A stretch of 64,000 nt of DNA from Planctomycetota bacterium (GTDB taxonomy: Bacteria; Planctomycetota; UBA8742; UBA2392). Where the stretch lies: assembly GCA_027493625.1 (NCBI GenBank), contig JAOSKM010000001.1, forward strand, positions 711,489-775,488, read 5' to 3'. The position numbers were made by a program, and so were the translations under genes. Below are positions 1-64,000 of this stretch, piece after piece. How positions within the stretch are numbered: position 1 is the first letter of the stretch; every line of letters starts with the position of its first letter. The notes under the pieces were generated by a model. The model had not been told where the DNA came from and searched no databases. It saw nothing but the letters and a program-made list of their open reading frames with translations.

Positions 1-1
1 G

Positions 2-658
2 TTGATACCCGCCGACAAGGCCGACGAGTTCAAGGCCCAGCGCGAGCGGGCGGCCAGGGGGCGTATCATGCAGCTAAAGGCCGAGTTTGATGAGCCGGCC
101 AATCGCACGCTCACACTTGACGAGCTGGAGTTCGCGCTCTCCCGTTGGCCCACAGAATTCGCCGACACCGTCGCGGCCGCAAACTGCGCCGAGCTGGTTT
201 CAAGCCTGTTGGCCAGGGTGCAGGAAGCGAAGAAGAAGGCCGCGGTGCATGCGGACCTGGCCGCAGCCGCAGAGAAAGCTGCAGGGCAGAAACCGGCCGA
301 GTGGAAACAGGTCGCTGACGACTGGCAGGCGGCCCTGGCGCTGGACCCGCGTTCGCTGTTCCTGCTCTCGAAGGTCTCCAATGCGCGCTACGTGCAGACC
401 GGCGCTGAGCGCGTAGCCGGGCCGGACCGCTGGGTGGGGGACTATCACGTCGCGAAGGCGGCCATTGAACTATACGAGGCGTGGCGAGAGCGCGAGCCGG
501 CCAATGTAAAGGTGATCCTGAACCTGGGCATCCTGCACCACGTGCGCGCGGAATTCGACGAGGCCAAGAAGTATTACCGCCTCGCGGCGGCGCTGGATCT
601 TGACCCGGAAGTGACGCGCCTGGCGGACAACTACGAGGCGATCAAGAACTGGAAATAG
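2..658 (+). CDS. TPR-like protein (probably 5'-truncated by window edge)
   Basis: An open frame runs from the window edge to a TAG stop. The first codon is TTG with no visible ribosome site, so the true start probably lies upstream. The C-terminal half (about residues 95-215) reads as helical tetratricopeptide-type repeats, for example the ALALDPRSLF and LGILHHVRAEFDEAKKYYRLAAALDLDP stretches (split here for length), typical of a protein-protein scaffold. The N-terminal part is charged and helical. No catalytic motif is visible and the partner is unknown. The next gene starts 43 bases downstream on the same strand. Confidence 0.65.
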   Translation: MIPADKADEFKAQRERAARGRIMQLKAEFDEPANRTLTLDELEFALSRWPTEFADTVAAANCAELVSSLLARVQEAKKKAAVHADLAAAAEKAAGQKPAEWKQVADDWQAALALDPRSLFLLSKVSNARYVQTGAERVAGPDRWVGDYHVAKAAIELYEAWREREPANVKVILNLGILHHVRAEFDEAKKYYRLAAALDLDPEVTRLADNYEAIKNWK

Positions 659-701
659 GCGTACCGATTGCCAATCCCGACCATCACCGTAAAACCGCGG
701 C

Positions 702-1475
702 ATGGACGGCGAGAAAATTGCGATCATTGGTGTACCGGCGCTTGCCGTGCTGTTCCTGGTGATCGGGTTCATCGCCAACCCGCCCGCCGAGACGCAGCTT
801 GAACCCGCGCCGCCCCAGGACTTCGATAAGGAACTCGCCGCCGCGTACGTGCAGGCCGGCTGCTGGCAGTGCCACGCAGTCAGCACCCTGCAAACCGAAC
901 TGACCGAAGCCTTCGGTGAGCAGGCCGCCGGCGTGCGCCCCATGGGCCCCGACCTCGCCGGTGTGGGCGCCCGCTTCAACGCAGACTGGCATGCCGCGCA
1001 CTTCTGGAAACCCGACGACGTGTTCGCCGGCTCCCAGATGCCCGCCCAGCGCCAGTTGTTCGAGCCCGGCCAGCCGAAGCTGAACGAGCAAGGCCGCAAG
1101 GTGGTCGAGTTCCTGCGGACACTGAAGTCGCGCTCAGACCTCAACAAGCCTTGGCCCACGGCGCGCGTAGTCGCGCCCGCAGGCGACGCCGAACGCGGCC
1201 GCCTCCTGTTCCAGCGCGAATGCGCCGGCTGCCACGGTGCTGATGCCGGCGGCGAAGGCCCGGCCTCGAAATTCATCAGCACGCCGCGCAAGCCGCCGGC
1301 GCTTGCCAAAGGTGAGTTCGTGTACCTGCCGGCCGGCGAACGGCCGATTGACAGCATCTACACGGTGATCACCAACGGCGTGCCGGGCTCTGCGATGCCG
1401 AGCTTTGCGTCACGCCTGAGTGAGCAGCAGCGCGCCGACCTGGCGGCCTGGGTGGCAAAGGTGGGCGGCAAGTAG
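702..1475 (+). CDS. Membrane-anchored dihaem cytochrome c (CcoO/CcoP-like)
   Basis: An electron-transfer protein of 257 aa. One N-terminal membrane anchor (about residues 5-25) is followed by two haem c attachment motifs, CWQCH at residues 54-58 and CAGCH at 174-178, each with a possible Met ligand downstream (SQMP near 113, SAMP near 228). The first domain resembles the CcoO/FixO monohaem subunit of cbb3 oxidases (GPDLAGVGARF, WH) and the second resembles CcoP. No oxidase catalytic subunit lies next to it in this window, so it is either an orphan electron carrier or its partners are upstream. Family-level call only. Confidence 0.8.
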   Translation: MDGEKIAIIGVPALAVLFLVIGFIANPPAETQLEPAPPQDFDKELAAAYVQAGCWQCHAVSTLQTELTEAFGEQAAGVRPMGPDLAGVGARFNADWHAAHFWKPDDVFAGSQMPAQRQLFEPGQPKLNEQGRKVVEFLRTLKSRSDLNKPWPTARVVAPAGDAERGRLLFQRECAGCHGADAGGEGPASKFISTPRKPPALAKGEFVYLPAGERPIDSIYTVITNGVPGSAMPSFASRLSEQQRADLAAWVAKVGGK

Positions 1476-1528
1476 AGGTTTGCCGCGCAATGCGCTAGGA
1501 TCACGCCCGCAACGGACAAGGACCAACC

Positions 1529-1996
1529 ATGGCACTGTTTTCATCGACCTACCCGATCCGCTTCAGCGACGTGGACCACGCGGGCATTTTATACTACCCG
1601 CGTTTCCTGCATTACTTCCATTGCTGCTTCGAAGACTTCTTCGAGCGCGGCATCGGCATTCGTTACAACCACCTGCTCGATGTCGAGCGCATCGGCTTCC
1701 CCACCGTGCACATGGAAGTGGATTACCTGAAGCCCCTGCGCTTCGGCGATCAGGTCGAAATCAGCCTCGGCGTGCAGAAGATCGGCAACAAGAGCGTGAC
1801 CTGGACCTACACCGGCGACACGGCGCGCGAGAACAAGAAGATCCGCGCCGTGGAAGCCAGCCTGGTGACGGTGTGCCTGGACATGGACAGTTTCACGGGC
1901 ATCGAGCTGCCCCAGAAGTACCACGACCTGTTCAAGAAGTGGCTCGTCCCCGACAGCCACCGCACCGGCCTGTACAAGGCGGTGAAGCCGGAGTAG
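1529..1996 (+). CDS. Hotdog-fold acyl-CoA thioesterase (YbgC/4-hydroxybenzoyl-CoA thioesterase type)
   Basis: A protein of 155 aa, the usual size for the family. The N-terminal strand and helix carry the family signature FSDVDHAGILYYPRF (residues 12-26), whose Asp is the presumed catalytic residue in hotdog thioesterases. It should hydrolyse an acyl- or aryl-CoA ester in the cytoplasm. It lies just upstream of the aryl-CoA ligase, which fits a role in recycling CoA from a blocked aromatic or acyl-CoA intermediate, but the substrate cannot be read from the sequence. It starts at ATG; the upstream AGGACAA sequence can serve as a weak ribosome site. Confidence 0.85.
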   Translation: MALFSSTYPIRFSDVDHAGILYYPRFLHYFHCCFEDFFERGIGIRYNHLLDVERIGFPTVHMEVDYLKPLRFGDQVEISLGVQKIGNKSVTWTYTGDTARENKKIRAVEASLVTVCLDMDSFTGIELPQKYHDLFKKWLVPDSHRTGLYKAVKPE

Positions 1997-2077
1997 GGGC
2001 GATGCTTGCATCGCCCGCGTTTACGGTTCTCTTCTGGCCGTAAACTCGAGTCAGACTTCTGATGAAAGGCAACAGCG

Positions 2078-2162
2078 GTGAACCACGAAGCGCCACCAAG
2101 GACCACGAAGAACGGCGGGTTTTGTTTTGCTTCGTGGTTCTTGGTGGTTCTTCGTGGTTAAC
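2078..2162. repeat. Intergenic word-repeat hairpin 1 (CACGAAG type)
   Basis: Two 33-base arms (2078-2110 and 2130-2162) are inverted copies with about five mismatches, separated by a T-rich loop. Each arm is itself built from short repeated words (CCACGAAG, CCACCAAG). It lies between the thioesterase and the CoA ligase and could fold as a long imperfect hairpin in RNA. It may act as a terminator or attenuator, or simply be a mobile palindrome. Similar designs recur at 9154, 20328 and 58566. Confidence 0.75.
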
Positions 2163-2196
2163 ATGTTTTTGCAGTTGCCCGTAGGTGAGGCCGCCC

Positions 2197-3789
2197 ATGT
2201 TCGATATCCCGGAATTCCCTGAACGCTTCAACATGGCCTGCTACTTCGTGGACTCGAACATCGAGGCCGGGCGCGGTGGCAAGACCGCGATCCACTACGA
2301 AGGCCGCCGGATCACCTTCCAGCAGGCTTTCGAGAACGTCAACCGCGCCGGCAACGGACTTCTGGCCCTGGGCCTGCAGCCCGAGCAGCGCGTGCTGACC
2401 GCGCTGCACGATAGGCCGGAGTTCGCGTACTTCTGGTTCGGCGCCATCAAGGTCGGCGGCGTCGCCACGCAGATCAACCCGCTGCTGCCCACGGAAGATT
2501 TCGCCTATTACCTGAACTACACCAAGGCGCCCATCGCGGCCGTGGACGCGGAGGCGCTGGAGAAATTCATCCCCGCGCTCAACGAGGCGCGCTACCTGAA
2601 ACACGTGATCGTGGTGGGGGATGCGGCCGTGAGCCGGCTGCCGCGCGGCATCACCATGCATGCCTGGGACGACTGGCTGGCCGGGCAAAGTGAGAAGCTG
2701 ACTCCCGCAGACACCAGCAAGGACGACCCCAGCGTGTGGCTGTTCACCAGCGGCACCACGGGGCACAGCAAGGGCGCGGTGCACTTTCACTTTCACTTCC
2801 CGTACAACACCGAGGTTTACGCCAGGCGTTTCATCGGCATGCGCGAGGACGACATCACCATCAGCGGCCCGCGCCTGTTTTTCGGCTACGCCACCGGCAC
2901 CAACGTGATGTTCCCCTGGGCGGTGGGAGCGAGCACCGTGCTGTTCAAGGAGCACCCGACGCCCGAACGGCTGTTTGAACTGATCGCGAAGCACAAGTGC
3001 ACCGTGCTGACCAACGTACCCACGCTGATCAACAAGATGCTCGCGGCCGACGTGAAACCCGACCTGTCATCGCTGCGCTTCATGTGGAGCGCCGGTGAAG
3101 CCCTGCCCGCGGACCTGCACAAGCGCTGGGATGAAGCCTACGGCGTGCCGATCATCGACGGCATCGGCAGCGCGGAGAGCTTTCACATTTACATTTCAAA
3201 CCGGCCCGGCGACGTGCGCCCCGGCAGCCTCGGCAAGCTGGTGCCCGGCTACACGGCCAGGCTGACCGACGACGACGGCAAGCCCGTCGCCCAGGGCGAC
3301 GTCGGCACACTGTGGGTGGGGGGCGACAGCGCGGCGCTGTACTACCACAACGCCTATGCCAAATCGAAAGAACACCTGAGAGGTGGCTGGATCGTCAGCG
3401 GCGACAAGTTCCGCCAGGACGCCGACGGCTACTGGTACTACGAGGGCCGCGGCGACGACCTGATCAAGTCCGGCGGCATCTACGTAAGCCCGCTCGAGGT
3501 AGAAAACTGCCTGATGCAACACCCGGCCGTGAAAGAGTGCTGCGTAATAGGCAAGAAAGACGAAGCTGGGTTAGAGAAGCCGTTCGCCATAGTGGTTAGA
3601 GCGCGAAGCGTAAGCGAGCGGCCCGATACCCCGGAAGACACCCTCACCAAGGAACTCATAGAGTTCTGCAAACAGAAGCTCGTCCGCTACAAGGCCCCGC
3701 ACGGAGTAGCCTTCAGCAACGAGCCCCTGCCCAGAAACGACCGCGACAAAATCGACCGCAAGGCCCTGCGCAAGGTATACGCCGGATGA
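2197..3789 (+). CDS. Benzoate/aminobenzoate-type CoA ligase (AMP-forming)
   Basis: Activates an aromatic or related carboxylic acid to its CoA thioester using ATP. The adenylate-forming motifs are complete: TSGTTGHSKG near residue 185, the GSAES loop of A5, the GRGDDLIKSGG hinge near 416, and a C-terminal Lys in DRDKIDRKALR near 518. The pocket motif ISGPRLFFGYATGT resembles benzoate-CoA ligases. I chose ATG 2197 because GGTGAGG sits at a proper distance; a GTG at 2185 overlaps that site. Codon use changes near 3541-3670 (ATA, TTA, AGA codons), where a dispersed 22-base repeat is embedded in frame. It is the likely entry enzyme for the downstream cluster. Confidence 0.87.
   Translation: MFDIPEFPERFNMACYFVDSNIEAGRGGKTAIHYEGRRITFQQAFENVNRAGNGLLALGLQPEQRVLTALHDRPEFAYFWFGAIKVGGVATQINPLLPTEDFAYYLNYTKAPIAAVDAEALEKFIPALNEARYLKHVIVVGDAAVSRLPRGITMHAWDDWLAGQSEKLTPADTSKDDPSVWLFTSGTTGHSKGAVHFHFHFPYNTEVYARRFIGMREDDITISGPRLFFGYATGTNVMFPWAVGASTVLFKEHPTPERLFELIAKHKCTVLTNVPTLINKMLAADVKPDLSSLRFMWSAGEALPADLHKRWDEAYGVPIIDGIGSAESFHIYISNRPGDVRPGSLGKLVPGYTARLTDDDGKPVAQGDVGTLWVGGDSAALYYHNAYAKSKEHLRGGWIVSGDKFRQDADGYWYYEGRGDDLIKSGGIYVSPLEVENCLMQHPAVKECCVIGKKDEAGLEKPFAIVVRARSVSERPDTPEDTLTKELIEFCKQKLVRYKAPHGVAFSNEPLPRNDRDKIDRKALRKVYAG
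3600..3621. repeat. 22-base dispersed repeat inside a coding region
   Basis: This 22-base segment is identical to 29489-29510, where it forms one arm of an intergenic hairpin. Here it lies inside the CoA ligase and is translated in frame as ARSVSER, in the C-terminal domain where family members vary in length. This looks like insertion of a small REP-like unit into a tolerant loop. Confidence 0.75.
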
Positions 3790-3895
3790 CGGAACGCGGG
3801 CGTCCCGCCCGCCGAAGCCTGAGCAAGGCTGGAAGCGGCAGCGACGATAGACATTCCGAACGGCATGTGTAGCCTATTGTGTGGAGGTATGTGTA

Positions 3896-4102
3896 ATGGC
3901 TACCAACCTGGACTTGGACGACGCCCTGATCGATGAAGCGGTCAAGGTCGGCAAACACAAAACGAAGAAAGAAGCCGTCACGGCCGCATTGCTTGAGTAC
4001 ATCAAGCGCAGAGGTCGCCTAGGGATTCTCCAGCTCGAAGGCAAGATCGATTACGATCCACGCTACGACTACAAAGCGGCACGCAAAAGGAAACGCGCGT
4101 GA
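3896..4102 (+). CDS. vapB: VapB-type antitoxin
   Basis: A 68-aa antitoxin. The N-terminal stretch MATNLDLDDALIDEAVKVG followed by HKTKKEAVTAALLEYIKRR has the ribbon-helix-helix pattern of VapB proteins that bind their own promoter. The C-terminal tail is basic and probably docks into the toxin. ATG 3896 is preferred over GTG 3881 because GGAGGT sits just upstream. Its stop overlaps the toxin start by four bases, so the two are translationally coupled. The 100 bases upstream hold no other gene and should contain the autoregulated promoter, though I could not place boxes with confidence. Confidence 0.87.
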   Translation: MATNLDLDDALIDEAVKVGKHKTKKEAVTAALLEYIKRRGRLGILQLEGKIDYDPRYDYKAARKRKRA

Positions 4103-4518
4103 ACGTGCTGGTGGATACTTCGGTCTGGTCGCTGCTTCTGCGCCGAAGGCAGTCCGCTCGACTTTCGACCAGGCAGGCTGCCGCTGTGCAGGAGTTGAAA
4201 GAGCTCGTCCGGGAGGACAGGGCACAACTGACGGGTGTGATTCGACAAGAGTTGCTGACCGGAATTCGCTCCGACGTGGAGTTCGAGGAGTTGAGGTCCT
4301 GGTTGCGTTTTTATGATGATCTGCCCGCGGACTTCGAAACGCATGAACTCGCGGCGCAGTATGCGAACCGATGTCTTGGGACCGGCATCGTTACCAGTGC
4401 GATTGACATCCTGATCTGCGCCGTTGCCATGAAGCACCAGTTGCCCGTTTTCACGCTGGATGATGGCTTCAAGAAGATTCAGTCTGTCGTTCCGATCACG
4501 TTTCATGTTGCGAAATGA
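4099..4518 (+). CDS. vapC: VapC-type PIN-domain toxin (RNase)
   Basis: A 139-aa PIN-domain ribonuclease. The acidic metal-binding residues are visible: VDTSVW at residues 5-10, E in the RQELLTG motif near 50, D in SAIDILICA near 97, and D in FTLDDGF near 116. It starts with GTG in a four-base overlap with vapB. VapC toxins cleave tRNA or rRNA when the antitoxin is lost. Together with vapB it forms a complete type II toxin-antitoxin pair at the edge of the insertion that also carries mrr. Confidence 0.9.
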   Translation: MNVLVDTSVWSLLLRRRQSARLSTRQAAAVQELKELVREDRAQLTGVIRQELLTGIRSDVEFEELRSWLRFYDDLPADFETHELAAQYANRCLGTGIVTSAIDILICAVAMKHQLPVFTLDDGFKKIQSVVPITFHVAK

Positions 4519-4525
4519 GTGAGCT

Positions 4526-4768
4526 TTGGACCCAGCCTTCGCCAACAACAACTGGCCGCAGATTGAAGCCGCGCTGAAAAGCGGCGCGCGTTGCGTGGCC
4601 ATCCTGCCCTGCGACGCCGTTGAGGCCCACGGTAAGCACCTGCCCCTCAACACCGATGTCATCATCTCCGACGGCATGGCCGCCTACACCCTGCCCGCCC
4701 TGGAAGAAAAGGGCATCGTCGCGCTGGTCCTGCCCTCCTCGGCCTATGCACCCGCTCATCCGGGTTAG
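4526..4768 (+). pseudogene. Truncated 5' copy of the creatininase-family gene
   Basis: The 80-codon frame copies the first 77 or so residues of the intact gene at 5842-6594 (for example GARCVAILPC and EAHGKHLPLNTDVIIS are shared), with only scattered differences. Similarity starts at the start codon and stops abruptly after SAYAPA, where the sequence runs into an unrelated TAG. The start has decayed from ATG to TTG. It lacks most of the metal site and is surely non-functional. It sits between vapBC and mrr, so mrr is bracketed by a partial and a full copy of the same gene. Confidence 0.85.
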
Positions 4769-4895
4769 CGCCGCGTTAGACTTTCACCAAACACATGTAC
4801 GGACGTTGTTTGATACATGACCAATGAAGCACGCTTGCCACTTTCGTTTCATGTGTGATGGATCAGCAGCGATGCAGAATGGAGAACCTTAACAC

Positions 4896-5816
4896 ATGGC
4901 CAAGTTGCCGAAGTACACCGACTTCTTCTCTCCAGTTCTATTGGTGCTGCGTCCCCATCCGGAAGGTATTCGGAGGCCACAGATCAAGGAACTCGTCGCC
5001 GGAAAGACCGGGTTGACCAAGGAGCAACTAAACGCCCCAATGCCCAGCGGGAGAGGCCTAATCTTCGGAAACAGAGTTGGGTGGGCGCTTTCCTACCTAA
5101 AGTATGCAGGTCTGGCTGAAACCCTGACTAGAGGCGTTTGGCGATTGACTTCAGAAGGCGCCCGACTTGCCGACGCGAATCCAAACGGGCTCTCGGCCGA
5201 CAAAATCAAGCACATTGATGAGCTTGCCCGCGCACGCTCTCGCGCTCAAAACGAAAAAGAGGGCGACGACGGTACGAGTAGTGCTGCGAATGACACCGAC
5301 GGGACCGCGCCCGACGAGTTGATTGAACGAGCCGTCAAACAGATCGAGGCGGGAGTAGTTGCCGATTTACTCACTGAGATCGTGAAGGTTTCAGACCAAC
5401 GGTTTGAGCTATTGGTTTTGGATGTACTCAACGCAATGGGCTACGCATGGGACGACCAAGGAATTCAGCACACCGGTAGGTCGGGCGACGGCGGAATTGA
5501 CGGCGTGATCGACATGGATCCTCTGGGGATTCAGAAGGTATACGTGCAGGCCAAGAAGTGGACGGGAAACGTAGGGCGTAAGGAATTGCAAGCATTCGTT
5601 GGCTCGCTGGCAGGGTTTCAGGCTCGTGTTGGCGTGTTCATTACAGCATCTGAATTCACGAGAGAGGCATCCGAGTACGGTTCCAAGCTGCCGGACCGCA
5701 TCGTTCTCGTCGACGGAAAGAAGCTAGCCAGACTCATGATTCAACACTCCGTCGGCGTAACGCCGAAGATGATCCGCGTACCTCAGCTCGATAGTGATTA
5801 CTTTGAAGAAGGCTAG
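4896..5816 (+). CDS. mrr: Mrr-type restriction endonuclease
   Basis: A 306-aa protein with an N-terminal winged-helix Mrr domain (residues 1-95: KLPKYTDFFSPVLLVLRP, IRRPQIKELV, WRLTSEGARLA), a low-complexity acidic linker (110-145), and a C-terminal PD-(D/E)XK nuclease (about 155-275). The nuclease motif is GDGGIDGVID followed by VYVQAKKW, i.e. D...QxK. Mrr enzymes cut modified (methylated) foreign DNA. Base composition is visibly more AT-rich than the neighbours, and the gene is flanked by a duplicated gene fragment, both pointing to recent acquisition. ATG 4896 has only a weak ribosome site. Confidence 0.9.
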   Translation: MAKLPKYTDFFSPVLLVLRPHPEGIRRPQIKELVAGKTGLTKEQLNAPMPSGRGLIFGNRVGWALSYLKYAGLAETLTRGVWRLTSEGARLADANPNGLSADKIKHIDELARARSRAQNEKEGDDGTSSAANDTDGTAPDELIERAVKQIEAGVVADLLTEIVKVSDQRFELLVLDVLNAMGYAWDDQGIQHTGRSGDGGIDGVIDMDPLGIQKVYVQAKKWTGNVGRKELQAFVGSLAGFQARVGVFITASEFTREASEYGSKLPDRIVLVDGKKLARLMIQHSVGVTPKMIRVPQLDSDYFEEG

Positions 5817-5841
5817 AACTCGTAATCCCAAGGCTCGAATC

Positions 5842-6594
5842 ATGAACCCTGAATTCGCCCACAACACTTGGCCCGGCATTGAAGCCGCCTTAAAGAGCGG
5901 CGCGCGTTGCGTGGCCATCCTGCCCTGCGGCGCCGTTGAGGCCCACGGTAAGCACCTGCCCCTCAACACCGACGTCATCATCTCCGAGGGCATGGCCGCC
6001 TACACCCTGCCCGCCCTGGAAGAAAAAGGCGTCGTCGCGCTGGTTCTGCCCTCGCTGGCCTATGCGCCTGCCGAATACGCGGCCGCGTTTGCCGGCACTA
6101 TCAGCATCAGCGAGCAGGCGGCAGCCGCGGTCATCTTCGACATCGCCAGGTCGCTGAAGGCGCAGGGCTTAGCCTGCCTGGCCATCGCCAACAGCCACTT
6201 CGACCCCGCCAACGTGAAAATGCTGCGCGAAGTGGTGGCGCGCATTGAGACCGAACTGCAGCTGCCCGTCGCCTTCCCCGACTTCACCCGCCGCAAACTG
6301 GCCCAGTGCCTGACAGAAGAGTTCCAGTCCGGCGCCTGCCACGCCGGCCAGTTCGAAACCAGCCTGGTGATGGCCTCGCGCCCGGAGCTGGTGGACGAAG
6401 GCGAAAGACAACGCAGTGCGGACAATCCCGCCAGCCTGACCGAAGCCTTCAGCAAGGGCGCCAAAACCTTTGAAGAGGCCGGCGGCCCACAGGCCTACTT
6501 CGGCTATCCGCAACAGGCCAGCGCCGCCGAGGGTGTTGCCACTTATGAACTCCTTGCGGGTTCACTGGTTGAAGCGATAGTGGCAAAACTGTAA
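5842..6594 (+). CDS. Creatininase-family amidohydrolase
   Basis: A 250-aa member of the creatininase/formamide-hydrolase fold. The metal-binding stretch GAVEAHGKHLPLNTD (residues 32-46) matches the family pattern GA-EQHG-HLP--TD, and HAGQFETSL near 173 corresponds to the second conserved block. The usual NGHGGN block is replaced by NSHFDPAN, so one ligand set is altered and the substrate is uncertain. I start it at ATG 5842; an earlier in-frame ATG at 5794 lies inside mrr. A hydrolase of this type in a catabolic cluster could open a cyclic amide, but that is inference. Confidence 0.8.
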   Translation: MNPEFAHNTWPGIEAALKSGARCVAILPCGAVEAHGKHLPLNTDVIISEGMAAYTLPALEEKGVVALVLPSLAYAPAEYAAAFAGTISISEQAAAAVIFDIARSLKAQGLACLAIANSHFDPANVKMLREVVARIETELQLPVAFPDFTRRKLAQCLTEEFQSGACHAGQFETSLVMASRPELVDEGERQRSADNPASLTEAFSKGAKTFEEAGGPQAYFGYPQQASAAEGVATYELLAGSLVEAIVAKL

Positions 6595-6675
6595 GAGTTT
6601 ATCCTTTCGAACTTTCTAAAAATAACGCATCTATGTAGGTTGCGTTGTATGACTGTATAAACCTAAAGTAATGAC

Positions 6676-7443
6676 ATGGCACCTTCGGTAATCATCACTG
6701 GCGCTTCACGTGGCATCGGCAGAGTCATTGCCCTGGACCTGGCTCATCGCGGCTTCAACCTGATGCTGGCCGCCCGCAACGGTGCGCACTTGCAGGCCGT
6801 GCGCGCCGAGTGCGAGAAGATCGGCGCCAGGGCCGCCACCTGCATCATCGACGTCACCAAGCCCGAGTCCGCGCCCGCCCTGCGCGACGCCACCCTCGAC
6901 GCCTTCGGCCCGCCCTGGGGCCTGGTCAACAACGCCGGCATGGCCGAGAGCGCGCCGCTGGCCAAGACCGACGACGAACTGCTGCAGCGCCACATGGAGC
7001 TGAACTTCTACGCACCCATGCGCCTCACCCGCGCCGTGCTGCCGCGCATGGTGGAAAACAAGGGCGGCCGCGTGGTGAACATCTGCAGCACCGCCGCCCT
7101 GTGCGGCTACCCGTACGTCAGCGCCTACGCGGCCAGCAAGCATGCGCTGCTGGGCGCCACGCGCAGCCTGGCGCGCGAGTTCGCGCAGAAGGGCGTCACG
7201 TTCAATGCCGTGTGCCCGGGCTACGTGCGTACGGAAATCTGGGACGACACGATCAAGAACATCGTGGACAAGACCGGCCTCGATGAAGTGCAGGCCGAGG
7301 ACAAGCTGAAGAAACTGAGCCCGCAGTACCGCGTGTTCGAGCCCGCCGAGGTCGCGCACACCGTGGCGTTCCTGCTGGCCGAGGAATCGCACGGCATCAC
7401 GGGCCAGGCGCTGAGCGTCGACGGGGGAGAAATCGAGCACTGA
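6676..7443 (+). CDS. SDR-family dehydrogenase (3-hydroxyacyl-CoA type)
   Basis: A classical short-chain dehydrogenase of 255 aa. The NAD(P) fingerprint GASRGIG is at residues 8-14, NNAG near 91, and the catalytic Ser plus YAASK (Tyr-x-x-x-Lys) near 152-156. The C-terminus ends in the usual ITGQALSVDGG. It probably oxidises a 3-hydroxyacyl-CoA in the cluster's beta-oxidation-like steps. Its stop codon overlaps the next start (TGATG), so it is co-translated with the RidA-like gene. The 80-base upstream gap is unusually AT-rich and is the likeliest promoter site for the genes up to the ferredoxin. Confidence 0.87.
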   Translation: MAPSVIITGASRGIGRVIALDLAHRGFNLMLAARNGAHLQAVRAECEKIGARAATCIIDVTKPESAPALRDATLDAFGPPWGLVNNAGMAESAPLAKTDDELLQRHMELNFYAPMRLTRAVLPRMVENKGGRVVNICSTAALCGYPYVSAYAASKHALLGATRSLAREFAQKGVTFNAVCPGYVRTEIWDDTIKNIVDKTGLDEVQAEDKLKKLSPQYRVFEPAEVAHTVAFLLAEESHGITGQALSVDGGEIEH

Positions 7444-7850
7444 TGGGCACGCGCGCACACATTGTCAATCCGCCGGGCTGGAAGCGGCCCAGGGGCTACT
7501 CCAACGCCGTGGTGCTGCCGAAGGGCAGGCCGCTGTTCATCGCGGGCATGGTCGGCTGGGACGAAAACGAGCGCTTCCAGAGCGACGACTTCGCCCACCA
7601 GTTCCACCGGGCGCTGCTGAACATCAAGTGCTGCGTCGAGCAGGCCGGCAGCCGCATCGACTGCATCGGCCGCCTGACCATCTTCGTCTCGAGCAAGCAG
7701 GAGTACATCGACTGCCTGCCGAGGCTCGGAGCGCTTTACCGCGAAGTGATGGGCGAGCACTACCCGGCCATGGCGCTGGTCGAGGTGAGTGCGCTGCTTG
7801 AGGAAGGCGCCAAGGTTGAAATCGAGGCTACCGGCGTGGTGCCGGACTGA
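7443..7850 (+). CDS. RidA/YjgF-like protein without the canonical Arg
   Basis: A 135-aa protein of the RidA fold (PLFIAGMVGWD, FVSSKQEYIDCLPRL, VEVSALLEEGAKVEIEATGVV). RidA deaminases use an Arg in the motif PARxxVEV; here the equivalent stretch is YPAMALVEV, with Met instead of Arg. So it may bind an enamine or enoyl intermediate without deaminating it, or do a different hydration or hydrolysis. It overlaps the SDR stop by one base and is followed by the MarR regulator. RidA-like proteins do occur in aminobenzoyl-CoA degradation clusters, which fits the neighbourhood. Confidence 0.85.
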   Translation: MGTRAHIVNPPGWKRPRGYSNAVVLPKGRPLFIAGMVGWDENERFQSDDFAHQFHRALLNIKCCVEQAGSRIDCIGRLTIFVSSKQEYIDCLPRLGALYREVMGEHYPAMALVEVSALLEEGAKVEIEATGVVPD

Positions 7851-7867
7851 GCAACCAGGAGCGTATC

Positions 7868-8338
7868 ATGGCAGACAACCCGTTGACCCCATCTGAGCGC
7901 GCGCGCGTCGGCCTGTGGCTGCGTCTCGCCCGCTGCTACAACCTCGCGATGCGCGAGCTGCGCGCCGGCCTGCGCGAGGAATGCACCATGCCGCAGTTCG
8001 ATGTGCTGGCGCAGCTCGAGCGCTCACCCGAAGGCCTGACCTTCAGCGCGCTCAGCGAAAAGCTGCTCGTCACGGCCGGCAACCTGACCGGCATCGTGGA
8101 CCGCCTCGAGAAGCAGGGGCTGGCGCGGCGCGAAACCAACCCGGCCGACCGGCGCCAGACCTTCATCAGGCTGACCGACAAGGGGCGCGAATACTGCGAC
8201 AAGATCATCCCGCAGCACACCCACGACGTCGCGAAGCTGTTCGGCGGCCTGAGCGACAACACGGTGCAGAACCTGCGCTCGGACCTCGAGCAGCTCTCCA
8301 CACTGCTCGGCAAACAGACGGAACACGCGGAATCGTGA
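7868..8338 (+). CDS. MarR-family transcriptional regulator
   Basis: A 156-aa winged-helix regulator. The recognition helix and wing are clear: LTFSALSEKLLVTAGNLTGIVDRLEKQGLARRETNPADRRQT (spanning about residues 58-99; quoted in two family blocks of which DRRQTFIRLTDKG is the wing). MarR proteins in aromatic-CoA clusters typically sense the CoA ester and repress the operon. Here it sits within the gene run, between the RidA-like gene and the hydratase, with an AGGAG ribosome site upstream. It probably controls this cluster. Confidence 0.9.
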   Translation: MADNPLTPSERARVGLWLRLARCYNLAMRELRAGLREECTMPQFDVLAQLERSPEGLTFSALSEKLLVTAGNLTGIVDRLEKQGLARRETNPADRRQTFIRLTDKGREYCDKIIPQHTHDVAKLFGGLSDNTVQNLRSDLEQLSTLLGKQTEHAES

Positions 8339-8350
8339 GCGGAGACGGCC

Positions 8351-9139
8351 ATGCAGCCCAAATCGTTCCTGTACACCGAGCAGGACGGCGTCGGCACCAT
8401 CACGCTGAACCGGCCGGAGCGCTACAACGCGCTGACCTTCGAGGTGTATCGCGAACTCGGCGCGTTCTTCAAGCACCTGAATGATCGCGAAAGCGTGCGC
8501 GTGGTGATCATTACTGGCGCGGGCAAGGCCTTCTGCAGCGGCGGCGATGTCGAGGACATCATCGGCGAGCTGTTCAGCCGCGACATGAAGGGCCTGCTTG
8601 ACTTCACGCGCATGACCGTGGACCTGATCCGCGCCATCCGCGCCTGCCGCAAGCCCGTGATCGGCGCGCTCAACGGCACCACCTGTGGCGCGGGCGCGGC
8701 GATCGCCCTGGCCTGCGACTTCCGCATCGCCAGCCCCTACGCCAAGTGCGCGTTCCTGTTCACCAGGGTGGGCCTCAGCGGTGCGGACATGGGCGCCTGC
8801 TTCCTGCTGCCGCGCGTGGTGGGCCTGACCAAGGCGACCGAACTGCTGATGCTCGGAGACTTCATCGACGCCACTGAGTGCGCGCGCATCGGCCTTTACA
8901 ACGAGGTGGTGGACAGCAACCAGCTGATGCCGCGCGTGAATGCGCTGGCGCAGCAGTTGTGCAAAGGCCCCCAGTTCGGCCTGATGATGACCAAGGAATT
9001 GTTGAACAAGGCGCTGAGCTTCGACCTGGAAACCGCCCTGGAGGCCGAGGCGCAGGCCCAGGCCATCTGCATGCAGCACCCGGATTTCCGCGAAAGCTAC
9101 GACGCCTGGACGGAAAAGCGCGAACCCAAGTTCAAATGA
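8351..9139 (+). CDS. Enoyl-CoA hydratase/isomerase-family protein
   Basis: A 262-aa crotonase-fold protein. The two oxyanion-hole segments are present: AFCSGGDV near residue 57 and NGTTCGAGAAIAL near 101. The position that carries the catalytic Glu in classic hydratases reads LSGADMGACFLLPR, i.e. Asp instead of Glu, so it may be a hydratase variant or catalyse another crotonase reaction such as ring hydrolysis. It starts 12 bases after the MarR gene behind GGAGACGG and is clearly in the same operon. Confidence 0.87.
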   Translation: MQPKSFLYTEQDGVGTITLNRPERYNALTFEVYRELGAFFKHLNDRESVRVVIITGAGKAFCSGGDVEDIIGELFSRDMKGLLDFTRMTVDLIRAIRACRKPVIGALNGTTCGAGAAIALACDFRIASPYAKCAFLFTRVGLSGADMGACFLLPRVVGLTKATELLMLGDFIDATECARIGLYNEVVDSNQLMPRVNALAQQLCKGPQFGLMMTKELLNKALSFDLETALEAEAQAQAICMQHPDFRESYDAWTEKREPKFK

Positions 9140-9153
9140 AGATCGGAAACTTC

Positions 9154-9227
9154 AGCTCACACGAAGGCACAAAGACACGAAGAGCGGCGTGTTTTCTTCT
9201 TTGTGTCTCCGTGGCTTCGTGTGAGCT
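9154..9227. repeat. Intergenic word-repeat hairpin 2 (CACGAAG type)
   Basis: The outer 13 bases of each arm (AGCTCACACGAAG at 9154-9166 and its inverse ending at 9227) pair perfectly; the inner parts pair with mismatches and contain the words GACACGAAG and CACAAAG. It occupies most of the gap between the hydratase and the acyl-CoA dehydrogenase. Structure and vocabulary match the hairpin at 2078-2162, though the sequence is not the same. Confidence 0.75.
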
Positions 9228-9251
9228 CAGTAGTTCAGCTGAGGTGGCAGT

Positions 9252-10376
9252 GTGAACGATCTTCTAAGACTGCCGATCTTCACCGACGAGCAGCGCGGCT
9301 TCGCGCGCGAGCTGGATGTCAACGCGCGGCAGCATTCCTGGCCCGATCCTGAACAGGACGACGCGGCCGCCTTAAAATCCGCACTGGCCACGCTGGGCAA
9401 GGCGGGTGTCCTAAAACATGCGCTGAGCGAGCCCTGGTCGATGCGCGCCAACGTGCTGGCGCGGGAGGTGCTGGCTTATCACTCCGGCATCGCGGACCTG
9501 GCCTGGGCCATGCAGGCCCTGGGCGGCGTGCCGCTGCTGATCGCCGGCAGCCCCGAACAGAAGCAGCTGCTGGCCAAGGGCATCAGCGGCGAGGCCTGCC
9601 TGGGCTTCGCCATCACTGAGCCCGATGCGGGCTCCGACCTTTCGCGCCTGAGCCTGCGCGCGGAGAAGGTGGGGGACGGGTACGTCCTCAACGGCGAAAA
9701 GCACCTGGTCAGCAATGTGGGCGTGGCGCACTTCTTCGTATTGTTCGCGCGCACCTCCGACGACAAGCGCGGCGTTTCGGCCTTCCTGCTGGACACCTCG
9801 CTGCCCGGCCTGAGCTTCGAGCAGCAGCGCCCGATCTCGCCGCACCCGCTGGGGCGCATCGTGTGCAAAGACGTCAAGCTGCCGGCCTCCGCCCTGATCG
9901 GCGCCGAGGGCGACGGAATGGGCATTGCGCTCGGCACGTTGGGGCGCATGCGCACCACGGTGGCGGCCGCGGCCAACGGCTTCGCGCGCCGCGCGCTGGA
10001 TGAGGCCCTGGCGCATGCCAAGGGCCGCGCGATGTTCGGCTCGACCCTGGCGCAGCAGCCCCTGGCGCAGGGGATTCTGGCCGAAATGCGCGCACGGCTT
10101 GACGCGTCAAGGCTGCTGACCTACCGCGCTGCGTGGGAATACGACTCCGGTGCTTCAAGGATTCCCCTGCAAGCGGGCGTGGCCAAGTGGCAGTCCACGG
10201 AAAACGCCCAGTGGATCATCGACAAGGCACTGCAGCTCGCGGGCGGGCTGGGCGCTGTGCAGGGCAGCATCTTCGAGCGCCTGTACCGCGAGATCCGCCC
10301 CCTGCGCATCTACGAGGGCGCCAGCGAGGTACAGCAGCTGCTGATCGCGGGCGAAATGTTGAAGGAGTCCCCATGA
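9252..10376 (+). CDS. Acyl-CoA dehydrogenase
   Basis: A 374-aa flavoprotein of the acyl-CoA dehydrogenase family. Visible landmarks are the FAD/substrate segment CLGFAITEPDAGSDLS near residue 117, KHLVSNVGVAHFFVLFA, and the C-terminal QLAGGLGAVQGSIFERLYRE followed by RIYEGASEVQ. The residue before GA in RIYEGASE is the usual catalytic Glu of many family members. It introduces a double bond into the acyl-CoA and passes electrons to ETF. It starts with GTG behind GAGGTGGC and overlaps the next start by four bases. Confidence 0.88.
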   Translation: MNDLLRLPIFTDEQRGFARELDVNARQHSWPDPEQDDAAALKSALATLGKAGVLKHALSEPWSMRANVLAREVLAYHSGIADLAWAMQALGGVPLLIAGSPEQKQLLAKGISGEACLGFAITEPDAGSDLSRLSLRAEKVGDGYVLNGEKHLVSNVGVAHFFVLFARTSDDKRGVSAFLLDTSLPGLSFEQQRPISPHPLGRIVCKDVKLPASALIGAEGDGMGIALGTLGRMRTTVAAAANGFARRALDEALAHAKGRAMFGSTLAQQPLAQGILAEMRARLDASRLLTYRAAWEYDSGASRIPLQAGVAKWQSTENAQWIIDKALQLAGGLGAVQGSIFERLYREIRPLRIYEGASEVQQLLIAGEMLKESP

Positions 10377-10742
10377 CCAGATACCCGCCCTACGAGCGGC
10401 ACGTGTTCATCTGCCTCAACCAGCGCGAGGCCGGCCACCCGCGCGGCGACTGCACCTCCAAGGGCGCGCCCGAGGTGCTGGAGCGCTTCAAGGAACTGGT
10501 GCAGCAGAAGGGCCTGAAGCCGCGCATTCGGGCGCAAAAAAAGCGGCTGCCTCGACACCTGCGAGCTGGGCGTCAGCGTCGTCGTGTACCCCGAGGCCGT
10601 GTGGTACAAGCAGGTGACGGTTGCCGACGTGGACGAGATCGTCGAAAGCCACCTGGTGAACGGCGTGCCCGTAGAGCGCCTGCGCCAGCACCCGCAGCTG
10701 CCGGGCGACTCCAGCAAGCTCAAGCCCATCGGGAACGCGTGA
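10373..10742 (+). CDS. Thioredoxin-like [2Fe-2S] ferredoxin, frameshifted
   Basis: Frame 1 encodes HVFICLNQREAGHPRGDC, the first half of the four-Cys cluster site (C-x12-C). After a run of seven A at 10536-10542 the reading frame is lost. If one A is removed, translation continues as SGCLDTCELGVSVVVYPE, supplying the C-x3-C pair, and ends at TGA 10740-10742 with a family-typical tail. The intact product would be about 122 aa. Because the second half is perfectly conserved in the other frame, I take this as a sequencing error or a very recent mutation. The start overlaps the dehydrogenase stop (ATGA). It probably carries electrons for the cluster. Confidence 0.8.
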
Positions 10743-10769
10743 TGGTAACGGTTTCCGGGCTGCGAACGG

Positions 10770-11127
10770 TTCTGTCGCCCCTGACGGGGCTCTGGAATGG
10801 TGGTTGCCCAGACACCCGGGGCGTAAGCCCCGGGCTACGTTCTTGCGCCCGCAAGCGGGCTGAACCGCAACGATTAGATGTAGCACGATCGGTTGAAACG
10901 CGTTCCGCTGAGCCGGTTGGCGCCGCGGCGCTGGGTGGAGCGTCTCCGCTGGTTGGCACCAATGCCCTGGTCGGCGAGGACTTCTGCGGTGTTCATCTCT
11001 GTCTGAGGGAAAAGCTGCCGTGCCCCTGTTTTGAGCCGCCTCCGACGGCGTCAGATCGTAGCCCGGGGCGTAAGCCCCGGATCTCACGACCCTCGCCGCA
11101 TCCGGAGCCCCGTGAGGGGCGACAGAA
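10770..11127. repeat. 358-base non-coding element with mirrored REP-like palindromes
   Basis: The 439-base gap between the ferredoxin and the OYE gene holds no credible gene. It contains short GC palindromes in mirror order: on the left CCCCTGACGGGG (about 10779) then CCCGGGGCGTAAGCCCCGGG (10814-10833); on the right CCCGGGGCGTAAGCCCCGG (about 11061) then CCCCGTGAGGGG (about 11109). The left and right sets, including the flanking TGTCG/CGACA, are inverted copies. About 200 bases of unique sequence lie between. This looks like a small non-autonomous element or a BIME-type REP cluster. Confidence 0.65.
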
Positions 11128-11181
11128 GCGCACCATCCACCCTCGCCTGCGTTCGTTAACCGCTAAACTATCCTGACAATC

Positions 11182-12602
11182 ATGACCTTATTCAGTCCCC
11201 TAACCATTCGCTCCATGACCCTGCCCAACCGCGTCGTTGTGCCGGCCATGGTCACGCGTTTGTCGGGCGAGGACGGCTTCGTCAACCAGGACATCACGGA
11301 CCGCTACGTGCGTTTCGCCAAGGGTGGCGCGGGGCTCGTGGTCCTTGAAGCCATGGCCGTTCACCGGAGCAAGTCGGGTCCCCTGCTGCGCATCTGTGAC
11401 GACGAATTCGTGCCCGCCCTGCGCGAACTGCGCCGGAAAATGAAAGACGCCGGGCCCGGTTGCGTTGCCCCCAGATCATTCACTTCCTCAAGATCTCCCG
11501 CAGCGGCTGGCGGCAGAAAGTTGAGGACCTAAGTAATGACGATATCCAGAACATCGTCGAAAACTACGCCGCCGCGGCCGTCCGCTGCGCCGAGGCCGGC
11601 TACGACGGCGTCGAGCTGCACATGGCCCATGCCTACACGCTGTCCAGCTTCCTGAGCCGCATGAACAAGCGCCGCGACGACTACGGCGGCAGCCTCGACC
11701 GCCGCCTGCGCCTGCCGATCGAGGTGACGCAGGCCGTGCGCAGGGCGGTGGGGGAGTCGTTCCCGGTCGGCGTGCGCTTCGACGGCGAGGAGTGCATCAA
11801 GGGCGGCTACACCGTTGACGAGTCAAGGCTGATCGCCCTGCGCCTGGTGCAGGCCGGCGTCGATTACGTCAGCGTCAGCGCCGGCGGCAAGTTCGAGGAC
11901 GCCCAGCCCCGAGAGGGCGAGCCCCTGTACCCCTACACCGGCTACAGCGGCGAGCGCTGCATGCCCGGCAAGACCTACCCGCCCGCCGCCAACCTGTACA
12001 TCGCGGCCGGCATCAAGCAGTTCCTGCGCGAGCAGGGGGTGCACACGCCCGTGGTGGCCACCGGCAAGATCAGCACGCCCGAGTTGGCCGAGCGCATTCT
12101 GGCCGAGGGCAGCGCCGACCTGATCGGCATGGCGCGCCCGATTCTGTGCGACCCGGACTGGCCGCGCAAAGTGCAGGCCGGGCGCTTCGACAAGGTGATC
12201 CGCTGCTGCTACGCCAACGTGTGCAAGGCGAAGGACGAGCGCTTCCAGACCGTGAGCTGCTTCCTGTGGCCCAAGGGCAGCATCCAGGCGCCGGAAAGCG
12301 ACGACACCGTGGCGCCGCACTGGTCGGGGCAGGGCGCCAACCTCACGGCTGACGGCAGCAAAGGCCGCATCGACCTGCGCTGGCACGCGGCCGAGGATAA
12401 CGAGGGCGTGTACGGCTACGACATCTGGCGCGCGCTGGGGCAGGGCGAGTTCGAGCGCATCGACGCCGTGCCCGCGCCGGTAACGGCCTACCACGACACC
12501 ACAGCCGTGGCCGGATTGGAGTACCGCTACTACGTGCAAGCCTACGACCACGCCGGCAACCGCACACCGGCGTCGGAAACCATCATCGCCCGCGTTGGGT
12601 GA
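11182..12602 (+). CDS. NADH:flavin oxidoreductase (old yellow enzyme) with C-terminal FN3-like domain, frameshifted
   Basis: The FMN-binding TIM barrel begins normally (MTLFSPLTIRSMTLPNRVVV) but loses frame at the C5 run 11468-11472. Adding one C restores PQIIHFLKISRSGW and the rest of the barrel: GYDGVELHMAHAYTLSSFLS, NKRRDDYGGS, GVRFDGEE, and GMARPILCDPDWP. A Cys-rich stretch (RCCYANVCK ... TVSCF) could bind a [4Fe-4S] cluster as in dienoyl-CoA-reductase relatives. Instead of the FAD domain of those enzymes there is a fibronectin-III-like module (about the last 95 residues, GRIDLRWHAAEDNEGVYGYD). Likely reduces an enone or dienoyl-CoA in the cluster. Confidence 0.83.
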
Positions 12603-12712
12603 TTGGGATCACCTGAAAATTTTTGGGGTACTTTTTTCACCTCAGGAAGTTTGGTGGGGGGTGGTTCGTTTCTGGTTCACGTCGGTCTGACTATGCACCA
12701 AGGCGGGCAGCC

Positions 12713-12943
12713 ATGGATGTCGGAGCCTTACCCTTGAATCAGAAATCCAAAACACGGCTGGTGGTCGGCCAGCAGGTTTACTGTTCGCGCATCGGGCGCG
12801 CGGGCCAGCTCCTGGGCGTCAGCCAGCCCCAGGGGGCCTGCGTGATCCGCATCGCGGGCAGCAACGAAGTGGTCACCGTGGACGAGTGCGAACTGCGCAT
12901 CGCCACCTGGGACGAAATCCGCGGCGCATGCCCCGGTCCTTGA
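12713..12943 (+). CDS. Small hypothetical protein (76 aa)
   Basis: A short frame starting at ATG 12713 behind GGCGGG. It contains a beta-rich stretch (RLVVGQQVYCSRIGRAGQLLG, quoted to G; then ACVIRIAGSNEVVTVDECEL), which could be a small OB- or SH3-like barrel. No family recognised. It lies between the OYE gene and a block of four hairpins, with 110 bases of unremarkable sequence upstream. Moderate confidence that it is expressed. Confidence 0.45.
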   Translation: MDVGALPLNQKSKTRLVVGQQVYCSRIGRAGQLLGVSQPQGACVIRIAGSNEVVTVDECELRIATWDEIRGACPGP

Positions 12944-12945
12944 AG

Positions 12946-13050
12946 AGCCCCGGCGGAAACGCCGGGGACCGCCGCGCGTGCGCGGCGGAATTGGTTCGCA
13001 CCGTTCACGCGGGCAAGCCCGCGTATCCCCGGCCTTTCGGCCGGGGCTCT
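12946..13050. repeat. Block of four GC hairpins between convergent genes
   Basis: Four palindromes follow one another: CCCCGGCGGAAACGCCGGGG, CCGCCGCGCGTGCGCGGCGG, CGCGGGCAAGCCCGCG and CCCCGGCCTTTCGGCCGGGG. The first and last share the outer GCCCCGGC arms in opposite orientation, so the whole block is also a large inverted repeat. It separates the end of the small plus-strand gene from the end of the minus-strand cupin gene, so it may serve as a bidirectional terminator as well as a REP cluster. Confidence 0.75.
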
Positions 13051-13375
13051 ACAGCAGCTCCACGCCCTGAGGCAGCATCACCAGCACCACGCAGCCCTTG
13101 CGGCTTGACGGCCGGTGCGCGCTGCCGGGTGGATGCCAGATGTAGCTGCCGGCGGGCCAGCCCTTGCCCAGGTCGTCCAGCTCGCCCTCAAGCACGTAGT
13201 ATTCCTCACCGCCCGGGTGCCGGTGGCCGTGGTAGCGCGCTCCGGGCTCGAACTTGAGCAGGATGGTCAGGCCGCCTTCAGCGTGCTTGCGCAGCGTCTT
13301 GTAGCTGACGCCCGGGTTGTCCGGGAACTCGCGCCACTCGCGCTCGTGGGTCAGTATCTGGATAGACTCGCTCAT
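13049..13375 (-). CDS. Small cupin-domain protein (ChrR-like)
   Basis: A single-domain cupin of 108 aa. The metal-binding motif 1 reads PGARYHGHRHPGGEEYYVLEGEL (residues about 44-66; the core is HGHRHPGGEE), with a second motif around WHPPGSAHRPSS (His). This is the layout of the ChrR anti-sigma C-terminal cupin and of small dioxygenase-like cupins. No anti-sigma Zn domain and no sigma factor lie next to it, so it may act as a stand-alone sensor or enzyme. It is transcribed towards the hairpin block and away from the monooxygenase gene. Confidence 0.8.
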   Translation of the reverse strand: MSESIQILTHEREWREFPDNPGVSYKTLRKHAEGGLTILLKFEPGARYHGHRHPGGEEYYVLEGELDDLGKGWPAGSYIWHPPGSAHRPSSRKGCVVLVMLPQGVELL

Positions 13376-13435
13376 GCTTCTAATCTAGCGCGGCCGCTGG
13401 TTTCTGCAGGGCTCAATTTCTGAACTGGAGCAGCC

Positions 13436-13741
13436 ATGTTCCTGGTGATGAACCGTTTCAGGGTAATCCCCGGCCGCGAAGCCGACTTTGAAGAGGCCTT
13501 CAAGGGCCGCGCGCGGCTGGTGGACCAGATGCCCGGCTTCATGGCGCAGGACATGCTGCGGCCGGCCGGTGAAGAAGGCGTGTTCATCAGCATGACGCGC
13601 TGGCAATCGCGGGAAGCCTTCGAGGCCTGGACGCGCTCGGAGCAGTTCAAGCAGGGGCACGGCAAGCGGCACCCGGGTATGTTCCAGGGCCCGCCACAGC
13701 TCGAGATGTACGAGGTATTCGACAGCACCACGGAGGTCTAG
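13436..13741 (+). CDS. Antibiotic-biosynthesis-monooxygenase-domain protein (possible haem-degrading type)
   Basis: A 101-aa ABM-fold protein. It shows the family pattern NRFRVIPGREADFEEAFKGR (residues 5-24), an MPGF motif and ISMTRWQSREAFEAWTRSEQF, as in IsdG/HmoB-like haem monooxygenases and small quinol monooxygenases. The specific substrate is not visible. It is followed after three bases by the PPIase gene on the same strand. Confidence 0.83.
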   Translation: MFLVMNRFRVIPGREADFEEAFKGRARLVDQMPGFMAQDMLRPAGEEGVFISMTRWQSREAFEAWTRSEQFKQGHGKRHPGMFQGPPQLEMYEVFDSTTEV

Positions 13742-13744
13742 CAG

Positions 13745-14257
13745 GTGGCAAAGAAACGCAAGATGCGCGGCACGCTGATCGGCACCATCGTGTTGGCGGC
13801 GATCCTGGGCGCGGTGATCGGCGCGATCATCTTCCATGACCCCGGCCAGCCGCTGCCCGGGCCGGACAGCGTGAAGTTCACCGACGAGTACGATGACGAG
13901 TGGGGCAAGCTGGCGGCGCCGATCTCGCACGTGACGGTCACGCACATCCTGATCAGCTGGAAGGGCGCCAACCCGCGCGTCACGCCCAAAGAGCCGGAAC
14001 GCACCAAGGAGCAAGCCTGGGAGCTGGTTGAGCAGCTGTGGAACCGCTACAAGACCGAGCCCACCAAGGAGAACTGGACCGCGCTGCAGGCCAGGTACAA
14101 TGAGGATTCCAAGCCACACGAGCGTTACGGGGTGCCGGACCCCACGGGCCAGCCGCTGGCCAAGCCTTTTACGGACTGCGCCAAGAGCACCAACGTCAAC
14201 TTCGCGCGCATCGTGGAAACCGAGTTCGGCTACCACCTGATCCGCCGGGAGCAATAG
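13745..14257 (+). CDS. Membrane-anchored parvulin-type peptidyl-prolyl isomerase
   Basis: A 170-aa protein with a positively charged N-terminus, one membrane anchor (about residues 10-28) and a parvulin/PpiC domain outside the membrane: VTHILISWKGAN near 60, WTALQARYNEDSKPHERYGV near 115 and ARIVETEFGYHLIRRE at the C-terminus. The last block is the hallmark of rotamases. It should assist folding of exported proteins. It starts with GTG three bases after the ABM gene and ends one base before the next ATG, so the three genes form one operon. Confidence 0.82.
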   Translation: MAKKRKMRGTLIGTIVLAAILGAVIGAIIFHDPGQPLPGPDSVKFTDEYDDEWGKLAAPISHVTVTHILISWKGANPRVTPKEPERTKEQAWELVEQLWNRYKTEPTKENWTALQARYNEDSKPHERYGVPDPTGQPLAKPFTDCAKSTNVNFARIVETEFGYHLIRREQ

Positions 14258-14258
14258 C

Positions 14259-15014
14259 ATGCGCTTCACGAACAAGGTCGTACTGATCAGCGGCGGCGGC
14301 ACCGGCATCGGCCTGGGCGCCGCCAGGCGCTTCGTATCCGAGGGTGCGAAGGTCGTCATCACCGGCCGCCGCGAAGACAAGCTCAAGGCCGCCTGCACCG
14401 AGGCCGGCACGGCCTGCAGCTACGTGGTGGGGGACGTGACCAGCGCGCAAGACTGCGCCCGCATGGTGGCCGAGACCGTGGCGCGTCACGGCCGTATCGA
14501 CGTGCTGGTGAACAACGCGGGCGTGATCGGCAACGGCGGCGTGCAGGACACCACGCCCGAGGAGTTCCAGCGCGTGATGGGCCCCAACGTGTACGGGGTG
14601 TACCACCTGACGCACGCGGCGGTGGGGGAGTTGATCAAGCGCAAGGGCGCGATCGTGAACCTCAGCAGCGTGACCGGCACGCGGCCTTACGGCAACCTGC
14701 TGGCGTACTGCGCCTCCAAGGCGGCGGTCAGCATGATGACCCAGACCATGGCGCTCGAGCTGGCGCCCAAGGGTGTGCGGGTGAACGCCGTGGAGCCCGG
14801 GGTGGTGCGCAGCGAGCTGCACCGGGTCACGAATGCCGTGCCCGACTACGACGCCTTTCTCAAGCGCGCCCAGGAGACCCATCCCATCGGGCGTCACGGT
14901 GTGCCTGAAGACGTGGCGGCGGCGATCGCCTTCCTGGCCAGCGACGAGGCGGGCTGGATCACCGGCGAGTGCATGAAGGTGGACGGCGGCCGACACATGA
15001 CGAGCCTGCGCTAG
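14259..15014 (+). CDS. SDR-family oxidoreductase
   Basis: A 251-aa classical SDR: GGGTGIG at residues 12-18, NNAG near 87, LSSVTG with the catalytic Ser near 138, YCASK (Tyr-x-x-x-Lys) near 151-155 and the C-terminal ITGECMKVDGG. It resembles 3-oxoacyl reductase/glucose-dehydrogenase-like members; the substrate is not predictable. It begins one base after the PPIase stop, and so is translationally coupled to it. Confidence 0.87.
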   Translation: MRFTNKVVLISGGGTGIGLGAARRFVSEGAKVVITGRREDKLKAACTEAGTACSYVVGDVTSAQDCARMVAETVARHGRIDVLVNNAGVIGNGGVQDTTPEEFQRVMGPNVYGVYHLTHAAVGELIKRKGAIVNLSSVTGTRPYGNLLAYCASKAAVSMMTQTMALELAPKGVRVNAVEPGVVRSELHRVTNAVPDYDAFLKRAQETHPIGRHGVPEDVAAAIAFLASDEAGWITGECMKVDGGRHMTSLR

Positions 15015-15142
15015 GTCGTTTTTGCGTAAGGGTTTCCGTCCCTGGCCCACATAACTTCTGACGCCTTTTTTGAAGAAATCTTTCGGGAACTGGCGTAAAG
15101 TAACCCGTGGTGCTGGGCCAGGTCATAATTCCGGGAGCTGTA

Positions 15143-16627
15143 ATGCGGAAAACGCTGATTTACACCGCCGTGGCGGCCTTGATTGTTTTTGGCCTCACAC
15201 GTCCGACCGTTGCGCAGGACGCCGGTGATGCAGAGAAAAAGCGCGAAGACATGTTCGGCAAGTCCTTTGCCGACAAGGTGGAAGACGCGGTCGACAAGGG
15301 CTGCGACTGGCTGAAGAAGCAGCAGGGCATCGACCCGGTCGATCCCAAGCCGGTTTTCGGCAAGTTCCCGGAAAACCCGCCGACTTACGGCGCGGGCACG
15401 CCGCACCGCTACCTGATCGCGCGCACGGCCTTCCCGATCCAGGCGCTGTGCAAGTCGGGCTGCTTCGTCGACGAGAAGGAAATCGACACGGCCATGAAGT
15501 GGCTGCGCGAAAACTACACCGACCAGGGTGCAGTGCAGTCGATGCAGGGCTTCGTGGGCAGCTCGACGTACGAGGATGCCACGGTGCTGAACGCCGTTGA
15601 GGCGTACTACATCAGCGCCTGGGAAGCCAAGGACCGCAAGCTGGAGAATCCCAAGAGCCGCTTTGAAAAGGACGCCGACGGCAAGAAGGTGCCCATCAAG
15701 CGCTGGGGTACCGAGGACAAGGGCGCCAAGAAGAAGAAGAAAGAGCGCAACTTCAAGCTGGACAAGAAGGACGAGAAGATCTGCGAAATCGCGGTCAAGG
15801 CCCTGGAGGCCCGCTTCCGCAAGGCCTACGGCGGCGGCGGCTGGCGCTATGCCAAGGAGGGCATGGGCGAGAACGACCCCAGTGTGGACGTCTCCGCCAC
15901 CCAGTACGCCATCCTGGGCCTGAAGGCGGCCACCCGCCTGGGCATCAAGTACGACAAGAAGCTGCTGTTTGACGTGTTCCGCTTCTACCGCGGCCAGCAG
16001 GACAAGGACGGCCCGGTGGTGAAGGCCAAGTGGAAGAAGAGCGCCGGCGACGACGACGACAAGAAGAAGGGCCGCGGCACTTCTTCCGAGGAACCGCCGC
16101 CCGAGCTCAAGGCCCGCGGCTGGGGCTACTGCCGCGAAAGCAACCACCAGCCCCTGGACAAGACCACCTACGGCAGCATGACGGCCGCCGCGGTCAACGC
16201 GCTGATCCTGATCCGCGACGAGCTGGTGGAAGACCCGGGCCAGAAGAAGACCTGGGACAAGCTGGACAAGGACTGCAACCAGATGATCGGCGACGGCCTG
16301 GCCTGGATGATCCAGAACTGGTCGATGAAGGAGAACCCGCGCGCCGGCACGTACCGCTACTACTACTACCTCTACACCGTAGAGCGTCTCGGCATGCTGG
16401 GTGGAATCGATGAAATCGGCGGACATGACTGGTACGTCGAAGGCGCCGAGCAGCTGCTGGAGCAGCAGACAAAGGGCGGTGCCAGCGACGGCATGTGGGA
16501 CATCAACAACGAGGTCGACCCGTCTGATATCTACAACACCTGCTACGCGCTGCTGTTCCTGAAGCGCGCCACTTCAGGCGTTGACCGTCCGATCCCGGTG
16601 CTCACCGGCGGCGACGGCGAAGAGTAG
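15143..16627 (+). CDS. Secreted squalene-cyclase-like alpha/alpha-toroid protein
   Basis: A 494-aa protein starting at ATG 15143 (GGGAG upstream). A signal peptide covers about residues 1-25 (ends TVAQD). The rest has repeats typical of prenyltransferase/squalene-oxidase toroids: CDWLKKQQG, YRLIART-like turns, GGGGWRYAKEG, SATQYAILGLKAA, RGWGYCRES, SMTAAAVNALIL, YYYYLYTVERLGM and a final MWDINNEVDPSDIYNTCYALLFLKRA. The DxDD motif of cyclisation is not visible, so this is more likely a binding or scaffold protein than a cyclase. A Lys-rich insertion (residues about 190-215) is notable. A strong terminator follows. Confidence 0.78.
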   Translation: MRKTLIYTAVAALIVFGLTRPTVAQDAGDAEKKREDMFGKSFADKVEDAVDKGCDWLKKQQGIDPVDPKPVFGKFPENPPTYGAGTPHRYLIARTAFPIQALCKSGCFVDEKEIDTAMKWLRENYTDQGAVQSMQGFVGSSTYEDATVLNAVEAYYISAWEAKDRKLENPKSRFEKDADGKKVPIKRWGTEDKGAKKKKKERNFKLDKKDEKICEIAVKALEARFRKAYGGGGWRYAKEGMGENDPSVDVSATQYAILGLKAATRLGIKYDKKLLFDVFRFYRGQQDKDGPVVKAKWKKSAGDDDDKKKGRGTSSEEPPPELKARGWGYCRESNHQPLDKTTYGSMTAAAVNALILIRDELVEDPGQKKTWDKLDKDCNQMIGDGLAWMIQNWSMKENPRAGTYRYYYYLYTVERLGMLGGIDEIGGHDWYVEGAEQLLEQQTKGGASDGMWDINNEVDPSDIYNTCYALLFLKRATSGVDRPIPVLTGGDGEE

Positions 16628-16641
16628 ATCGGCACCAAAGC

Positions 16642-16670
16642 AAACCCGCGGGCTTTCGCCCGCGGGTTTT
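16642..16670 (+). terminator. Rho-independent terminator
   Basis: AAACCCGCGGGC-TTTC-GCCCGCGGG is followed by a T tract (16665-16670). The perfect 9-10 bp GC stem sits 15 bases after the toroid-protein stop. The A run on the 5' side means it can also serve the minus-strand yeaH gene. Confidence 0.92.
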
Positions 16671-16692
16671 TTATTGGTGCGGAGCCGGCGGA

Positions 16693-17802
16693 TTACTTGC
16701 CCTTGCCCAGGAATTCACGGATCGAGTTCATGATCCCTTCCACGTTGGCGATGTCGCTGGTGATCACCTTCTCGTTGCCGCCGTAGCGGTGGTCGAGGTC
16801 TTCCTTGAACTTGCCGCTGCCGTAGGCGCTGCGCACCTGGCCGTAGCAGAACATGTTGCTGGCGGGCAGGATTTCGCCGTCCAGCAGCTTGAAGCACTGG
16901 CCGGTGTCGTCGGCACCCCAGTTGTCGCCGTCCGAGAAATGGAACGGGTAGATGTTCCACTCCAGCGGGTTGAAGCGTTCACGGATGATCTTGGAGCACA
17001 GCTGGTAAGCGCTGCTGATCTTGGTGCCGCCGGACTCACGCAGGTGAAAGAAGGTGTGTTCGTCCACTTCTTTCGCTTCCGCGTCATGCACGATGTAGAC
17101 GCTCTGGATGTTCTTGTACTGGCTGCGCAGCCAGGTATCGAGCCAGAAGGTCTCGATGCGCACGATCTCTTTCTGCTCTTCGCCCATGCTGCCGCTGACG
17201 TCCATCATGTAGATCAGCACCGCGCTGTTTTCCGGGATCGGGCGCACTTCCCAGCTGCGGTAGCGCCGGTCGTCGCGCTCGGGGATGATCACCGGGTTCA
17301 GCGGGTCGTACTCGCCGCTGGCCACCTGGCGCAGCAGCGCGGCCTTGAAAGTACGCTTGAAGTGCCGCAGCGACTCGGGACCGATGCGCCGGATGCCGAC
17401 GTAGCGCGACTTCTCGGTCTGCACCACATGCTTGCCCTTCGGCTCGATGCGCGGCAGCTCAAGCTCTTCGCCCAGGATTTCCGCCAGCTCCTGCAGCGTA
17501 ACGTCCACCTCCAGCACGTGCTCTCCGGGCTTGTCGCCGGCCTCCGCGCCTGTGCCGGGCTCGCCGTCCTGGCCCAGCGCGTCGCCCACGTCGCCGTCGC
17601 CCTGGCCCACGCCGCCGGTCTGCTTCTGCCCGAACTTGAAGCGGGGAATGTCGATCTGCGGCAGCGGGATGCTCACGGCATCCTTGCCCTTGCGCCCCAC
17701 CAGCTCCCCGTTGGAGAGAAAGCGGCGCAGCTCTTTGCGGATGCGGCCGCGGACTATCTGGCGGAAGCGGCCGTGATCGCCTTCAATCTTGTGCATCTTC
17801 AT
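16693..17802 (-). CDS. yeaH: YeaH family protein (DUF444, von Willebrand-like)
   Basis: A 369-aa cytoplasmic protein of the DUF444/YeaH family. The central MIDAS motif DVSGSMG (about residue 200) marks a metal-dependent von Willebrand A-like domain; other family blocks are [23 protein letters not shown] and [11 protein letters not shown] Gly/Asp-rich linker lies at residues 60-95. In many bacteria it works with the PrkA kinase and SpoVR in starvation or stress physiology. Here prkA is 2.6 kb downstream on the minus-strand map and spoVR is over 20 kb away on the other strand. Confidence 0.92.
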
Positions 17803-17851
17803 CGTTGATCCAGTCTACCACCGGTTGTCCCGCGGGACACATCCCCGCCGA

Positions 17852-18517
17852 TCACGAGCTCGGCAGGATTTCCAGGCGCCCCAGCCCGGCGTAGCCGCGC
17901 ACCAGGGATTCCTCTTCGTCGAAAGAGTGCCCCATGCCCCGGATGTCGCTGCCCGCGAACCAGTTGAAGCCGACCAGGCTGACCGGCATTCCCTTGAAGC
18001 GCGGGTCGGCCAGTACGCGCTCGATGCCCAGGATGCCCGTCGATGGCAGGATCTGCTCCCTCGGTGTGCTGCTGAATCTCGCCAGTTTCTCCTGCACGCT
18101 TTCGTACTCCGCGCGCGTGGTGTAGATCGCGGGCTTGGCGCTCATCCCGTTCGCACGCAGGATCTTGGCGCCGTAGTCGAAGTACTGTTTGCGGGTGCGC
18201 GGGTGTCGCAGCAGAAGCCATAAGCGCTGCAGCGCCCCCTGCCGAGGATGACGGAACCACAGTTCCTCGGCCTGCTCGGCGGGCGGCCATCCGCGCCAGG
18301 TCTGCTTTTTGTAGGCGTCTCGGCCGTTGGCCCTCAGGTTGATCCAGACCAGCACGGTGGTGCGGGTTCCGGTGTTCTTGCCCCAGTTCCTGCACAGGTT
18401 GAATCTCACCACATGGCGGCTGTTGTCGATAAATTCGCCGTAGTCGATGTTCACGTCCGCGTTGCCCACGAGCACGACTCGCGGCTGAAGCTCGGCCATG
18501 ACCGCGCGCTCCGTCAT
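17852..18517 (-). CDS. GT29 sialyltransferase-like protein
   Basis: A 221-aa protein whose N-terminus resembles the sialyl-motif L of family 29: RVVLVGNADVN, YGEFID, VVRFNLCRNWGKNTGTRT. The pattern VGN...ID...VxRFN...GTRT is the CMP-binding landmark of that fold. Bacterial proteins of this type are often misnamed urease-operon accessory proteins. The end of the chain (SLVGFNWF, MGHSFDEEESLV) may hold the catalytic His region. It overlaps the GT9 stop by four bases, so it is coupled to that glycosyltransferase. The acceptor is unknown and true sialyl transfer is unproven. Confidence 0.65.
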   Translation of the reverse strand: MTERAVMAELQPRVVLVGNADVNIDYGEFIDNSRHVVRFNLCRNWGKNTGTRTTVLVWINLRANGRDAYKKQTWRGWPPAEQAEELWFRHPRQGALQRLWLLLRHPRTRKQYFDYGAKILRANGMSAKPAIYTTRAEYESVQEKLARFSSTPREQILPSTGILGIERVLADPRFKGMPVSLVGFNWFAGSDIRGMGHSFDEEESLVRGYAGLGRLEILPSS

Positions 18518-19632
18518 TCGCCCAACAGCCCGTCCAGCGCCCTTTGCACGTCATCCACGCTGATCAGCTTCATCAACACGCCCTCGTTGTCTTCGCGGCG
18601 GTCGTAATCAGCCGGGCGCCTGGAGGAGTCGCCCTGCAGTACTACGGCTTTCTGTTGCTTCGGGTGAGGGCCGGTCCAGGCCGGGTCGTCCGGGCCGAAC
18701 AGGGCGATGGTCGGCACGTCCAGTGCAAAACCGGCCTGCATCAGGCCCGTGTCACCGGTGATGTGCGCTGCGCACAGCTGCAACAAGGCAGCGCTGCCCA
18801 TGAACGGCAGCTTTCCGACCGCGAAGTGAACGGGCGATTCGTGGTCGCAATGTTCGCGGACCATCTCGGCCAGCAGCGTGTCGTCGGGGCCGCCGACGAA
18901 CAGGCAGGCGTGGCCCCTGTCGCACAGAACGCGCGCCAGCGCGACCCAGTGAGTGATGGGCCAGCGCTTGCTGGGCAGCGATCCACCGAGGTTCATGGCG
19001 ATCGCCTGCCCGGCCTTGAGGTTCATGGAATGCAGCAGTTCAGCCGCCTGGGCGCGGTCGCCGTCGTCAGGAAACAGCTCGGTGTGCCAATGGGTGCCCG
19101 CGGCCCCGACGGCGCGGCACAGGGCCAGGCGCGCGTCGATGGTGTGGGCGCCCCCGGCGCGGTCCGCGGGCGGCAGCTTGACCGAGTAGAGCTCGCTGAA
19201 GGTGTGGCTCTCGTAGCCGACCATGAACTTCGGGCGCGCTACGCCTATCATGGGCACCACGTCGGGGTCGTTGGCGTGCTGGATGATCGCGACGTCGTAC
19301 TTCTTTTCGCGCAGCTCGCGGATGGTCGCGCGCACGCGCTTGAACTTGCCGGGGTAGACCACGATGTCGCTGAGGTGGGGGTTGTTCTCAACCAGTTCGA
19401 CGCGGCGGCGGTCCACGAACAGGTCGATGCGCGCCTTCGGGAAGCTTTCACGCAGGTCGGCGATGGGCGCCGTGCAGAAGATGGTGTCGCCGATGCCTGT
19501 GGTGTTCACCACCAGGATGCGCGCCGTGGTGTCGGGCGCCAGCGGTTCCAGCGGCTGGGGCGGGAATCGACGGGCCTGGCGGCGGGCCCAGCCCAGCGCG
19601 ATCCTCGTCGACAACCTTGGAACCTTAGGCAT
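18514..19632 (-). CDS. Glycosyltransferase family 9 (heptosyltransferase-like)
   Basis: A 372-aa GT-B enzyme. The N-terminal domain has VVNTTGIGDTIFCTAPIADLRESFP (the GIGDTI loop) and the C-terminal domain carries the nucleotide-sugar site: NLGGSLPSKRWPITHWVALA and HITGDTGLMQAGFALDVPTIALFGP. GT9 enzymes add heptose or related sugars to the lipopolysaccharide core at the inner membrane. It lies between the Zn-ribbon protein (eight-base overlap) and the GT29-like gene (four-base overlap), forming a three-gene operon. Confidence 0.88.
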   Translation of the reverse strand: MPKVPRLSTRIALGWARRQARRFPPQPLEPLAPDTTARILVVNTTGIGDTIFCTAPIADLRESFPKARIDLFVDRRRVELVENNPHLSDIVVYPGKFKRVRATIRELREKKYDVAIIQHANDPDVVPMIGVARPKFMVGYESHTFSELYSVKLPPADRAGGAHTIDARLALCRAVGAAGTHWHTELFPDDGDRAQAAELLHSMNLKAGQAIAMNLGGSLPSKRWPITHWVALARVLCDRGHACLFVGGPDDTLLAEMVREHCDHESPVHFAVGKLPFMGSAALLQLCAAHITGDTGLMQAGFALDVPTIALFGPDDPAWTGPHPKQQKAVVLQGDSSRRPADYDRREDNEGVLMKLISVDDVQRALDGLLGE

Positions 19633-20302
19633 TCGTCACATGAAGCTGTGTTTGCATTTCCGGACAGAACGGCGCGGCAAAACGCATGTACGTACCACAG
19701 CGCGGACACTGCTTGCTGTCCCGCTTGAAGGTGTTCTGCACCTGCTGCAGCAGCTCATTGCCCGGCCACTTCTGCAGGGCCTTGGCCAGCATGCCTGCAG
19801 CTTTCTGGAACTCTTCCTGCGTCATGAACAGGTCGATCTTGTCCGCCACGGCCTCCACGTCGCCTGCGTCGAGGCGCAGCATCATATCGTAGAAACGGTG
19901 AGCCTTGGCGTAGTTGCGCTCGGACTTGGCCATGATGGCGTGGGCCTTGACCAGCAGGCGGTGCGCGGGGCGCTTCTTGGCGGCCGCGTCGAGGATCGAC
20001 TTGCCGCGCTTGCGCAGCTCGTCTTCCATCATGGGTCCGGCGCTGGACCACACGGTCATGGCGAGGCCCCAGACCACGGTGCCGGGTTCGTCGGTGTAGG
20101 CCGCGTTGATGAAGGTCTCGGCGAATTCGGTCTGGCCGTCGACGATCTCGCGCATGGCCTGTTCGACCTTGATCTTGGCGAGCTCGACTCTTTCAGGGTC
20201 CGGCTTCTGGTTGCTGTCCTTGAGGCTCATGACGTAGCGACGCCCCAGGCGGGCGAAGTACTCAAGGTAGCGGACGTCAAAAGCCTCGGCTGCTTCAAAC
20301 AT
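19625..20302 (-). CDS. Helical-repeat protein with C-terminal zinc ribbon
   Basis: A 225-aa soluble protein. Residues 60-185 are helical and TPR-like (AKAHRFYDMMLRLDAGDVEAVADK, quoted as AKAHRFYDMMLRLDAGD). The C-terminus has CPRCGTYMRFAAPFCPEM, a CxxC...C zinc-ribbon-like knuckle. No family name recognised. It precedes and overlaps the GT9 gene, so it may help this envelope-sugar operon, but function is unknown. Confidence 0.6.
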   Translation of the reverse strand: MFEAAEAFDVRYLEYFARLGRRYVMSLKDSNQKPDPERVELAKIKVEQAMREIVDGQTEFAETFINAAYTDEPGTVVWGLAMTVWSSAGPMMEDELRKRGKSILDAAAKKRPAHRLLVKAHAIMAKSERNYAKAHRFYDMMLRLDAGDVEAVADKIDLFMTQEEFQKAAGMLAKALQKWPGNELLQQVQNTFKRDSKQCPRCGTYMRFAAPFCPEMQTQLHVTNA

Positions 20303-20327
20303 GTCGTCGGTCCAGGATTACGAATTC

Positions 20328-20397
20328 CAATTACCAATGACCAACGACCAATGGAAGAGCCTACGAGAGACCATTGGTGATTGGACATTGGTCATTG
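20328..20397. repeat. Intergenic word-repeat hairpin 3 (CCAATGACCAA type)
   Basis: Two 27-base arms (20328-20354 and 20371-20397) are inverted copies with four mismatches, each made of the repeated word CCAATGACCAA and variants. The loop is 16 bases. It lies between prkA and the Zn-ribbon gene, which are both on the minus strand. Confidence 0.78.
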
Positions 20398-20406
20398 TTT
20401 TCAGGC

Positions 20407-22467
20407 TTACTCCTTGATGTCGCCACGGGCGAAGATGCTGGCCACGAAGTTCAGCAAGTCCGTCGCGCTGGTGTCGTTGTAGCCGTAACGGTCGATCAGA
20501 CGCTGCTTGACCACATCGATCTTGGCCTGGGTTTCCTTGTCGACCACGTTGCTGACCAGGCTGGTCAGCTTGATGCTGTCCTTCTGGTCCTCGAACAGCT
20601 TCAGCTCAAGGGCGCGGTGCAGGCGCTCGTTAGTCTTGTAGTCGAAGGTCTTGCCTTCAAGCGCCAGGGCACCGATGTAGTTCATGATCTCGCGCCGGAA
20701 GTCGTCCTTGCGTGACTCGCTGACGTCGATCTTTTCCTCGATGCTGCGCATGAAGCGCTCGTCGGGCTCCTGCATTTCGCCGGTGTACTTGTTGCGCACG
20801 CGCTCGCGCTGGGTGTAGGCCTTTACGTGGTCGATGTAGTTGCTGCACAGCCGCGCGATCGCCTCTTCATCGGCGCTGATCGCGCGCTGCACCTCGTTCT
20901 TGGCGATCTCTTCGTATTCCTGGCGCACCACGCCCAGCAGTTCGCGGTAGCGCTTCTTCACGTCCTCGCTGGTGATCAGCGAGTGGTGTTTTAAGCCCTG
21001 CTCCAGCTCGTTCATCAGCATGAACGGGTTCACGGTGTCCGCGGCCGGGTAGTTCACGATCGCGTTGCTGATCTTGTCCTGGATGTAGCGGGGGCTGATG
21101 CCCTGCAGGCCCTCGTTCTTGGCCTCGGCGCGCAGCTCGCGGATGTTGTCCTCGGTCATGCCTGGCACGCTCTTGCCGTTGTACAGCTTGAGCTTCTGCA
21201 GCAGGGTCAGGCCGCCGCGCTTGGGGTCTTCCAGGCGCGTGAGGATCGCCCACATGGCCGCGATCTCGATGGTGTGCGGGGCGATGTGCTTGTTGACGCG
21301 GGCCTTGGTGAAGTCCTTCTCGTAGATCTTGATCTCGTTGTCGAGCACCGTGTTGTACGGGATGTCGATCTTCACGGTGCGGTCGCGGAAGGCCTCCATC
21401 AGCTCGTTGCTCTGCAGGCGCTTGTACTCGGGCTCGTTGGTGTGGCCGAGGATCACCTCGTCGATGTCCGTCTGCGGGAACTTCTTGGGCTTGATCGAGT
21501 GCTCCTGCGAGGCGCCCAGCAGGTCGTACAGGAACGCGACGTCCAGCTTCAGCACCTCGATGAACTCGACGATGCCGCGATTGGCGACGTTGAATTCGCC
21601 GTCGAAGTTGAAGGCGCGCGGGTCGGAATCGACGCCGTAGAATGCAATCTTGCGGTAGTTGACGTCGCCCGTGAGTTCCGTGGCGTCCTGGTTCTTTTCG
21701 TCCTTGGGCTGGAAGGTGCCGATACCGACGCGGTCCTTTTCGCTGATCAGCAGGCGCTTCACCACCACGTGTTTCTCGACCACTTCGCGCCAGTTGCCTT
21801 CATACTTGGCGAGCAGGTCGTTCATGATCTTGCGCGACAGCGGGTCGAGTTCGCCCTCCACGCGCAACTTGTAGGGCAGGTCGGATTTCTCGTTGATCTG
21901 GTCGATCAGCTTCTGGCGGGCCTCCTTGGGCACCAGCTTCAGCGGCTCCTCGTTCATGGGCGACCAGATGATATCCGCGCCCGTTACTTCATCTTTGACG
22001 CGCCAGCCGAAGGTGTAGAGCCGGCCTTCTTCCTTGCGCGAGTAGCTTTCGAGGCCGCGCTTGAGCAGCCGGGCGATGGTGGACTTGGCCGAGCCCACAG
22101 GGCCGTGCAGCAGCAGCACGCGCTTTTCGGTGCCGAACTGGAAGGCCGCGCTCTTGAAGTGGCTCACCAGCTGCATCAGCTGCTTTTCGATGCCGAAAAT
22201 GGCCTCGTGGCCGCCGGTGAAGGGGTCGCCGAAGAACTTGTAGCGGACCAGGCGCTCCTTGAACTGGGTGAACTCGGAGCTGCCGTGGCTGAGGATCATG
22301 TCGTACACGCGCTGGTGCGCGTTGCGGACGATGCGCGGGTCGTCGAATACCATTTTCAGGTAGTCGTTGAAGCTGCCCTCCCACTGAAGCTCGCGGTATT
22401 CGCGGACTTCCGGGCTGTCCTCGATCGCATCCAGGATTGAGTTGATGTCAGGCGCGCGCTTGGCCAT
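20407..22467 (-). CDS. prkA: PrkA-family serine protein kinase / AAA protein
   Basis: A 686-aa protein from ATG 22467. The AAA domain has a Walker A loop [13 protein letters not shown] near residue 82 and the PrkA-specific blocks [32 protein letters not shown] and [12 protein letters not shown]; the C-terminal PrkA domain follows ([14 protein letters not shown] onwards). PrkA is a Ser/Thr kinase or AAA protease-like factor induced by nutrient stress; it usually sits beside yeaH and spoVR. Here yeaH lies about 2.6 kb further along the same strand, separated by three glycan-related genes. A longer frame upstream of 22467 has no support. Confidence 0.93.
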
Positions 22468-22572
22468 GCCTAGGTATCTCCATGCCCCGTGTCTACGGGA
22501 AGTGTACCAGTAAATGACAAACGTACTACAAGTGGAAACCCGGGGGAGAAACAGCAAACCCTTGCCGGCCGG

Positions 22573-23409
22573 TTACTTGAGGCGCGTCCGCGGATCAAGC
22601 CAGTCCCGCAGGCCGTCACCAAGCAGGTTGAAGCCGAGTACCGTGCCCAGGATGCACGCCCCGGCCACACCCACCTGGAAGGCGCCCTTGCTGGGTGAAT
22701 TCCAGCCGGCCTTCAGTATCAACCCCCATTCGGGATCGAAGGGATCGCCACCGAGCCCCAGGAACGCCAACCCCGCCACGTCGAGAATGGCGCTGCCCAT
22801 GCCAAGGGTGGCCAGTACGATCAGCGGAGTCAGGCAGTTGGGCAGCACATGACGCAGCAGGATGCGCAGGTGGGAATAGCCTAGCGCCCTGGCGGACTCC
22901 ACGTATTCCAGTGCCTTGACGCGGAGCACTTCAGCGCGCACCTGGCGGGCAAACAGCGGTGCGCCGACAATCCCGACGGCAAGCACAAGGTTCTCCAGCG
23001 ACTTGCCGAGAATCGCCACCATGACCACGGCGAGCAGGAAGCTGGGAAAGCTCATCATGAAATCCACGACGCGCATAAGCGCCAGGTCAACCCAGCGCCC
23101 GGCGTAGCCTGCCACCGCCCCGAGCAGCCCGCCAAGCAACAGGGCCAGCAGCGTCGCCAGCAGAGCGATCCGCAGTGTCGTCCGCGCGCCGTATACAATC
23201 CGGCTGAACAGGTCGTATCCCTGTCCATCCAGCCCAAGCCAGTGATCGGCGGACGGATCAGCGAAGAAATCATATGAGACCGGGTCTTTGGGGCCGTACT
23301 CAGTCAGCACCGGCGCCAGCACCGCGGCTGCAATAACGAGCAGTATCAGAAACACACCCGCCTGGGCCGGTCTGTGTTTCCGCAGGAATCGCAGGAAGTC
23401 GCGGATCAT
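22573..23409 (-). CDS. dppC: Peptide/nickel-type ABC transporter permease (DppC-like)
   Basis: A 278-aa inner-membrane permease with a long first membrane helix (residues 17-38), the conserved periplasmic loop ADHWLGLDGQGYDLFSRIVYGARTTL (core WLGLDGQGYDLFSR), four further helices and the cytoplasmic EAA loop YVESARALGYSHLRILLRHVLPN that docks to the ATPase. It starts four bases before the end of dppB. No ATPase genes (dppD/dppF) follow in this window: the next gene is prkA. Energy must come from ATPases encoded elsewhere. Confidence 0.9.
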   Translation of the reverse strand: MIRDFLRFLRKHRPAQAGVFLILLVIAAAVLAPVLTEYGPKDPVSYDFFADPSADHWLGLDGQGYDLFSRIVYGARTTLRIALLATLLALLLGGLLGAVAGYAGRWVDLALMRVVDFMMSFPSFLLAVVMVAILGKSLENLVLAVGIVGAPLFARQVRAEVLRVKALEYVESARALGYSHLRILLRHVLPNCLTPLIVLATLGMGSAILDVAGLAFLGLGGDPFDPEWGLILKAGWNSPSKGAFQVGVAGACILGTVLGFNLLGDGLRDWLDPRTRLK

Positions 23410-24428
23410 TCCCGCCCCCTGTGCCTCAGTCGCGGATCGATGACCGAGTAGCTGATGTCCGTAAACAGGTTCACGAGCACAAAGAAGGTGGCGATGATCA
23501 ACACGGAAGCCTGCAGTGGCTTGCCATCCAGGCGAATCACGGCATCCACGACGTAGCGGCCCATGCCGGGCCAGTTGAAGATGGTTTCCGTCAGCACGGC
23601 CCCGCCCAGCAGGTATCCGAATTGGGTACCGATCGAGGTAATGACCGGGATCAGAGCGTTGCGCATGGCATGGCGGATCACCACCGGTGCGGGCGCCACG
23701 CCCTTTGCGCGCGCGGTGCGGATGTAGTCCTGGTCAAGGACTTCCAGCATGCTGGCGCGCGTCATGCGTGCAATCAGCGCCATTGGCACCGTAGCCAGCA
23801 CGAATGCCGGCAGGGCAAGGTGATGCAGCAACTCCAGTGCAAGCTCGGGGCTGCGGTAAGTGAAAATGGCTTCGTAGATGAAGAACCCTGTGTCAGGCTG
23901 AAAGCCCTGCCAGCCCGCCTCGTTGAAGCGGCCTCCGAATGGCACCAGACCCAGGTCGCCGGCCACCAGCTGCTGCAACATGAAACCGAGCCAGAAGATC
24001 GGCATGCTCACGCCGGTCAGTGCGATGAACAGACAAATGAAATCCCAGACCGAACGCGGTTTCACGGACGCCAGGATGCCGAGGGATATTCCCATGATCG
24101 AGGCAAGCAGCATGGCCGCAACTGCAAGCTCAATGGTGGCCGGAATCTTCTGCTGCAGTTCCCTGGAGACTTCCTGGTTGCTGAAGTAGCTGCGCCCGAA
24201 GTCGCCGGTCGCGGCGTTGCTGACGAAATCCGCGTACTGCACGGGTAATGGGCGATCCAGCCCCAGCTCATGGCGCATCGCCGCCATGTTTTCTTCGGTC
24301 GCCTGCTGCCCGAGCAGCGCTGCAGTCGGGTCGCCCGGCAGCGCGTGCAGCAAAAGAAAACTGGCGATGCTGATCGCAATCAGCATCGGCACTGCGGCCA
24401 GGACTCTTCTCAGGATGTGAGTGAACAA
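23406..24428 (-). CDS. dppB: Peptide/nickel-type ABC transporter permease (DppB-like)
   Basis: A 340-aa permease. The N-terminus (FTHILRRVLAAVPMLIAISIASFLLL; core RRVLAAVPMLI) and LPGDPTAALLG are the hallmark start of DppB/OppB, and the EAA loop is DYIRTARAKGVAPAPVVIRHAMRN (core RTARAKG). Six membrane segments are visible. It should form the membrane channel with DppC for uptake of di- or oligopeptides (or nickel). It lies 18 bases after the binding-protein gene. Confidence 0.92.
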   Translation of the reverse strand: MFTHILRRVLAAVPMLIAISIASFLLLHALPGDPTAALLGQQATEENMAAMRHELGLDRPLPVQYADFVSNAATGDFGRSYFSNQEVSRELQQKIPATIELAVAAMLLASIMGISLGILASVKPRSVWDFICLFIALTGVSMPIFWLGFMLQQLVAGDLGLVPFGGRFNEAGWQGFQPDTGFFIYEAIFTYRSPELALELLHHLALPAFVLATVPMALIARMTRASMLEVLDQDYIRTARAKGVAPAPVVIRHAMRNALIPVITSIGTQFGYLLGGAVLTETIFNWPGMGRYVVDAVIRLDGKPLQASVLIIATFFVLVNLFTDISYSVIDPRLRHRGRE

Positions 24429-24446
24429 AGGGCTTTCCCGCCCACC

Positions 24447-26102
24447 CTATTCCTCAATCGAAGCCTTGTGGAAATGGTACTGACCCGTTGTATCGACCAG
24501 CACGCCGGTCAGGTTGCTGCGCCAGGCCAGGCTGCGCTGGGCCGAAAGCAGTGGAACCATGGGGCGGAAAGTTTCAAACACCCATTTTTTCCAGGTCTTC
24601 GTAAGACTTCTGGCGCCTGGTCTCGTCGGTCTCCACTCCGGCGGCATCCATGCGCGCCATCACTTCTTCGTTGTAGAATCGTGCCGCATTCAGGGGCGCG
24701 GGCTTGCCGTCACTGCCCCCCAGCAGCGGGCGCCAGAAGTTGTCAGGCTCGCCGGAGTCGCCCATCCAGCCCAACAGCACCAGCGCAAACTTGCCGCTTT
24801 TGACTCGGCCAGTGATCTCACTCATGGGCGACTTGGCCAGCGTGACCTCCAGACCGACTTCCTTCAGCTGCTGCTGAATCAGGTTGGCGATCTCGTCCGG
24901 ATACAGCAGGTACGGGCGCGCAACGTCCGGCATGAGCAGTTCAAGCTTCGCGCCCTCCGCTTCGGCCTCCTTGATCAGAGTTCTTGCCCGAGCGATGGCC
25001 TCCTCACGGGGCACGGTGTCGGTCGGGGGCTTGTAACCCTTCGGGAAGCCTAACGACGGTGGGGGAAGCAACACATGCTGCGAGACCGCCTTGCCGGAAA
25101 ACTTCGCGACCATCGGATCGCGGTTGATCGCAAGTGCGATAGCCTCGCGCACGTTGCGGTTGGCGGTGACGTGTCCATTCTCGGCCGGGACGTTCATGGC
25201 CAGGTAGCACAGGTTCATTCCCTGCCAGGTGTGGAGGGTGACGTCTTTGTTGGATTCGAGGTCTGCCCAGTCGCCGGGGTCGAGGTTGTCGGTGAACTGG
25301 ATATCGCCTGCGATCAGGCGTTGCGTGCGCTGTCGCACTTCGGCCTGGGTCTGGAAGACGACACGTTCGATTTTCGGTGCTCCATCCCAGTATCCCGGAA
25401 AAGAGGTGAGCGTCAGGTTCGCGCCGGATTCCTTGTAGTCACCGCCTGACGCGATGGTGTAGGGACCGGTGCCCGCCGGGTGGCTCGTCAGCCAGGAGGA
25501 GCGCTCGGCCGGGTTGGTGATCGTTGCCATGTGGTCGATCGCCTTGGGACTCACGATCATCGCCGGATGGATACCGATGTTGCTCAGGAACCGCGGATTG
25601 GGCCCCTTCAGCGTGATGGTCACGGCATTCCCGTCAACCTTGATGCCCGTGACGTCACCGAAAAAGCCCTTGCGGTAGGGGCGCTCCACGGGTTTTGACG
25701 GGGCGTCTTCGTCCACCAGCCGAGCAAGCGACTTCTTCACCGCAGCCGCGTCCAGCTTGCTGCCATCGTGGAAGGTCACCCCTCCCGAATTACGAACGTG
25801 TACTCTGACTTGTCGTCATTGGAGGTCCAACTGGTTGCCAGGCCGGGCTCCCAGACCACCTTCGGAGTGCCGACACTGGGCCTGACCAGCGTCTCGTACA
25901 TCTGCAGCAATACCGTGACGTCACCGCCGCTTTCCGTTGCCTGGGGATCCAGGTTTTCGGACTTGTCCGCGCGCAGTACGGTCACGGTTTTCGAAGCTTC
26001 GACCTTGGTGAGCGAAGGAGCGTTGCCGCCGCCGCAGGCGGTGTTGAGGATTGCGCTCAGGGCTACGGCGCCGAACAGGGCCAGGGTTGCCAGTGGCTTC
26101 AT
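24447..26102 (-). CDS. dppA: Peptide ABC transporter substrate-binding lipoprotein, two frameshifts
   Basis: A periplasmic solute-binding lipoprotein of SBP family 5. It starts at ATG 26102 (AGAGGT upstream) with a signal peptide and lipobox-like LNTACGGG. The frame breaks at a G4 run (C4 on the plus strand, 25779-25782): one extra G gives REGVTFHDGSKLDAAAVKKSL, the family signature. It breaks again at A6 (T6 at 24585-24590): one A fewer gives YEDLEKWVFETFRPMVPLL up to the true stop at 24447. All three pieces are well conserved, so the gene is probably intact in the organism and the two indels are sequence errors. Confidence 0.83.
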
Positions 26103-26203
26103 GGTTACCTCTCGCGTCACGGGGGCGCGTATTGGTACGAATGACGGTAGGGGAGTGCGAAGTTACCCCCCAACCCGCGCCACGCAAGCGGATTCGCGCC
26201 CAA

Positions 26204-26845
26204 TCAATTGCCGGTGGGGGAGACACCCAACTGCTGCTCCAGCGCCGCCACCCGGGCTTCCAGGGCCGCGATGCGCTCCTCCAGTGCCGGGCTGGCGGTG
26301 CGCACGGTTACGCGGGTTGAGGCGCTTGCCTCCTCTGCGCTGGGGGCTTCGTCCTCGGGGTACAGGCAGTGGGCCCAGATCACGCCGCGGGCGCGGTTGG
26401 GGTCGCTGATCCGCTTCGCCAGCGGCTCGTCGCGGCCTGACAACTCCTCCAGTACCTTGTGCAGCGCCGGCAGGTCGGCGATCGGCGCCATGCGGCCGGC
26501 GCGCTGGCGCAGCTCGCCCTCGGTCTGCGGGCCGCGCAGCAGCAGCTCGGCGATCACGGCCGCCTGCTCGTTGCTGAGGCCGGTGTTGGTTACGAAGGCC
26601 TCTTCCCATTTGCTGACGCGGCTGCCGGCGCCGAAGAACTCGGTGGCGAAGCTGCGGCGCTTGAGGGTCTGCAGGGTTTCGAGCACGTCGTTCTCGGTGA
26701 AGCTGGTTTCCGGGTCGCGGGCGGACTTCTGGTTGCAGCCGTTGGTGAGCGCGTTCAGCGACAGCGGATAGTTCTGCGGCGTGGTCAGCGACTTCTCGAT
26801 CAGCGTGCCGATCACGCGGCGTTCGATGGCGGTCAGGGTCGGCAT
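26204..26845 (-). CDS. yceH: YceH family protein (UPF0502)
   Basis: A 213-aa protein of the YceH/DUF480 family: LTAIERRVIGTLIEKSLTTP near the N-terminus, YPLSLNALTNGCNQKSARDP, and AAVIAELLLRGPQTEGELRQR. The fold is two winged-helix domains; the role is unknown. The C-terminus adds a coiled-coil heptad stretch (LEERIAALEARVAALEQQLG). ATG 26845 is chosen because GGAGG lies five bases before it and the family starts there; the frame extends upstream without support. Confidence 0.88.
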   Translation of the reverse strand: MPTLTAIERRVIGTLIEKSLTTPQNYPLSLNALTNGCNQKSARDPETSFTENDVLETLQTLKRRSFATEFFGAGSRVSKWEEAFVTNTGLSNEQAAVIAELLLRGPQTEGELRQRAGRMAPIADLPALHKVLEELSGRDEPLAKRISDPNRARGVIWAHCLYPEDEAPSAEEASASTRVTVRTASPALEERIAALEARVAALEQQLGVSPTGN

Positions 26846-26907
26846 GGCATCCTCCGCGCGCATGATAGTGGGGGACGCGACAATGGCGAGGGCGAATGAA
26901 ACGACAA

Positions 26908-26930
26908 CCGGCGACCTGTGAGGTCGCCGG
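26908..26930 (-). terminator. Hairpin terminator after the selenoprotein gene
   Basis: CCGGCGACC-TGTGA-GGTCGCCGG forms a perfect 9-bp stem. On the minus strand it lies 61 bases after the stop of the thioredoxin gene and is followed by a T-containing stretch (TTGTCGTTTC). It lacks a long U tract, so it could instead be a REP-like palindrome. Confidence 0.55.
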
Positions 26931-26990
26931 TACATCGAACGCTGGTTGGCAACGGGCCCCGACCTCACGGCCGAGGCTCCCTGTCGCTGG

Positions 26991-27971
26991 TTACTCGTAG
27001 CGCTTGGCCAACTCAGCGGCTTCTTTGCCGGCCTTGGTGTCCGGGTACTTCTTGGCGATCTTCTCGAGTGCCTTCCTTGCGCTGGAAGCCTTCATGTCTT
27101 CGAGCTTGGGCTTGATCTCGTCCAGGGCCTCCTGAGCCTTGAGCGTGTCCTTGTACTCTTTGCTCTTGACCAGCTCTTTGGCCTCGCCGGCCCACTTGTC
27201 GCCCTGCTCGCTGCCTTTCAACTTGGCGGCGGCTTCGTCCATGAGCTTCGCGACGTTCTCCAGGTCGCCGTTCGCGCGGGCCGCTTCCATCCTGCGCGAG
27301 TAGCCGTCGATGTGCTGCTGGACCTGCTCTTCGATGAACTTCGCGTCGGACTTCACCTGTTCGGCCTCGGCTGCAGCGCCAGCCTTCTGCGCTTCAACGA
27401 GTGCCTTTCCGTACTCGCCCTTGTTGTAGGTTTCGGCGACGTCCTTCAACTCCTCGGTTACCTCACGTTCAAGCTTGATGGGACCGAAGTCCTTAACCCA
27501 CTCCGCGACGATTTCTGCGGTCACGCCATTGGGGTGGCCCTTGAAAATGCACTTGCCGTCCGGGTCCAGCACCCAGCAGTGGGGGATGCCTCGGTTTTCG
27601 TACACAGAGCTGATGTTCGCCTTCACAACACCGTAGGTAACCTTCTTGGCGTCGATCAGCTTGGTCTGGATGGTGGCCTCGGCCTCGGCGCTGACGGCCA
27701 CGATTTCAAAGCCACGGTTTCGGAACTTGTCGCTCAACTCCTGTAGATGGGGAACCCCCGTCATACAGGGGCCTCACGTAGTGGCCCAGCGTTCCACCAT
27801 TACGACCTTGCCACGCAACTGGCTGAGTTCGGTGACGCCGGCTTCGAAGTTCCAGCTTTTGTCGAACTTGAAGCTGGGGCAGGTATCGCCGACCTCCACA
27901 GCGGCACTCAAGCTGCCGGCCAGTACTGCCGCCGTTACAGCCGTGAGCGCGAACAACGCAACACGATTCAT
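26991..27971 (-). CDS. Probable selenocysteine-containing TlpA-like thioredoxin (UGPC)
   Basis: ATG 27971 (GGGAGAG upstream) opens a signal peptide (about residues 1-24), then a redoxin domain: VGDTCPSFKF, LRGKVVMVERWATT, then in-frame UGA at 27776-27774, then GPCMTGVPHLQELSDKF. The domain continues with GFEIVAVSAE and the cis-Pro motif RGIPHCWVLDPDGKCIFKG, without another break. The UGA falls exactly on the first Cys of CXXC, giving UGPC. Hairpin bases follow at once (see SECIS entry). Read through, the protein is 326 residues, with a charged helical C-terminal half (about residues 175-326). TGA is an ordinary stop in neighbouring genes. Alternative: a TGC/TGT to TGA point error. Confidence 0.8.
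27740..27776 (-). promoter_or_regulatory. Candidate bacterial SECIS element
   Basis: On the minus strand, bases 5-34 after the UGA form one hairpin: CCUGUA pairs with UACAGG, a U is bulged, GA pairs with UC, there is one mismatch, and GGGG pairs with CCCC around a GUU loop. So a GGU apex falls 18-20 bases after the UGA, close to the geometry of the fdhF SECIS (bulged U, GGU apex at 19-21). Family knowledge: SelB binds such an apex to insert selenocysteine. The fit is by eye only. Confidence 0.65.
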
Positions 27972-28041
27972 GGATCTCTCCCGCAAGGAACCATTTTGTC
28001 CAGATAGCTGACCCTGATACGGCCCAGACCGCCCAGAGTCC

Positions 28042-29277
28042 TTACTTTTCTGTGTTGCCCGGGCCGCTGCGCTTACGCGGCAAATGACGCGCCGCCACGG
28101 CAGACAGCAAGAGCGCAATGATCAGCAGCAGCGCGCCAGGCTGCCCGTTGGTACTGCAACCGCCTTCGCCCTCCGGCTCGGGCGATTTGGGCGGTGCCGG
28201 CGGGGTGCTGACGTTGATGATGTCGCCGCTGATGAAGTTGGGCGTGGTCACGAAGAAATCCGCCGCCGCGCCCAGTGCGCCCAGCACCTGGGTGCGCGTC
28301 ACCGAGACTTCGCAGGTGGCGTCGGGGCCGGCGCCAAAGTCGATACCGACCCAGAATGTGCGCGCGCCGCCGCTGGGAATGTCCGACAGGTTCTGCACCG
28401 GCGTGCCGTCGAAAGTCACGCTGATCACGCTGCCCGCCACGATCCATTTGCCGGCGTCCGCGGGCGTGCGCTGCAGGATCAGTACTTCGCCTGCACTGGG
28501 CTCAAACACCGCGTCGCCGTCGTCCTGCCACAGGGCCAGCCGCGTGACCGTGGCTGTCTGCGCGGCGTTGGCGCAGGTGACCGAAATGGTGATCTCGGCC
28601 AGGTCGATGCCCTGCAGCTGACCGGGCCCGGTCGGCGTGAGGCTGGAAACGATGAAGTGCAAGGCCGGGAAGTTGCCGGTGTTCAAGGGCGCCGAGCGTG
28701 GCGCCGTCGGGTTGCCGGTACCGGCCACCAGCTGGTTCTCGCTGTGGCGGATAGTGATGTTGTTGGAGGTCGCCACCGTGGTGCTGCTGATCGAGTCGCC
28801 GCCGTTGGTCAGCACGATGTCGGCCTGCGGGTCGATGCTGAAGTTGAAGGCTTCGCCGTACACCGACGTATCCACGCCGATGTTTACGCGCAGTTGCAGT
28901 GTGCGGATCAGGCCGCTGGGCGCGTTGATGGTCTCCGTGAACGTGACGTCGTCGGTGGCGCCGCTGGGCACGATGGTGCTGGTTTCGTCCAGTTCTTCGG
29001 TCGGGTCGAAGGTGCCGTTGCCATCGGCGTCGAAAAACAGCCGCAGACGTGTGAAGGCGTTGTCGGCCAGGGCGAAGTTGCTGATGTGGATGGTGATCGA
29101 GTCAATCGAAACGTTGCCGCCGGTGGGCTGCAGCACGTAACGGGCAACCTCGACATCGGTGTCATTGAGCTGGTTGCCGAAATCGGGCCCGGTGGTGCCG
29201 GACAGGTTCACGGCCAAAGTGGCGGCCGAGAGCGGCAGAGCCAGAATCGCAAGAAACGCGGCAAAGACTGCCCGCAT
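28042..29277 (-). CDS. Secreted beta-rich protein with GGCST C-terminal anchor
   Basis: A 411-aa exported protein. The signal peptide is residues 1-18 (AAFLAILALPLSAA). The body is beta-strand-rich with Asp/Asn-rich turns (FFDADGNGTFDPTEELDE is like a calcium-binding loop) and two similar halves, the second with LALWQDDGDAVFEPSAGEVLILQ. The C-terminus is GEGGCSTNGQPGALLLIIALLL ending in RHLPRKRS (hydrophobic helix, then Arg/Lys tail), the same tripartite signal as in the two subtilases downstream. It is probably attached to the cell surface. Function unknown. It is transcribed towards the thioredoxin gene with a 70-base gap. Confidence 0.75.
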   Translation of the reverse strand: MRAVFAAFLAILALPLSAATLAVNLSGTTGPDFGNQLNDTDVEVARYVLQPTGGNVSIDSITIHISNFALADNAFTRLRLFFDADGNGTFDPTEELDETSTIVPSGATDDVTFTETINAPSGLIRTLQLRVNIGVDTSVYGEAFNFSIDPQADIVLTNGGDSISSTTVATSNNITIRHSENQLVAGTGNPTAPRSAPLNTGNFPALHFIVSSLTPTGPGQLQGIDLAEITISVTCANAAQTATVTRLALWQDDGDAVFEPSAGEVLILQRTPADAGKWIVAGSVISVTFDGTPVQNLSDIPSGGARTFWVGIDFGAGPDATCEVSVTRTQVLGALGAAADFFVTTPNFISGDIINVSTPPAPPKSPEPEGEGGCSTNGQPGALLLIIALLLSAVAARHLPRKRSGPGNTEK

Positions 29278-29484
29278 GTGGAATCCTCGAAGGGGTCAAT
29301 CAGGGTGGAACTGATCATAGCTGCACAAGTTGGCGGCGTAACAGGTGGCGCGCTGATAAAGTTGCGGCGACGTGCCGGCGAATTGGCTGCAAGCGGCTTG
29401 ATGTAGAGGCTCACGGCCAAACAGTCTCCCCCGGGCCCAACCGGACATAACATCGATTATCGGACGTAGGATATGGGTCCAGCC

Positions 29485-29564
29485 TTGGAGCGCGAAGCGT
29501 AAGCGAGCGGCGGTTGCCGAAAGCGGCAAACTCGAATCCCGTTGGCCTGCGCTTCGCGCTCCAA
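29485..29564. repeat. REP-like hairpin with 15-base perfect arms
   Basis: TTGGAGCGCGAAGCG (29485-29499) and its exact inverse (29550-29564) form the arms; 29489-29510 is also identical to a 22-base segment inside the CoA ligase at 3600-3621. It sits in a gap of about 420 bases (29278-29695) between the surface-protein promoter side and a minus-strand hypothetical gene. I see no gene in the rest of that gap. Confidence 0.75.
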
Positions 29565-29695
29565 CCCGTCTGAACTCCATGATTCGGTTAACGGGCCAAC
29601 CCGGCCAGGTATGTCCCAATACCAGTCCAGCCCCGGAAAGCGATCCTGGGGCATTCTCGCGGGTTTTCGTCTGGAGCCTGCTTGAAATGCGGGTT

Positions 29696-30118
29696 TCAAG
29701 GCAGCCGAGCCAGTGGCAGGCCAAATTCGAGGCTGCGGCGGGCCAGCCTTAGCAGGATTTGCCGTCCGGGCGTGCCTTCTGGCCGGGATTCCAGCTCGCG
29801 CTGCAGTTCGGCGCTGCTGCCTGCCCAGATCTCGCGCTCGGCCAGGTCGCGCACCAGGAACAGGAAGTCGTGGTCGCCGGGCAGCCAGAGTTCCGGCCGT
29901 GTAAGTTGGTCCCCGGCGCCGGCGCACAGGGCTTCCCAATCCGCCTCCCCCACTTCCGCGTCTTCGAAGGGCGCCGTGGGGGATTCGTTCCAGTCGAGGG
30001 CGTGGGGGAGTTCCTTGTTGATCCAGTGCCGCCAGGCCGACACGGCCCCGGCCAGCACCTCGGGATCGAGTCCTAATGGCTCGTACAGGCGGGTGAGGGT
30101 GCACAGGCGAAGCTGCAT
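29696..30118 (-). CDS. Hypothetical protein (140 aa)
   Basis: Starts at ATG 30118 (MQLRLCTLTRLYEPLGLDP). The product is acidic, with many Trp, Leu and Glu residues (WRHWINKELPHALDW, ELWLPGDHDFLFLVRDLAE), and looks like a compact helical soluble protein. No family recognised. It follows the HNH gene on the same strand with only palindromic repeats in between, so the two may be co-transcribed. Confidence 0.5.
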   Translation of the reverse strand: MQLRLCTLTRLYEPLGLDPEVLAGAVSAWRHWINKELPHALDWNESPTAPFEDAEVGEADWEALCAGAGDQLTRPELWLPGDHDFLFLVRDLAEREIWAGSSAELQRELESRPEGTPGRQILLRLARRSLEFGLPLARLP

Positions 30119-30138
30119 GAGGCTGCCGTCTCGAGAAC

Positions 30139-30170
30139 GGGGACAGTCCCCAACTGCGGGGACAGTCCCC
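30139..30170. repeat. Twin GGGGACAGTCCCC palindromes
   Basis: The 13-base palindrome GGGGACAGTCCCC occurs twice (30139-30151 and 30158-30170), six bases apart, directly after the stop of the HNH gene. It is of the small REP type. Confidence 0.75.
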
Positions 30171-30635
30171 TCACTTCCACAACACCTTCTGGCCGCGGCG
30201 CAGGTCGAACGAGATGCCCGCAGATTCCATACGATGGGCCGCATCGTACTCGGCATGGCAGAACTGGCACAGGGCCGCGAGGTTGTCGTCGGCGCAGTTG
30301 GTGGGGTCGTGGTCGAGGTGCGCCGTCTGCAGTACCACCACGCTCTCGCGAATCTCAGGCGGTCGGCCGCCGCTTCTGATCACGTGCTTCCACCACACGT
30401 CCTTGGGCCAGGGCTCGGGGCCGGGAATCTTCTTGCCGTGGCGGTTGAACCAGCGGCCGTCGGCGCCCGCCCAGCAGTTGTTGGCCCCCACCAGAACGGC
30501 TTCGCCGTGGGGCTTGCCGCACCACTCGCAACGGCCGGAAGCGCGCTCGAAGCGGATGCGGCGGCTGATGCGCGCCCAGTTTTTCGGGTACTTCTTTTTC
30601 TGCGCCTTGCGGCGGCGTTCGACCGGGTCTTTCAC
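30171..30635 (-). CDS. HNH-type nuclease-like protein
   Basis: A 154-aa protein with two zinc knuckles, CEWC (about residue 37) and CQFCH (about 132), and an HNH-like core LQTAHLDHDPTNCADDNLAALC (about 109-130; key residues H113 D115 H116? and N). The N-terminus is very basic (ERRRKAQKKKYPKNW), fitting DNA binding. I chose GTG 30635 because GGGGGAG precedes it; no ATG is available in frame nearby. HNH proteins of this size act in mobile elements or in DNA repair and restriction; no partner is obvious here. Confidence 0.7.
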   Translation of the reverse strand: MKDPVERRRKAQKKKYPKNWARISRRIRFERASGRCEWCGKPHGEAVLVGANNCWAGADGRWFNRHGKKIPGPEPWPKDVWWKHVIRSGGRPPEIRESVVVLQTAHLDHDPTNCADDNLAALCQFCHAEYDAAHRMESAGISFDLRRGQKVLWK

Positions 30636-30689
30636 GGCTCCCCCACTGGATGCAACTCCCCCACTCCAGTGTACACGGCGGCGCGACAC

Positions 30690-30719
30690 CGTAGGGACAC
30701 GCGGCAGCGTGTCCCTACG
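30690..30719. repeat. Perfect 13-bp-stem hairpin
   Basis: CGTAGGGACACGC pairs perfectly with GCGTGTCCCTACG around a GGCA loop. It lies in the 144-base gap between the divergent HNH and dapA genes, so it could influence both promoters or be a REP-like insertion. No U tract follows, so it is not a classical terminator. Confidence 0.75.
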
Positions 30720-30779
30720 TTTGACTTCACCCCCGCTGGTGGCTACGGTCAGGGCCGTCGGGGACACAGGGGATTGAAC

Positions 30780-31658
30780 ATGTTCGAAGGCGCAATAACC
30801 GCGCTGATTACGCCCTTCAATGACGACCTGAGCGTAGATTTCGAAGCGCTCGACCGCCTCATCGAGCGGCAGATCGAGCAGGGCATCCAGGGCATCGTGC
30901 CCTGCGGCAGCACTGGCGAAGCCATCACCATGACTCTCGACGAGCGCTGCGCGGTCATCGAGCGCACCGTCAAGACCGTCCACAAGCGCATTCCCGTGAT
31001 CGCCGGCACCGGCGGCAGCGCGACGGCCGAAGTGGTTGAGGCCACCAAACGCGCCCTGCAACTGGGCGCCGACGGCGCGCTGATCAATACACCCGCCTAC
31101 AACAAGCCGCAGCAGCAGGGTCTGTACCTGCACTACGCGGCGGTCGCCAAGGCCGTGCCGGAACTGCCGGTGATGCTTTACAACATTCCGGGCCGCACGG
31201 CCGTGCTGATGGAGACGCCGACCATCGAGCGCCTGTGCAGCGATTTCCCCAAGGTGTTCGTGGCCTACAAGGACGCGACAGCCAACCTGAAGCAGACGGA
31301 AGAGCTGATCCGCAAGACCAGCATGACCATCCTGTCCGGCGACGACGGCCTGACGCTGCCGATGATCAGCATCGGCGCGAAGGGCATCGTGAGCGTGGCC
31401 GGCAACGTGATCCCGAAACAGGTGCGCGAGTTGAGCGACCACGCCCGCGCCGGGCGCATGGCCGAGGCGGCCGCCCAGAACCACAGGAACACCCCGGTGG
31501 TGGACGCCTGTTTTATCGAAAGCAACCCGGTGCCCGCCAAGTGGGGCGCGCACCTGATGGGCCTGTGCAAGCCCCACGCACGGCTGCCGCTTGCGCCTCT
31601 GGCGGAGAAGAACCGCGAAGTGGTGCGCAAGGCGCTGGCAGACATCGGCGTGCTGTAG
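30780..31658 (+). CDS. dapA: 4-hydroxy-tetrahydrodipicolinate synthase
   Basis: Condenses pyruvate with aspartate semialdehyde in lysine and peptidoglycan (diaminopimelate) synthesis. The 292-aa length is standard. Key landmarks: GAITALITPFND at the N-terminus, GSTGEAITMT near residue 43, YNIPGRT near 134 (with the conserved Tyr), and the Schiff-base Lys in VFVAYKDATANL near 164. The open frame runs far upstream, but the family starts at MFEG, and that stretch is covered by hairpins and the HNH gene in antisense. AGGGG lies at a usable distance upstream. Confidence 0.93.
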   Translation: MFEGAITALITPFNDDLSVDFEALDRLIERQIEQGIQGIVPCGSTGEAITMTLDERCAVIERTVKTVHKRIPVIAGTGGSATAEVVEATKRALQLGADGALINTPAYNKPQQQGLYLHYAAVAKAVPELPVMLYNIPGRTAVLMETPTIERLCSDFPKVFVAYKDATANLKQTEELIRKTSMTILSGDDGLTLPMISIGAKGIVSVAGNVIPKQVRELSDHARAGRMAEAAAQNHRNTPVVDACFIESNPVPAKWGAHLMGLCKPHARLPLAPLAEKNREVVRKALADIGVL

Positions 31659-31671
31659 ACAGCGAAAGAAA

Positions 31672-31697
31672 AAGCCCCGGCCAACCGGCCGGGGCTT
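31672..31697. terminator. Bidirectional hairpin terminator (dapA / subtilase 1)
   Basis: AAGCCCCGGCC-AA-CCGGCCGGGGCTT (written in two parts) forms an 11-12 bp stem in the gap between the convergent dapA and subtilase genes. An A run precedes it on the plus strand, giving a U tract for the minus-strand gene. Confidence 0.85.
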
Positions 31698-31699
31698 GT

Positions 31700-34600
31700 C
31701 TATTCCGTGCGGCGCCTTAGGGCCAATGCGGCCGTTACCAAGGCCAGCAGCAGCGCATACAGCCAGCTTGCGCCGCCGCCGGTGCTGCAGCCGCCGTCGT
31801 CTTTGCCTCCCCCACCGCTGACAACGGGAACGGCGCCGGTTTCGTTGACCCACACGATCACGATGTCCGTGCTGCTGAGGCCGTTGGCGTCGGTCACGGT
31901 CAGCTCGAACTGCAACACGTCGTCCACACCGGGTGCTGTAAAGGTGGGTTGCGGATCGGTATCGCTGGACAGCGTGACGGTGTTCGTTCCGGCAATCTGG
32001 ACCCATTGGTAGCTGATCGTGTCGCCGCTGTTCGGGTCGGAACTGCCGCTGCCATCAAGCTGCCCGGATTCACTCCACATCAGGGCGAAGGTCGCGCCCG
32101 CGTCGGCCACGGGCGGCCGGTTGAGCTCAATCTCCACCTGCACGGTGTCGGTGCTGAAGTCGCCCCTGTCATCCGTGACGGTGACCTCGAAGGTGAGGAG
32201 TTCGTCCTGCGCGACGGACGGAGCGGTGAAGGTCGGTTGCGCCGCCGTGGTGTTGTTGAGAGTCAGCGTGACGGCGCCGCTGAGCTGCACCCAGGCATAG
32301 TCCAGCGGATCGGACTCCGGGTCTGTCGAACCCGCGGCGTCGAACTGTCCGGTGTTGCCGGCGAGTACGCCGAAGCTGGCGCCGGCATCGGCGACCGGCG
32401 CGTGGTTGTTGCGAACCGTCACCTGCACCGTGTCGGTGGTGCTCGCGCCCGACAGGTCCTCGACCGTGAGCTGGAAAGTGACGACCTCGTCCTGGTTCAC
32501 GCCGGGGGCGGTGAAGGTGGGTTGGGCGACGCTGCTGCTGGAGAGGTTCAGGGTGATCGCTCCGCCGGTTTGCACCCATGCGTAGCTGATGGGATCAGCG
32601 TCGCTGTCACTGCTGGCGCTGCCGTCCAGCTGGCCGCCGGCATTTTCGCGCACGTCGAAGTCGCTGCCGGCGTCGGCCACGGGCGCGGCATTGGTGCGCA
32701 GGTCGAACTCCAGCGCCAACCAGGCCAGCTCGCCGGTGTTGCTGCTGACCGTGTCGCTGATCTTCACGGTCCAGTTGCCCTGCACGTATTCGTACAGCAG
32801 AGCCGCGACGTCGTCGTCATCCTGCTTGGTGTCGGGGAACACGGCGATCAGGTCGGTCTCGTCGTCGAGCATGCCGTTGTTGGTGGTCTTCAGGTTGATG
32901 GATGTGCCGCCAGGGCTGGTCAGCGTAACCGCCAGGTCGCCGCGGCGCTCATGGAAGATGCGGGCGTGCAGCCGCACGCCCAGCGCGATGCGGGCGTCGT
33001 TGACCGTGAAGGTGCGAGTGATGCCGGCGGCGCTGTCGTCCGGGATGCTGACCGGTGTGGCGCCGTTGACGGGGTCCTGTACCAGCAGCTTCTGCAGGCT
33101 GACGCTGTGGCTGCTTGCGACCACGAAGCCGGTGGCGTCGTTGGGCACGCCGGTCTGCGGGTTGGCCGGGATGCTGTGGCCCTTGACGCGTAAAGTCCAG
33201 GTACCGGCCGCCGGGTTGTCCACGTGCACCAGCTCGATGTTGTCGCGGCGGTTGGGGCCGGCGGTCGTGAACGTGTGGCTGTGTGAGCCGGTAGCCGCGG
33301 CCGTGACGCCCGCGTACGGGTAGTACACGGTGCCGGACGGGTCTTCCAGCTCGAGGTCGAGGTCGTTGACCAGCGTGATCGCCGCGCTGGTGCTGGCCCA
33401 GATGTCGAGCCACGACAGCACGATATGGAGCGGGTCCGTGGTGGATACGCTGAACGAATACTCCTTCACCTCACCGCTGCGGATGGTGCCGCGGAAGATG
33501 CGGTCGCCGCCGCCCGCCTTGTCGGCCAGCACCAGGTCCGCGGCCGCCTTGCAGTCCACGATGCCGAAACCGAAGTGGTAGTCGGGCCCGGTGTTGTATT
33601 TATCGCGGCAGGTCTGGGCCAGCACGGCGCGCGCGACGTCGGGCGTGAACATCTGGTCGTTGTGCTCGCGCCGCCAAAGCTGGCTCAGCAGCACAACCGA
33701 GCCGCACACGCTGGGGCCCGACATGCTGGTGCCGTCGTACGCGGCGTAAGCGGCGTCGCCCGATGACAGCGAGCTGGTCAGGCTCGCGCCGTTGGCGCAG
33801 AACTGCGGTACCAGGCGGCCGTCAAGCGCGGGGCCGCAACTGGAAAAGCTGGTCAGGTCTTCGTCGTCCTTGGCGGCCGCAATGATGAACCCGTTACGGT
33901 GGGCGTTGTAGGTGGGCACCGACATGGTCGGGTTGCTGTTGCCGAAAGGCTTGTTGCCCGCGGAGCCCGACGCGCTGCCCAGCCCGGTCTGGTAGTTGCC
34001 CGCGGACTGCACCTGGCACAGCAGCAGGTCGCGGTTGGTGATGTCCACCAGCTGGGTACCACTGTTGTATTCGCCCCAGTCGTGGGTGTCGCCGTTGAAG
34101 TCGCTGTAGCTGTGGTTGTCCGCCACATGGTGCCAGGTGTGCACGGCCTCGCGACGCTCCGCATCGATGTCCCACCAGTCGTGCACCAGGCAAACGGCGC
34201 GGGGTGCGTACCCCTGCGCCGTCGCGTTGTTGGTGCCGTTGCCGACAATCGTGCCTGTCACGTGACCCGCATGGTTGTGCAGGGAGGTGGCATCCATGTT
34301 GTGCACGCGGCTGCTGCCGGGCCAGCCTGCGGGCGCGCTCACACCCGCCAGGCCGGTGTACTGCTCGTGCGTCGAACGCGCCGTGCCGGCGTCCCACACG
34401 CCGGCCACCTGGCCGTTGCCGTCGAGATCGTAGGGTGCCGCGCCGATGGTGGCCGGGTCCGCGTTGGAAATCGCGGCGCTGGTCTGGTTGGTCGTGACTT
34501 TGAAACCGTTGGGGCTGATGTTCTCGACCCACACGCTGTCCATCAGCTTCAACGCGCCGTCGTGAAGCACGGCCACGGTCAGCAGCGGAGACGCGCCCCG

Positions 34601-35224
34601 CAGGCGCCCCTCCAATACCACGGCCCCGGCTGCCGCGAGCAAGTCCTCCGCCGCTTCAACGCCGACGTCGCGCCAGAACAGCACACGGTACTCGCCGGCA
34701 AGGTTGGCGGGGCGGGCGCTGCCCACCAGGTTGGCCGGCAGCTTGTCTTCCGGCCGCTGCAACAGGGTGCCAAGCACCATGGGCTCAGCGCGCAGGATGG
34801 CGCCGATGGCGTCCAGCGAGCCGGCGTCGCGGGCGCGCAGCATGTGTGTGTGCGGGTTGGCGTAGCCGATGAATGACGTTCCGACGGCCGTAAGGCGGTC
34901 CGCCAGTTGCCGGGTCATATCGCCGCGCAGTCTCAGGTAGAACGGCGTGGCAGGGGCTTCCGCAGGCAGGGGGCAGGCTGCATCGGGCAGTGCGTAGCGC
35001 GAACGCAGACAGATCAGGTGCTCGCGGTCGGCCTGTGACAACTGCCGTACGAACTGCTGTTGCGCCGCGTGATCGTACGGTCCGCCCAGGTCCAGGCTGC
35101 TGCGCGGTGCCGGTTCGGCGGGCTGGTCGGCGTCCTGACTGTGCAGTTTCGGCTGGGTGGCAACGGCGATAGCGCCGATCCCCACAATCAGCGTCAGGCA
35201 TAGCAGCGCGTAATTGCGCGGCAT
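31700..35224 (-). CDS. Large secreted subtilase with P domain, three PKD repeats and GGCST anchor
   Basis: A 1174-aa S8 protease. Signal peptide (1-30), pro-region (about 45-200), subtilase domain with Asp in VAGVWDAGTARSTHE (~275), His in NHAGHVTGTI (~318) and Ser in DGTSMSGPS (~500), a jelly-roll (~540-690), a P/Homo-B domain (~715-860, VSIPDDSAAGITRTF), three PKD repeats (~860-1130; NxAPVADAG and LDGSGSSDP blocks) and a C-terminal GGCSTGGGASWLYALLLAL + RRR tail. Secreted, cell-anchored protein degradation is the likely job. It is a paralogue of the next gene, sharing the pro-region pattern (DRL-A-G-SFIGYA-P-TH). Confidence 0.9.
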   Translation of the reverse strand: MPRNYALLCLTLIVGIGAIAVATQPKLHSQDADQPAEPAPRSSLDLGGPYDHAAQQQFVRQLSQADREHLICLRSRYALPDAACPLPAEAPATPFYLRLRGDMTRQLADRLTAVGTSFIGYANPHTHMLRARDAGSLDAIGAILRAEPMVLGTLLQRPEDKLPANLVGSARPANLAGEYRVLFWRDVGVEAAEDLLAAAGAVVLEGRLRGASPLLTVAVLHDGALKLMDSVWVENISPNGFKVTTNQTSAAISNADPATIGAAPYDLDGNGQVAGVWDAGTARSTHEQYTGLAGVSAPAGWPGSSRVHNMDATSLHNHAGHVTGTIVGNGTNNATAQGYAPRAVCLVHDWWDIDAERREAVHTWHHVADNHSYSDFNGDTHDWGEYNSGTQLVDITNRDLLLCQVQSAGNYQTGLGSASGSAGNKPFGNSNPTMSVPTYNAHRNGFIIAAAKDDEDLTSFSSCGPALDGRLVPQFCANGASLTSSLSSGDAAYAAYDGTSMSGPSVCGSVVLLSQLWRREHNDQMFTPDVARAVLAQTCRDKYNTGPDYHFGFGIVDCKAAADLVLADKAGGGDRIFRGTIRSGEVKEYSFSVSTTDPLHIVLSWLDIWASTSAAITLVNDLDLELEDPSGTVYYPYAGVTAAATGSHSHTFTTAGPNRRDNIELVHVDNPAAGTWTLRVKGHSIPANPQTGVPNDATGFVVASSHSVSLQKLLVQDPVNGATPVSIPDDSAAGITRTFTVNDARIALGVRLHARIFHERRGDLAVTLTSPGGTSINLKTTNNGMLDDETDLIAVFPDTKQDDDDVAALLYEYVQGNWTVKISDTVSSNTGELAWLALEFDLRTNAAPVADAGSDFDVRENAGGQLDGSASSDSDADPISYAWVQTGGAITLNLSSSSVAQPTFTAPGVNQDEVVTFQLTVEDLSGASTTDTVQVTVRNNHAPVADAGASFGVLAGNTGQFDAAGSTDPESDPLDYAWVQLSGAVTLTLNNTTAAQPTFTAPSVAQDELLTFEVTVTDDRGDFSTDTVQVEIELNRPPVADAGATFALMWSESGQLDGSGSSDPNSGDTISYQWVQIAGTNTVTLSSDTDPQPTFTAPGVDDVLQFELTVTDANGLSSTDIVIVWVNETGAVPVVSGGGGKDDGGCSTGGGASWLYALLLALVTAALALRRRTE

Positions 35225-35405
35225 GCGTTTCTCCTCAAATCAACTACCTGCTTGATCGCACACGCCCCTCAGTGGGAGCCCAGATGTTTGATGGAGTAAT
35301 TGGGTGTGAGGAAATTCTAACTTCAGGACTCTGAGAGCCCAATCCGTCACCGTCATGGATTTCACATCTTCGTTCAGCCAGAAACGGCAATTTGCCTGAA
35401 ACGAA

Positions 35406-35433
35406 CACCGGGAGCGCCGTGGCGCTCCCGGTG
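35406..35433 (-). terminator. Terminator of subtilase 2
   Basis: CACCGGGAGCGCC-GT-GGCGCTCCCGGTG is a 13-bp perfect stem 15 bases beyond the subtilase stop on the minus strand, followed by TTCGTTTC. The 170 bases up to the next gene are less GC-rich and should hold the promoter of subtilase 1. Confidence 0.8.
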
Positions 35434-35447
35434 GCAATGGCTTCGCA

Positions 35448-38400
35448 TCACTGCCGTCGAAGTCTTCGGCTGACAAGCGTCCCCGTGACGAGGGCAAGCA
35501 GCAGGAGCAACAGCCGGCTCGTGTCGCGGCCCGTTGAGCAGCCTCCGTCCTTGTCTCCGCCCCCGCCGCTGGAGCCCGTGCCTCCCCCACCTGTGGGCAC
35601 CGTGCCGGTGGCGTTCACTACGACCGTGACGGTGTCCGTGTCGCTGTTGCCGTTGCCGTCGTTGACGGTGAGCTGGAATACCAGCACATCGTCAACGTCC
35701 GGAGCCGTGAAGCTGGGGGTCGCGGTGTTGGCACCGGTCAACGTCACCGTACTGGTGCCGCCGATCTGCGCCCAACTGAAGCTGAGCGTGTCGTTTTCCG
35801 GGTCGCTGCTGCCGCTGCCGTCGAGCTGCGTCACGGCCGCGTAAGCCGTGTAGGCGTCCGGTCCCGCATCCGCGTTGGGCGGGTTGTTCACGGCGCTGTC
35901 CAGCACGGTGACGACCACGGTGTCGGTGTCCGAGCCGCCGCGGCCGTCATCGACGGTAAGCTGGAAGGTGATGGCAAGCGGAGTGGTCACCATCGGCGCG
36001 GTGAATGTCGGATGTGCGGAGCCGGCGTTCTGGATCGTCACCCAGCTGCTGCCCAGTTCAATCCACGCGTAACTTAGGGTGTCGCCGTCCGGGTCGCTGC
36101 TGGCGCTGCCGTTCAGGTTGACGGTTGCGCCCTCGTTGACGGTCTGGTCAAGGCCGGCGTCGGCGTTGGGCGGGTAGTTCCCGGAGCCGCCGGCGTTGCT
36201 GTCGATTTCCAGCGCCAGGTATCTGATCGAGCCGGTGTTGCCGGATGCATGGTCCGAAACGATCACCTGCCAGGTGCCCGCGACGGGCTTGCCGTACAAT
36301 GCGATCACGTCGTCGGCGTACTGGCGCGTGTCGGGGTAGACGGCGATCAGGTCGGTGCGCGGACTGCTGCCTGTGTTGTTGACGACCGCTTCCGTGCCGT
36401 CCGGGTGACGCAGGCGGATCCGCACATCAGCGCGGCGCTGGTGTTTGACGTCAACGTGCAGTCGAACCTGCTGAACCGTGCCGGTGCCGCTGACGCTGAA
36501 GCTGCGCGTGACGCCGGTCGTGTTGTTGTCGGGGATGCTGACGGGGCTGCCGGTGTTCAGGCTGTCCTCGACCACGATCTTCGGCGCGACCATGGGACGC
36601 TCCGAAACCAGCACAAAGCCCATCACGGAGTTGGGTACACTGCTCTGCGGGTTGGCCGGGATGTTGTAGCCGTTGACGCGCACCTTCCAGGTACCGACCG
36701 CCGGAGAGTCAACTTCCGCCAGTTCGATGTTGTCGCGGCGGTTGTGTCCCGCTCGTGTCCACTGGTAGGTCTGGTTGCCGGACGAGCCCGAAGTCAGGCC
36801 GCTCCATGGATAGAAGGTCGCACCGGTCGGCGACACCAGGGTGAGATCCAGGTCGTTGATCAGCTTGATGCTGGATGAAGTGCTGGCGTAGATGTCCAGC
36901 CATGAGCACACCACCTTCAGCGGCGTGGCCGAACTGCTGACCTGCAGGTCCCACTCCAGCGTCTCGCCCTGCCGGATCTGCGCACGCACGATGTTCTGCT
37001 CGTTGCTCGCCTTGTTGGCCAGGATCAGGTCGGCCGCGCGCTTGGTTTTGATCACGCCGAAGCCGTAGCGGTAATCCGGCCCCTGGTTGTAGGCGTCGGT
37101 CACCGTGGCCGCCAGCACGCCGCGCGCGACGTCGGGCGCGAACTGACGATTGTTCATTTCGCGCTGCCACAGCTGCGCCAGCAGGATCATCGCGCCGGTC
37201 GCGCTGGGGCTCGCCATGCTGGTTCCGGAGGCAGATGCATAGGCGGTGTCGCTGGTCGCGTACGTGCTGGTGAGCTCTTCACCGTTTGCCGAGAAGTGAG
37301 GTATCAGGCGCCCGTCAGCCGTCGGACCGCGTGACGAGAAACTGGAGATGACCCCGGAGTCGCTCACCGACGCGATGGTGAACGAGTTCTTCATGCAGGA
37401 ATCAGCGCTGACGGTATTGCTGCTGCTGCCGGAGTTGCCGGCCGACTTGCACATGTTCAGGAAGATGTCGCGGATGTCGATGTCCGACGATTGTGCGGCC
37501 GAGTCGTACCCGCCGTAGGAGCCGCCGGTGCCGTAGCTGTGGTTGTCTGCCACGTGCCGATAGTTGTAGCGCGCCGCGCGGCGCTCGGTGTCCATCGAGT
37601 TCCAGTCGTGCGAGGCCACACAGGCCTTGGGTGCGTAACCGCGGGCGCTCGAGTTGCCGGTGCCGTCACCGATCATGGTGCCCGTGACGTGGGTGCCGTG
37701 GTTGCCCAGCGAGGTGCCGTCAACCTTGATCACGCGCTTGCCGCCGTTGTTGATCGGGCTGGGAGACGGCGCCCCCTGCAATGCCTGGTGCGTATCGCGG
37801 GCGCGGTATTCGTCCCAGACGGCGGCCACCATGCCGGTGCCGTCGAGGTTGTAGCTGGTGCCAGGCCCGATGTCGTTCGCCCGCGCCGTGTGCAACAGAG
37901 TGCTTGCGGCATTGTAGCTGACCAGCTGGGGCGTGCGCTCGATCCACTCCACCATTTCGCTGCGGCCCAGGGCCAGCAGGCCGGCGCGGTCTGTCAGCAC
38001 GTCGACGTAGGGCGTTTCCAGGCTGAGCTTGCCGGTTTCATCGAACTCGGCCTGCTGGATCACTGCGTCCAGGCCGGCCAGCAGGGCGGAGACCTGCTCT
38101 GCTGCGCGATCGCGCCAGAACAGCAGCCGGTAGGCGCCGCCGTTGTTGACTGGGTCATTGATATCGGCCCAGGCTTCGACCGAGCACTTGTCGACGGGCA
38201 ACTGCAACAGTGTGCCGGCCACGTTGGGCTCGGTCTGCAGCGAGTCACCGATCGCGCGCAGCGAATCCGCGTCTTTCGCCCGGATGAAGTGGGTGTTCGG
38301 ATAGGCGTAGCCGATGAACGACGCACCGGCGCCTGCAAGCCGGTCGGCGAACGCGCGACCCAGCGGCTCATGGAACCTGACGTAGAACGGTTGTAATGGC

Positions 38401-38681
38401 TCGGACGTCGGCAGCGGGCAATCGGGTGATGCGATCGCGTATCTGGGCTGTAGTTTGATGAGTCTGGCCCGCTCGTCGAAGGTAAGCTGATTCTCGAATT
38501 GCTCCTGGGCGTCGAGGTCAAACGGGACCCCCAGTTCAAGGCTCGAGACAAGACGGGTTGCTTCCCCACGTTCGTCTGTCTCAGCGGCATCCTGGCTGTG
38601 GACCGCAACCGGCAGGGAAATCCAGGCCCCCACGGCCGCAATCGACAGCGCCAGGAACGCCCATGCGGGTTTGGGCCGCAT
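35448..38681 (-). CDS. Large secreted subtilase with P domain, two PKD repeats and GGCST anchor
   Basis: A 1077-aa S8 protease starting at ATG 38681, chosen because AGGGAGG precedes it. Signal peptide (1-30), pro-region, subtilase domain with Asp in VAAVWDEYRARDTHQ (~286), His in GNHGTHVTGTMIG (~328) and Ser in ASGTSMASPS (~488), jelly-roll region, P domain (~707-835), two PKD repeats (~840-1035) and GGCSTGRDTSRLLLLLLAL + RRLRRQ. It differs from its neighbour by one fewer PKD repeat, as expected after tandem duplication. Calcium-binding Asp-rich turns are frequent. Confidence 0.9.
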   Translation of the reverse strand: MRPKPAWAFLALSIAAVGAWISLPVAVHSQDAAETDERGEATRLVSSLELGVPFDLDAQEQFENQLTFDERARLIKLQPRYAIASPDCPLPTSEPLQPFYVRFHEPLGRAFADRLAGAGASFIGYAYPNTHFIRAKDADSLRAIGDSLQTEPNVAGTLLQLPVDKCSVEAWADINDPVNNGGAYRLLFWRDRAAEQVSALLAGLDAVIQQAEFDETGKLSLETPYVDVLTDRAGLLALGRSEMVEWIERTPQLVSYNAASTLLHTARANDIGPGTSYNLDGTGMVAAVWDEYRARDTHQALQGAPSPSPINNGGKRVIKVDGTSLGNHGTHVTGTMIGDGTGNSSARGYAPKACVASHDWNSMDTERRAARYNYRHVADNHSYGTGGSYGGYDSAAQSSDIDIRDIFLNMCKSAGNSGSSSNTVSADSCMKNSFTIASVSDSGVISSFSSRGPTADGRLIPHFSANGEELTSTYATSDTAYASASGTSMASPSATGAMILLAQLWQREMNNRQFAPDVARGVLAATVTDAYNQGPDYRYGFGVIKTKRAADLILANKASNEQNIVRAQIRQGETLEWDLQVSSSATPLKVVCSWLDIYASTSSSIKLINDLDLTLVSPTGATFYPWSGLTSGSSGNQTYQWTRAGHNRRDNIELAEVDSPAVGTWKVRVNGYNIPANPQSSVPNSVMGFVLVSERPMVAPKIVVEDSLNTGSPVSIPDNNTTGVTRSFSVSGTGTVQQVRLHVDVKHQRRADVRIRLRHPDGTEAVVNNTGSSPRTDLIAVYPDTRQYADDVIALYGKPVAGTWQVIVSDHASGNTGSIRYLALEIDSNAGGSGNYPPNADAGLDQTVNEGATVNLNGSASSDPDGDTLSYAWIELGSSWVTIQNAGSAHPTFTAPMVTTPLAITFQLTVDDGRGGSDTDTVVVTVLDSAVNNPPNADAGPDAYTAYAAVTQLDGSGSSDPENDTLSFSWAQIGGTSTVTLTGANTATPSFTAPDVDDVLVFQLTVNDGNGNSDTDTVTVVVNATGTVPTGGGGTGSSGGGGDKDGGCSTGRDTSRLLLLLLALVTGTLVSRRLRRQ

Positions 38682-38925
38682 TGGTGCCTCCCTTTCATCG
38701 TCCGAAGTGTCAAAGAACAACGCAGGTGAGTCGCCCAGATCTCGCCTTGATTACACCAACGACTGACCATTTTAACGGTTCATTTTATTTCTCACTTTCC
38801 GCTTACCAGGTTTCTGCGACCTTCGGCACGAGTCGTTCGGAAATGCGGGCGGGATTCGTCGTGTTTCCACACCTGTACGCAGCAGCGGGGCGGCGGTACT
38901 TTAGTTACGGGGCTGGAGGCGGCAC

Positions 38926-40410
38926 GTGATCCTGAACAACGAACTGGCAAGCACCCAGCAGGAAATCCTGAAGCACGCAAAGGACTTCGGTCTCGATTTC
39001 TTCGACGTCCACTTCGAGATGCTCGACTACGAGGCCCTCAACGAAGTGGCCGCCTACGGGGGCTTCCCTACCCGCTACCCCCACTGGCGCTTCGGGATGT
39101 CCTACGAAGAGCTGATCAAGAGCTACACCTACGGCATCAGCAAGATCTACGAGCTGGTGATCAACAACGACCCCGTCATTGCCTACCTGATGGACAGCAA
39201 TGACTTCGTGTCCCAGAAGCTGGTGATGGCCCACGTCTACGGCCACGCCGACTTCTTCAAGAACAACGCCTTCTTCAGCAAGACCAACCGCAAGATGGTT
39301 GACCAGATGGCCAACCACGCCGCCCGCGTGCGCCGTTACATGGATCATTACGGGCGCGACAAGGTGGAACGTTTCATCGACGCCTGCCTGAGCCTTGAGA
39401 ACCTGATCGACCCCATGCTGCCGTTCACCAAGCCGCTCGCGCGGCAGGAGGCGGTGGCGCTTGACGACGAAACCGTGCGGATCGAGGTAACCAAGCTGCA
39501 GTCCAAGGATTACATGGACCGCTACATCAACCCGCCCGAGATCATGGCCCAGAAGCGCGCCGAGCTCGAGCGTAAGGCGCAGGAGCCGCCCAAGTTCCCG
39601 CTTGAGCCGGTCAAGGACGTGTTGTGGTTCCTGATGAACTACGCGCCCCTCCGCAACTGGCAGCGCGACGTGATCGGCATCATCCGCGAAGAGGCCTACT
39701 ACTTCGCACCCCAGCGCCAGACCAAGATCATGAACGAGGGCTGGGCCAGCTACTGGCACAGCACCATCATGACCCAGAAAGCCGCCACCGCGGCCGAGAT
39801 CGTGGACTTCGCCGACCACCACAGCATGACCATGGGCATGCAGCCCGGGGTGATCAACCCGTACAAGCTGGGGCTGGAGCTGTTCCGCGACATCGAATAC
39901 CGCTGGGACCACGGCATGCACGGCCTGGAGTGGGAACGCTGCGACGACCTGGCGGCCAAGGCGAACTGGGACACCAACGAGCGCGGCAAGGGGCGCGAAA
40001 AGATCTTCCAGGTAAGGCGGATCTACAACGACCTGACCTTCATCGACGAGTTCCTGACGCCCGACTTCTGCCAGCGCGCCAAGCTGTTCACCTACGACTA
40101 CAACCCGGCCAGCGGTGAATACGAGATCAGCAGCCGCAGCTTCAAGCAGATCAAGAACAAGCTGAAGACGGCGCTGACCAACATGGGCGAGCCTTACATC
40201 TACATCGAGGACGGAAACTACAGCAACCGCGGCGAACTGCTGATGGTGCACCGCCACGACGGTTTCGATCTGGACGACAACTACGCCCGCGAGACCCTGA
40301 AGAACGTGCACCAGATCTGGAGCCGCCCGGTGTGGCTGACTACGCAGGAAGAGAGCAAAGAACTGCTGCTGGGGTACGACGGCAAGGAATTCACGCGGGA
40401 AGAGGCCTGA
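38926..40410 (+). CDS. spoVR: SpoVR family protein
   Basis: A 494-aa cytoplasmic protein matching SpoVR over its full length: FFDVHFEMLDYEALNEVAAYGGFP at the start (core DYEALNEVAA), YPHWRFGMSYEEL, HVYGHADFFKNN, EGWASYWHSTIM near residue 280 and NPYKLGLELFRDIEYRWD. It is the third partner of the PrkA/YeaH set linked to starvation and, in Bacillus, spore cortex formation. It starts with GTG behind GGAGG. It lies divergent to the subtilase, with about 240 bases between. Confidence 0.93.
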   Translation: MILNNELASTQQEILKHAKDFGLDFFDVHFEMLDYEALNEVAAYGGFPTRYPHWRFGMSYEELIKSYTYGISKIYELVINNDPVIAYLMDSNDFVSQKLVMAHVYGHADFFKNNAFFSKTNRKMVDQMANHAARVRRYMDHYGRDKVERFIDACLSLENLIDPMLPFTKPLARQEAVALDDETVRIEVTKLQSKDYMDRYINPPEIMAQKRAELERKAQEPPKFPLEPVKDVLWFLMNYAPLRNWQRDVIGIIREEAYYFAPQRQTKIMNEGWASYWHSTIMTQKAATAAEIVDFADHHSMTMGMQPGVINPYKLGLELFRDIEYRWDHGMHGLEWERCDDLAAKANWDTNERGKGREKIFQVRRIYNDLTFIDEFLTPDFCQRAKLFTYDYNPASGEYEISSRSFKQIKNKLKTALTNMGEPYIYIEDGNYSNRGELLMVHRHDGFDLDDNYARETLKNVHQIWSRPVWLTTQEESKELLLGYDGKEFTREEA

Positions 40411-40420
40411 GCGCGACCGG

Positions 40421-40918
40421 CTATTCGCCGCGCTTCTCCGGCTCTTCGGCTTCTGTTTCGGCGACCTTGCTGTCTTCGCCGACGGACTTCTGATGCGCGC
40501 CGAACAGTATGCTGGCCAGCATCGCGACCACGCCCATCACGCCCCCCAGCAGCAGCGCGCCAACCCCGCCACCGCGCAGCTTCACGCCGACGCGCAGGCC
40601 CACCATCGCGCCGGCGAACCCGAAAAACAGCGAACGCAGAATGGGGCGCTTCCGCGATGTCAGCTCAGGCTGGTCAGGGGCCGTTTCAATGTCACCGGCC
40701 GGTTCCGGAAACTCGTCAGCCCGGATCTGCGCTGCCCAGGCGTGGTGCTTACCCTGCACCTGCACGAACCAGGTGCGACCCACTGCGGCCAGCGGCTGAT
40801 CGAAGTCCTGGACAACGCGGTGCGGAACCTTTTCACGGTCCAGCAGCGCGACCAGGTACTCGGCATCCTGCTCGATCAACGGACTGCCGACGTTCTTATA
40901 GACGGGAGTTTCAGACAT
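40421..40918 (-). CDS. Small membrane protein with DUF2007-like N-terminus
   Basis: 165 aa. The N-terminus (SPLIEQDAEYLVALLDREKVPHR; core EAEYL-like, LLDREKVPH) resembles the putative signal-transducing DUF2007 fold, followed by a hydrophobic Gly-rich region (about residues 100-135, LFFGFAGAMVGLRVGV and GALLLGGVMGVVAMLASILF) with two membrane segments, and an acidic tail. Start ATG 40918. Function unknown. It is convergent with spoVR and divergent from the lipoprotein gene. Confidence 0.6.
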   Translation of the reverse strand: MSETPVYKNVGSPLIEQDAEYLVALLDREKVPHRVVQDFDQPLAAVGRTWFVQVQGKHHAWAAQIRADEFPEPAGDIETAPDQPELTSRKRPILRSLFFGFAGAMVGLRVGVKLRGGGVGALLLGGVMGVVAMLASILFGAHQKSVGEDSKVAETEAEEPEKRGE

Positions 40919-41066
40919 GGCCTGGCTCCTGCAATGGCAGCCCAAGCCTAGCATGAACTGTGTGCGCAACCAGTTCCCGTGACAAAGCCGTGGCGTGGAA
41001 AGGCTTGCGCGGACACACCCCCGGCTATAGTCAAAGCACCCCCGGACCCGTATCCGACGTACCCGC

Positions 41067-41939
41067 ATGCGATACCTCGTATTGCCAGCCTTTGCCGCCT
41101 TTGCACTGCTGCTTGGCGTCGGCTGCTCAAGCGGCCCGGATGTCCGCGGCAGCGGGCCCGAGGCCGTGGGCGGCCTGTCCACGCCGACCAAAAGCCGCTG
41201 GAGCCCGTACCTGCAGGTGATGACCGACAAGGAACGCACGGAGTTCCTGGACATCGAAGGCTCCTTTGAGCGCGAACAGTGGCTGCGTCGCAACGGCATC
41301 GACGTGCGCGCCGACCTGCACCGCAAGCTGTCGCGCGGCATCAGCGTGGACGCCGCCAAGCGCCGCATCATCGAGGCGCCGGACGAAATCACCAAGCGCG
41401 GCGACAGCACCATGCTGTTCTACAGCCGTTACAACACCGAGAGTCGCACCAACTTCTGGCTGCTGTTCCGGGCTGATCAGCTTGTCAGCTGGAACGCCCA
41501 CACCATCGGTCAACAGGAACGTGAGCGTCACCTGCTTGAGTTCGAGTCGCGGCTGATGGACAAGTTCGACACGGTGCTCGAGCGCGGCATGGGTATCAAC
41601 GAGATCAAGCGCCAGGCCAATACCGCCCGGGACGACCTGAACCGCGTCGAGCTCGCGCACCGCGACAAGATCGGTGATTCCGAGTACCAGGGTGTTCGCC
41701 GCGTCAGCTCGGGCGACTACCTGGTGGCGGAGAGCCTGTTGTACGCGCGCAGCCGCAACGAACTGTTCAGCTGGTTCCAGGGGCGCGAGCCGGACCACAT
41801 CATCATCCACCGCCCCTTCGAGACCCATCGCTACTACATGACCTTCACCGACCTCAAGGGGCAGGAAACCATCGTCACGGCCGAATTCGTTTTCCAGAAC
41901 GGGCTGCTTGAAAACTGGTTCGTCTTCCACGAAAGCTAG
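41067..41939 (+). CDS. Outer-membrane/periplasmic lipoprotein, function unknown
   Basis: A 290-aa lipoprotein: signal peptide with lipobox LLGVGCSS (Cys 20). The mature part is charged, with repeated basic/acidic helices (MTDKERTEFLDIEGSFEREQW, cut here to ERTEFLDIEGSF) and a beta-rich C-terminal domain (HRYYMTFTDLKGQETIVTAEF, core YYMTFTDLKG). It may sense or bind something at the envelope, but no family recognised. A strong terminator follows. Confidence 0.7.
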   Translation: MRYLVLPAFAAFALLLGVGCSSGPDVRGSGPEAVGGLSTPTKSRWSPYLQVMTDKERTEFLDIEGSFEREQWLRRNGIDVRADLHRKLSRGISVDAAKRRIIEAPDEITKRGDSTMLFYSRYNTESRTNFWLLFRADQLVSWNAHTIGQQERERHLLEFESRLMDKFDTVLERGMGINEIKRQANTARDDLNRVELAHRDKIGDSEYQGVRRVSSGDYLVAESLLYARSRNELFSWFQGREPDHIIIHRPFETHRYYMTFTDLKGQETIVTAEFVFQNGLLENWFVFHES

Positions 41940-41958
41940 GCGCAACATCGACGGAACG

Positions 41959-41986
41959 CAGGGCCCTTTCCGACGAAAGGGCCCTG
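41959..41986 (+). terminator. Rho-independent terminator
   Basis: CAGGGCCCTTTC-CGAC-GAAAGGGCCCTG is a 12-bp perfect stem followed by TTTC, 20 bases after the lipoprotein stop. Confidence 0.88.
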
Positions 41987-42023
41987 TTTCATTGCGTCGT
42001 TCCATGGGGTTCATGTTTACGCG

Positions 42024-44083
42024 ATGGACAGCTATACAAGAGCTGTCCAGCCGGAACCGTCGCAGCCGATGACTGAAGGACGCACAACAGCTTCAAGTCC
42101 CAAACCTGGCAGCAGCCGCGAAGGGAAGTTTGACGCCGGCGACTGGGTGTCGGCGCACGGTATCCAGTCCCTAGGCCGCCTGCCGTTGCTTTCGGCGCTG
42201 CTGGGCGCCCTGGTGGGCGTGGTCGGCGTTGCCTTCTTCTCCATTTCTGAACTGGCCCGAAACCTGTTGTTTGGCAGCCTTGGCGGCCTGACGGAGGAAA
42301 CGGAAGAGTCTCTCGAGGTCAACAACTGGTACGAGCGGGTAAACAGCCTGCTGCCTTCGCCCGATGTCTCCAATCCGCAAGTCTGGATGCTGGCCGTCGT
42401 GCCCGCGCTGGGCGGCCTGCTGCTGGGGCTGTGGTACTGGCGCACCAAGGACAAGACCCAGGCCGGTACCGAGGTAGCCATCCGTTCGTTCCACCATGAG
42501 CGCGGCCGCTTCCAGAAGGGCAACGTCTGGAAGAAGTTTGTCGCCAGCACGATCACCCTAGGTAGCGGCGGGGCGGCGGGGCGCGAAGGCCCTATCGCGC
42601 TCATGGGCTCCAGTCTTGGCAGCTGGTTGGGCGACAAGTTCAAGCTGACGCAGCGGCAGCGGCGCATCCTGCTGGTGGCGGGGCTGGCCGCCGGCATCGG
42701 CGGCATGTTCCGCGCACCGCTGGCAGGCGGCCTGATGGCTGCGGAAGTGCTGTACAGCGACGCTGAGTTTGAGCCGGATGTGCTGATCCCGGCGACCATT
42801 GCGAGCATCATCAGTTATTGCGTGTTCTGCCTGAACTTCGGGTGGGGTTCGTTGTTCGGCAAGGTGGCCGCCAACTACCAGTTCACCAATCCGCTCGAGC
42901 TGGTGCCGCTCACGGCGCTGGCATTCGCGCTCGCGCTTTCCGGCTACATCTTCGTCAAGAGCCAGCACCTGCTTGAGCGCCGGCTGGTCAAGATCCCGCG
43001 CATCATCCGGCCGATGCTGGGAGCGGGGACCGCGGGCCTGGTCGCGATCAGCCTCTATTACCTCTCCTCTATGTGGTCGAGCGACGGCACGCCGCAGCGG
43101 GCGTTGTTCGCGGTGATGGGCGACGGCTACTCGGCGCTGAATATCGCGCTGGGCGGCGGCGGCGTGTGGTGGGTGTTTTTCCTGATCGCCTTCGGTAAAA
43201 TCATCGCATCGGCCCTGACGATCGGCAGCGGTGGTGCAGGAGGCTACTTCGCGCCTTCCATGGTGATCGGCGGCTGCGTCGGGGCCGGCGTCGGCATCCT
43301 CTTTTATCAGGTGCTGCCGGTGGACATCCTGCCGGCGGGCGTCGTGCCGCAGGGCCCCAGGAACTGGTGGCAGTCACGGCCGTGTTCGCCCTGGTCGGGA
43401 TGGCGGGCTTCTGGACGGGCGTCGCGAAAGTGCCTGTCAGCAGCGTGATCATCGTGAGCGAACTGACGGGAAGCTACCACCTGCTGCTGCCCGCCATGTG
43501 GACGTGCGCAATCACGTTCATCCTGGCAAGGCGCTACAAGCTGTTCCTCACCCAGGTGGCTAACCGCAAGGAGAGTCCCGCCCACCTTGGTGATTTCGCG
43601 GTCAACGTGTTGAAGGAAATCCGCGTGGCGGACGTGCTGCCGGAACTTGCGAACTACGAAACGATCGAAGAAGGCACATCCCTGCAGCAGATATTGTCCA
43701 TGAAGAGCACGCGCCAGCACTACTACCCGGTGGTGGACCGTAACGGGCGTTTCGCAGGCATCTTCAGCCTGAACGACCTGCGGGCGGTGCTCGACGAAAC
43801 CGAGCTGTGGCAGCTGCTGGTCGCGGCCGACGTCGCCCACCACAACGTGGTGACCGTGCACCCGCGAGAAACCCTGGCGGAGGTGGCAAACAAGTTTGCC
43901 GACACGGACCTGGACGAGTTCCCGGTGGTCAGCGATGACGACGAAAAGGAGCTTCTGGGCATCATCAGCCGCCGCCAGCTGAACAACGCGTACATCAAGC
44001 GCACGATGCACTACGACCAGGCCGCCAAGGCTGAGAACGCGCCGGCCGACCTGTCCGGGCGATTCCAGGGGATCAGCCAATGA
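42024..44083 (+). CDS. ClC-type chloride channel/antiporter with CBS domains, frameshifted
   Basis: The membrane part (about residues 45-440) has the ClC signature GSGGAAGREGP (G-R-E-G-P) near 180 and GGAGGYFAPSMVIGG near 405. The frame breaks at the C4 run 43355-43358; one extra C gives PQELVAVTAVFALVGMAGFW and then the rest of the transporter and a cytoplasmic CBS pair (about residues 545-680, HYYPVVDRNGRFAGIFSL and LDEFPVVSDDDEKELLGII). The Gly-Ser-Gly-Ile-Pro motif of classic ClC is degenerate here (AGTEVAI). The gene is probably intact in the cell. Its stop overlaps the next start (ATGA). Confidence 0.83.
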
Positions 44084-44949
44084 GAGTCGTGGACTACTTC
44101 AGCGGAACTCCGACCACGCAGATCGGCGACATCCGCGTCACCAGCCTGCTGGACGGCTGGCTGAGTCTCGATGGCGGCGCCATGTACGGCATCGTGCCGA
44201 AGGTGATGTGGGAAAAGCAGCTGCCGGCCGACGGGCAGAACCGCGTGAAAATGGCCATGCGCCCGCTGCTGGTGCAGACGCCCACCCACACCGTGGTGGT
44301 CGAGAGCGGCATCGGCCAGGCCATCCCGCCCGACCTGCACGAGCGCTACGGTATTGAACGGCTCGGCCCCACGCTGGACCAGCTGGTCGCCGCCCAGGGT
44401 GTTGACCCGTCAGCGGTGGATACCGTGGCCTGCACCCACCTGCATTGGGACCACTCCGGCGGGCTGTGCAGACTGGAGGACGGCAGGTACGTCCCGAACT
44501 TTCCCAACGCCGTATACGTCGCCCAGAAGGGCGAATGGGAAATCGCGATCAACCCTTCGAACCTGCACAAGGCCAGCTACGCGCCCGAGACACTGAAGCC
44601 CGTGCAATCGCAGTTGCGCACCGTTCAGGGCGACGGCGAGATCCTGCCCGGTGTGCACTTCGAGTTCACCAACGGCCACACGGAGAACCACGCGGTAATC
44701 TGGTTTGAAAGCAACGGTGAGTACGGTGTGTTCTTCGGCGACCTGGTGCCGACCATCAGCCACGTTCCCACGGCCTGGATCAGCGCCTACGACATCAACG
44801 CGGGCGGCAGCTACCACGCACGCGAGAAGCTGTACCCCAAAGTGGTAGAGCGCAACGCGACCTGTTTCTTCTACCACGAGCCCGAGTGGCCGGTTGGAAG
44901 AATGCTAAAGGACCGCAGTAAGTACCGCGGTGAGCCCCTGCGGCCGTGA
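44080..44949 (+). CDS. Metallo-beta-lactamase-fold hydrolase
   Basis: A 289-aa MBL-fold enzyme. The zinc motif THLHWDHSGG is near residue 117, a second His comes in FTNGHTENHAV near 200 and Asp in VFFGDLVPTISH near 225, with a final FYHEPEWP. It resembles lactonase/hydrolase members; substrate unknown. It overlaps the ClC stop by four bases and is thus co-translated. The following 222 bases hold no gene. Confidence 0.83.
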   Translation: MRVVDYFSGTPTTQIGDIRVTSLLDGWLSLDGGAMYGIVPKVMWEKQLPADGQNRVKMAMRPLLVQTPTHTVVVESGIGQAIPPDLHERYGIERLGPTLDQLVAAQGVDPSAVDTVACTHLHWDHSGGLCRLEDGRYVPNFPNAVYVAQKGEWEIAINPSNLHKASYAPETLKPVQSQLRTVQGDGEILPGVHFEFTNGHTENHAVIWFESNGEYGVFFGDLVPTISHVPTAWISAYDINAGGSYHAREKLYPKVVERNATCFFYHEPEWPVGRMLKDRSKYRGEPLRP

Positions 44950-44980
44950 TTCGTCCCCCACCCGCGTTTGAGGCTGTTGA

Positions 44981-45136
44981 TGCCGGCTGCGCCGGCTTCC
45001 GCGGGGAATGGCTCTGTGTGCCCTGGAAATGGGTATCTGTCGGCTATGGGTGGTTCGCTGCTGGGACTGTGCGGACGGGACGTCCGCGTTCCGCCTGCAG
45101 GTCGCGCTGGAAATTACGCTTAGTTAGCTGACTAAG
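44981..45136. other. Non-coding gap with small palindromes
   Basis: Between the MBL gene and the convergent htrA end there is no gene. Visible are GCCGGCTGCGCCGGC (44981-44995), GCGGACGGGACGTCCGC (about 45071) and an imperfect palindrome CTTAGTTAGCTGACTAAG (45119-45136). These may be terminators or REP-type units. Confidence 0.5.
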
Positions 45137-45171
45137 TATTATGCCAATGGACAGGCTAGTACAGCGCCTTA

Positions 45172-46269
45172 TCAATCCCGGAGCGTCACTTCAATCGTGT
45201 GCGCCACGCTGTTGCGCGTGTAGGTCAGCTTGATGCGCTGTCCCGGCTGGAATTGCATCAGCGCCTTGCGCAGGTCGTCCAGGCCGTCGATGTTCGTGCC
45301 TTCGATCCGCGTGATCAGGTCGCCCGCCTTGATGCCCGCCTCATCCGCCGCCGTGCCGTACACCACTTCGCGCACAAGCGCCCCCTGCTCGGCTTCCGGC
45401 CGGAAACCCGGGTCGATCACCACTCCCAGGAAAGCAGTAGAGATTGATCGCGGCACAGAACTGATGGTGCTGTCGCGAGCTGTGTCGTCGCTGGCGATGA
45501 TCGCGTCAAACACGCGGCGCGCTACATTGATAGGGATCGCAAAGCCGATGCTGTCCGTCCCCTCCCCCTGCTCGGCCAACTTCCAGGTGTTGATGCCGAT
45601 CACGCGGCCGGTCAGGTCGATCAGCGGCCCGCCCGAATTGCCCGGGTTGATCGCCGCCGAGGTCTGCAGGTAGTTGCGCACCAGCGTGCTGGCGGCGTCA
45701 TTGCGACGGCCGACGTAACTGATGATGCCCTCGGTGGCTGTGTGGAACAGGCCGAAAGGACTGCCGATCGCGACGACCACATCCCCCTGCTCCACCTTGT
45801 CGCTGTCGCCCAGGCTGGCGGGCACCAGCTCTTCGGCGACAATCTTGATCACCGCCAGGTCGTACTCGTCGCGTTTGCCGATGAACCGCGCCTCGAACAT
45901 GTTGTCGCCCAGCACCACGTTCAGCTTCTTGGCGTCCGTCGGGATCACGTGCGCGTTGGTCAGGATGTAGCCCTGGTCGTTAAGCACGATGCCGCTGCCC
46001 ACGTGGCTCTGGCCCGGGATGCGGCCGTAGCCCGCGCGGGTGGCGACCATGCGGTCCGGCGTTTCGGCCACGATGCCTACGGTGAAGCGTTTGGCCCAGT
46101 TGATGGCATTGACGTAGTGCCTGGGTTTTTCCTGGGAAAGAGCCGGGTCTTCGACCACCTGCTCAGCGGCCAGGCGATCCAGCGCGCCGCTGCTGAACAC
46201 CAGCAGCATCAGCACTCCGCCAAAGAAGGCGCCGATCGCCAGATACATCAGGGAGCGCCGCCCCAGCAT
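45172..46269 (-). CDS. HtrA/DegP-like serine protease with PDZ domain
   Basis: A 365-aa protease of the S1C family: one N-terminal membrane anchor (residues 6-27), catalytic His in LTNAHVIP (107), Asp in DEYDLAVI (137), Ser in NPGNSGGPL (212) and one C-terminal PDZ domain (about 275-365). It works in the periplasm in quality control of misfolded proteins. The ATG at 46269 has no ribosome site; a 36-codon ORF with an excellent one (AGGAGG) starts at 46358 in a frame that overlaps by 22 bases, so the real start may be upstream and the frame broken by one base. Confidence 0.88.
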   Translation of the reverse strand: MLGRRSLMYLAIGAFFGGVLMLLVFSSGALDRLAAEQVVEDPALSQEKPRHYVNAINWAKRFTVGIVAETPDRMVATRAGYGRIPGQSHVGSGIVLNDQGYILTNAHVIPTDAKKLNVVLGDNMFEARFIGKRDEYDLAVIKIVAEELVPASLGDSDKVEQGDVVVAIGSPFGLFHTATEGIISYVGRRNDAASTLVRNYLQTSAAINPGNSGGPLIDLTGRVIGINTWKLAEQGEGTDSIGFAIPINVARRVFDAIIASDDTARDSTISSVPRSISTAFLGVVIDPGFRPEAEQGALVREVVYGTAADEAGIKAGDLITRIEGTNIDGLDDLRKALMQFQPGQRIKLTYTRNSVAHTIEVTLRD

Positions 46270-46358
46270 CTTTGCGGTATCCAGATGGCGCGGCTGTAGC
46301 CCTCGTAGTAGGCGGCCTCCGCGGGCTCCTGCGCATCGAGTTTGCGGATTGTGGACAT
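46248..46358 (-). CDS. Short upstream ORF, possibly the true htrA N-terminus
   Basis: ATG 46358 with AGGAGG eight bases upstream opens MSTIRKLDAQEPAEAAYYEG and ends at a TGA inside htrA. If one C is inserted after codon ATC (SRAI), the reading continues as LDTAKMLGRRSLMYL into htrA. Either it is a small leader peptide coupled to htrA, or another indel split the gene. The sequence alone cannot decide. Confidence 0.45.
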   Translation of the reverse strand: MSTIRKLDAQEPAEAAYYEGYSRAIWIPQRCWGGAP

Positions 46359-46414
46359 GGTGCGAACCTCCTGCAACTACCCTTGTTACGGGCCCTGCGG
46401 GCTATTTGATACCA

Positions 46415-46444
46415 GAAAAAAGCCCGCGGCGTGAGCTGCGGGCT
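46415..46444 (-). terminator. Terminator of the PDZ-repeat gene
   Basis: On the minus strand AGCCCGCAGCTC-ACGC-CGCGGGCT (imperfect 8-9 bp stem) is followed by a T run (the A run at 46415-46421). It is 36 bases after the PDZ-repeat gene stop. Confidence 0.75.
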
Positions 46445-46479
46445 GAACAACGCAGGCGTTCGGCCTATTCCATGCCGGG

Positions 46480-48045
46480 CTAACGGGTCGCCTTCAGCGT
46501 CTTCTTCTCGCCGTTGCGCAGGATCACGACCTCGTATTCCTTGCCCTTCTCGATACCCGCCAGCGCGTCGCGCAGTTCCGTGCGGCTGTCCATCTTCGCG
46601 CCGTTCACCTCGAGGATGATGTCGTAAACCTCCAGCCTGGCGCGGGCCAGCGCCTTGTCGGCATCCACGATCTCGTTGACCGACAGGCCGTGGTCAAGGC
46701 CCAGCTGCTTGCGCGGCAGCGGCATCAGGCGCGCCACGCGCACGCCCTCGACGATGTCCATGTGCTCGCCCCTGGCCAGCGGCACATCCCTGTCCGGCGT
46801 CTCCGGGTCCGGGCGCACCTCGGGCGCAGGCGTCTCGGGCAGCTTGCGGTCGACCTTTCCGTTGGCGCCGACAATCTTGCGCTCCCACATCTCGATGGTT
46901 TCGCTGAACTGCTTGTGGTACTTGGCCGCTGTTTCCAGGGTCCCGGCCCAGGTTTCCTTGGATTCGTCGAGCATCTTGTCCTTCAGGTCGGCGAACACAT
47001 CGTTGACGCGATCGGAAATCTCGTCGATCGCGTCCTCGTAATCGTCGCCGCCGATGCGGCGCAGGTCGGCGATCTTCTGCACCAGGTCGCGCTTGAGCTC
47101 GGCCAGGCGTTCCAACGGGCTGGGCAGGCTTTCGTCCACCCCGATCTTCTTGGCCCAGCCGTCCAGCTCGGCCGTGTAGTTGAGCATGAACTTGTCGGCG
47201 TCCTTCAGGATGCCGGTCCAGGCGGCCGGGGCGGAATCCTCGATCTTTTCCTCCAGGCCCTCGAAGCTGGCGTAGATGCGTTCTTCCACGTCATCGAGCT
47301 GGTCCTGGTACTTGTCGCTGCCGATCTTGCGCAGGCGCTTTACCCGGGTGATCAGCGACTTCTTCATTTCGACGACGCGTTCCTTGGCGTTCGGCACTTC
47401 CGGGTTCACGCCGATCTTGCCCGCCCATTTCTCGATCTGCGCGCTGTACTCCTTGTGGAACTTGCGCGCGTCGTTCAGCGTCGCGGGCCAGCTGTCCGGA
47501 AGGTCGTCGTCGATCTTGTCGTGCAGGTCGGCGAAGGTGTCCTTGATCTTGTCGGTCAGGCTGTCGAACTCGGACTCGTACTTGTCGCGGCTTGCGTCCC
47601 TCAGCGTCTGCAGGTTGTAGATCAGGTCGCGCTCAAGTGCGCGCAGGCTGGCACGATAGCGTCCTTTGCGGACGTCCAGGGTCTGCTCTGCCTTGTCGGC
47701 CGGGTCACGTTGCGCGGCCGCCTTACGCTCACGCTCGCCGAGCTTCTCCATGTCCCTTTCGAGTTTCTTGCGGGCCTGTTCCTCGAGCGCGTTGATTTCG
47801 TCCTGGCTAAGGTCGCCCTCGGCCAGCAGGCCGTGCTGCAGCTTCTGTACGTCGCGCACGAAGCCGGTCATGGCCTCCGGGTCGCCCTTCACCATGCCCG
47901 GGCCAATGGCATCGCCCGGCTCGGCCTTTTTGGCTTCGCCGTGAACCTCTACGTGGCCGTCTTTGCTCTTTACCGTGATGCCCTGCGCGCCCAGCGGCAG
48001 CGCAAGCCCCAGCGTCCCTGCAATCACCAGCCCGATGCGTCCCAT
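46480..48045 (-). CDS. Exported protein with three 90-residue helical repeats and a C-terminal PDZ domain
   Basis: 521 aa from ATG 48045. Signal peptide (1-21, LPLGAQG). Three homologous charged helical repeats occur at about residues 137-213, 227-303 and 317-393, spaced exactly 90 apart (LRDASRDKYESEFD, LRKIGSDKYQDQLD, LRRIGGDDYEDAID; each ends in W-x-x-KIG or similar). A Pro/Asp-rich linker follows, then a PDZ-like domain (about 425-521, YDIILEVNGAKMDSRTELRDALAG, core DIILEVNGAKM). No family recognised. It is next to HtrA on the same strand, so it may tether or regulate that protease. Confidence 0.75.
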   Translation of the reverse strand: MGRIGLVIAGTLGLALPLGAQGITVKSKDGHVEVHGEAKKAEPGDAIGPGMVKGDPEAMTGFVRDVQKLQHGLLAEGDLSQDEINALEEQARKKLERDMEKLGERERKAAAQRDPADKAEQTLDVRKGRYRASLRALERDLIYNLQTLRDASRDKYESEFDSLTDKIKDTFADLHDKIDDDLPDSWPATLNDARKFHKEYSAQIEKWAGKIGVNPEVPNAKERVVEMKKSLITRVKRLRKIGSDKYQDQLDDVEERIYASFEGLEEKIEDSAPAAWTGILKDADKFMLNYTAELDGWAKKIGVDESLPSPLERLAELKRDLVQKIADLRRIGGDDYEDAIDEISDRVNDVFADLKDKMLDESKETWAGTLETAAKYHKQFSETIEMWERKIVGANGKVDRKLPETPAPEVRPDPETPDRDVPLARGEHMDIVEGVRVARLMPLPRKQLGLDHGLSVNEIVDADKALARARLEVYDIILEVNGAKMDSRTELRDALAGIEKGKEYEVVILRNGEKKTLKATR

Positions 48046-48207
48046 ATACGTCTCCAGTAACCGTTTCCGTCCAAGCGACTCCATATTCTACGCCATGGAA
48101 AAGCAATCAGCTCCGAAATTCTACAGAATGTAAAGCACGCCCGATTGACCACTCCCCCACCTGATTCATACTTACCGGCTAAACCTTGCGGGCGGCGGTG
48201 GTTAGGC

Positions 48208-49239
48208 GTGCGATACGGCGATCTCCAACTGAAGAACAACCTGGTGGCGGCCCCCTTGGCCGGCATCAGCAACCGTGCCTATCGCGTGCTGTGCAAGCGC
48301 TACGGCGCCGGCCTGACGTACGTGGAGATGTTGAAGGTCGAGAGCTTCCTGCACCACAACCGCAAGATGATGACGCTCAAGTATTACCGCGAGGACGAGC
48401 GTCCCGTCGGCATCCAGTTCGCCGGCAACAACCCGCAATGGCTGGCCGAGGCCTGCAAGATCGCCGAGGCCGAGGGCTACGACACCGTTGACCTGAACAT
48501 GGGCTGCCCGGTGCCCAAGATCGGCAAGTGCGGCGCGGGCTCAGCCCTGATGGCCTACCCGGAGCGCGCAGCCAAGTGCTTCGAGGCCATGGTGAACGCC
48601 GTGAAGATCCCGGTCACGGTCAAGATCCGCGCCGGCGTGAACGACAACTGCCTGAACTTCGTGCAGATCGGAAAGATGGCCCAGGAGGCGGGCATGGTGG
48701 CGATCACCATCCACCCGCGCACCCGCGCCCAGAGTTTCAAGGGTTTCGCTGATCACACGCGAACGGGCGAACTCAAGGCCGCGCTCAGCATCCCCGTGAT
48801 CGCCAGCGGCGACATCAAAGAGCCCGAGGATGCCATCCGCATCCTGCGCGAAACCGGCTGCGACGGCGTGATGCTCGGCCGCGGCGTGTGGGGCCGCCCC
48901 TGGCTGTTCCGCGAGATCGACGAGATGCAGCGCCACGGCCGAGTGGTGACGCCCACGCCGGACCCCATCGAGCGCCTGGCGGTGCTGCGCGAGCACTTCG
49001 AGCTGCTGCTGGAAGGCTTCGACGCACGGCACGCCTGCCAGGTGGTGCGCCGCTACGCGACCTGGTACGTCCGTGACATCCCCGGCAGCGCCCAATACCG
49101 TGCGCAGATCACGCGGGTGGAGACCCGCGAGGAGTTCCACGAGATCCTCGACGAGATCACCAGCCACTACGAAAGCGTCGTCGGCGTACCGGAGGATGAG
49201 CTGATCGGCCGCCGACCGGCCGTTGCGGTCTCGGAGTAG
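48208..49239 (+). CDS. dusB: tRNA-dihydrouridine synthase
   Basis: A flavin enzyme that reduces uridine in tRNA to dihydrouridine. Blocks: NNLVAAPLAGISNRAYR at the start, VDLNMGCPVPKIGKCGAGSALM with the catalytic Cys of the family, VKIRAGVND, IHPRTRAQSFKG and GVMLGRGVWGRPWLF. The open frame extends to a TTG at 48145, but GTG 48208 (VRYGDLQLKNN) matches where family members begin. It is divergent to the PDZ-repeat gene. Confidence 0.92.
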   Translation: MRYGDLQLKNNLVAAPLAGISNRAYRVLCKRYGAGLTYVEMLKVESFLHHNRKMMTLKYYREDERPVGIQFAGNNPQWLAEACKIAEAEGYDTVDLNMGCPVPKIGKCGAGSALMAYPERAAKCFEAMVNAVKIPVTVKIRAGVNDNCLNFVQIGKMAQEAGMVAITIHPRTRAQSFKGFADHTRTGELKAALSIPVIASGDIKEPEDAIRILRETGCDGVMLGRGVWGRPWLFREIDEMQRHGRVVTPTPDPIERLAVLREHFELLLEGFDARHACQVVRRYATWYVRDIPGSAQYRAQITRVETREEFHEILDEITSHYESVVGVPEDELIGRRPAVAVSE

Positions 49240-49264
49240 CGGCACCAAGTCTCGATTCCAACAG

Positions 49265-49468
49265 CTAGTTTGCGGTCGCCTTGCGCTTGAGATAGTCGCG
49301 AAGGGCGCGCTCGATTTCGCGCACGGACTTGAACCGCTTGGACAAGGGCTCGTCGAGCACCAGCACTTTCACGTCGCCCTTCAAGCGCTTCGCAAACGTG
49401 CCGCGCTTGGCCTTGGACCAATCCAGGTCGGCCGGAATGTCGTCAGTCTTGTCGCTACGTTTCGTCAT
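49265..49468 (-). CDS. brnA: BrnA-like antitoxin
   Basis: A 67-aa Lys/Arg-rich protein following the BrnT toxin on the same strand with a 14-base overlap. The C-terminal stretch EPLSKRFKSVREIERALRDYLKR fits a ribbon-helix-helix antitoxin. BrnA binds and neutralises BrnT and represses the promoter. Called mainly from gene order. Confidence 0.65.
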   Translation of the reverse strand: MTKRSDKTDDIPADLDWSKAKRGTFAKRLKGDVKVLVLDEPLSKRFKSVREIERALRDYLKRKATAN

Positions 49469-49733
49469 ATCGCTTGCGTTCCGAGCGGTTTGCTCTGCGC
49501 GCCGAGATTATCCGAATTGTATCTCCGCGATCCGTGAACGCCACCACGACGAGTTTGCCGGACAGCGTGCAACCCAGCAGCAGAAACCTGTCTTCCTCTT
49601 CCGAGTGCCGTTCATCGTGCATGGTGAGTTCGTTCGGGTCGTAAAACGCCTCGCGTGCCTCGTCAAAGCTGACGCCGTGCTTCTTGAGATTCTTCGCGGC
49701 CTTGGATCTATCCCAGATGAATACGAGGCTCAT
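49455..49733 (-). CDS. brnT: BrnT-family toxin
   Basis: A 92-aa RelE-like ribonuclease toxin of the BrnT family: FIWDRSKAAKNLKKHGVSFDEA (core WDRSKAAKNLKKHGVSF), FYDPNELTMHDERHSEEEDRF, GKLVVVAFTDRGDTIRIISARRA and the final ERKRYDE. All are family landmarks. The toxin-first order is typical of brnTA. Type II toxin-antitoxin system; the autoregulated promoter should lie at about 49734-49800. Confidence 0.9.
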   Translation of the reverse strand: MSLVFIWDRSKAAKNLKKHGVSFDEAREAFYDPNELTMHDERHSEEEDRFLLLGCTLSGKLVVVAFTDRGDTIRIISARRANRSERKRYDET

Positions 49734-49807
49734 TGCGCTCTTTTAGCTTTGACACAGTTGAGTCTGTACCCCTTTGCTTTTCCCCCACCTGCGCTTACAA
49801 AGGCTCA

Positions 49808-52153
49808 ATGCGCGTTTGCCTGGCCATGTTTGTGCTTGCGTTGGGGATGTGCGGCTGCGCCGTTGGCGGCGACAGGCCGCCCGTGCGCACCTATGCCTGG
49901 CCGTTCTTCAACGAGAGCATCGACGCGCAGGGCAACGCCACTTCCCGCGCGCTGGGGCCGTTCGTTGAGCAGGAAGAGCGCCGCGACGGCTACTTCAGCG
50001 CCACCGTGCGCCCCTTCTACCGCTACATCCGCGATCCTTCGGCCTATGAAGAAGACCACCTGTTCTTCTACCCCCTCAGCCGTTACCGCGAGCGCGAGCG
50101 GCCAGGCTGGGAAGGGCGCCGCGAGACGCGTTTCCACGCGCTGCCCTTCGTGTGGTGGAACGACGTCAGTTTCGCGCCCGGCCACCGCGAGCTTGACTAC
50201 TTCTTCTTCCCGCTGGTGTTCGGCGGCGAGAGCACCATCGAGGGCTCGCATTTCGCGGTTGCGCCTTTTGGCGGCAACCTGAAGGGCGTGTTCGGCAACG
50301 ACGAAGTGCGCTTCGTGATGTTCCCGCTGTACGTGGAACTGCGCCGCCAGGGGCGCGTCACCTACTACCTGCCTTTCCCGATCGTGAAGTGGGGCTACGG
50401 GCCGGGCTATCGCACCTACGGCGTGATGCCGCTGTTCAGCCGCACCGAGGTCTGGAAGGAAGTGCCGGACGAAGTCACCGGCGGCACCAAGAAGCTGCCC
50501 GTGGCCGACCGCTGGACCGTGCTATGGCCGCTGTTCCGCTACGACCGCGAGGCCATGGACAAGAAGTACCCGCGCGAAGCGCTGATGGTCTACCCGCTGT
50601 TCGGGCTCAAGACCAGCGCGGTCACCACCAACTTCAGCATGCTGTTCGTGCTGAACTACCCGATGTTCAGCTACACGCGCGCCGAGCTCAGCGACACCAC
50701 CATCATCGACGCCTTCTGGCCGATCTTCCGCTATGCCAAGGGCGATAACTTCAAGCAGTACCGCGTGTGGCCGCTGTGGGATTACTCCGAACGCAAAACG
50801 CCGGCCGGCACCAGCACGGCGATCAACGTGCTGTGGCCGCTGTTCTGGTACTACGAAGACCAGCTGCCGGAGTACACCGAGACGCGCTACCAGGTGTTCC
50901 CGCTGTTTTTCGCGAACTTCAAGCGCTACCTGCCCGAGCCCGACGGCACCATCCGGACCAAGCACCTGGTGCGTGTGTGGCCGCTGATGAAGTACGCAAA
51001 GGACACCGACGGCACGGTCAGCTTCGACATGCTGTCGATCTTCCCGTTCAACGACGAGAAGTTCGATAACGCCTACGGGCCGTTCTTCAAGTTCTTCAGC
51101 GTGAAGGCCGGCCCCGACGAGACCAAGGTGCAGGCCCTGTTCCGCATGTTCAGCTACGAGGAAGACCCCTACCGCATCGATCTCAGCCTGGCGCCGCTGT
51201 TCGACTGGCACGTGGTGAAGCAGGCGCGCGACCGGCTGCCGGACGCCTATGGCCCGCAGCCGGGCGATATTGAAGATTTCAACCTGCTGTACGGGCTGCT
51301 CGGTTATCACCACGGGCCGGAAGACCGTTACACCAGGCTGTTCTGGGGCTTGAAGATCCCGCAAATGAACTTGCGCAACAACGTCATTGTGCGGGCATTG
51401 AAGGGCGCGGGCTTCACGTTCGTGCTGCTGCTGGAGGCGATCGGCCACAGCACCCAGCTCTGGCACCGGCGCCGCGCGATCTTCACGCAGATGCACGTGA
51501 TCGGCACCCAGTCGATCCCGATTGCCAGTTTCTTCATGCTGCTGATCGGCATGGTGTTCGCGCTGCAGGTGGGCATCGAGTTCGCACGCTTCGGCCAGAC
51601 CAACCTGGTGGGCCTGGTGCTGGCGGCCGCGATGGTGCGCGAGCTGGGGCCCTGGATGGTGGGCTTCGTGCTGATCGCGCGGGTCGGCTCCAGCATGGCC
51701 GCCGAGATCGGCACCATGCGGGTGGCCGAGGAAATCGACGCCCTGGAGGTGATGAGCATCAACCCGGCCAGCTTCGTCGTGATGCCGCGCATCGTGGCTT
51801 ACTCGATCATGGGGCCGGTGCTGACTGTGGTCGGTACGCTGGTGGGGATCGTGGGCGGCGGCTTCGTGTCGAACCTGCAGCTGGGGGTGACCTGGTCGGA
51901 TTACCTGCGTTTCGCCGAGGACGGCGTCGAGGCGCTGGACATTTACTGGGGACTGCTCAAGTCGTTCGTCTTCAGTGTCGTCTCGGCCGCCGTGGCGTGC
52001 GCCATCGGCATGCAGACCAGCGGCGGCGCCGTCGGCGTGGGGCGCGCCAGCCGCAACACCGTGGTGCTGTCGCTGACGCTGGTGGTGTTTTTCAACTACC
52101 TGCTCACCAGCTTCTATAGAATAGTGAAGATGTTCGTTTCCGGTGTGCTATGA
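49808..52153 (+). CDS. Lipoprotein-like repeat domain fused to an MlaE permease
   Basis: One 781-aa frame. The N-terminus has a signal sequence with lipobox-like GMCGCAV, then about 500 residues of aromatic repeats (WPLFRY, FPLFFANF, VWPLWDYSE and similar). After about residue 520 it turns into an MlaE permease: IGTQSIPIASFFMLLIGMV, EFARFGQTNLVGLVLAAAMVRELGP and GSSMAAEIGTMRVAEEIDALEVM are hallmark blocks. MlaE is the inner-membrane channel of a phospholipid ABC transporter. An internal ATG at 51365 would give a normal MlaE, so the fusion may be real, may hide a second start, or may result from an indel. Its stop overlaps the ATPase start. Confidence 0.8.
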   Translation: MRVCLAMFVLALGMCGCAVGGDRPPVRTYAWPFFNESIDAQGNATSRALGPFVEQEERRDGYFSATVRPFYRYIRDPSAYEEDHLFFYPLSRYRERERPGWEGRRETRFHALPFVWWNDVSFAPGHRELDYFFFPLVFGGESTIEGSHFAVAPFGGNLKGVFGNDEVRFVMFPLYVELRRQGRVTYYLPFPIVKWGYGPGYRTYGVMPLFSRTEVWKEVPDEVTGGTKKLPVADRWTVLWPLFRYDREAMDKKYPREALMVYPLFGLKTSAVTTNFSMLFVLNYPMFSYTRAELSDTTIIDAFWPIFRYAKGDNFKQYRVWPLWDYSERKTPAGTSTAINVLWPLFWYYEDQLPEYTETRYQVFPLFFANFKRYLPEPDGTIRTKHLVRVWPLMKYAKDTDGTVSFDMLSIFPFNDEKFDNAYGPFFKFFSVKAGPDETKVQALFRMFSYEEDPYRIDLSLAPLFDWHVVKQARDRLPDAYGPQPGDIEDFNLLYGLLGYHHGPEDRYTRLFWGLKIPQMNLRNNVIVRALKGAGFTFVLLLEAIGHSTQLWHRRRAIFTQMHVIGTQSIPIASFFMLLIGMVFALQVGIEFARFGQTNLVGLVLAAAMVRELGPWMVGFVLIARVGSSMAAEIGTMRVAEEIDALEVMSINPASFVVMPRIVAYSIMGPVLTVVGTLVGIVGGGFVSNLQLGVTWSDYLRFAEDGVEALDIYWGLLKSFVFSVVSAAVACAIGMQTSGGAVGVGRASRNTVVLSLTLVVFFNYLLTSFYRIVKMFVSGVL

Positions 52154-53148
52154 GCGCTGCGTCGAAAATCGCCGTGCAGTTCGAGGGCGTCAGCAAGCTG
52201 CTGGCCGGGCGCCAGATTCTCGACAAGCTCACGTTCGATGTGCGCGAGGGCGAAACCTTCGTGATCATCGGCTACTCCGGCACCGGCAAGTCGGTGACGC
52301 TGCGCCACATGGTGGGCCTGATGGCGCCGGACGAGGGCTCGATACGGGTGGGCAGCGAAGAGATCACCACCATGACGCGCGGCGAACTGGAGATCATGCG
52401 GCGCAAGTTCGGCGTGCTGTTCCAGTCCGGCGCGCTGATCGCGTGGCTGAACCTTTTCGAAAACGTCGAGCTGCCGCTGGTGGAACACACCAGGATGAGC
52501 CGCAAGAAACGCGCGGAGATCGTGCAGCAGAAGCTCGAGATCGTGAACCTGTGGCAGGACCGCGAGAAGTACCCCGCCGAGATATCGGGCGGCATGAAGA
52601 AACGCGCCGGCCTGGCCCGCGCGCTGGCGCTGGACCCCGGCATCGTGCTGTACGACGAGCCCACGTCGGGCCTGGATCCGGTAATCGCCAACGAAATCGA
52701 CAAGCTGATCAACCGCCTGAAGCGCGAACACCACATGACGCAGATCGTGGTCACGCACGACATGGACAGCGCCTTTGAGATCGGCGACCGCATCGGCATG
52801 TTCTACAAGGGCAGCATGATCCAGATCGGCACACCCGAAGAAATCCAGAGCAGTACCATCCCGGAAGTCCAGCACTTCATCACCGGCGGGCGCGAAGGTG
52901 CGATCAGCCGGCGCGCCACAACCGCCGTGGTGCGGGGCGTAGCGCCGGGCATGCTGAGCCAGCGCAGCCTTGAAGCCATTGATTCCGGGGCTCCGGTCGC
53001 CACCTCCGAGCACGGCTACGTGCTGCTCAGCGATGAAGAAGCCGCCGCGGCCGCTTTGCAGCCGCAGGAAGAAACCGAGGGGCCGGTGGACACGGCCGGG
53101 ACGCGGAATGCTACACCAAGCCTTGAGCCCGAGGAGACAGACGCATGA
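52150..53148 (+). CDS. mlaF: MlaF-type ABC transporter ATPase
   Basis: A 332-aa ATPase. Walker A GYSGTGKS near residue 40, Q-loop FQSGALIAWLNL, signature SGGMKKRAGLARALA near 148, Walker B ILYDEPTSGLDP and the H-loop VVTHD. It powers MlaE-dependent lipid transport at the inner membrane. A C-terminal extension after residue 250 (helical, Ala/Glu-rich) is longer than in most MlaF proteins. It overlaps both neighbours by four bases. Confidence 0.92.
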   Translation: MSAASKIAVQFEGVSKLLAGRQILDKLTFDVREGETFVIIGYSGTGKSVTLRHMVGLMAPDEGSIRVGSEEITTMTRGELEIMRRKFGVLFQSGALIAWLNLFENVELPLVEHTRMSRKKRAEIVQQKLEIVNLWQDREKYPAEISGGMKKRAGLARALALDPGIVLYDEPTSGLDPVIANEIDKLINRLKREHHMTQIVVTHDMDSAFEIGDRIGMFYKGSMIQIGTPEEIQSSTIPEVQHFITGGREGAISRRATTAVVRGVAPGMLSQRSLEAIDSGAPVATSEHGYVLLSDEEAAAAALQPQEETEGPVDTAGTRNATPSLEPEETDA

Positions 53149-54236
53149 AACTTCGTGACCTGATCGTCGGCCTGCTGATCTTTGCCTCGTTTGCCGTGGC
53201 GCTGTATTTCGCCGTGTACGTCGGCGGCACCGGCGGCATCAAGATCGGCGTGGCGCAGGTGAAGTATGTGATCGTGTTCCCCAACGTAGCGGGCCTGCAG
53301 CAGAACGCGCCGGTCTGGATCAGCGGCGTGCCCAAGGGAAAAGTGCAGAACATGATCATCGACACCCGCACCGGCAACGTCGAGGTCGCGATCCTGCTCG
53401 ATGGCGACATCCAGCTCAACAGCGACTGCCACGCGGAAATCATCCCCAGCAGCGCCTTCGGCGGCAAAGCCATCGCGCTGGACATCGGCCAGTCGCCCGA
53501 GCCGTGGCCCGAGGGCGAAAAGATCCGCGGCGAGCTGGTGGAAGACCTGTTCACGGCCGCCAGCCGCGGCATCAGCCGCATCAACGAGGGCATCGACGTG
53601 GCCGTGGACACCATCAAGGACGTCAACGCCGTGGTGAAGGACGTGCGCGCCGGGCGCGGCGCTGTGGGCACCATCCTGTACGACGAAAAGGTCGCGGGTG
53701 ACGTGGCCGCCACCGTCGAGAACGTGCGCATGATGAGCGAGGACGCCAAGGGCATCACGACCAACGTGCGCGACATCACCGAGAAGATCAACGCCGGCGA
53801 GGGCGCGGCTTCACTGCTGCTGGAGGACGCGGACACCGCCATGCGCATCAAGAACATCGTGCGCAACGTGGAGGATGCCACGGACAACACCGTGGGCGCC
53901 ACCCGCAGCATCAAGTCGATCGTCGACAAGGTGGACAGCGGCAAGGGCTTCTTCGGCGTGCTGCTGAACGACGAAGAAACCGGCGAGAACATCCGCTCGG
54001 CCGTGGGCAAAACGCCCGCGCTGCTGGACAGCGTGAAGAAGGCGACCGACGAGATCGGCATCACCGTCGAGCGCGTCAACGCCGGCGAAGGCACGGTGGG
54101 CAAGCTGTTCAACGACGACACGCTGTTCAATGACACGCTGAACGCCATCAACACCCTGCGCTCGGGCTTTGAGGACATCCGGGAACAGGCGCCGATCACC
54201 ACCTTTGCCAGCCTGCTGTTCCAGGTTTTCCAGTAA
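53145..54236 (+). CDS. mlaD: MlaD-type substrate-binding protein (MCE domain)
   Basis: 363 aa: one N-terminal membrane anchor (residues 5-25), then an MCE domain (VGGTGGIKIGVAQVKYVIVFPNVAGLQ, core FPNVAGLQ; GVPKGKVQNM; LNSDCHAEIIPSSAFGGKAIALD) and a long helical tail with repeated glycine-containing segments (KVDSGKGFFGVLLNDE, VNAGEGTVGKLFNDD). It holds lipid between MlaE and the periplasmic partner. It overlaps mlaF by four bases. No mlaC or mlaB is in the run. Confidence 0.9.
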   Translation: MKLRDLIVGLLIFASFAVALYFAVYVGGTGGIKIGVAQVKYVIVFPNVAGLQQNAPVWISGVPKGKVQNMIIDTRTGNVEVAILLDGDIQLNSDCHAEIIPSSAFGGKAIALDIGQSPEPWPEGEKIRGELVEDLFTAASRGISRINEGIDVAVDTIKDVNAVVKDVRAGRGAVGTILYDEKVAGDVAATVENVRMMSEDAKGITTNVRDITEKINAGEGAASLLLEDADTAMRIKNIVRNVEDATDNTVGATRSIKSIVDKVDSGKGFFGVLLNDEETGENIRSAVGKTPALLDSVKKATDEIGITVERVNAGEGTVGKLFNDDTLFNDTLNAINTLRSGFEDIREQAPITTFASLLFQVFQ

Positions 54237-54266
54237 TCCCGGCGCAGCCGGTCGCTTGCGGGACCG

Positions 54267-55205
54267 GTGCGGCTGCTTTCCAATGTGACCATGCTGCTGC
54301 AGACCTTCCATGATTTCAGCAGACAGGCGATGTCGCCCACGGCGGCCATCGCGCTGCACGCCTCCATCGCCGCCTTCATCGTGGCGGCGGTGACGGCGCT
54401 GGCAGCGCTGCTGCAGCCGGCGAAGGTACGCATGCGCTGGGCGGACTGGGCGGGCGCGGTCGGCACCGGCGCGCTGCTGGCCTATTTTGTGGCGCGCTTC
54501 ATTTCCGCGGGCACCGAGCCGCTGCAGAACATGTTCGACGTGGTCACGCTCAGCGCGCTGTTCCTGGCGCTGATCTACTTCGTGGCCACGCGCGTCCGCA
54601 AGCTGCCTGCGATCGGCGCGTTCGCCTATCCCGCCATCGCCATCATCTTCCTCGTCAACTTCATGCTGGCCGGCACCGTCACCGCGGGCAGCGACACCCC
54701 GCTGGGCAGCCCGCTGCTCGTGGTGCACATCGTGCTCACCATCCTGGCCTATGGCGTGTTCTTCATGGCCACCGTGGCGGCAGTGATGTTCCTGCTGCAG
54801 GAACGCATGCTGAAGAAACACAAGGACCCGGCCTTCATGCGCAGCTTCCCGCCCCTGGAGTCACTGCGCCGGCTGGTGAACGGCTGCATCCTGATCGGGC
54901 TGCCGATGCTGACCGTCGGGTTCGCCCTGGGCTTCGTGTCGTTCAGCGCCGAGGACTGGGAGAACATCCTGCACAACCCCAAGGTGATCACCAGCCTGGT
55001 GCTGTGGCTGGTGCTGCTGGCCGCGTTCATCGGGCGCCGCGCTGGACTGCTGCACGGCCGTCGCCACTACTACATGGTGCTGGTCGGCTTCGCGCTGGTG
55101 CTGACCACCTACGTCGGGCTGGGTGTGGTCGAGGCGCGCAACCGGCAGCAGACGGCCGACAGCAGCCATCTGGAACGGGACGACAATCCATGCAGCGGTT
55201 TGTAG
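54267..55205 (+). CDS. CcsA/HemX-type cytochrome c assembly membrane protein
   Basis: A 312-aa integral membrane protein with eight predicted membrane segments. Conserved stretches are EPLQNMFDVV, the His-containing VVHIVLTILAYGVFFMATVAAVMFLLQERMLKK (core VVHIVLTILAY) and FLLQERMLK. CcsA proteins handle haem in cytochrome c maturation, and HemX-type relatives are commonly encoded next to hemA. GTG 54267 is the longest start; ATG 54291 is possible. Its end overlaps hemA by 16 bases. The dihaem cytochrome at 702 might be a client, but that is inference. Confidence 0.85.
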   Translation: MRLLSNVTMLLQTFHDFSRQAMSPTAAIALHASIAAFIVAAVTALAALLQPAKVRMRWADWAGAVGTGALLAYFVARFISAGTEPLQNMFDVVTLSALFLALIYFVATRVRKLPAIGAFAYPAIAIIFLVNFMLAGTVTAGSDTPLGSPLLVVHIVLTILAYGVFFMATVAAVMFLLQERMLKKHKDPAFMRSFPPLESLRRLVNGCILIGLPMLTVGFALGFVSFSAEDWENILHNPKVITSLVLWLVLLAAFIGRRAGLLHGRRHYYMVLVGFALVLTTYVGLGVVEARNRQQTADSSHLERDDNPCSGL

Positions 55206-56554
55206 TTCTCGGGATCAACCACAAGTTCGCGCCGCTGGAAGTGCGCGAGCGCCTGGCATACCCGGACCGTCGCATCCCTGCGGCGCTGAAGACGATCCGC
55301 GAGCGGGCCGACTGCGAAGAGGCCGTGCTGATTTCAACCTGCAACCGCGTCGAAGTGTACGCGTTCACGGAAGGCGACGACGCCCGCGAGCGCCTGCTGC
55401 GCGGGCTGGCCGCCGACCACAGCATGAAGCCCGAGTTTCTCGAGCAGTACTGCTACTTCCACCGTGGGCGCGACGCCGTGGAGCACCTGATCCGCGTGGC
55501 GGGTGGGCTCGACAGCCTGGTGCTGGGTGAGACCCAGATCCTCAGCCAGGTCAAGAAATCCTACCTGCTGGCGCAGTCCGAAAACGCGACCGGCAAGGCC
55601 CTCAACGGCCTGTTCCACCGCGCCTTCCAGGCCGCCAAGCGCCTGCACACGGAAACCGGCATCGGCGAAGGGCAGCTTTCCGTCTCGGCCACGGCCGTGC
55701 GCTTCGTGAAGCGCGTGTTCGAGGACCTGGGCGACAAGACCGCCCTGCTGATCGGCGTGGGCGAAGTCGGCGAGTTGACCCTGACCTACCTGCGCGAGGC
55801 CGGCATCGGTCGCGTGATCGTGGTGTCGCGCAACCTGGAGCGCGCCAAGGAAGCCGCCGCGCGTTTCCAGGGCGACGCCGTGCCCTTCGACCTGCTGCAG
55901 GACTACCTGCCGGCCGCGCACGTGGTGATATCTCAGACTGCGGCCGAGGGGCGCATCCTGGAGCGCAAGCACTTCAAAGACTCGCAGAAGAAACGCGGCT
56001 ACAGCTCCGTGTTCGTGCTGGACCTGGCGGTGCCGCGCGACATCGCCGAGGACGTGGGCGAGCTGGAAGGCGTGTTCCTGTACAACGTGGACGACCTCGA
56101 GCAGGTGGTCGCAGAGCACGCCATGGAGCGCAGCCGCGAGCTGGAGAACTGCCGCGTCATCGTCGCCGACGAAACCGACCACTTCCTCAAGGGCTTCCAG
56201 ACCTACGCCGCCGGGCCGCTGATCACGGAGCTGCGCGACAAGGCCGAGCAGGTCCGCCAGGCCGAGCTGGAGCGCTTGATGACCAGGCTGCGCGACCTGC
56301 CGCCTCAGGCGCAGGAAGAGATCAGGGGGTTCTCCACGCGCCTGCTGAACAAGCTGCTGCACCCGCAGATCCAGGGCATCAAGCAGCATGCAGCCCAGGG
56401 CAACAGTGACTCGCTGCGGCTGATTGCGGAGGCGCTGGGTGTGGACGCCGCCCCGGGAACGGAGCAGGCGCCGCACGCGCGCGACCCTGCCACGTCAGCC
56501 AGTTCGCATGACTCCGATGACGTCACGGCCCAGCCCGCAAAGGAACAGCCATGA
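55190..56554 (+). CDS. hemA: Glutamyl-tRNA reductase
   Basis: 454 aa; first enzyme of the C5 route to 5-aminolaevulinate and haem. The substrate region GINHKFAPLEVRERLAY, catalytic Cys in STCNRVEVYAF (near residue 50), AGGLDSLVLGETQILSQVK, the NADPH region IGVGEVGELTLTYLREAGIGRV (core GVGEVGEL) and VFVLDLAVPRDI are all there. The final 30 residues are an unusual hydrophilic tail. It is coupled to the CcsA-like gene upstream and overlaps the histidine kinase by four bases. Confidence 0.94.
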   Translation: MQRFVVLGINHKFAPLEVRERLAYPDRRIPAALKTIRERADCEEAVLISTCNRVEVYAFTEGDDARERLLRGLAADHSMKPEFLEQYCYFHRGRDAVEHLIRVAGGLDSLVLGETQILSQVKKSYLLAQSENATGKALNGLFHRAFQAAKRLHTETGIGEGQLSVSATAVRFVKRVFEDLGDKTALLIGVGEVGELTLTYLREAGIGRVIVVSRNLERAKEAAARFQGDAVPFDLLQDYLPAAHVVISQTAAEGRILERKHFKDSQKKRGYSSVFVLDLAVPRDIAEDVGELEGVFLYNVDDLEQVVAEHAMERSRELENCRVIVADETDHFLKGFQTYAAGPLITELRDKAEQVRQAELERLMTRLRDLPPQAQEEIRGFSTRLLNKLLHPQIQGIKQHAAQGNSDSLRLIAEALGVDAAPGTEQAPHARDPATSASSHDSDDVTAQPAKEQP

Positions 56555-57297
56555 GCGTCACCAGCTCCAGGCTCGAGTTCCTGGGCCAGCTCGCGGGCGG
56601 CCTGGCCCACGAGATCAAGAACCCGCTCAGCACCATCAAGCTGACCCTGCAACTGCTTGAGGAAGACTTCCAGAAAGACGACTCCCCCACCGCCACGCGC
56701 GCCAAGCGCAAGATCGAAGTGCTGCTGCGCGAGGTGCAGCACCTGGACGACATCGTGCAGGAATTCCTGACTTTCGCCCGCGGCCACGACCTCAAGCTTA
56801 CGCGCACCAACCTGCGCGAGATGATCGTGGAGCTGTTCGAGTTCCTGGCCGATGACGCCCAGGCCCGCAAGATCAGGCTGCACTTCGACTATGAGGGCAA
56901 GCTGGACAACCTGCTACTCGACGCAACGCTGCTGCGCCAGGCTATCATGAACCTGCTGCGCAATGCGTTTGACGCACTGGACGGCAAGGACGGCGGCGAA
57001 GTGATTGTTCGCGCACGCATCAAGGGCGACCTGCTGGGTGTTGAAGTGATCGACACGGGCTGCGGCATTGCGCCCTCCAACTATGATCGTATGTTTCGCC
57101 CCTACTTCACGACGAAGAAGAAGGGCACCGGGATGGGCCTGCCGATGGTGCGCCGGATTGTCGAGGAGCACGGCGGGCAGATCACGTTCGAGTCGGAAGA
57201 GGGCAAGGGCACGCGCTTCCTGATCCTGCTGCCTGTGGACCCGTCCAAGACCGGCAGCCTGAAGTCGATGGTACCCACCGGGAGTGAGCAGCCATGA
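56551..57297 (+). CDS. Cytoplasmic sensor histidine kinase (NtrB-like)
   Basis: 248 aa, without membrane helix or obvious sensor domain. The H-box is LAHEIKNPLSTIK (His near residue 22), N-box RQAIMNLLRNAFDAL, G1 DTGCGI and G2 GTGMGLPMVRRI. It resembles the kinase core of NtrB/AtoS. There is no response regulator in the window. Sandwiched by four-base overlaps between hemA and purD, it is co-expressed with haem and purine synthesis genes, which is odd. Confidence 0.88.
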   Translation: MSVTSSRLEFLGQLAGGLAHEIKNPLSTIKLTLQLLEEDFQKDDSPTATRAKRKIEVLLREVQHLDDIVQEFLTFARGHDLKLTRTNLREMIVELFEFLADDAQARKIRLHFDYEGKLDNLLLDATLLRQAIMNLLRNAFDALDGKDGGEVIVRARIKGDLLGVEVIDTGCGIAPSNYDRMFRPYFTTKKKGTGMGLPMVRRIVEEHGGQITFESEEGKGTRFLILLPVDPSKTGSLKSMVPTGSEQP

Positions 57298-58562
57298 AGG
57301 TTCTCGTCATCGGCAGCGGCGCGCGCGAGCACGCACTGGCCTGGAAACTCAGCCAGTCACCCCACGTCACGAAAATCTACGCCGCCCCCGGCAGCCAGGG
57401 CATGGCGGGCATTGCCGAGCCGGTAAACATCAAGGTGGACGCCCACAACGAACTGGTGGCGTTCGCCAGGGAAAACAAAATCGACCTTACCGTGGTCGGC
57501 CCCGAGGATCCGCTGGTGGCCGGCATCGTCGATATGTTCCAGCGCAAGCATCTGCGCATCTACGGCCCCACCGCCAAGGCCGCGCGCCTGGAAGGCAGCA
57601 AAGCCTTCGCCAAAGACGTGATGTCGCGGCACGGCATCCAGACCGGCGGCCACAAGGTGTACGACAAGGCGGCGCCCGCCCTCGAGTACCTGGCCAACTG
57701 CGACTACCCCGTAGTGATCAAGGCCGACGGCCTCGCGGCCGGCAAGGGCGTGTTCATCTGCCGCACCCAGGAAGAGGCAGAGGCGGCCGTCGCCGAGGCC
57801 ATGGTGGAGAAGCGCTTCGGCGATGCCGGGCGCAAGGTGCTGATTGAGGACTTCCTGCAGGGTGAAGAAGTCAGCGTGCACGCCATCAGCGACGGGCACA
57901 ACATCCTGCCCCTGTGCCTCGCCCAGGACCACAAGCCTGTGGGCGACGGCGACACCGGCGAGAACACCGGCGGCATGGGCACCTACAGCCCGCTGCCGCA
58001 GATCACCGACGCGCAGAACGCGGTGCTTGAGCGCGACGTGGTGGTGCAGACCATCCACGCCATGAACCGCGAGGGCGAGCCCTACAAGGGCACCCTGTTC
58101 GTGGGCTGCATGATGACCAAGCAGGGTCCCAAGGTACTCGAGTACAACGTGCGCTTCGGCGACCCGGAAACCCAGAGCATCATGATGCGCATGAAGGGCG
58201 ACCTGTTCGAGGTGCTGAACGCCACCATCGATGGCAAGCTGGACACCGTAGAGGTGGACTGGGACCCGCGCAGCGTTGTGACCGTGGTGCTGGCCAGCGG
58301 CGGCTACCCGCGCGACTACGAGAAGGGTTACAAGATCAAGGGCCTCGATGCCGACTTCGGCCACGACGTGCAGGTCTTCCACGCCGGCACCAAGAAAGTG
58401 GACGGCGACTGGTACACCAACGGCGGCCGCGTGCTGAGTGTCTGCGCGCTGGGCAGCGACCTGAAAGACGCGCGGGCCAAGGCCTACGCGGCAGTGGACA
58501 AAATCCACTTCGACAAGATGATCTATCGCAAAGACATCGGCTTCCGCGGGCTCAGAGTCTAG
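57294..58562 (+). CDS. purD: Phosphoribosylamine-glycine ligase
   Basis: 422 aa; second step of purine synthesis. The N-terminus (VLVIGSGAREHALAWKLSQS, core GSGAREHALAWKL), ATP-grasp segments (VIKADGLAAGKGV, LIEDFLQGEEVSVHAISDG) and ENTGGMGTYSPLPQI, EYNVRFGDPETQ are diagnostic. Overlaps the kinase by four bases. A word-repeat hairpin follows. Confidence 0.95.
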   Translation: MKVLVIGSGAREHALAWKLSQSPHVTKIYAAPGSQGMAGIAEPVNIKVDAHNELVAFARENKIDLTVVGPEDPLVAGIVDMFQRKHLRIYGPTAKAARLEGSKAFAKDVMSRHGIQTGGHKVYDKAAPALEYLANCDYPVVIKADGLAAGKGVFICRTQEEAEAAVAEAMVEKRFGDAGRKVLIEDFLQGEEVSVHAISDGHNILPLCLAQDHKPVGDGDTGENTGGMGTYSPLPQITDAQNAVLERDVVVQTIHAMNREGEPYKGTLFVGCMMTKQGPKVLEYNVRFGDPETQSIMMRMKGDLFEVLNATIDGKLDTVEVDWDPRSVVTVVLASGGYPRDYEKGYKIKGLDADFGHDVQVFHAGTKKVDGDWYTNGGRVLSVCALGSDLKDARAKAYAAVDKIHFDKMIYRKDIGFRGLRV

Positions 58563-58565
58563 AGT

Positions 58566-58634
58566 TCAGAGACCAGAGGTCAGGGTAGACTTGCAGTTTC
58601 CCTGGCCTCTAACCTCCGGCCTCTGACCTCTCAG
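58566..58634. repeat. Intergenic word-repeat hairpin 4 (CAGAGGTCAGG type)
   Basis: The left arm carries CAGAGACCAGAGGTCAGG; the right arm CCTGGCCTCTAACC and CCGGCCTCTGACCTCTCAGG (two overlapping copies) pairs with it in imperfect register. It lies between purD and bioB and has the same logic as the hairpins at 2078, 9154 and 20328: arms made of a repeated short word. Confidence 0.7.
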
Positions 58635-58642
58635 GAGAACAC

Positions 58643-59659
58643 ATGGCAGGCACGGCAACATCAAACACTTTGGACATCGGCGACGGGCCGCTGGTCAACA
58701 TTGCCGACTTCATCATCGAGGGCGGCGCGCTGGATGACGCCACCGCCCTGCGCCTGCTGATGCTGCCTGACGAGCGCGTCTATGACCTGATGTACGCCGC
58801 CTACCTGGTCAAGCGCCGCTTCCAGGGCGACCATGTACACCGCTGCAGCATCGTGAACGCCAAGTCCGGCGCCTGCGGCGAGGACTGCAAGTTCTGCGGC
58901 CAGAGCGCCAGCTACCAGCACGCCACCGGCGTCGAGACCTACGCGGTCATGAACGCCGACGCCATCCTGCGCGCCGCCGACCAGGCCACCGGCTTCGGCA
59001 GCACCAACTTCGGCATCGTCACCGCCATCAAGGGCGTGCAGGAAGGCCCGATGCTGGACGCCATCTGCACGGCCGTGCGCAAGATCCGCGAATCGGGTCG
59101 TATCGCGCCGGATGCAAGCCTGGGTGTGGTCAGCAAGCGCGTGCTGGAGAAGTTGAAGGACGCCGGCCTGCAGGTCTACCACCACAACCTGGAAAGCGCC
59201 CGCAGCTACTACCCGAACATCTGCACCACTCGCGACTGGAGCGAGAACTTCGAGACCGTGCAGCGCGCCCGCGAAGTCGGCCTGGAGACCTGCTGCGGCG
59301 GCATCTTGGGCATGGGTGAAAGCATCGAGCAGCGCGTCGAGCTGATGCAGCAGGTGGCGAGCCTGCAGCCCGAGCACATCCCGCTCAACTTCCTGGTGCC
59401 GGTAAAGGGCACGCCGCTCGAGCACGTCGAGCCCCTGCGCCCCATGGACTGCCTGAAGGCGATTGCCGTGTTCCGCCTCACCAACCCGAAGTCGGACCTG
59501 TTCATCGCCGGCGGCCGCATCCAGCACCTGCGCCAGCTGCAGCCGTTCATCTTCATGGCCGGCGCCAACGGCATGATGGTGGGCGACTACCTGACCACCG
59601 CCGGCCGCACCAAGGAAGACGACCTGGAGCTGGTGCGCGATCTGGGCTTGGAGTCGTAG
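58643..59659 (+). CDS. bioB: Biotin synthase (radical SAM)
   Basis: 338 aa. The [4Fe-4S]/SAM cluster motif is SGACGEDCKFCGQSA (C-x3-C-x2-C, near residue 75). Other family blocks are VYHHNLESARSYYPNICTT, CCGGILGMGESIEQRVELM (core GGILGMGE), VPVKGTPLEH and MVGDYLTTAGR. It inserts sulfur into dethiobiotin. The ATG lies behind AGGAGA. No other bio gene is nearby. Confidence 0.93.
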   Translation: MAGTATSNTLDIGDGPLVNIADFIIEGGALDDATALRLLMLPDERVYDLMYAAYLVKRRFQGDHVHRCSIVNAKSGACGEDCKFCGQSASYQHATGVETYAVMNADAILRAADQATGFGSTNFGIVTAIKGVQEGPMLDAICTAVRKIRESGRIAPDASLGVVSKRVLEKLKDAGLQVYHHNLESARSYYPNICTTRDWSENFETVQRAREVGLETCCGGILGMGESIEQRVELMQQVASLQPEHIPLNFLVPVKGTPLEHVEPLRPMDCLKAIAVFRLTNPKSDLFIAGGRIQHLRQLQPFIFMAGANGMMVGDYLTTAGRTKEDDLELVRDLGLES

Positions 59660-59725
59660 CAGCCAAAACAACCCGCCGAGTTACCCGTTCACCGTGTGGT
59701 TTGGACCACGTAGTGGTCCAAGTAC

Positions 59726-60337
59726 TCTGGCCCACGGCGAAGCCGTGGGATCAAGAAGTAGCGAGAAATACATATAGCGCCCCGTAGGGGCGCAGGAAGC
59801 GTTCAATCCCATAGATACTTCTCGTCATATTCAACACCGTACCCTTCAAGAAACTCCAGCAACTCATCTTTGAACGTCTTCGTGCGATGATGTTCGGACT
59901 GCTTTGCGATGTACTGGATGGTTTCAGGAGCGCGCGACTGACTGACGCTGAAAGCAGTGAATCCGGTCTGCCATGCGAACGATCCTCGCGACTTCAGCTC
60001 CTCTTTCATCCAGCGCGATGAGCCTGCCTTGGCCTCACGCACGGCGTCAGACAAGGCGATTCGCGGAGGAAACATTACGAGCAAGTGCACGTGGTCTTCA
60101 ACACCACCCACGATGAGCGCCGTGCCCCCGACATTCTTGACAATCCCTCCAATGTAGGCGTGAAGGCCTGGCATGAGGTCCGCGGGAATCAGCTTCTCGC
60201 GGTTCTTCGTACTGAAAATGACGTGCGTGAGCAGCTTTGTGTACGTGTGAGCCATGCACGCATTCCCTGCGCCCCCTACGGGGCGCACAAGTATTATTGA
60301 AATGCGAGATTATCCCACGGCTGCGCCGTGGGCCAGA
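59726..60337. mobile_element. Y1-transposase element with nested inverted REP-like ends
   Basis: The transposase gene (59803-60255) is bounded by inverted copies of two palindromes. The outer 26-base segments 59726-59751 and 60312-60337 (hairpins CCCACGGCGAAGCCGTGGG and CCCACGGCTGCGCCGTGGG) match in inverted orientation with one mismatch. Inside them CGCCCCGTAGGGGCG (about 59788) and CGCCCCCTACGGGGCG (about 60272) mirror each other, and a looser pair lies outside. This is the layout of a REP-associated transposase unit. Confidence 0.82.
59803..60255 (-). CDS. IS200/REP-associated Y1 tyrosine transposase
   Basis: A 150-aa HUH transposase: KLLTHVIFSTKNRE at the start, the HUH motif VEDHVHLLVMFPP near residue 56, and the catalytic Tyr region ETIQYIAKQSEHHRTKTF near 117. 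REP-associated members act on palindromic DNA at their own flanks, and such palindromes are present here. ATG 60255 is preferred over the longer frame because the family begins at MAHTYTK. No accessory TnpB. Confidence 0.88.
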   Translation of the reverse strand: MAHTYTKLLTHVIFSTKNREKLIPADLMPGLHAYIGGIVKNVGGTALIVGGVEDHVHLLVMFPPRIALSDAVREAKAGSSRWMKEELKSRGSFAWQTGFTAFSVSQSRAPETIQYIAKQSEHHRTKTFKDELLEFLEGYGVEYDEKYLWD

Positions 60338-60382
60338 ATCCAGTCGCCACTACGTGGCGCGCACGCAACCGTAGAAGCGGTC

Positions 60383-60778
60383 TCAAAAACGTCGTAGCAG
60401 GATAACCGCGCATCCGAGCTGTACGAAAGCCAGAAAGTTTGCCGCATGGTACTCGTACCTCACCACAAGCCGGCGGAAGTTCTGAAGCCACGCGAACAAG
60501 CGCTCAACCTTCCATCTTCGCCGATAGCGCGGCAGCTTTCGGGCGTCCTGCGTCTTCTTCCGTTTCGTCCTGTTGGGCGCGATCAGCTCGATGCCGTACT
60601 TTTCGGCCAGCCTCGCATCCAGCCCGTCGCTGTCGTAGGCTTTGTCTCCAATCAGCTTGTCGGGCGCGAATGGGATGTGCGAGGCGTCGAGAGTCTTCTC
60701 AACAAGCTTCACTTCGTGGGGCGAAGCGCTTGCTGTGCTAATGGCGACAGGAAGACCGTGGCGGTCTGTAACTGCCAT
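60383..60778 (-). CDS. IS5-family transposase, ORF B (catalytic C-terminal part)
   Basis: The second half of a DDE transposase: [15 protein letters not shown], the second Asp in [26 protein letters not shown] and the catalytic Glu region [18 protein letters not shown]. It is reached by a -1 slip at A6G (A run at 60827-60832), which yields [23 protein letters not shown] (core [15 protein letters not shown]). Its stop overlaps the left inverted repeat. Confidence 0.88.
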
Positions 60779-61149
60779 GATCTTCGTCCCCTTCCCGCGC
60801 TTAGTTTTCCCAACGTCACGGCCCCCTTTTTTGCGCCGGCGAAGGTGCCGTCGATGAAGGCCTCCCGGACGTCGATGCCGCCCCGTTGCAGCAGGTCTTC
60901 GGCCAGGGCCTCAAGGATATTCTTGAACACGCCCTGCTCGACCCAGGTCTGGAACCAGCGATGGCAAGTCTGGTACGGCGGATACCGGAAGGGCAGATCC
61001 TTCCAGCGGGCGCCGGTCTGGAGTACCCAGAGGATGCCGTTCAGGGCCTGGCGGAGTGGCACCGGCGGGCGCCCCTTGCCGTCCTTGCGGCGGGGTTTAA
61101 CAGGAATCAACGGCTCAAGCAGAGCCCACTGGTCGTCGGTAAGTTCCAT
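60709..61149 (-). CDS. IS5-family transposase, ORF A
   Basis: The N-terminal half of the transposase ([56 protein letters not shown] with the first Asp). After the A6G run the unshifted frame gives a non-family tail; the -1 frame gives ORF B. ORF A and ORF B overlap by 70 bases, the normal arrangement for the IS427 subgroup. Confidence 0.88.
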
Positions 61150-61263
61150 GACCAGTAAATCGGCAGACGGAACAGACGTACTTCAAGGTTTTCGAGACTG
61201 CTTCTAGTCTAGGTGTGTTGGGCGGTGACACAAGCAGTTTCGATCCAGTCGCAGCCCCGGCGA

Positions 61264-63087
61264 CTAGCCCAGCACCCAGCGGAAGCCCTGGGGCGTGTCT
61301 TCGATCTGCACGCCGCGTTGCTTGAGCTCGTCGCGGATGGCGTCAGCCGTGGCAAAATCCTTGGCCTTGCGAGCGTTCTGGCGGATCGCCACGAACAGCT
61401 CGATCGCCTCGGCGTCCATCTGCTCGATCGGCGCCAGTTCCTCGAACATCGGCAACTGGCCCGCCTCTATCATCTCCCACAGCTGCTCGCGGTCCGGCGC
61501 TTCGGCCCAATGATTCAGGTGCGCGGCCTTGCCTTTCAACGTCTCGCTGTCGAGCCAGCTTGCCACTTGCTCGCGCGTGATCAGGCCGCTGCGTGCGCTG
61601 CGGTCCAGCACGTCCAGCACCTCGTCAAAGCTTTCCATCAGGCGCAGGGCCTCACCAGCCTCGGCCGGGCCAAGTTCCATGGTGTTGAGCTCGTTGATGG
61701 CACTGAACACCACCGCCAGCGCGTTGGGCACGTTCAGGTTGTCGTTCAGCGCGTCGTCGAAGGCTTCCTCCGCCTTGCTGACCAGCTCCAGCACCTTGTC
61801 TGAGGCCACCCCCGCCAGGTCCGGGTCGGTGCCGTTGCTGACCGCCTCGCGCAGCTTGTCGTAGCGGGTCTGCATGCGTTCCAGCGCGTTGCCGGCGGCC
61901 TTAAGCGCCTCGATGCTGAAGTTCATCGGCTGCGTGTACTGGTTGCTGATCAGCGCGAAGCGGACCACGTTGGCCGGCACACGGCCGCCCTTGAAACCCG
62001 CCTGTTCGAGCTGACTCGCAAGTTCTTCCCGTTCGGCGCCGCGCGGGTCCAGCAAGTCACGCACGGTATAGAACGTGCCATCCCGCTTGCTCATCTTCTT
62101 GTTGTTGACCAGCAGATAGCGGCCGTGAACCCAGTAACGCGCAAACGCCTTGCGCGGCGAACCTTCGTCGGATGCGCCGTGGGGGCCGGGCACGTGGGTG
62201 TGGAAGGCGCCGTAACTCTGGGCGATCTCACACTCGTGGTGCGGGAAGATGTTGTCCTCACCGCCGGTGTGGATGTCGATCAGGTTGCCCAGGTGGGCGC
62301 GTGACATGGCCGAGCACTCGATGTGCCAGCCGGGAAAGCCGGGCTTGATGCGCTGGTCCACGCCCTCGGGCAGCAGCTGCCGGTAGCGCTCATAGTCAGC
62401 AGGATCCCAGCCTTTTTCGCTGTGCGGGTCCCACTGCATCAGGTGCTTGGGGTCCACCTTCCACAGGTAGAAATCGCGCGGGTCGCGCTTGTGTTCGCCA
62501 ACCGCCACGCGCGCGCCGGCTTCCAGCTCGTCGATCACCTTGCCACTGAGCTTGCCGTACTCGGGAAACTTCTGGATGTCGAAGTAGACCTGGCCCTGCT
62601 CATCGACGTAGGCGAACTCGTTCTCCAGCAGCTTCTGGATCGCCGCCAGCATCTCCGGCACGTGGCTGGCGGCGCGCGGGTGCAGTTCAGGCTCGCTGGC
62701 TTCGCCGCCGCTGTAGTTCTTCATGCGCAGTTTGCGGGCGTCCTCGACGAAGGCGTTTTCGTAGTGGCGCGCCAGCTTGTACGGGTCCCAGCCCATCTCG
62801 CGCGCGGCCTTCTGCAGCTTGTCTTCGCCCGTGGCATCGGCAACGTCGTCTTCCGTCAGGTGGCCGACGTCGGTGATGTTCATGACGTGCTTCACCTCGT
62901 AGCCGTTGCGCTCCAGCACGCGGCGCAGGATGTCGGCCATCAGGAAGCTGCGGAAGTTGCCGATGTGGGCGTAGCTGTAGACCGTGGGGCCGCACGAGTA
63001 CATGGTGACCCGCCTGCCCTGTGAGTCCAGCGGCTGGAAGACCTCCAGTGATTTGGTGTAGGTGTTTTTGAGCTTCAGGACAGACAT
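61264..63087 (-). CDS. cysS: Cysteinyl-tRNA synthetase
   Basis: 607 aa, about 140 longer than the usual enzyme. Class I motif [17 protein letters not shown] (HIGN; first Zn Cys) at residues 32-48, Zn ligands in GWHIECSAM and [10 protein letters not shown], and the KMSKS equivalent [16 protein letters not shown]. The zinc site looks complete. Extra length comes from insertions within residues 80-310 and 340-600. It begins 15 bases from the end of ispF on the same strand. Confidence 0.92.
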
Positions 63088-63101
63088 GTATCGGCTTCTG
63101 G

Positions 63102-63579
63102 TTACGGCGCCGGCTTCAGCAGCACCACGGCCTGGGTGATGATCGCCTCGCCGCGCCCCACGGCATCGAGGCCTTCGTTGGTGCGAGCCTTCACGTTGAC
63201 CCTGCGTGTCTCGATTTCCAGCAATGAGGCGATGCGAGCCTCCATCTGGCTCTTGTAGGGCTTCAACTTAGGGGCCTGGGCGATGATGTTGCAGTCGATG
63301 TTTTCGACCTCCCAGCCGCGACGCCGCACGTTCTTGAAGGCTTCCTTCAGCATCACTCCGCTGTCGGCGCCCTTCCATTTCGGGTCGGTGTCGGGGAAAT
63401 ACTCGCCGATATCGCCCAGGCCCGCTGGCGCCCAGCAGCGCATCGGTGATGGCGTGCAGCAGCGCGTCCGCGTCGGAGTGACCGGCTAGCCCCTTCTCGT
63501 AGGGGATTCCCAGGCCGCCCAGGATCAGGTCGCGGCCCTCAACCAGTTGATGGATGTCATATCCGATGCCGACGCGCAT
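63102..63579 (-). CDS. ispF: 2-C-methyl-D-erythritol 2,4-cyclodiphosphate synthase, frameshifted
   Basis: The fifth enzyme of the non-mevalonate isoprenoid pathway. ATG 63579 (GGAG upstream) opens [11 protein letters not shown] (Asp/His ligands) and [21 protein letters not shown] (second His; core [12 protein letters not shown]). Then an extra C (GG at 63427-63428 on the plus strand) shifts the frame. Removing it gives [21 protein letters not shown] and the rest to the [17 protein letters not shown] motif. An essential gene with a single clean indel is almost surely a sequencing error unless another copy exists. Confidence 0.87.
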
Positions 63580-63702
63580 GCGATCTCCGCAATCAATAAC
63601 GCGGTCGATCATGCCCCATGATTAAGGGAAAGGGAAGCCGTTGGCGGCCGACCGCCCAGGTGCTTGAATGCGCAACCATCGAATAGCAGCACGGGAGAGG
63701 TC

Positions 63703-64000
63703 ATGGCAGAGTTGAACAGTTTCGGCGACGGCAGCACGGACTACGAGAAGTACATCCACACCCAGGAGATCTACAAGCTCCAGAAGACGCCCGACCAGTG
63801 GGCCAACGAGGAAGAGCTGCTGTTCCAGAGCGTCCACCAGGCCATGGAGATCTGGCTGAAGGTGGTGATCCAGCACATGGACCAGGTCTGCAGCTGGATG
63901 GCCGGCGATGAGCTTGACGAAGCCTCGCGCTATCTGAACCGCAGCGCGGAGATCCTGAAGTGGCTGGCCGAGGGCCTGAAGTTCCCCGAAAGCATCGCGC
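63703..64000 (+). CDS. kynA: Tryptophan 2,3-dioxygenase (3'-truncated by window edge)
   Basis: The open frame starts at ATG 63703 behind GGGAGAGG and is still open at the window end. The first 99 codons read DYEKYIHTQEIYKLQKTPD, then ELLFQSVHQAMEIWLKVVIQHM, matching the N-terminal haem-side helices of the family (pattern ELLFxxxHQxxELWLK). The enzyme opens the indole ring of tryptophan to N-formylkynurenine, the first step of the kynurenine route. The His is the conserved haem-pocket region. Confidence 0.87.
   Translation, partial: MAELNSFGDGSTDYEKYIHTQEIYKLQKTPDQWANEEELLFQSVHQAMEIWLKVVIQHMDQVCSWMAGDELDEASRYLNRSAEILKWLAEGLKFPESIA

What the first reader, a model, noticed from the sequence alone, without database searches (positions are those of the whole stretch)
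27774..27776. In-frame UGA at the first Cys of a thioredoxin CXXC motif: probable new selenoprotein
The TlpA-like protein at 26991-27971 reads through its only UGA without any frame change, and that UGA is exactly where the first active-site Cys belongs (WATT-UGA-GPC). Domain landmarks lie on both sides. TGA is used as a normal stop in nearby genes, so a code change is unlikely.
Basis: partly seen in the sequence, partly recalled or inferred. Interest (0 to 1): 0.93.

Follow-up and report, generated by a model that had tools for sequence, protein, structure and literature searches.

The report
Hidden family of selenium-containing thioredoxins
This bacterial gene carries a UGA "stop" codon exactly where a thioredoxin-like enzyme needs its first active-site cysteine, as do 130 related genes read from other loci, and the codon is likely translated as selenocysteine, which would make the product one of a family of predicted secreted selenium enzymes that most of the database entries found here show cut short.

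Summary
The 326-codon gene at 27971-26991 has one in-frame UGA (codon 66, 27776-27774) in the motif WATT-U-GPC, at the start of the active-site helix of a confident thioredoxin-fold model. The genome has SelA, tRNA-Sec (UCA), SelD (itself with a UGA) and SelB, although SelB's frame is broken in this assembly and intact in relatives. Across two locus sets, 131 distinct sequences (this gene included) have TGA at this column and no other TGA in the aligned domain; 131 others have Cys there. Of the 119 near full-length TGA members, 33 also end with TGA, so the code is not reassigned. The RNA just after the UGA fits the published bacterial SECIS model, and SECIS-like hairpins exceed all 200 synonymous-codon shuffles in both sets of UGA members, but not in Cys members. 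Of 53 database homologues, 46 lack the part with the UGA. The protein is almost certainly a selenoprotein, and by inference a secreted thiol-disulfide oxidoreductase. UxxC thioredoxin-fold selenoproteins are a known kind; this Planctomycetota subfamily, with a C-terminal helical domain and seven UGA paralogues in this genome, reaches no NCBIfam cut-off. Selenium incorporation is untested.

The parts
26991..27971 (-). Coding sequence of the predicted selenoprotein, 326 residues with UGA at codon 66, stop TAA at 26991-26993
   Evidence: 13 family-level relatives at 78-45% identity share the frame, 12 of them with the UGA, one (second copy in L032) with Cys
27774..27776 (-). In-frame UGA, predicted selenocysteine Sec66, first residue of the U-G-P-C motif
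27736..27773 (-). SECIS-like hairpin that starts right after the UGA (the GUU apical loop at 27753-27755 lies 18 nt after the UGA)
   Evidence: published model in PMC13188914 section 5
27765..27767 (-). Codon 69, resolving Cys of the UGPC motif (Cys in 130 of 131 UGA members)
27762..27764 (-). Internal ATG (Met70), start of the 257-residue ORF where 38 of 53 database homologues begin
27903..27971 (-). Predicted N-terminal signal peptide (read by eye, no signal-peptide program run)
   Evidence: sequence; low model confidence over residues 1-20
27552..27893 (-). Thioredoxin-like domain (AhpC-TSA/Redoxin), residues 27-140
27582..27584 (-). Codon 130, Pro invariant in the 103-sequence alignment, at the place of the thioredoxin cis-Pro (recalled; geometry not inspected)
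26994..27485 (-). C-terminal all-helical domain, residues 163-326, eight helices, related in sequence to the C-terminal part of NF041382 proteins
26907..26931 (-). Terminator-like hairpin downstream of the gene
   Evidence: pattern match only
28042..29277 (-). Upstream same-strand gene, 411 aa with a weak GEVED domain, conserved beside the selenoprotein gene; 70 bases lie between its stop and the ATG

Best explanation
The gene at 27971-26991 (minus strand) likely encodes a selenoprotein: its UGA codon 66 lies at the first active-site cysteine position of a TlpA/ResA-like thioredoxin domain and is predicted to be read as selenocysteine by SelB and tRNA-Sec, guided by the hairpin that begins right after it. 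Shown here: the frame, the column-exact TGA/Cys exchange among relatives, the Sec genes in the genome, and selection on synonymous sites for a SECIS-like hairpin. Inferred: the signal peptide would carry the protein across the membrane, where Sec66 would attack disulfide (or oxidised-thiol) substrates and Cys69 would resolve the selenenylsulfide. The DsbD-type protein for which the genome gave one match would then reduce it again. The C-terminal helical domain probably binds the client or partner protein.
Against: No selenium measurement exists. SelB of this assembly has a frame break before its SelB-wing_3 (C-terminal) domain, which lies in a 167-aa frame; the 14 same-family relatives with a match have it in 654-750-aa frames, and one (G003) has no match. 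The hairpin of the window gene alone is only moderately exceptional (z -2.96 to -1.85 by stretch; upper stem only 4 bp). 9 of 90 and 18 of 41 UGA members fail even the 4-bp form of the model, and 5 of 90 and 9 of 41 miss its MFE limit on the first 44 nt. By MFE against synonymous shuffles only 25 of 90 reach 0.05, and Cys members of the phylum lie in between (mean z -0.52 against -1.08). Substrate, redox direction, location and partner are inferred.
Confidence: 0.9

Rival explanations
1. The UGA is a sequencing error or a recent nonsense mutation, and the gene is an ordinary Cys thioredoxin or a pseudogene.
For: The assembly does have frame breaks in two other genes, selB and the ABC substrate-binding gene near 25776.
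Against: The same codon is TGA in 131 distinct sequences from many genomes, with no other TGA in their aligned domains; the nearest relative at 77% identity has it too; seven members in this genome have TGA at this column.
Confidence: 0.02
2. UGA is reassigned to a sense codon, or read through by a near-cognate tRNA, in this lineage.
For: UGA is followed by more than 200 conserved codons in the frame.
Against: TGA ends other window genes and ends 33 of 119 near full-length UGA-bearing family members; the SelA and the best SelB match hold no TGA, and in SelD the one TGA lies in the GAG-U-GCK motif.
Confidence: 0.02
3. The real product is the 257-residue protein that starts at Met70, as most database entries found here have it, and the upstream part is not translated with it.
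For: 46 of 53 database homologues have no residue at codon 66, 38 of them begin exactly at Met70; RF2 termination and internal initiation could yield some of it.
Against: That product would lose the signal peptide, the N-terminal part of the thioredoxin fold and both active-site residues, yet G28, W40, E60, W62, A63 and T64 upstream are invariant in a 16-sequence alignment, and all 7 database homologues that cover codon 66 have Cys there.
Confidence: 0.04
4. UGA is decoded as cysteine by an unusual tRNA rather than as selenocysteine.
For: Cys is the functional alternative at this site, and sequence alone cannot tell S from Se.
Against: The tRNA with anticodon UCA matches tRNA-Sec at 73.1 bits and lies close to selA; SelA and SelD are present; hairpins exceed the synonymous-shuffle background only where UGA is used.
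Confidence: 0.03

Closest known systems
Catalogued UxxC thioredoxin-fold selenoproteins: 'Prx-like thiol:disulfide oxidoreductase' (PF00578), 'Redoxin family protein' (PF08534), 'Thiol-disulfide isomerase-like protein' (PF13905) in PMC13188914 and PMC9312934; 'Trx-like 1' (COG0526) in PMC2398784 (passages read)
   Same: Same Pfam domains above cut-off and the same UxxC motif with Sec first
   Different: The representatives were not compared in sequence. This subfamily adds a C-terminal eight-helix domain and occurs as several paralogues per genome in Planctomycetota, a phylum whose name does not occur in the main text of the three papers
ResA / TlpA / DsbE thiol-disulfide oxidoreductases
   Different: Predicted Sec instead of the first Cys; NF002854 cut-off of 170 bits not reached; long C-terminal domain
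NF041382 VPGUxxT family thioredoxin-like (seleno)protein, type 1
   Same: C-terminal domain matches profile positions 179-348
   Different: The best match leaves out the N-terminal half of the profile; motif is WATTUGPC; 51.2 bits against a cut-off of 350
NF041054 ResA-like WAxxUGC motif protein and 'UGC-containing TlpA' of the catalogue
   Same: ResA-like domain with Sec after WAxx
   Different: Motif is UGPC, not UGC; 40.7 bits against a cut-off of 300

Membership tests
Bacterial selenoprotein | In-frame UGA where Cys homologues have the catalytic Cys | tested here: met
   131 TGA, 131 Cys, 1 Asp, 1 Ser at the column; 6 further hits not aligned there
Bacterial selenoprotein | SECIS hairpin just after the UGA (loop 3-9 nt, upper stem at least 4 bp, G in the first two loop positions, spacing 16-37 nt, MFE at most -7.5; PMC13188914 Fig. 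2A legend) | tested here: met
   Window: stem 4 bp, loop GUU, spacing 18, MFE -17.7 kcal/mol
Bacterial selenoprotein | Sec machinery in the same genome (SelA, SelB, SelD, tRNA-Sec) | tested here: met
   All four found; SelB in two frames in this assembly, in one frame in 14 relatives
Bacterial selenoprotein | Selenium in the protein | not testable with these tools
   Needs 75Se labelling or mass spectrometry
Prx-like/Trx-like UxxC selenoproteins (PF00578, PF08534, PF13905) | Pfam domain above gathering score plus UxxC | tested here: met
   48.1 over 26; 44.5 over 26.6; 33.4 over 27; motif UGPC
TlpA/ResA thiol-disulfide oxidoreductase | Thioredoxin fold with the redox pair at the N-terminus of a helix and a conserved Pro | tested here: met
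   Model and structure matches; P130 invariant in 103 sequences
TlpA/ResA thiol-disulfide oxidoreductase | NCBIfam ResA model NF002854 above its cut-off | tested here: not met
   72.8 of 170 bits
TlpA/ResA thiol-disulfide oxidoreductase | Extracytoplasmic location | not tested
   Signal peptide seen by eye only
NF041382 VPGUxxT selenoprotein | Full-length match above the cut-off, VPGU motif | tested here: not met
   51.2 of 350 bits, C-terminal part only
NF041054 WAxxUGC | Match above the cut-off, UGC motif | tested here: not met
   40.7 of 300 bits; motif is UGPC
TPR proteins (C-terminal domain) | TPR motif or clear TPR fold match | tested here: inconclusive

The most novel reading that the evidence does not exclude
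Planctomycetota hold a large, mostly mis-annotated superfamily of exported selenocysteine thioredoxins that has multiplied by duplication (seven UGA members in this one genome). Tandem Sec and Cys copies form a division of labour, for instance a fast selenol reductase paired with a selenium-independent stand-in or relay partner, and the C-terminal helical domains give each copy its own client.
Probability: 0.35. Interest if true: 0.7.

Novelty: new member of a known kind. Interest (0 to 1): 0.56.

Why it matters
If true, selenium-based redox chemistry outside the cytoplasm is a recurrent trait of a bacterial lineage for which my paper searches found few selenoprotein studies, and the proteins have been missed because gene callers start them after the UGA. 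The family offers many natural Sec/Cys pairs, some in tandem in one genome, on which the question why an organism keeps selenocysteine can be tested. It also gives a concrete annotation fix: 46 of the 53 database homologues found lack the part with the UGA.

Tried and rejected

Paper searches for print precedent: (held library only, no bioRxiv, supplementary files not readable here). PMC13188914: passages, outline and sections 5 and 10 read. PMC12013277, PMC1088965, PMC5029168, PMC2398784, PMC9312934, PMC4807772: passages only. PMC4807772 predicts selenoproteins in two Planctomycetes, listed in a supplementary table that I could not open; this subfamily may be in it.

Full report
WHAT IS THERE. 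The gene runs from 27971 to 26991 on the minus strand; the plus strand of the same span is meaningless. It has an ATG, 326 codons and a TAA stop. Codon 66, at 27776-27774, is TGA, the only one in the frame, in the context VVMVERWATT-U-GPCMTGVPHLQEL. Pfam AhpC-TSA (48.1 bits), Redoxin (44.5), Thioredoxin_8 (33.4) and Thioredoxin (24.8) pass their cut-offs. By sequence the nearest solved structures are a redoxin domain protein (28db, E 1.5e-17), a DsbE-like protein (3gl3) and ResA.

RELATIVES AT THE CODON. A search of the own genome at E up to 1e-5 gave ten family members, seven with exactly one TGA; all seven have it at this column. Of 119 genomes (own included), 46 had a member at E up to 1e-20, 38 of them with at least one TGA member; all 16 genomes of the window's own family group do, with one to six each at that limit. 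I read 195 loci, among them 80 named-genome loci, in six frames with TGA as a residue and kept hits of a profile of 16 close relatives. After removal of copies identical around the codon, 211 hits remained: 90 TGA, 114 Cys codons, 1 Asp, 1 Ser, 5 not aligned there. None of the 80 named-genome loci added a distinct TGA member; the one with TGA, L056, is a copy of L032. A later set of 58 loci from other genomes of the phylum search gave 59 hits: 41 TGA, 17 Cys, 1 not aligned. In all 131 TGA members there is one TGA in the aligned domain and it is at this column. The residue three further on is Cys in 130 and Ser in 1; the position six before, where E. coli thioredoxin has Asp26 (recalled), is Glu in 93, Lys in 35 and Asp in 3. 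A tree of 148 near full-length members, built with the residue masked, needs at least 11 Sec/Cys changes, 8 of them forced by well-supported branches (quick search, several long branches).

THE STOP CODON IS STILL A STOP. In 119 TGA members of near full length the gene itself ends with TAG (56), TGA (33) or TAA (30); the 33 terminal TGA codons lie 1-15 codons past the aligned end. Window genes at 26204-26968 and 23406-24428 end in TGA.

MACHINERY. SelA matches at 483.6 bits. A tRNA-Sec with anticodon UCA lies close to selA on the same contig. SelD matches at 393.9 bits and carries its own TGA in GAG-U-GCK. SelB matches at 316.8 bits. Against this: SelB's frame is broken before its C-terminal domain in this assembly; that domain lies in a 167-aa frame, while the 14 relatives of the same family group with a match have it in frames of 654-750 aa, and one (G003) had no match. 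A second broken gene in the window, an ABC substrate-binding protein near 25776, suggests indel noise in the assembly, but I cannot prove it. Strong SelA occurs in 36 of 38 genomes with a TGA member and in 49 of 81 without (Fisher p 4e-5); the two exceptions have tRNA-Sec with anticodon UCA. Relatedness was not corrected for, and tRNA-Sec was not sought in the other relatives.

THE HAIRPIN. The 53 nt around and after the UGA fold at -23.6 kcal/mol, z -2.96 (two other stretches z -1.96 and -1.85). A review gives the bacterial SECIS model: loop 3-9 nt, upper stem 4-16 bp, G in the first two loop positions, spacing 16-37 nt, MFE at most -7.5 (PMC13188914 section 5, read). The window has a 4-bp upper stem, loop GUU and spacing 18, and -17.7 kcal/mol for the 44 nt from the UGA on. 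With codons shuffled among synonyms, the loop, spacing and stem terms with a stem of at least 6 bp are met by 60 of 90 TGA members against 10.3 expected (highest of 200 shuffles 19), and in the later set by 16 of 41 against 3.5 (highest 9). The window gene, with 4 bp, is not among those. Cys members of the phylum are at background: 5 of 21 against 3.1, and 0 of 17 against 0.6; Cys members from the named-genome loci 8 of 93 against 7.0. The weaker 4-bp form gives 81 of 90 against 46.1 and 23 of 41 against 16.1. The MFE limit on the first 44 nt is met by 85 of 90 and 32 of 41. In eight orthologues the hairpin keeps 90.8% of cells paired, with changes on both sides at 4 of 15 pairs. So synonymous sites are shaped for a hairpin where UGA is used, and I see no such signal where Cys is used.

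WHO. The nearest named record, L056, is labelled Planctomycetota bacterium HKST-UBA88 and is identical over two 200-base stretches to locus L032 of a genome in the window's own genus. So the phylum is very likely Planctomycetota.

HOW IT LIKELY WORKS. Shown: the gene, the column, the machinery genes, the hairpin selection. Inferred from known selenoprotein and TlpA/ResA chemistry: export, attack by Sec66, resolution by Cys69, reduction by the DsbD-type protein for which the genome gave one match. The C-terminal domain is a guess at client binding.

NOVELTY. UxxC selenoproteins with PF00578, PF08534 and PF13905 domains are catalogued (GOS 'Trx-like 1'), and Planctomycetes were already predicted to encode selenoproteins (PMC4807772, passages). 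None of the seven family members of this genome that I scanned, this protein whole and the others mostly as pieces, reaches any NCBIfam cut-off. In one protein search (only the 7,999 candidates sharing most words were scored) 46 of 53 homologues have no residue at codon 66, 38 of them starting at Met70, while the 7 that cover it have Cys. I therefore call it a new member of a known kind: a hidden, expanded subfamily.

Noticed in passing
L002 (G000:C2, selB): SelB reading frame broken before its C-terminal winged-helix domain in this assembly; intact frames exist in relatives.
   Followed up: partly
window 24574-26120, minus strand: An ABC-transporter substrate-binding gene is split over two frames near 25776, a second sign of indels in the assembly.
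   Followed up: partly
L017 (G000:C1:2059742-2060665): SelD is itself UGA-containing at GAG-U-GCK, as in known Sec-SelD.
   Followed up: yes
G000:C3:321472-324572 (L021, L022, L025): Tandem array of family members: one UGA copy followed by a Cys copy and a further member without a TGA; similar Sec/Cys tandems in relatives (L032, L141, L142, L149).
   Followed up: partly
L192 (G015:C46), L043 and L049: Odd members: one UGA member with Ser in place of the resolving Cys (UGPS), and two copies with Asp or Ser at the catalytic column.
   Followed up: no
35 of 131 UGA members, e.g. L022 and L024: Lys instead of an acidic residue at the position of thioredoxin Asp26 (name recalled), which may shift the pKa of the redox pair.
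   Followed up: no
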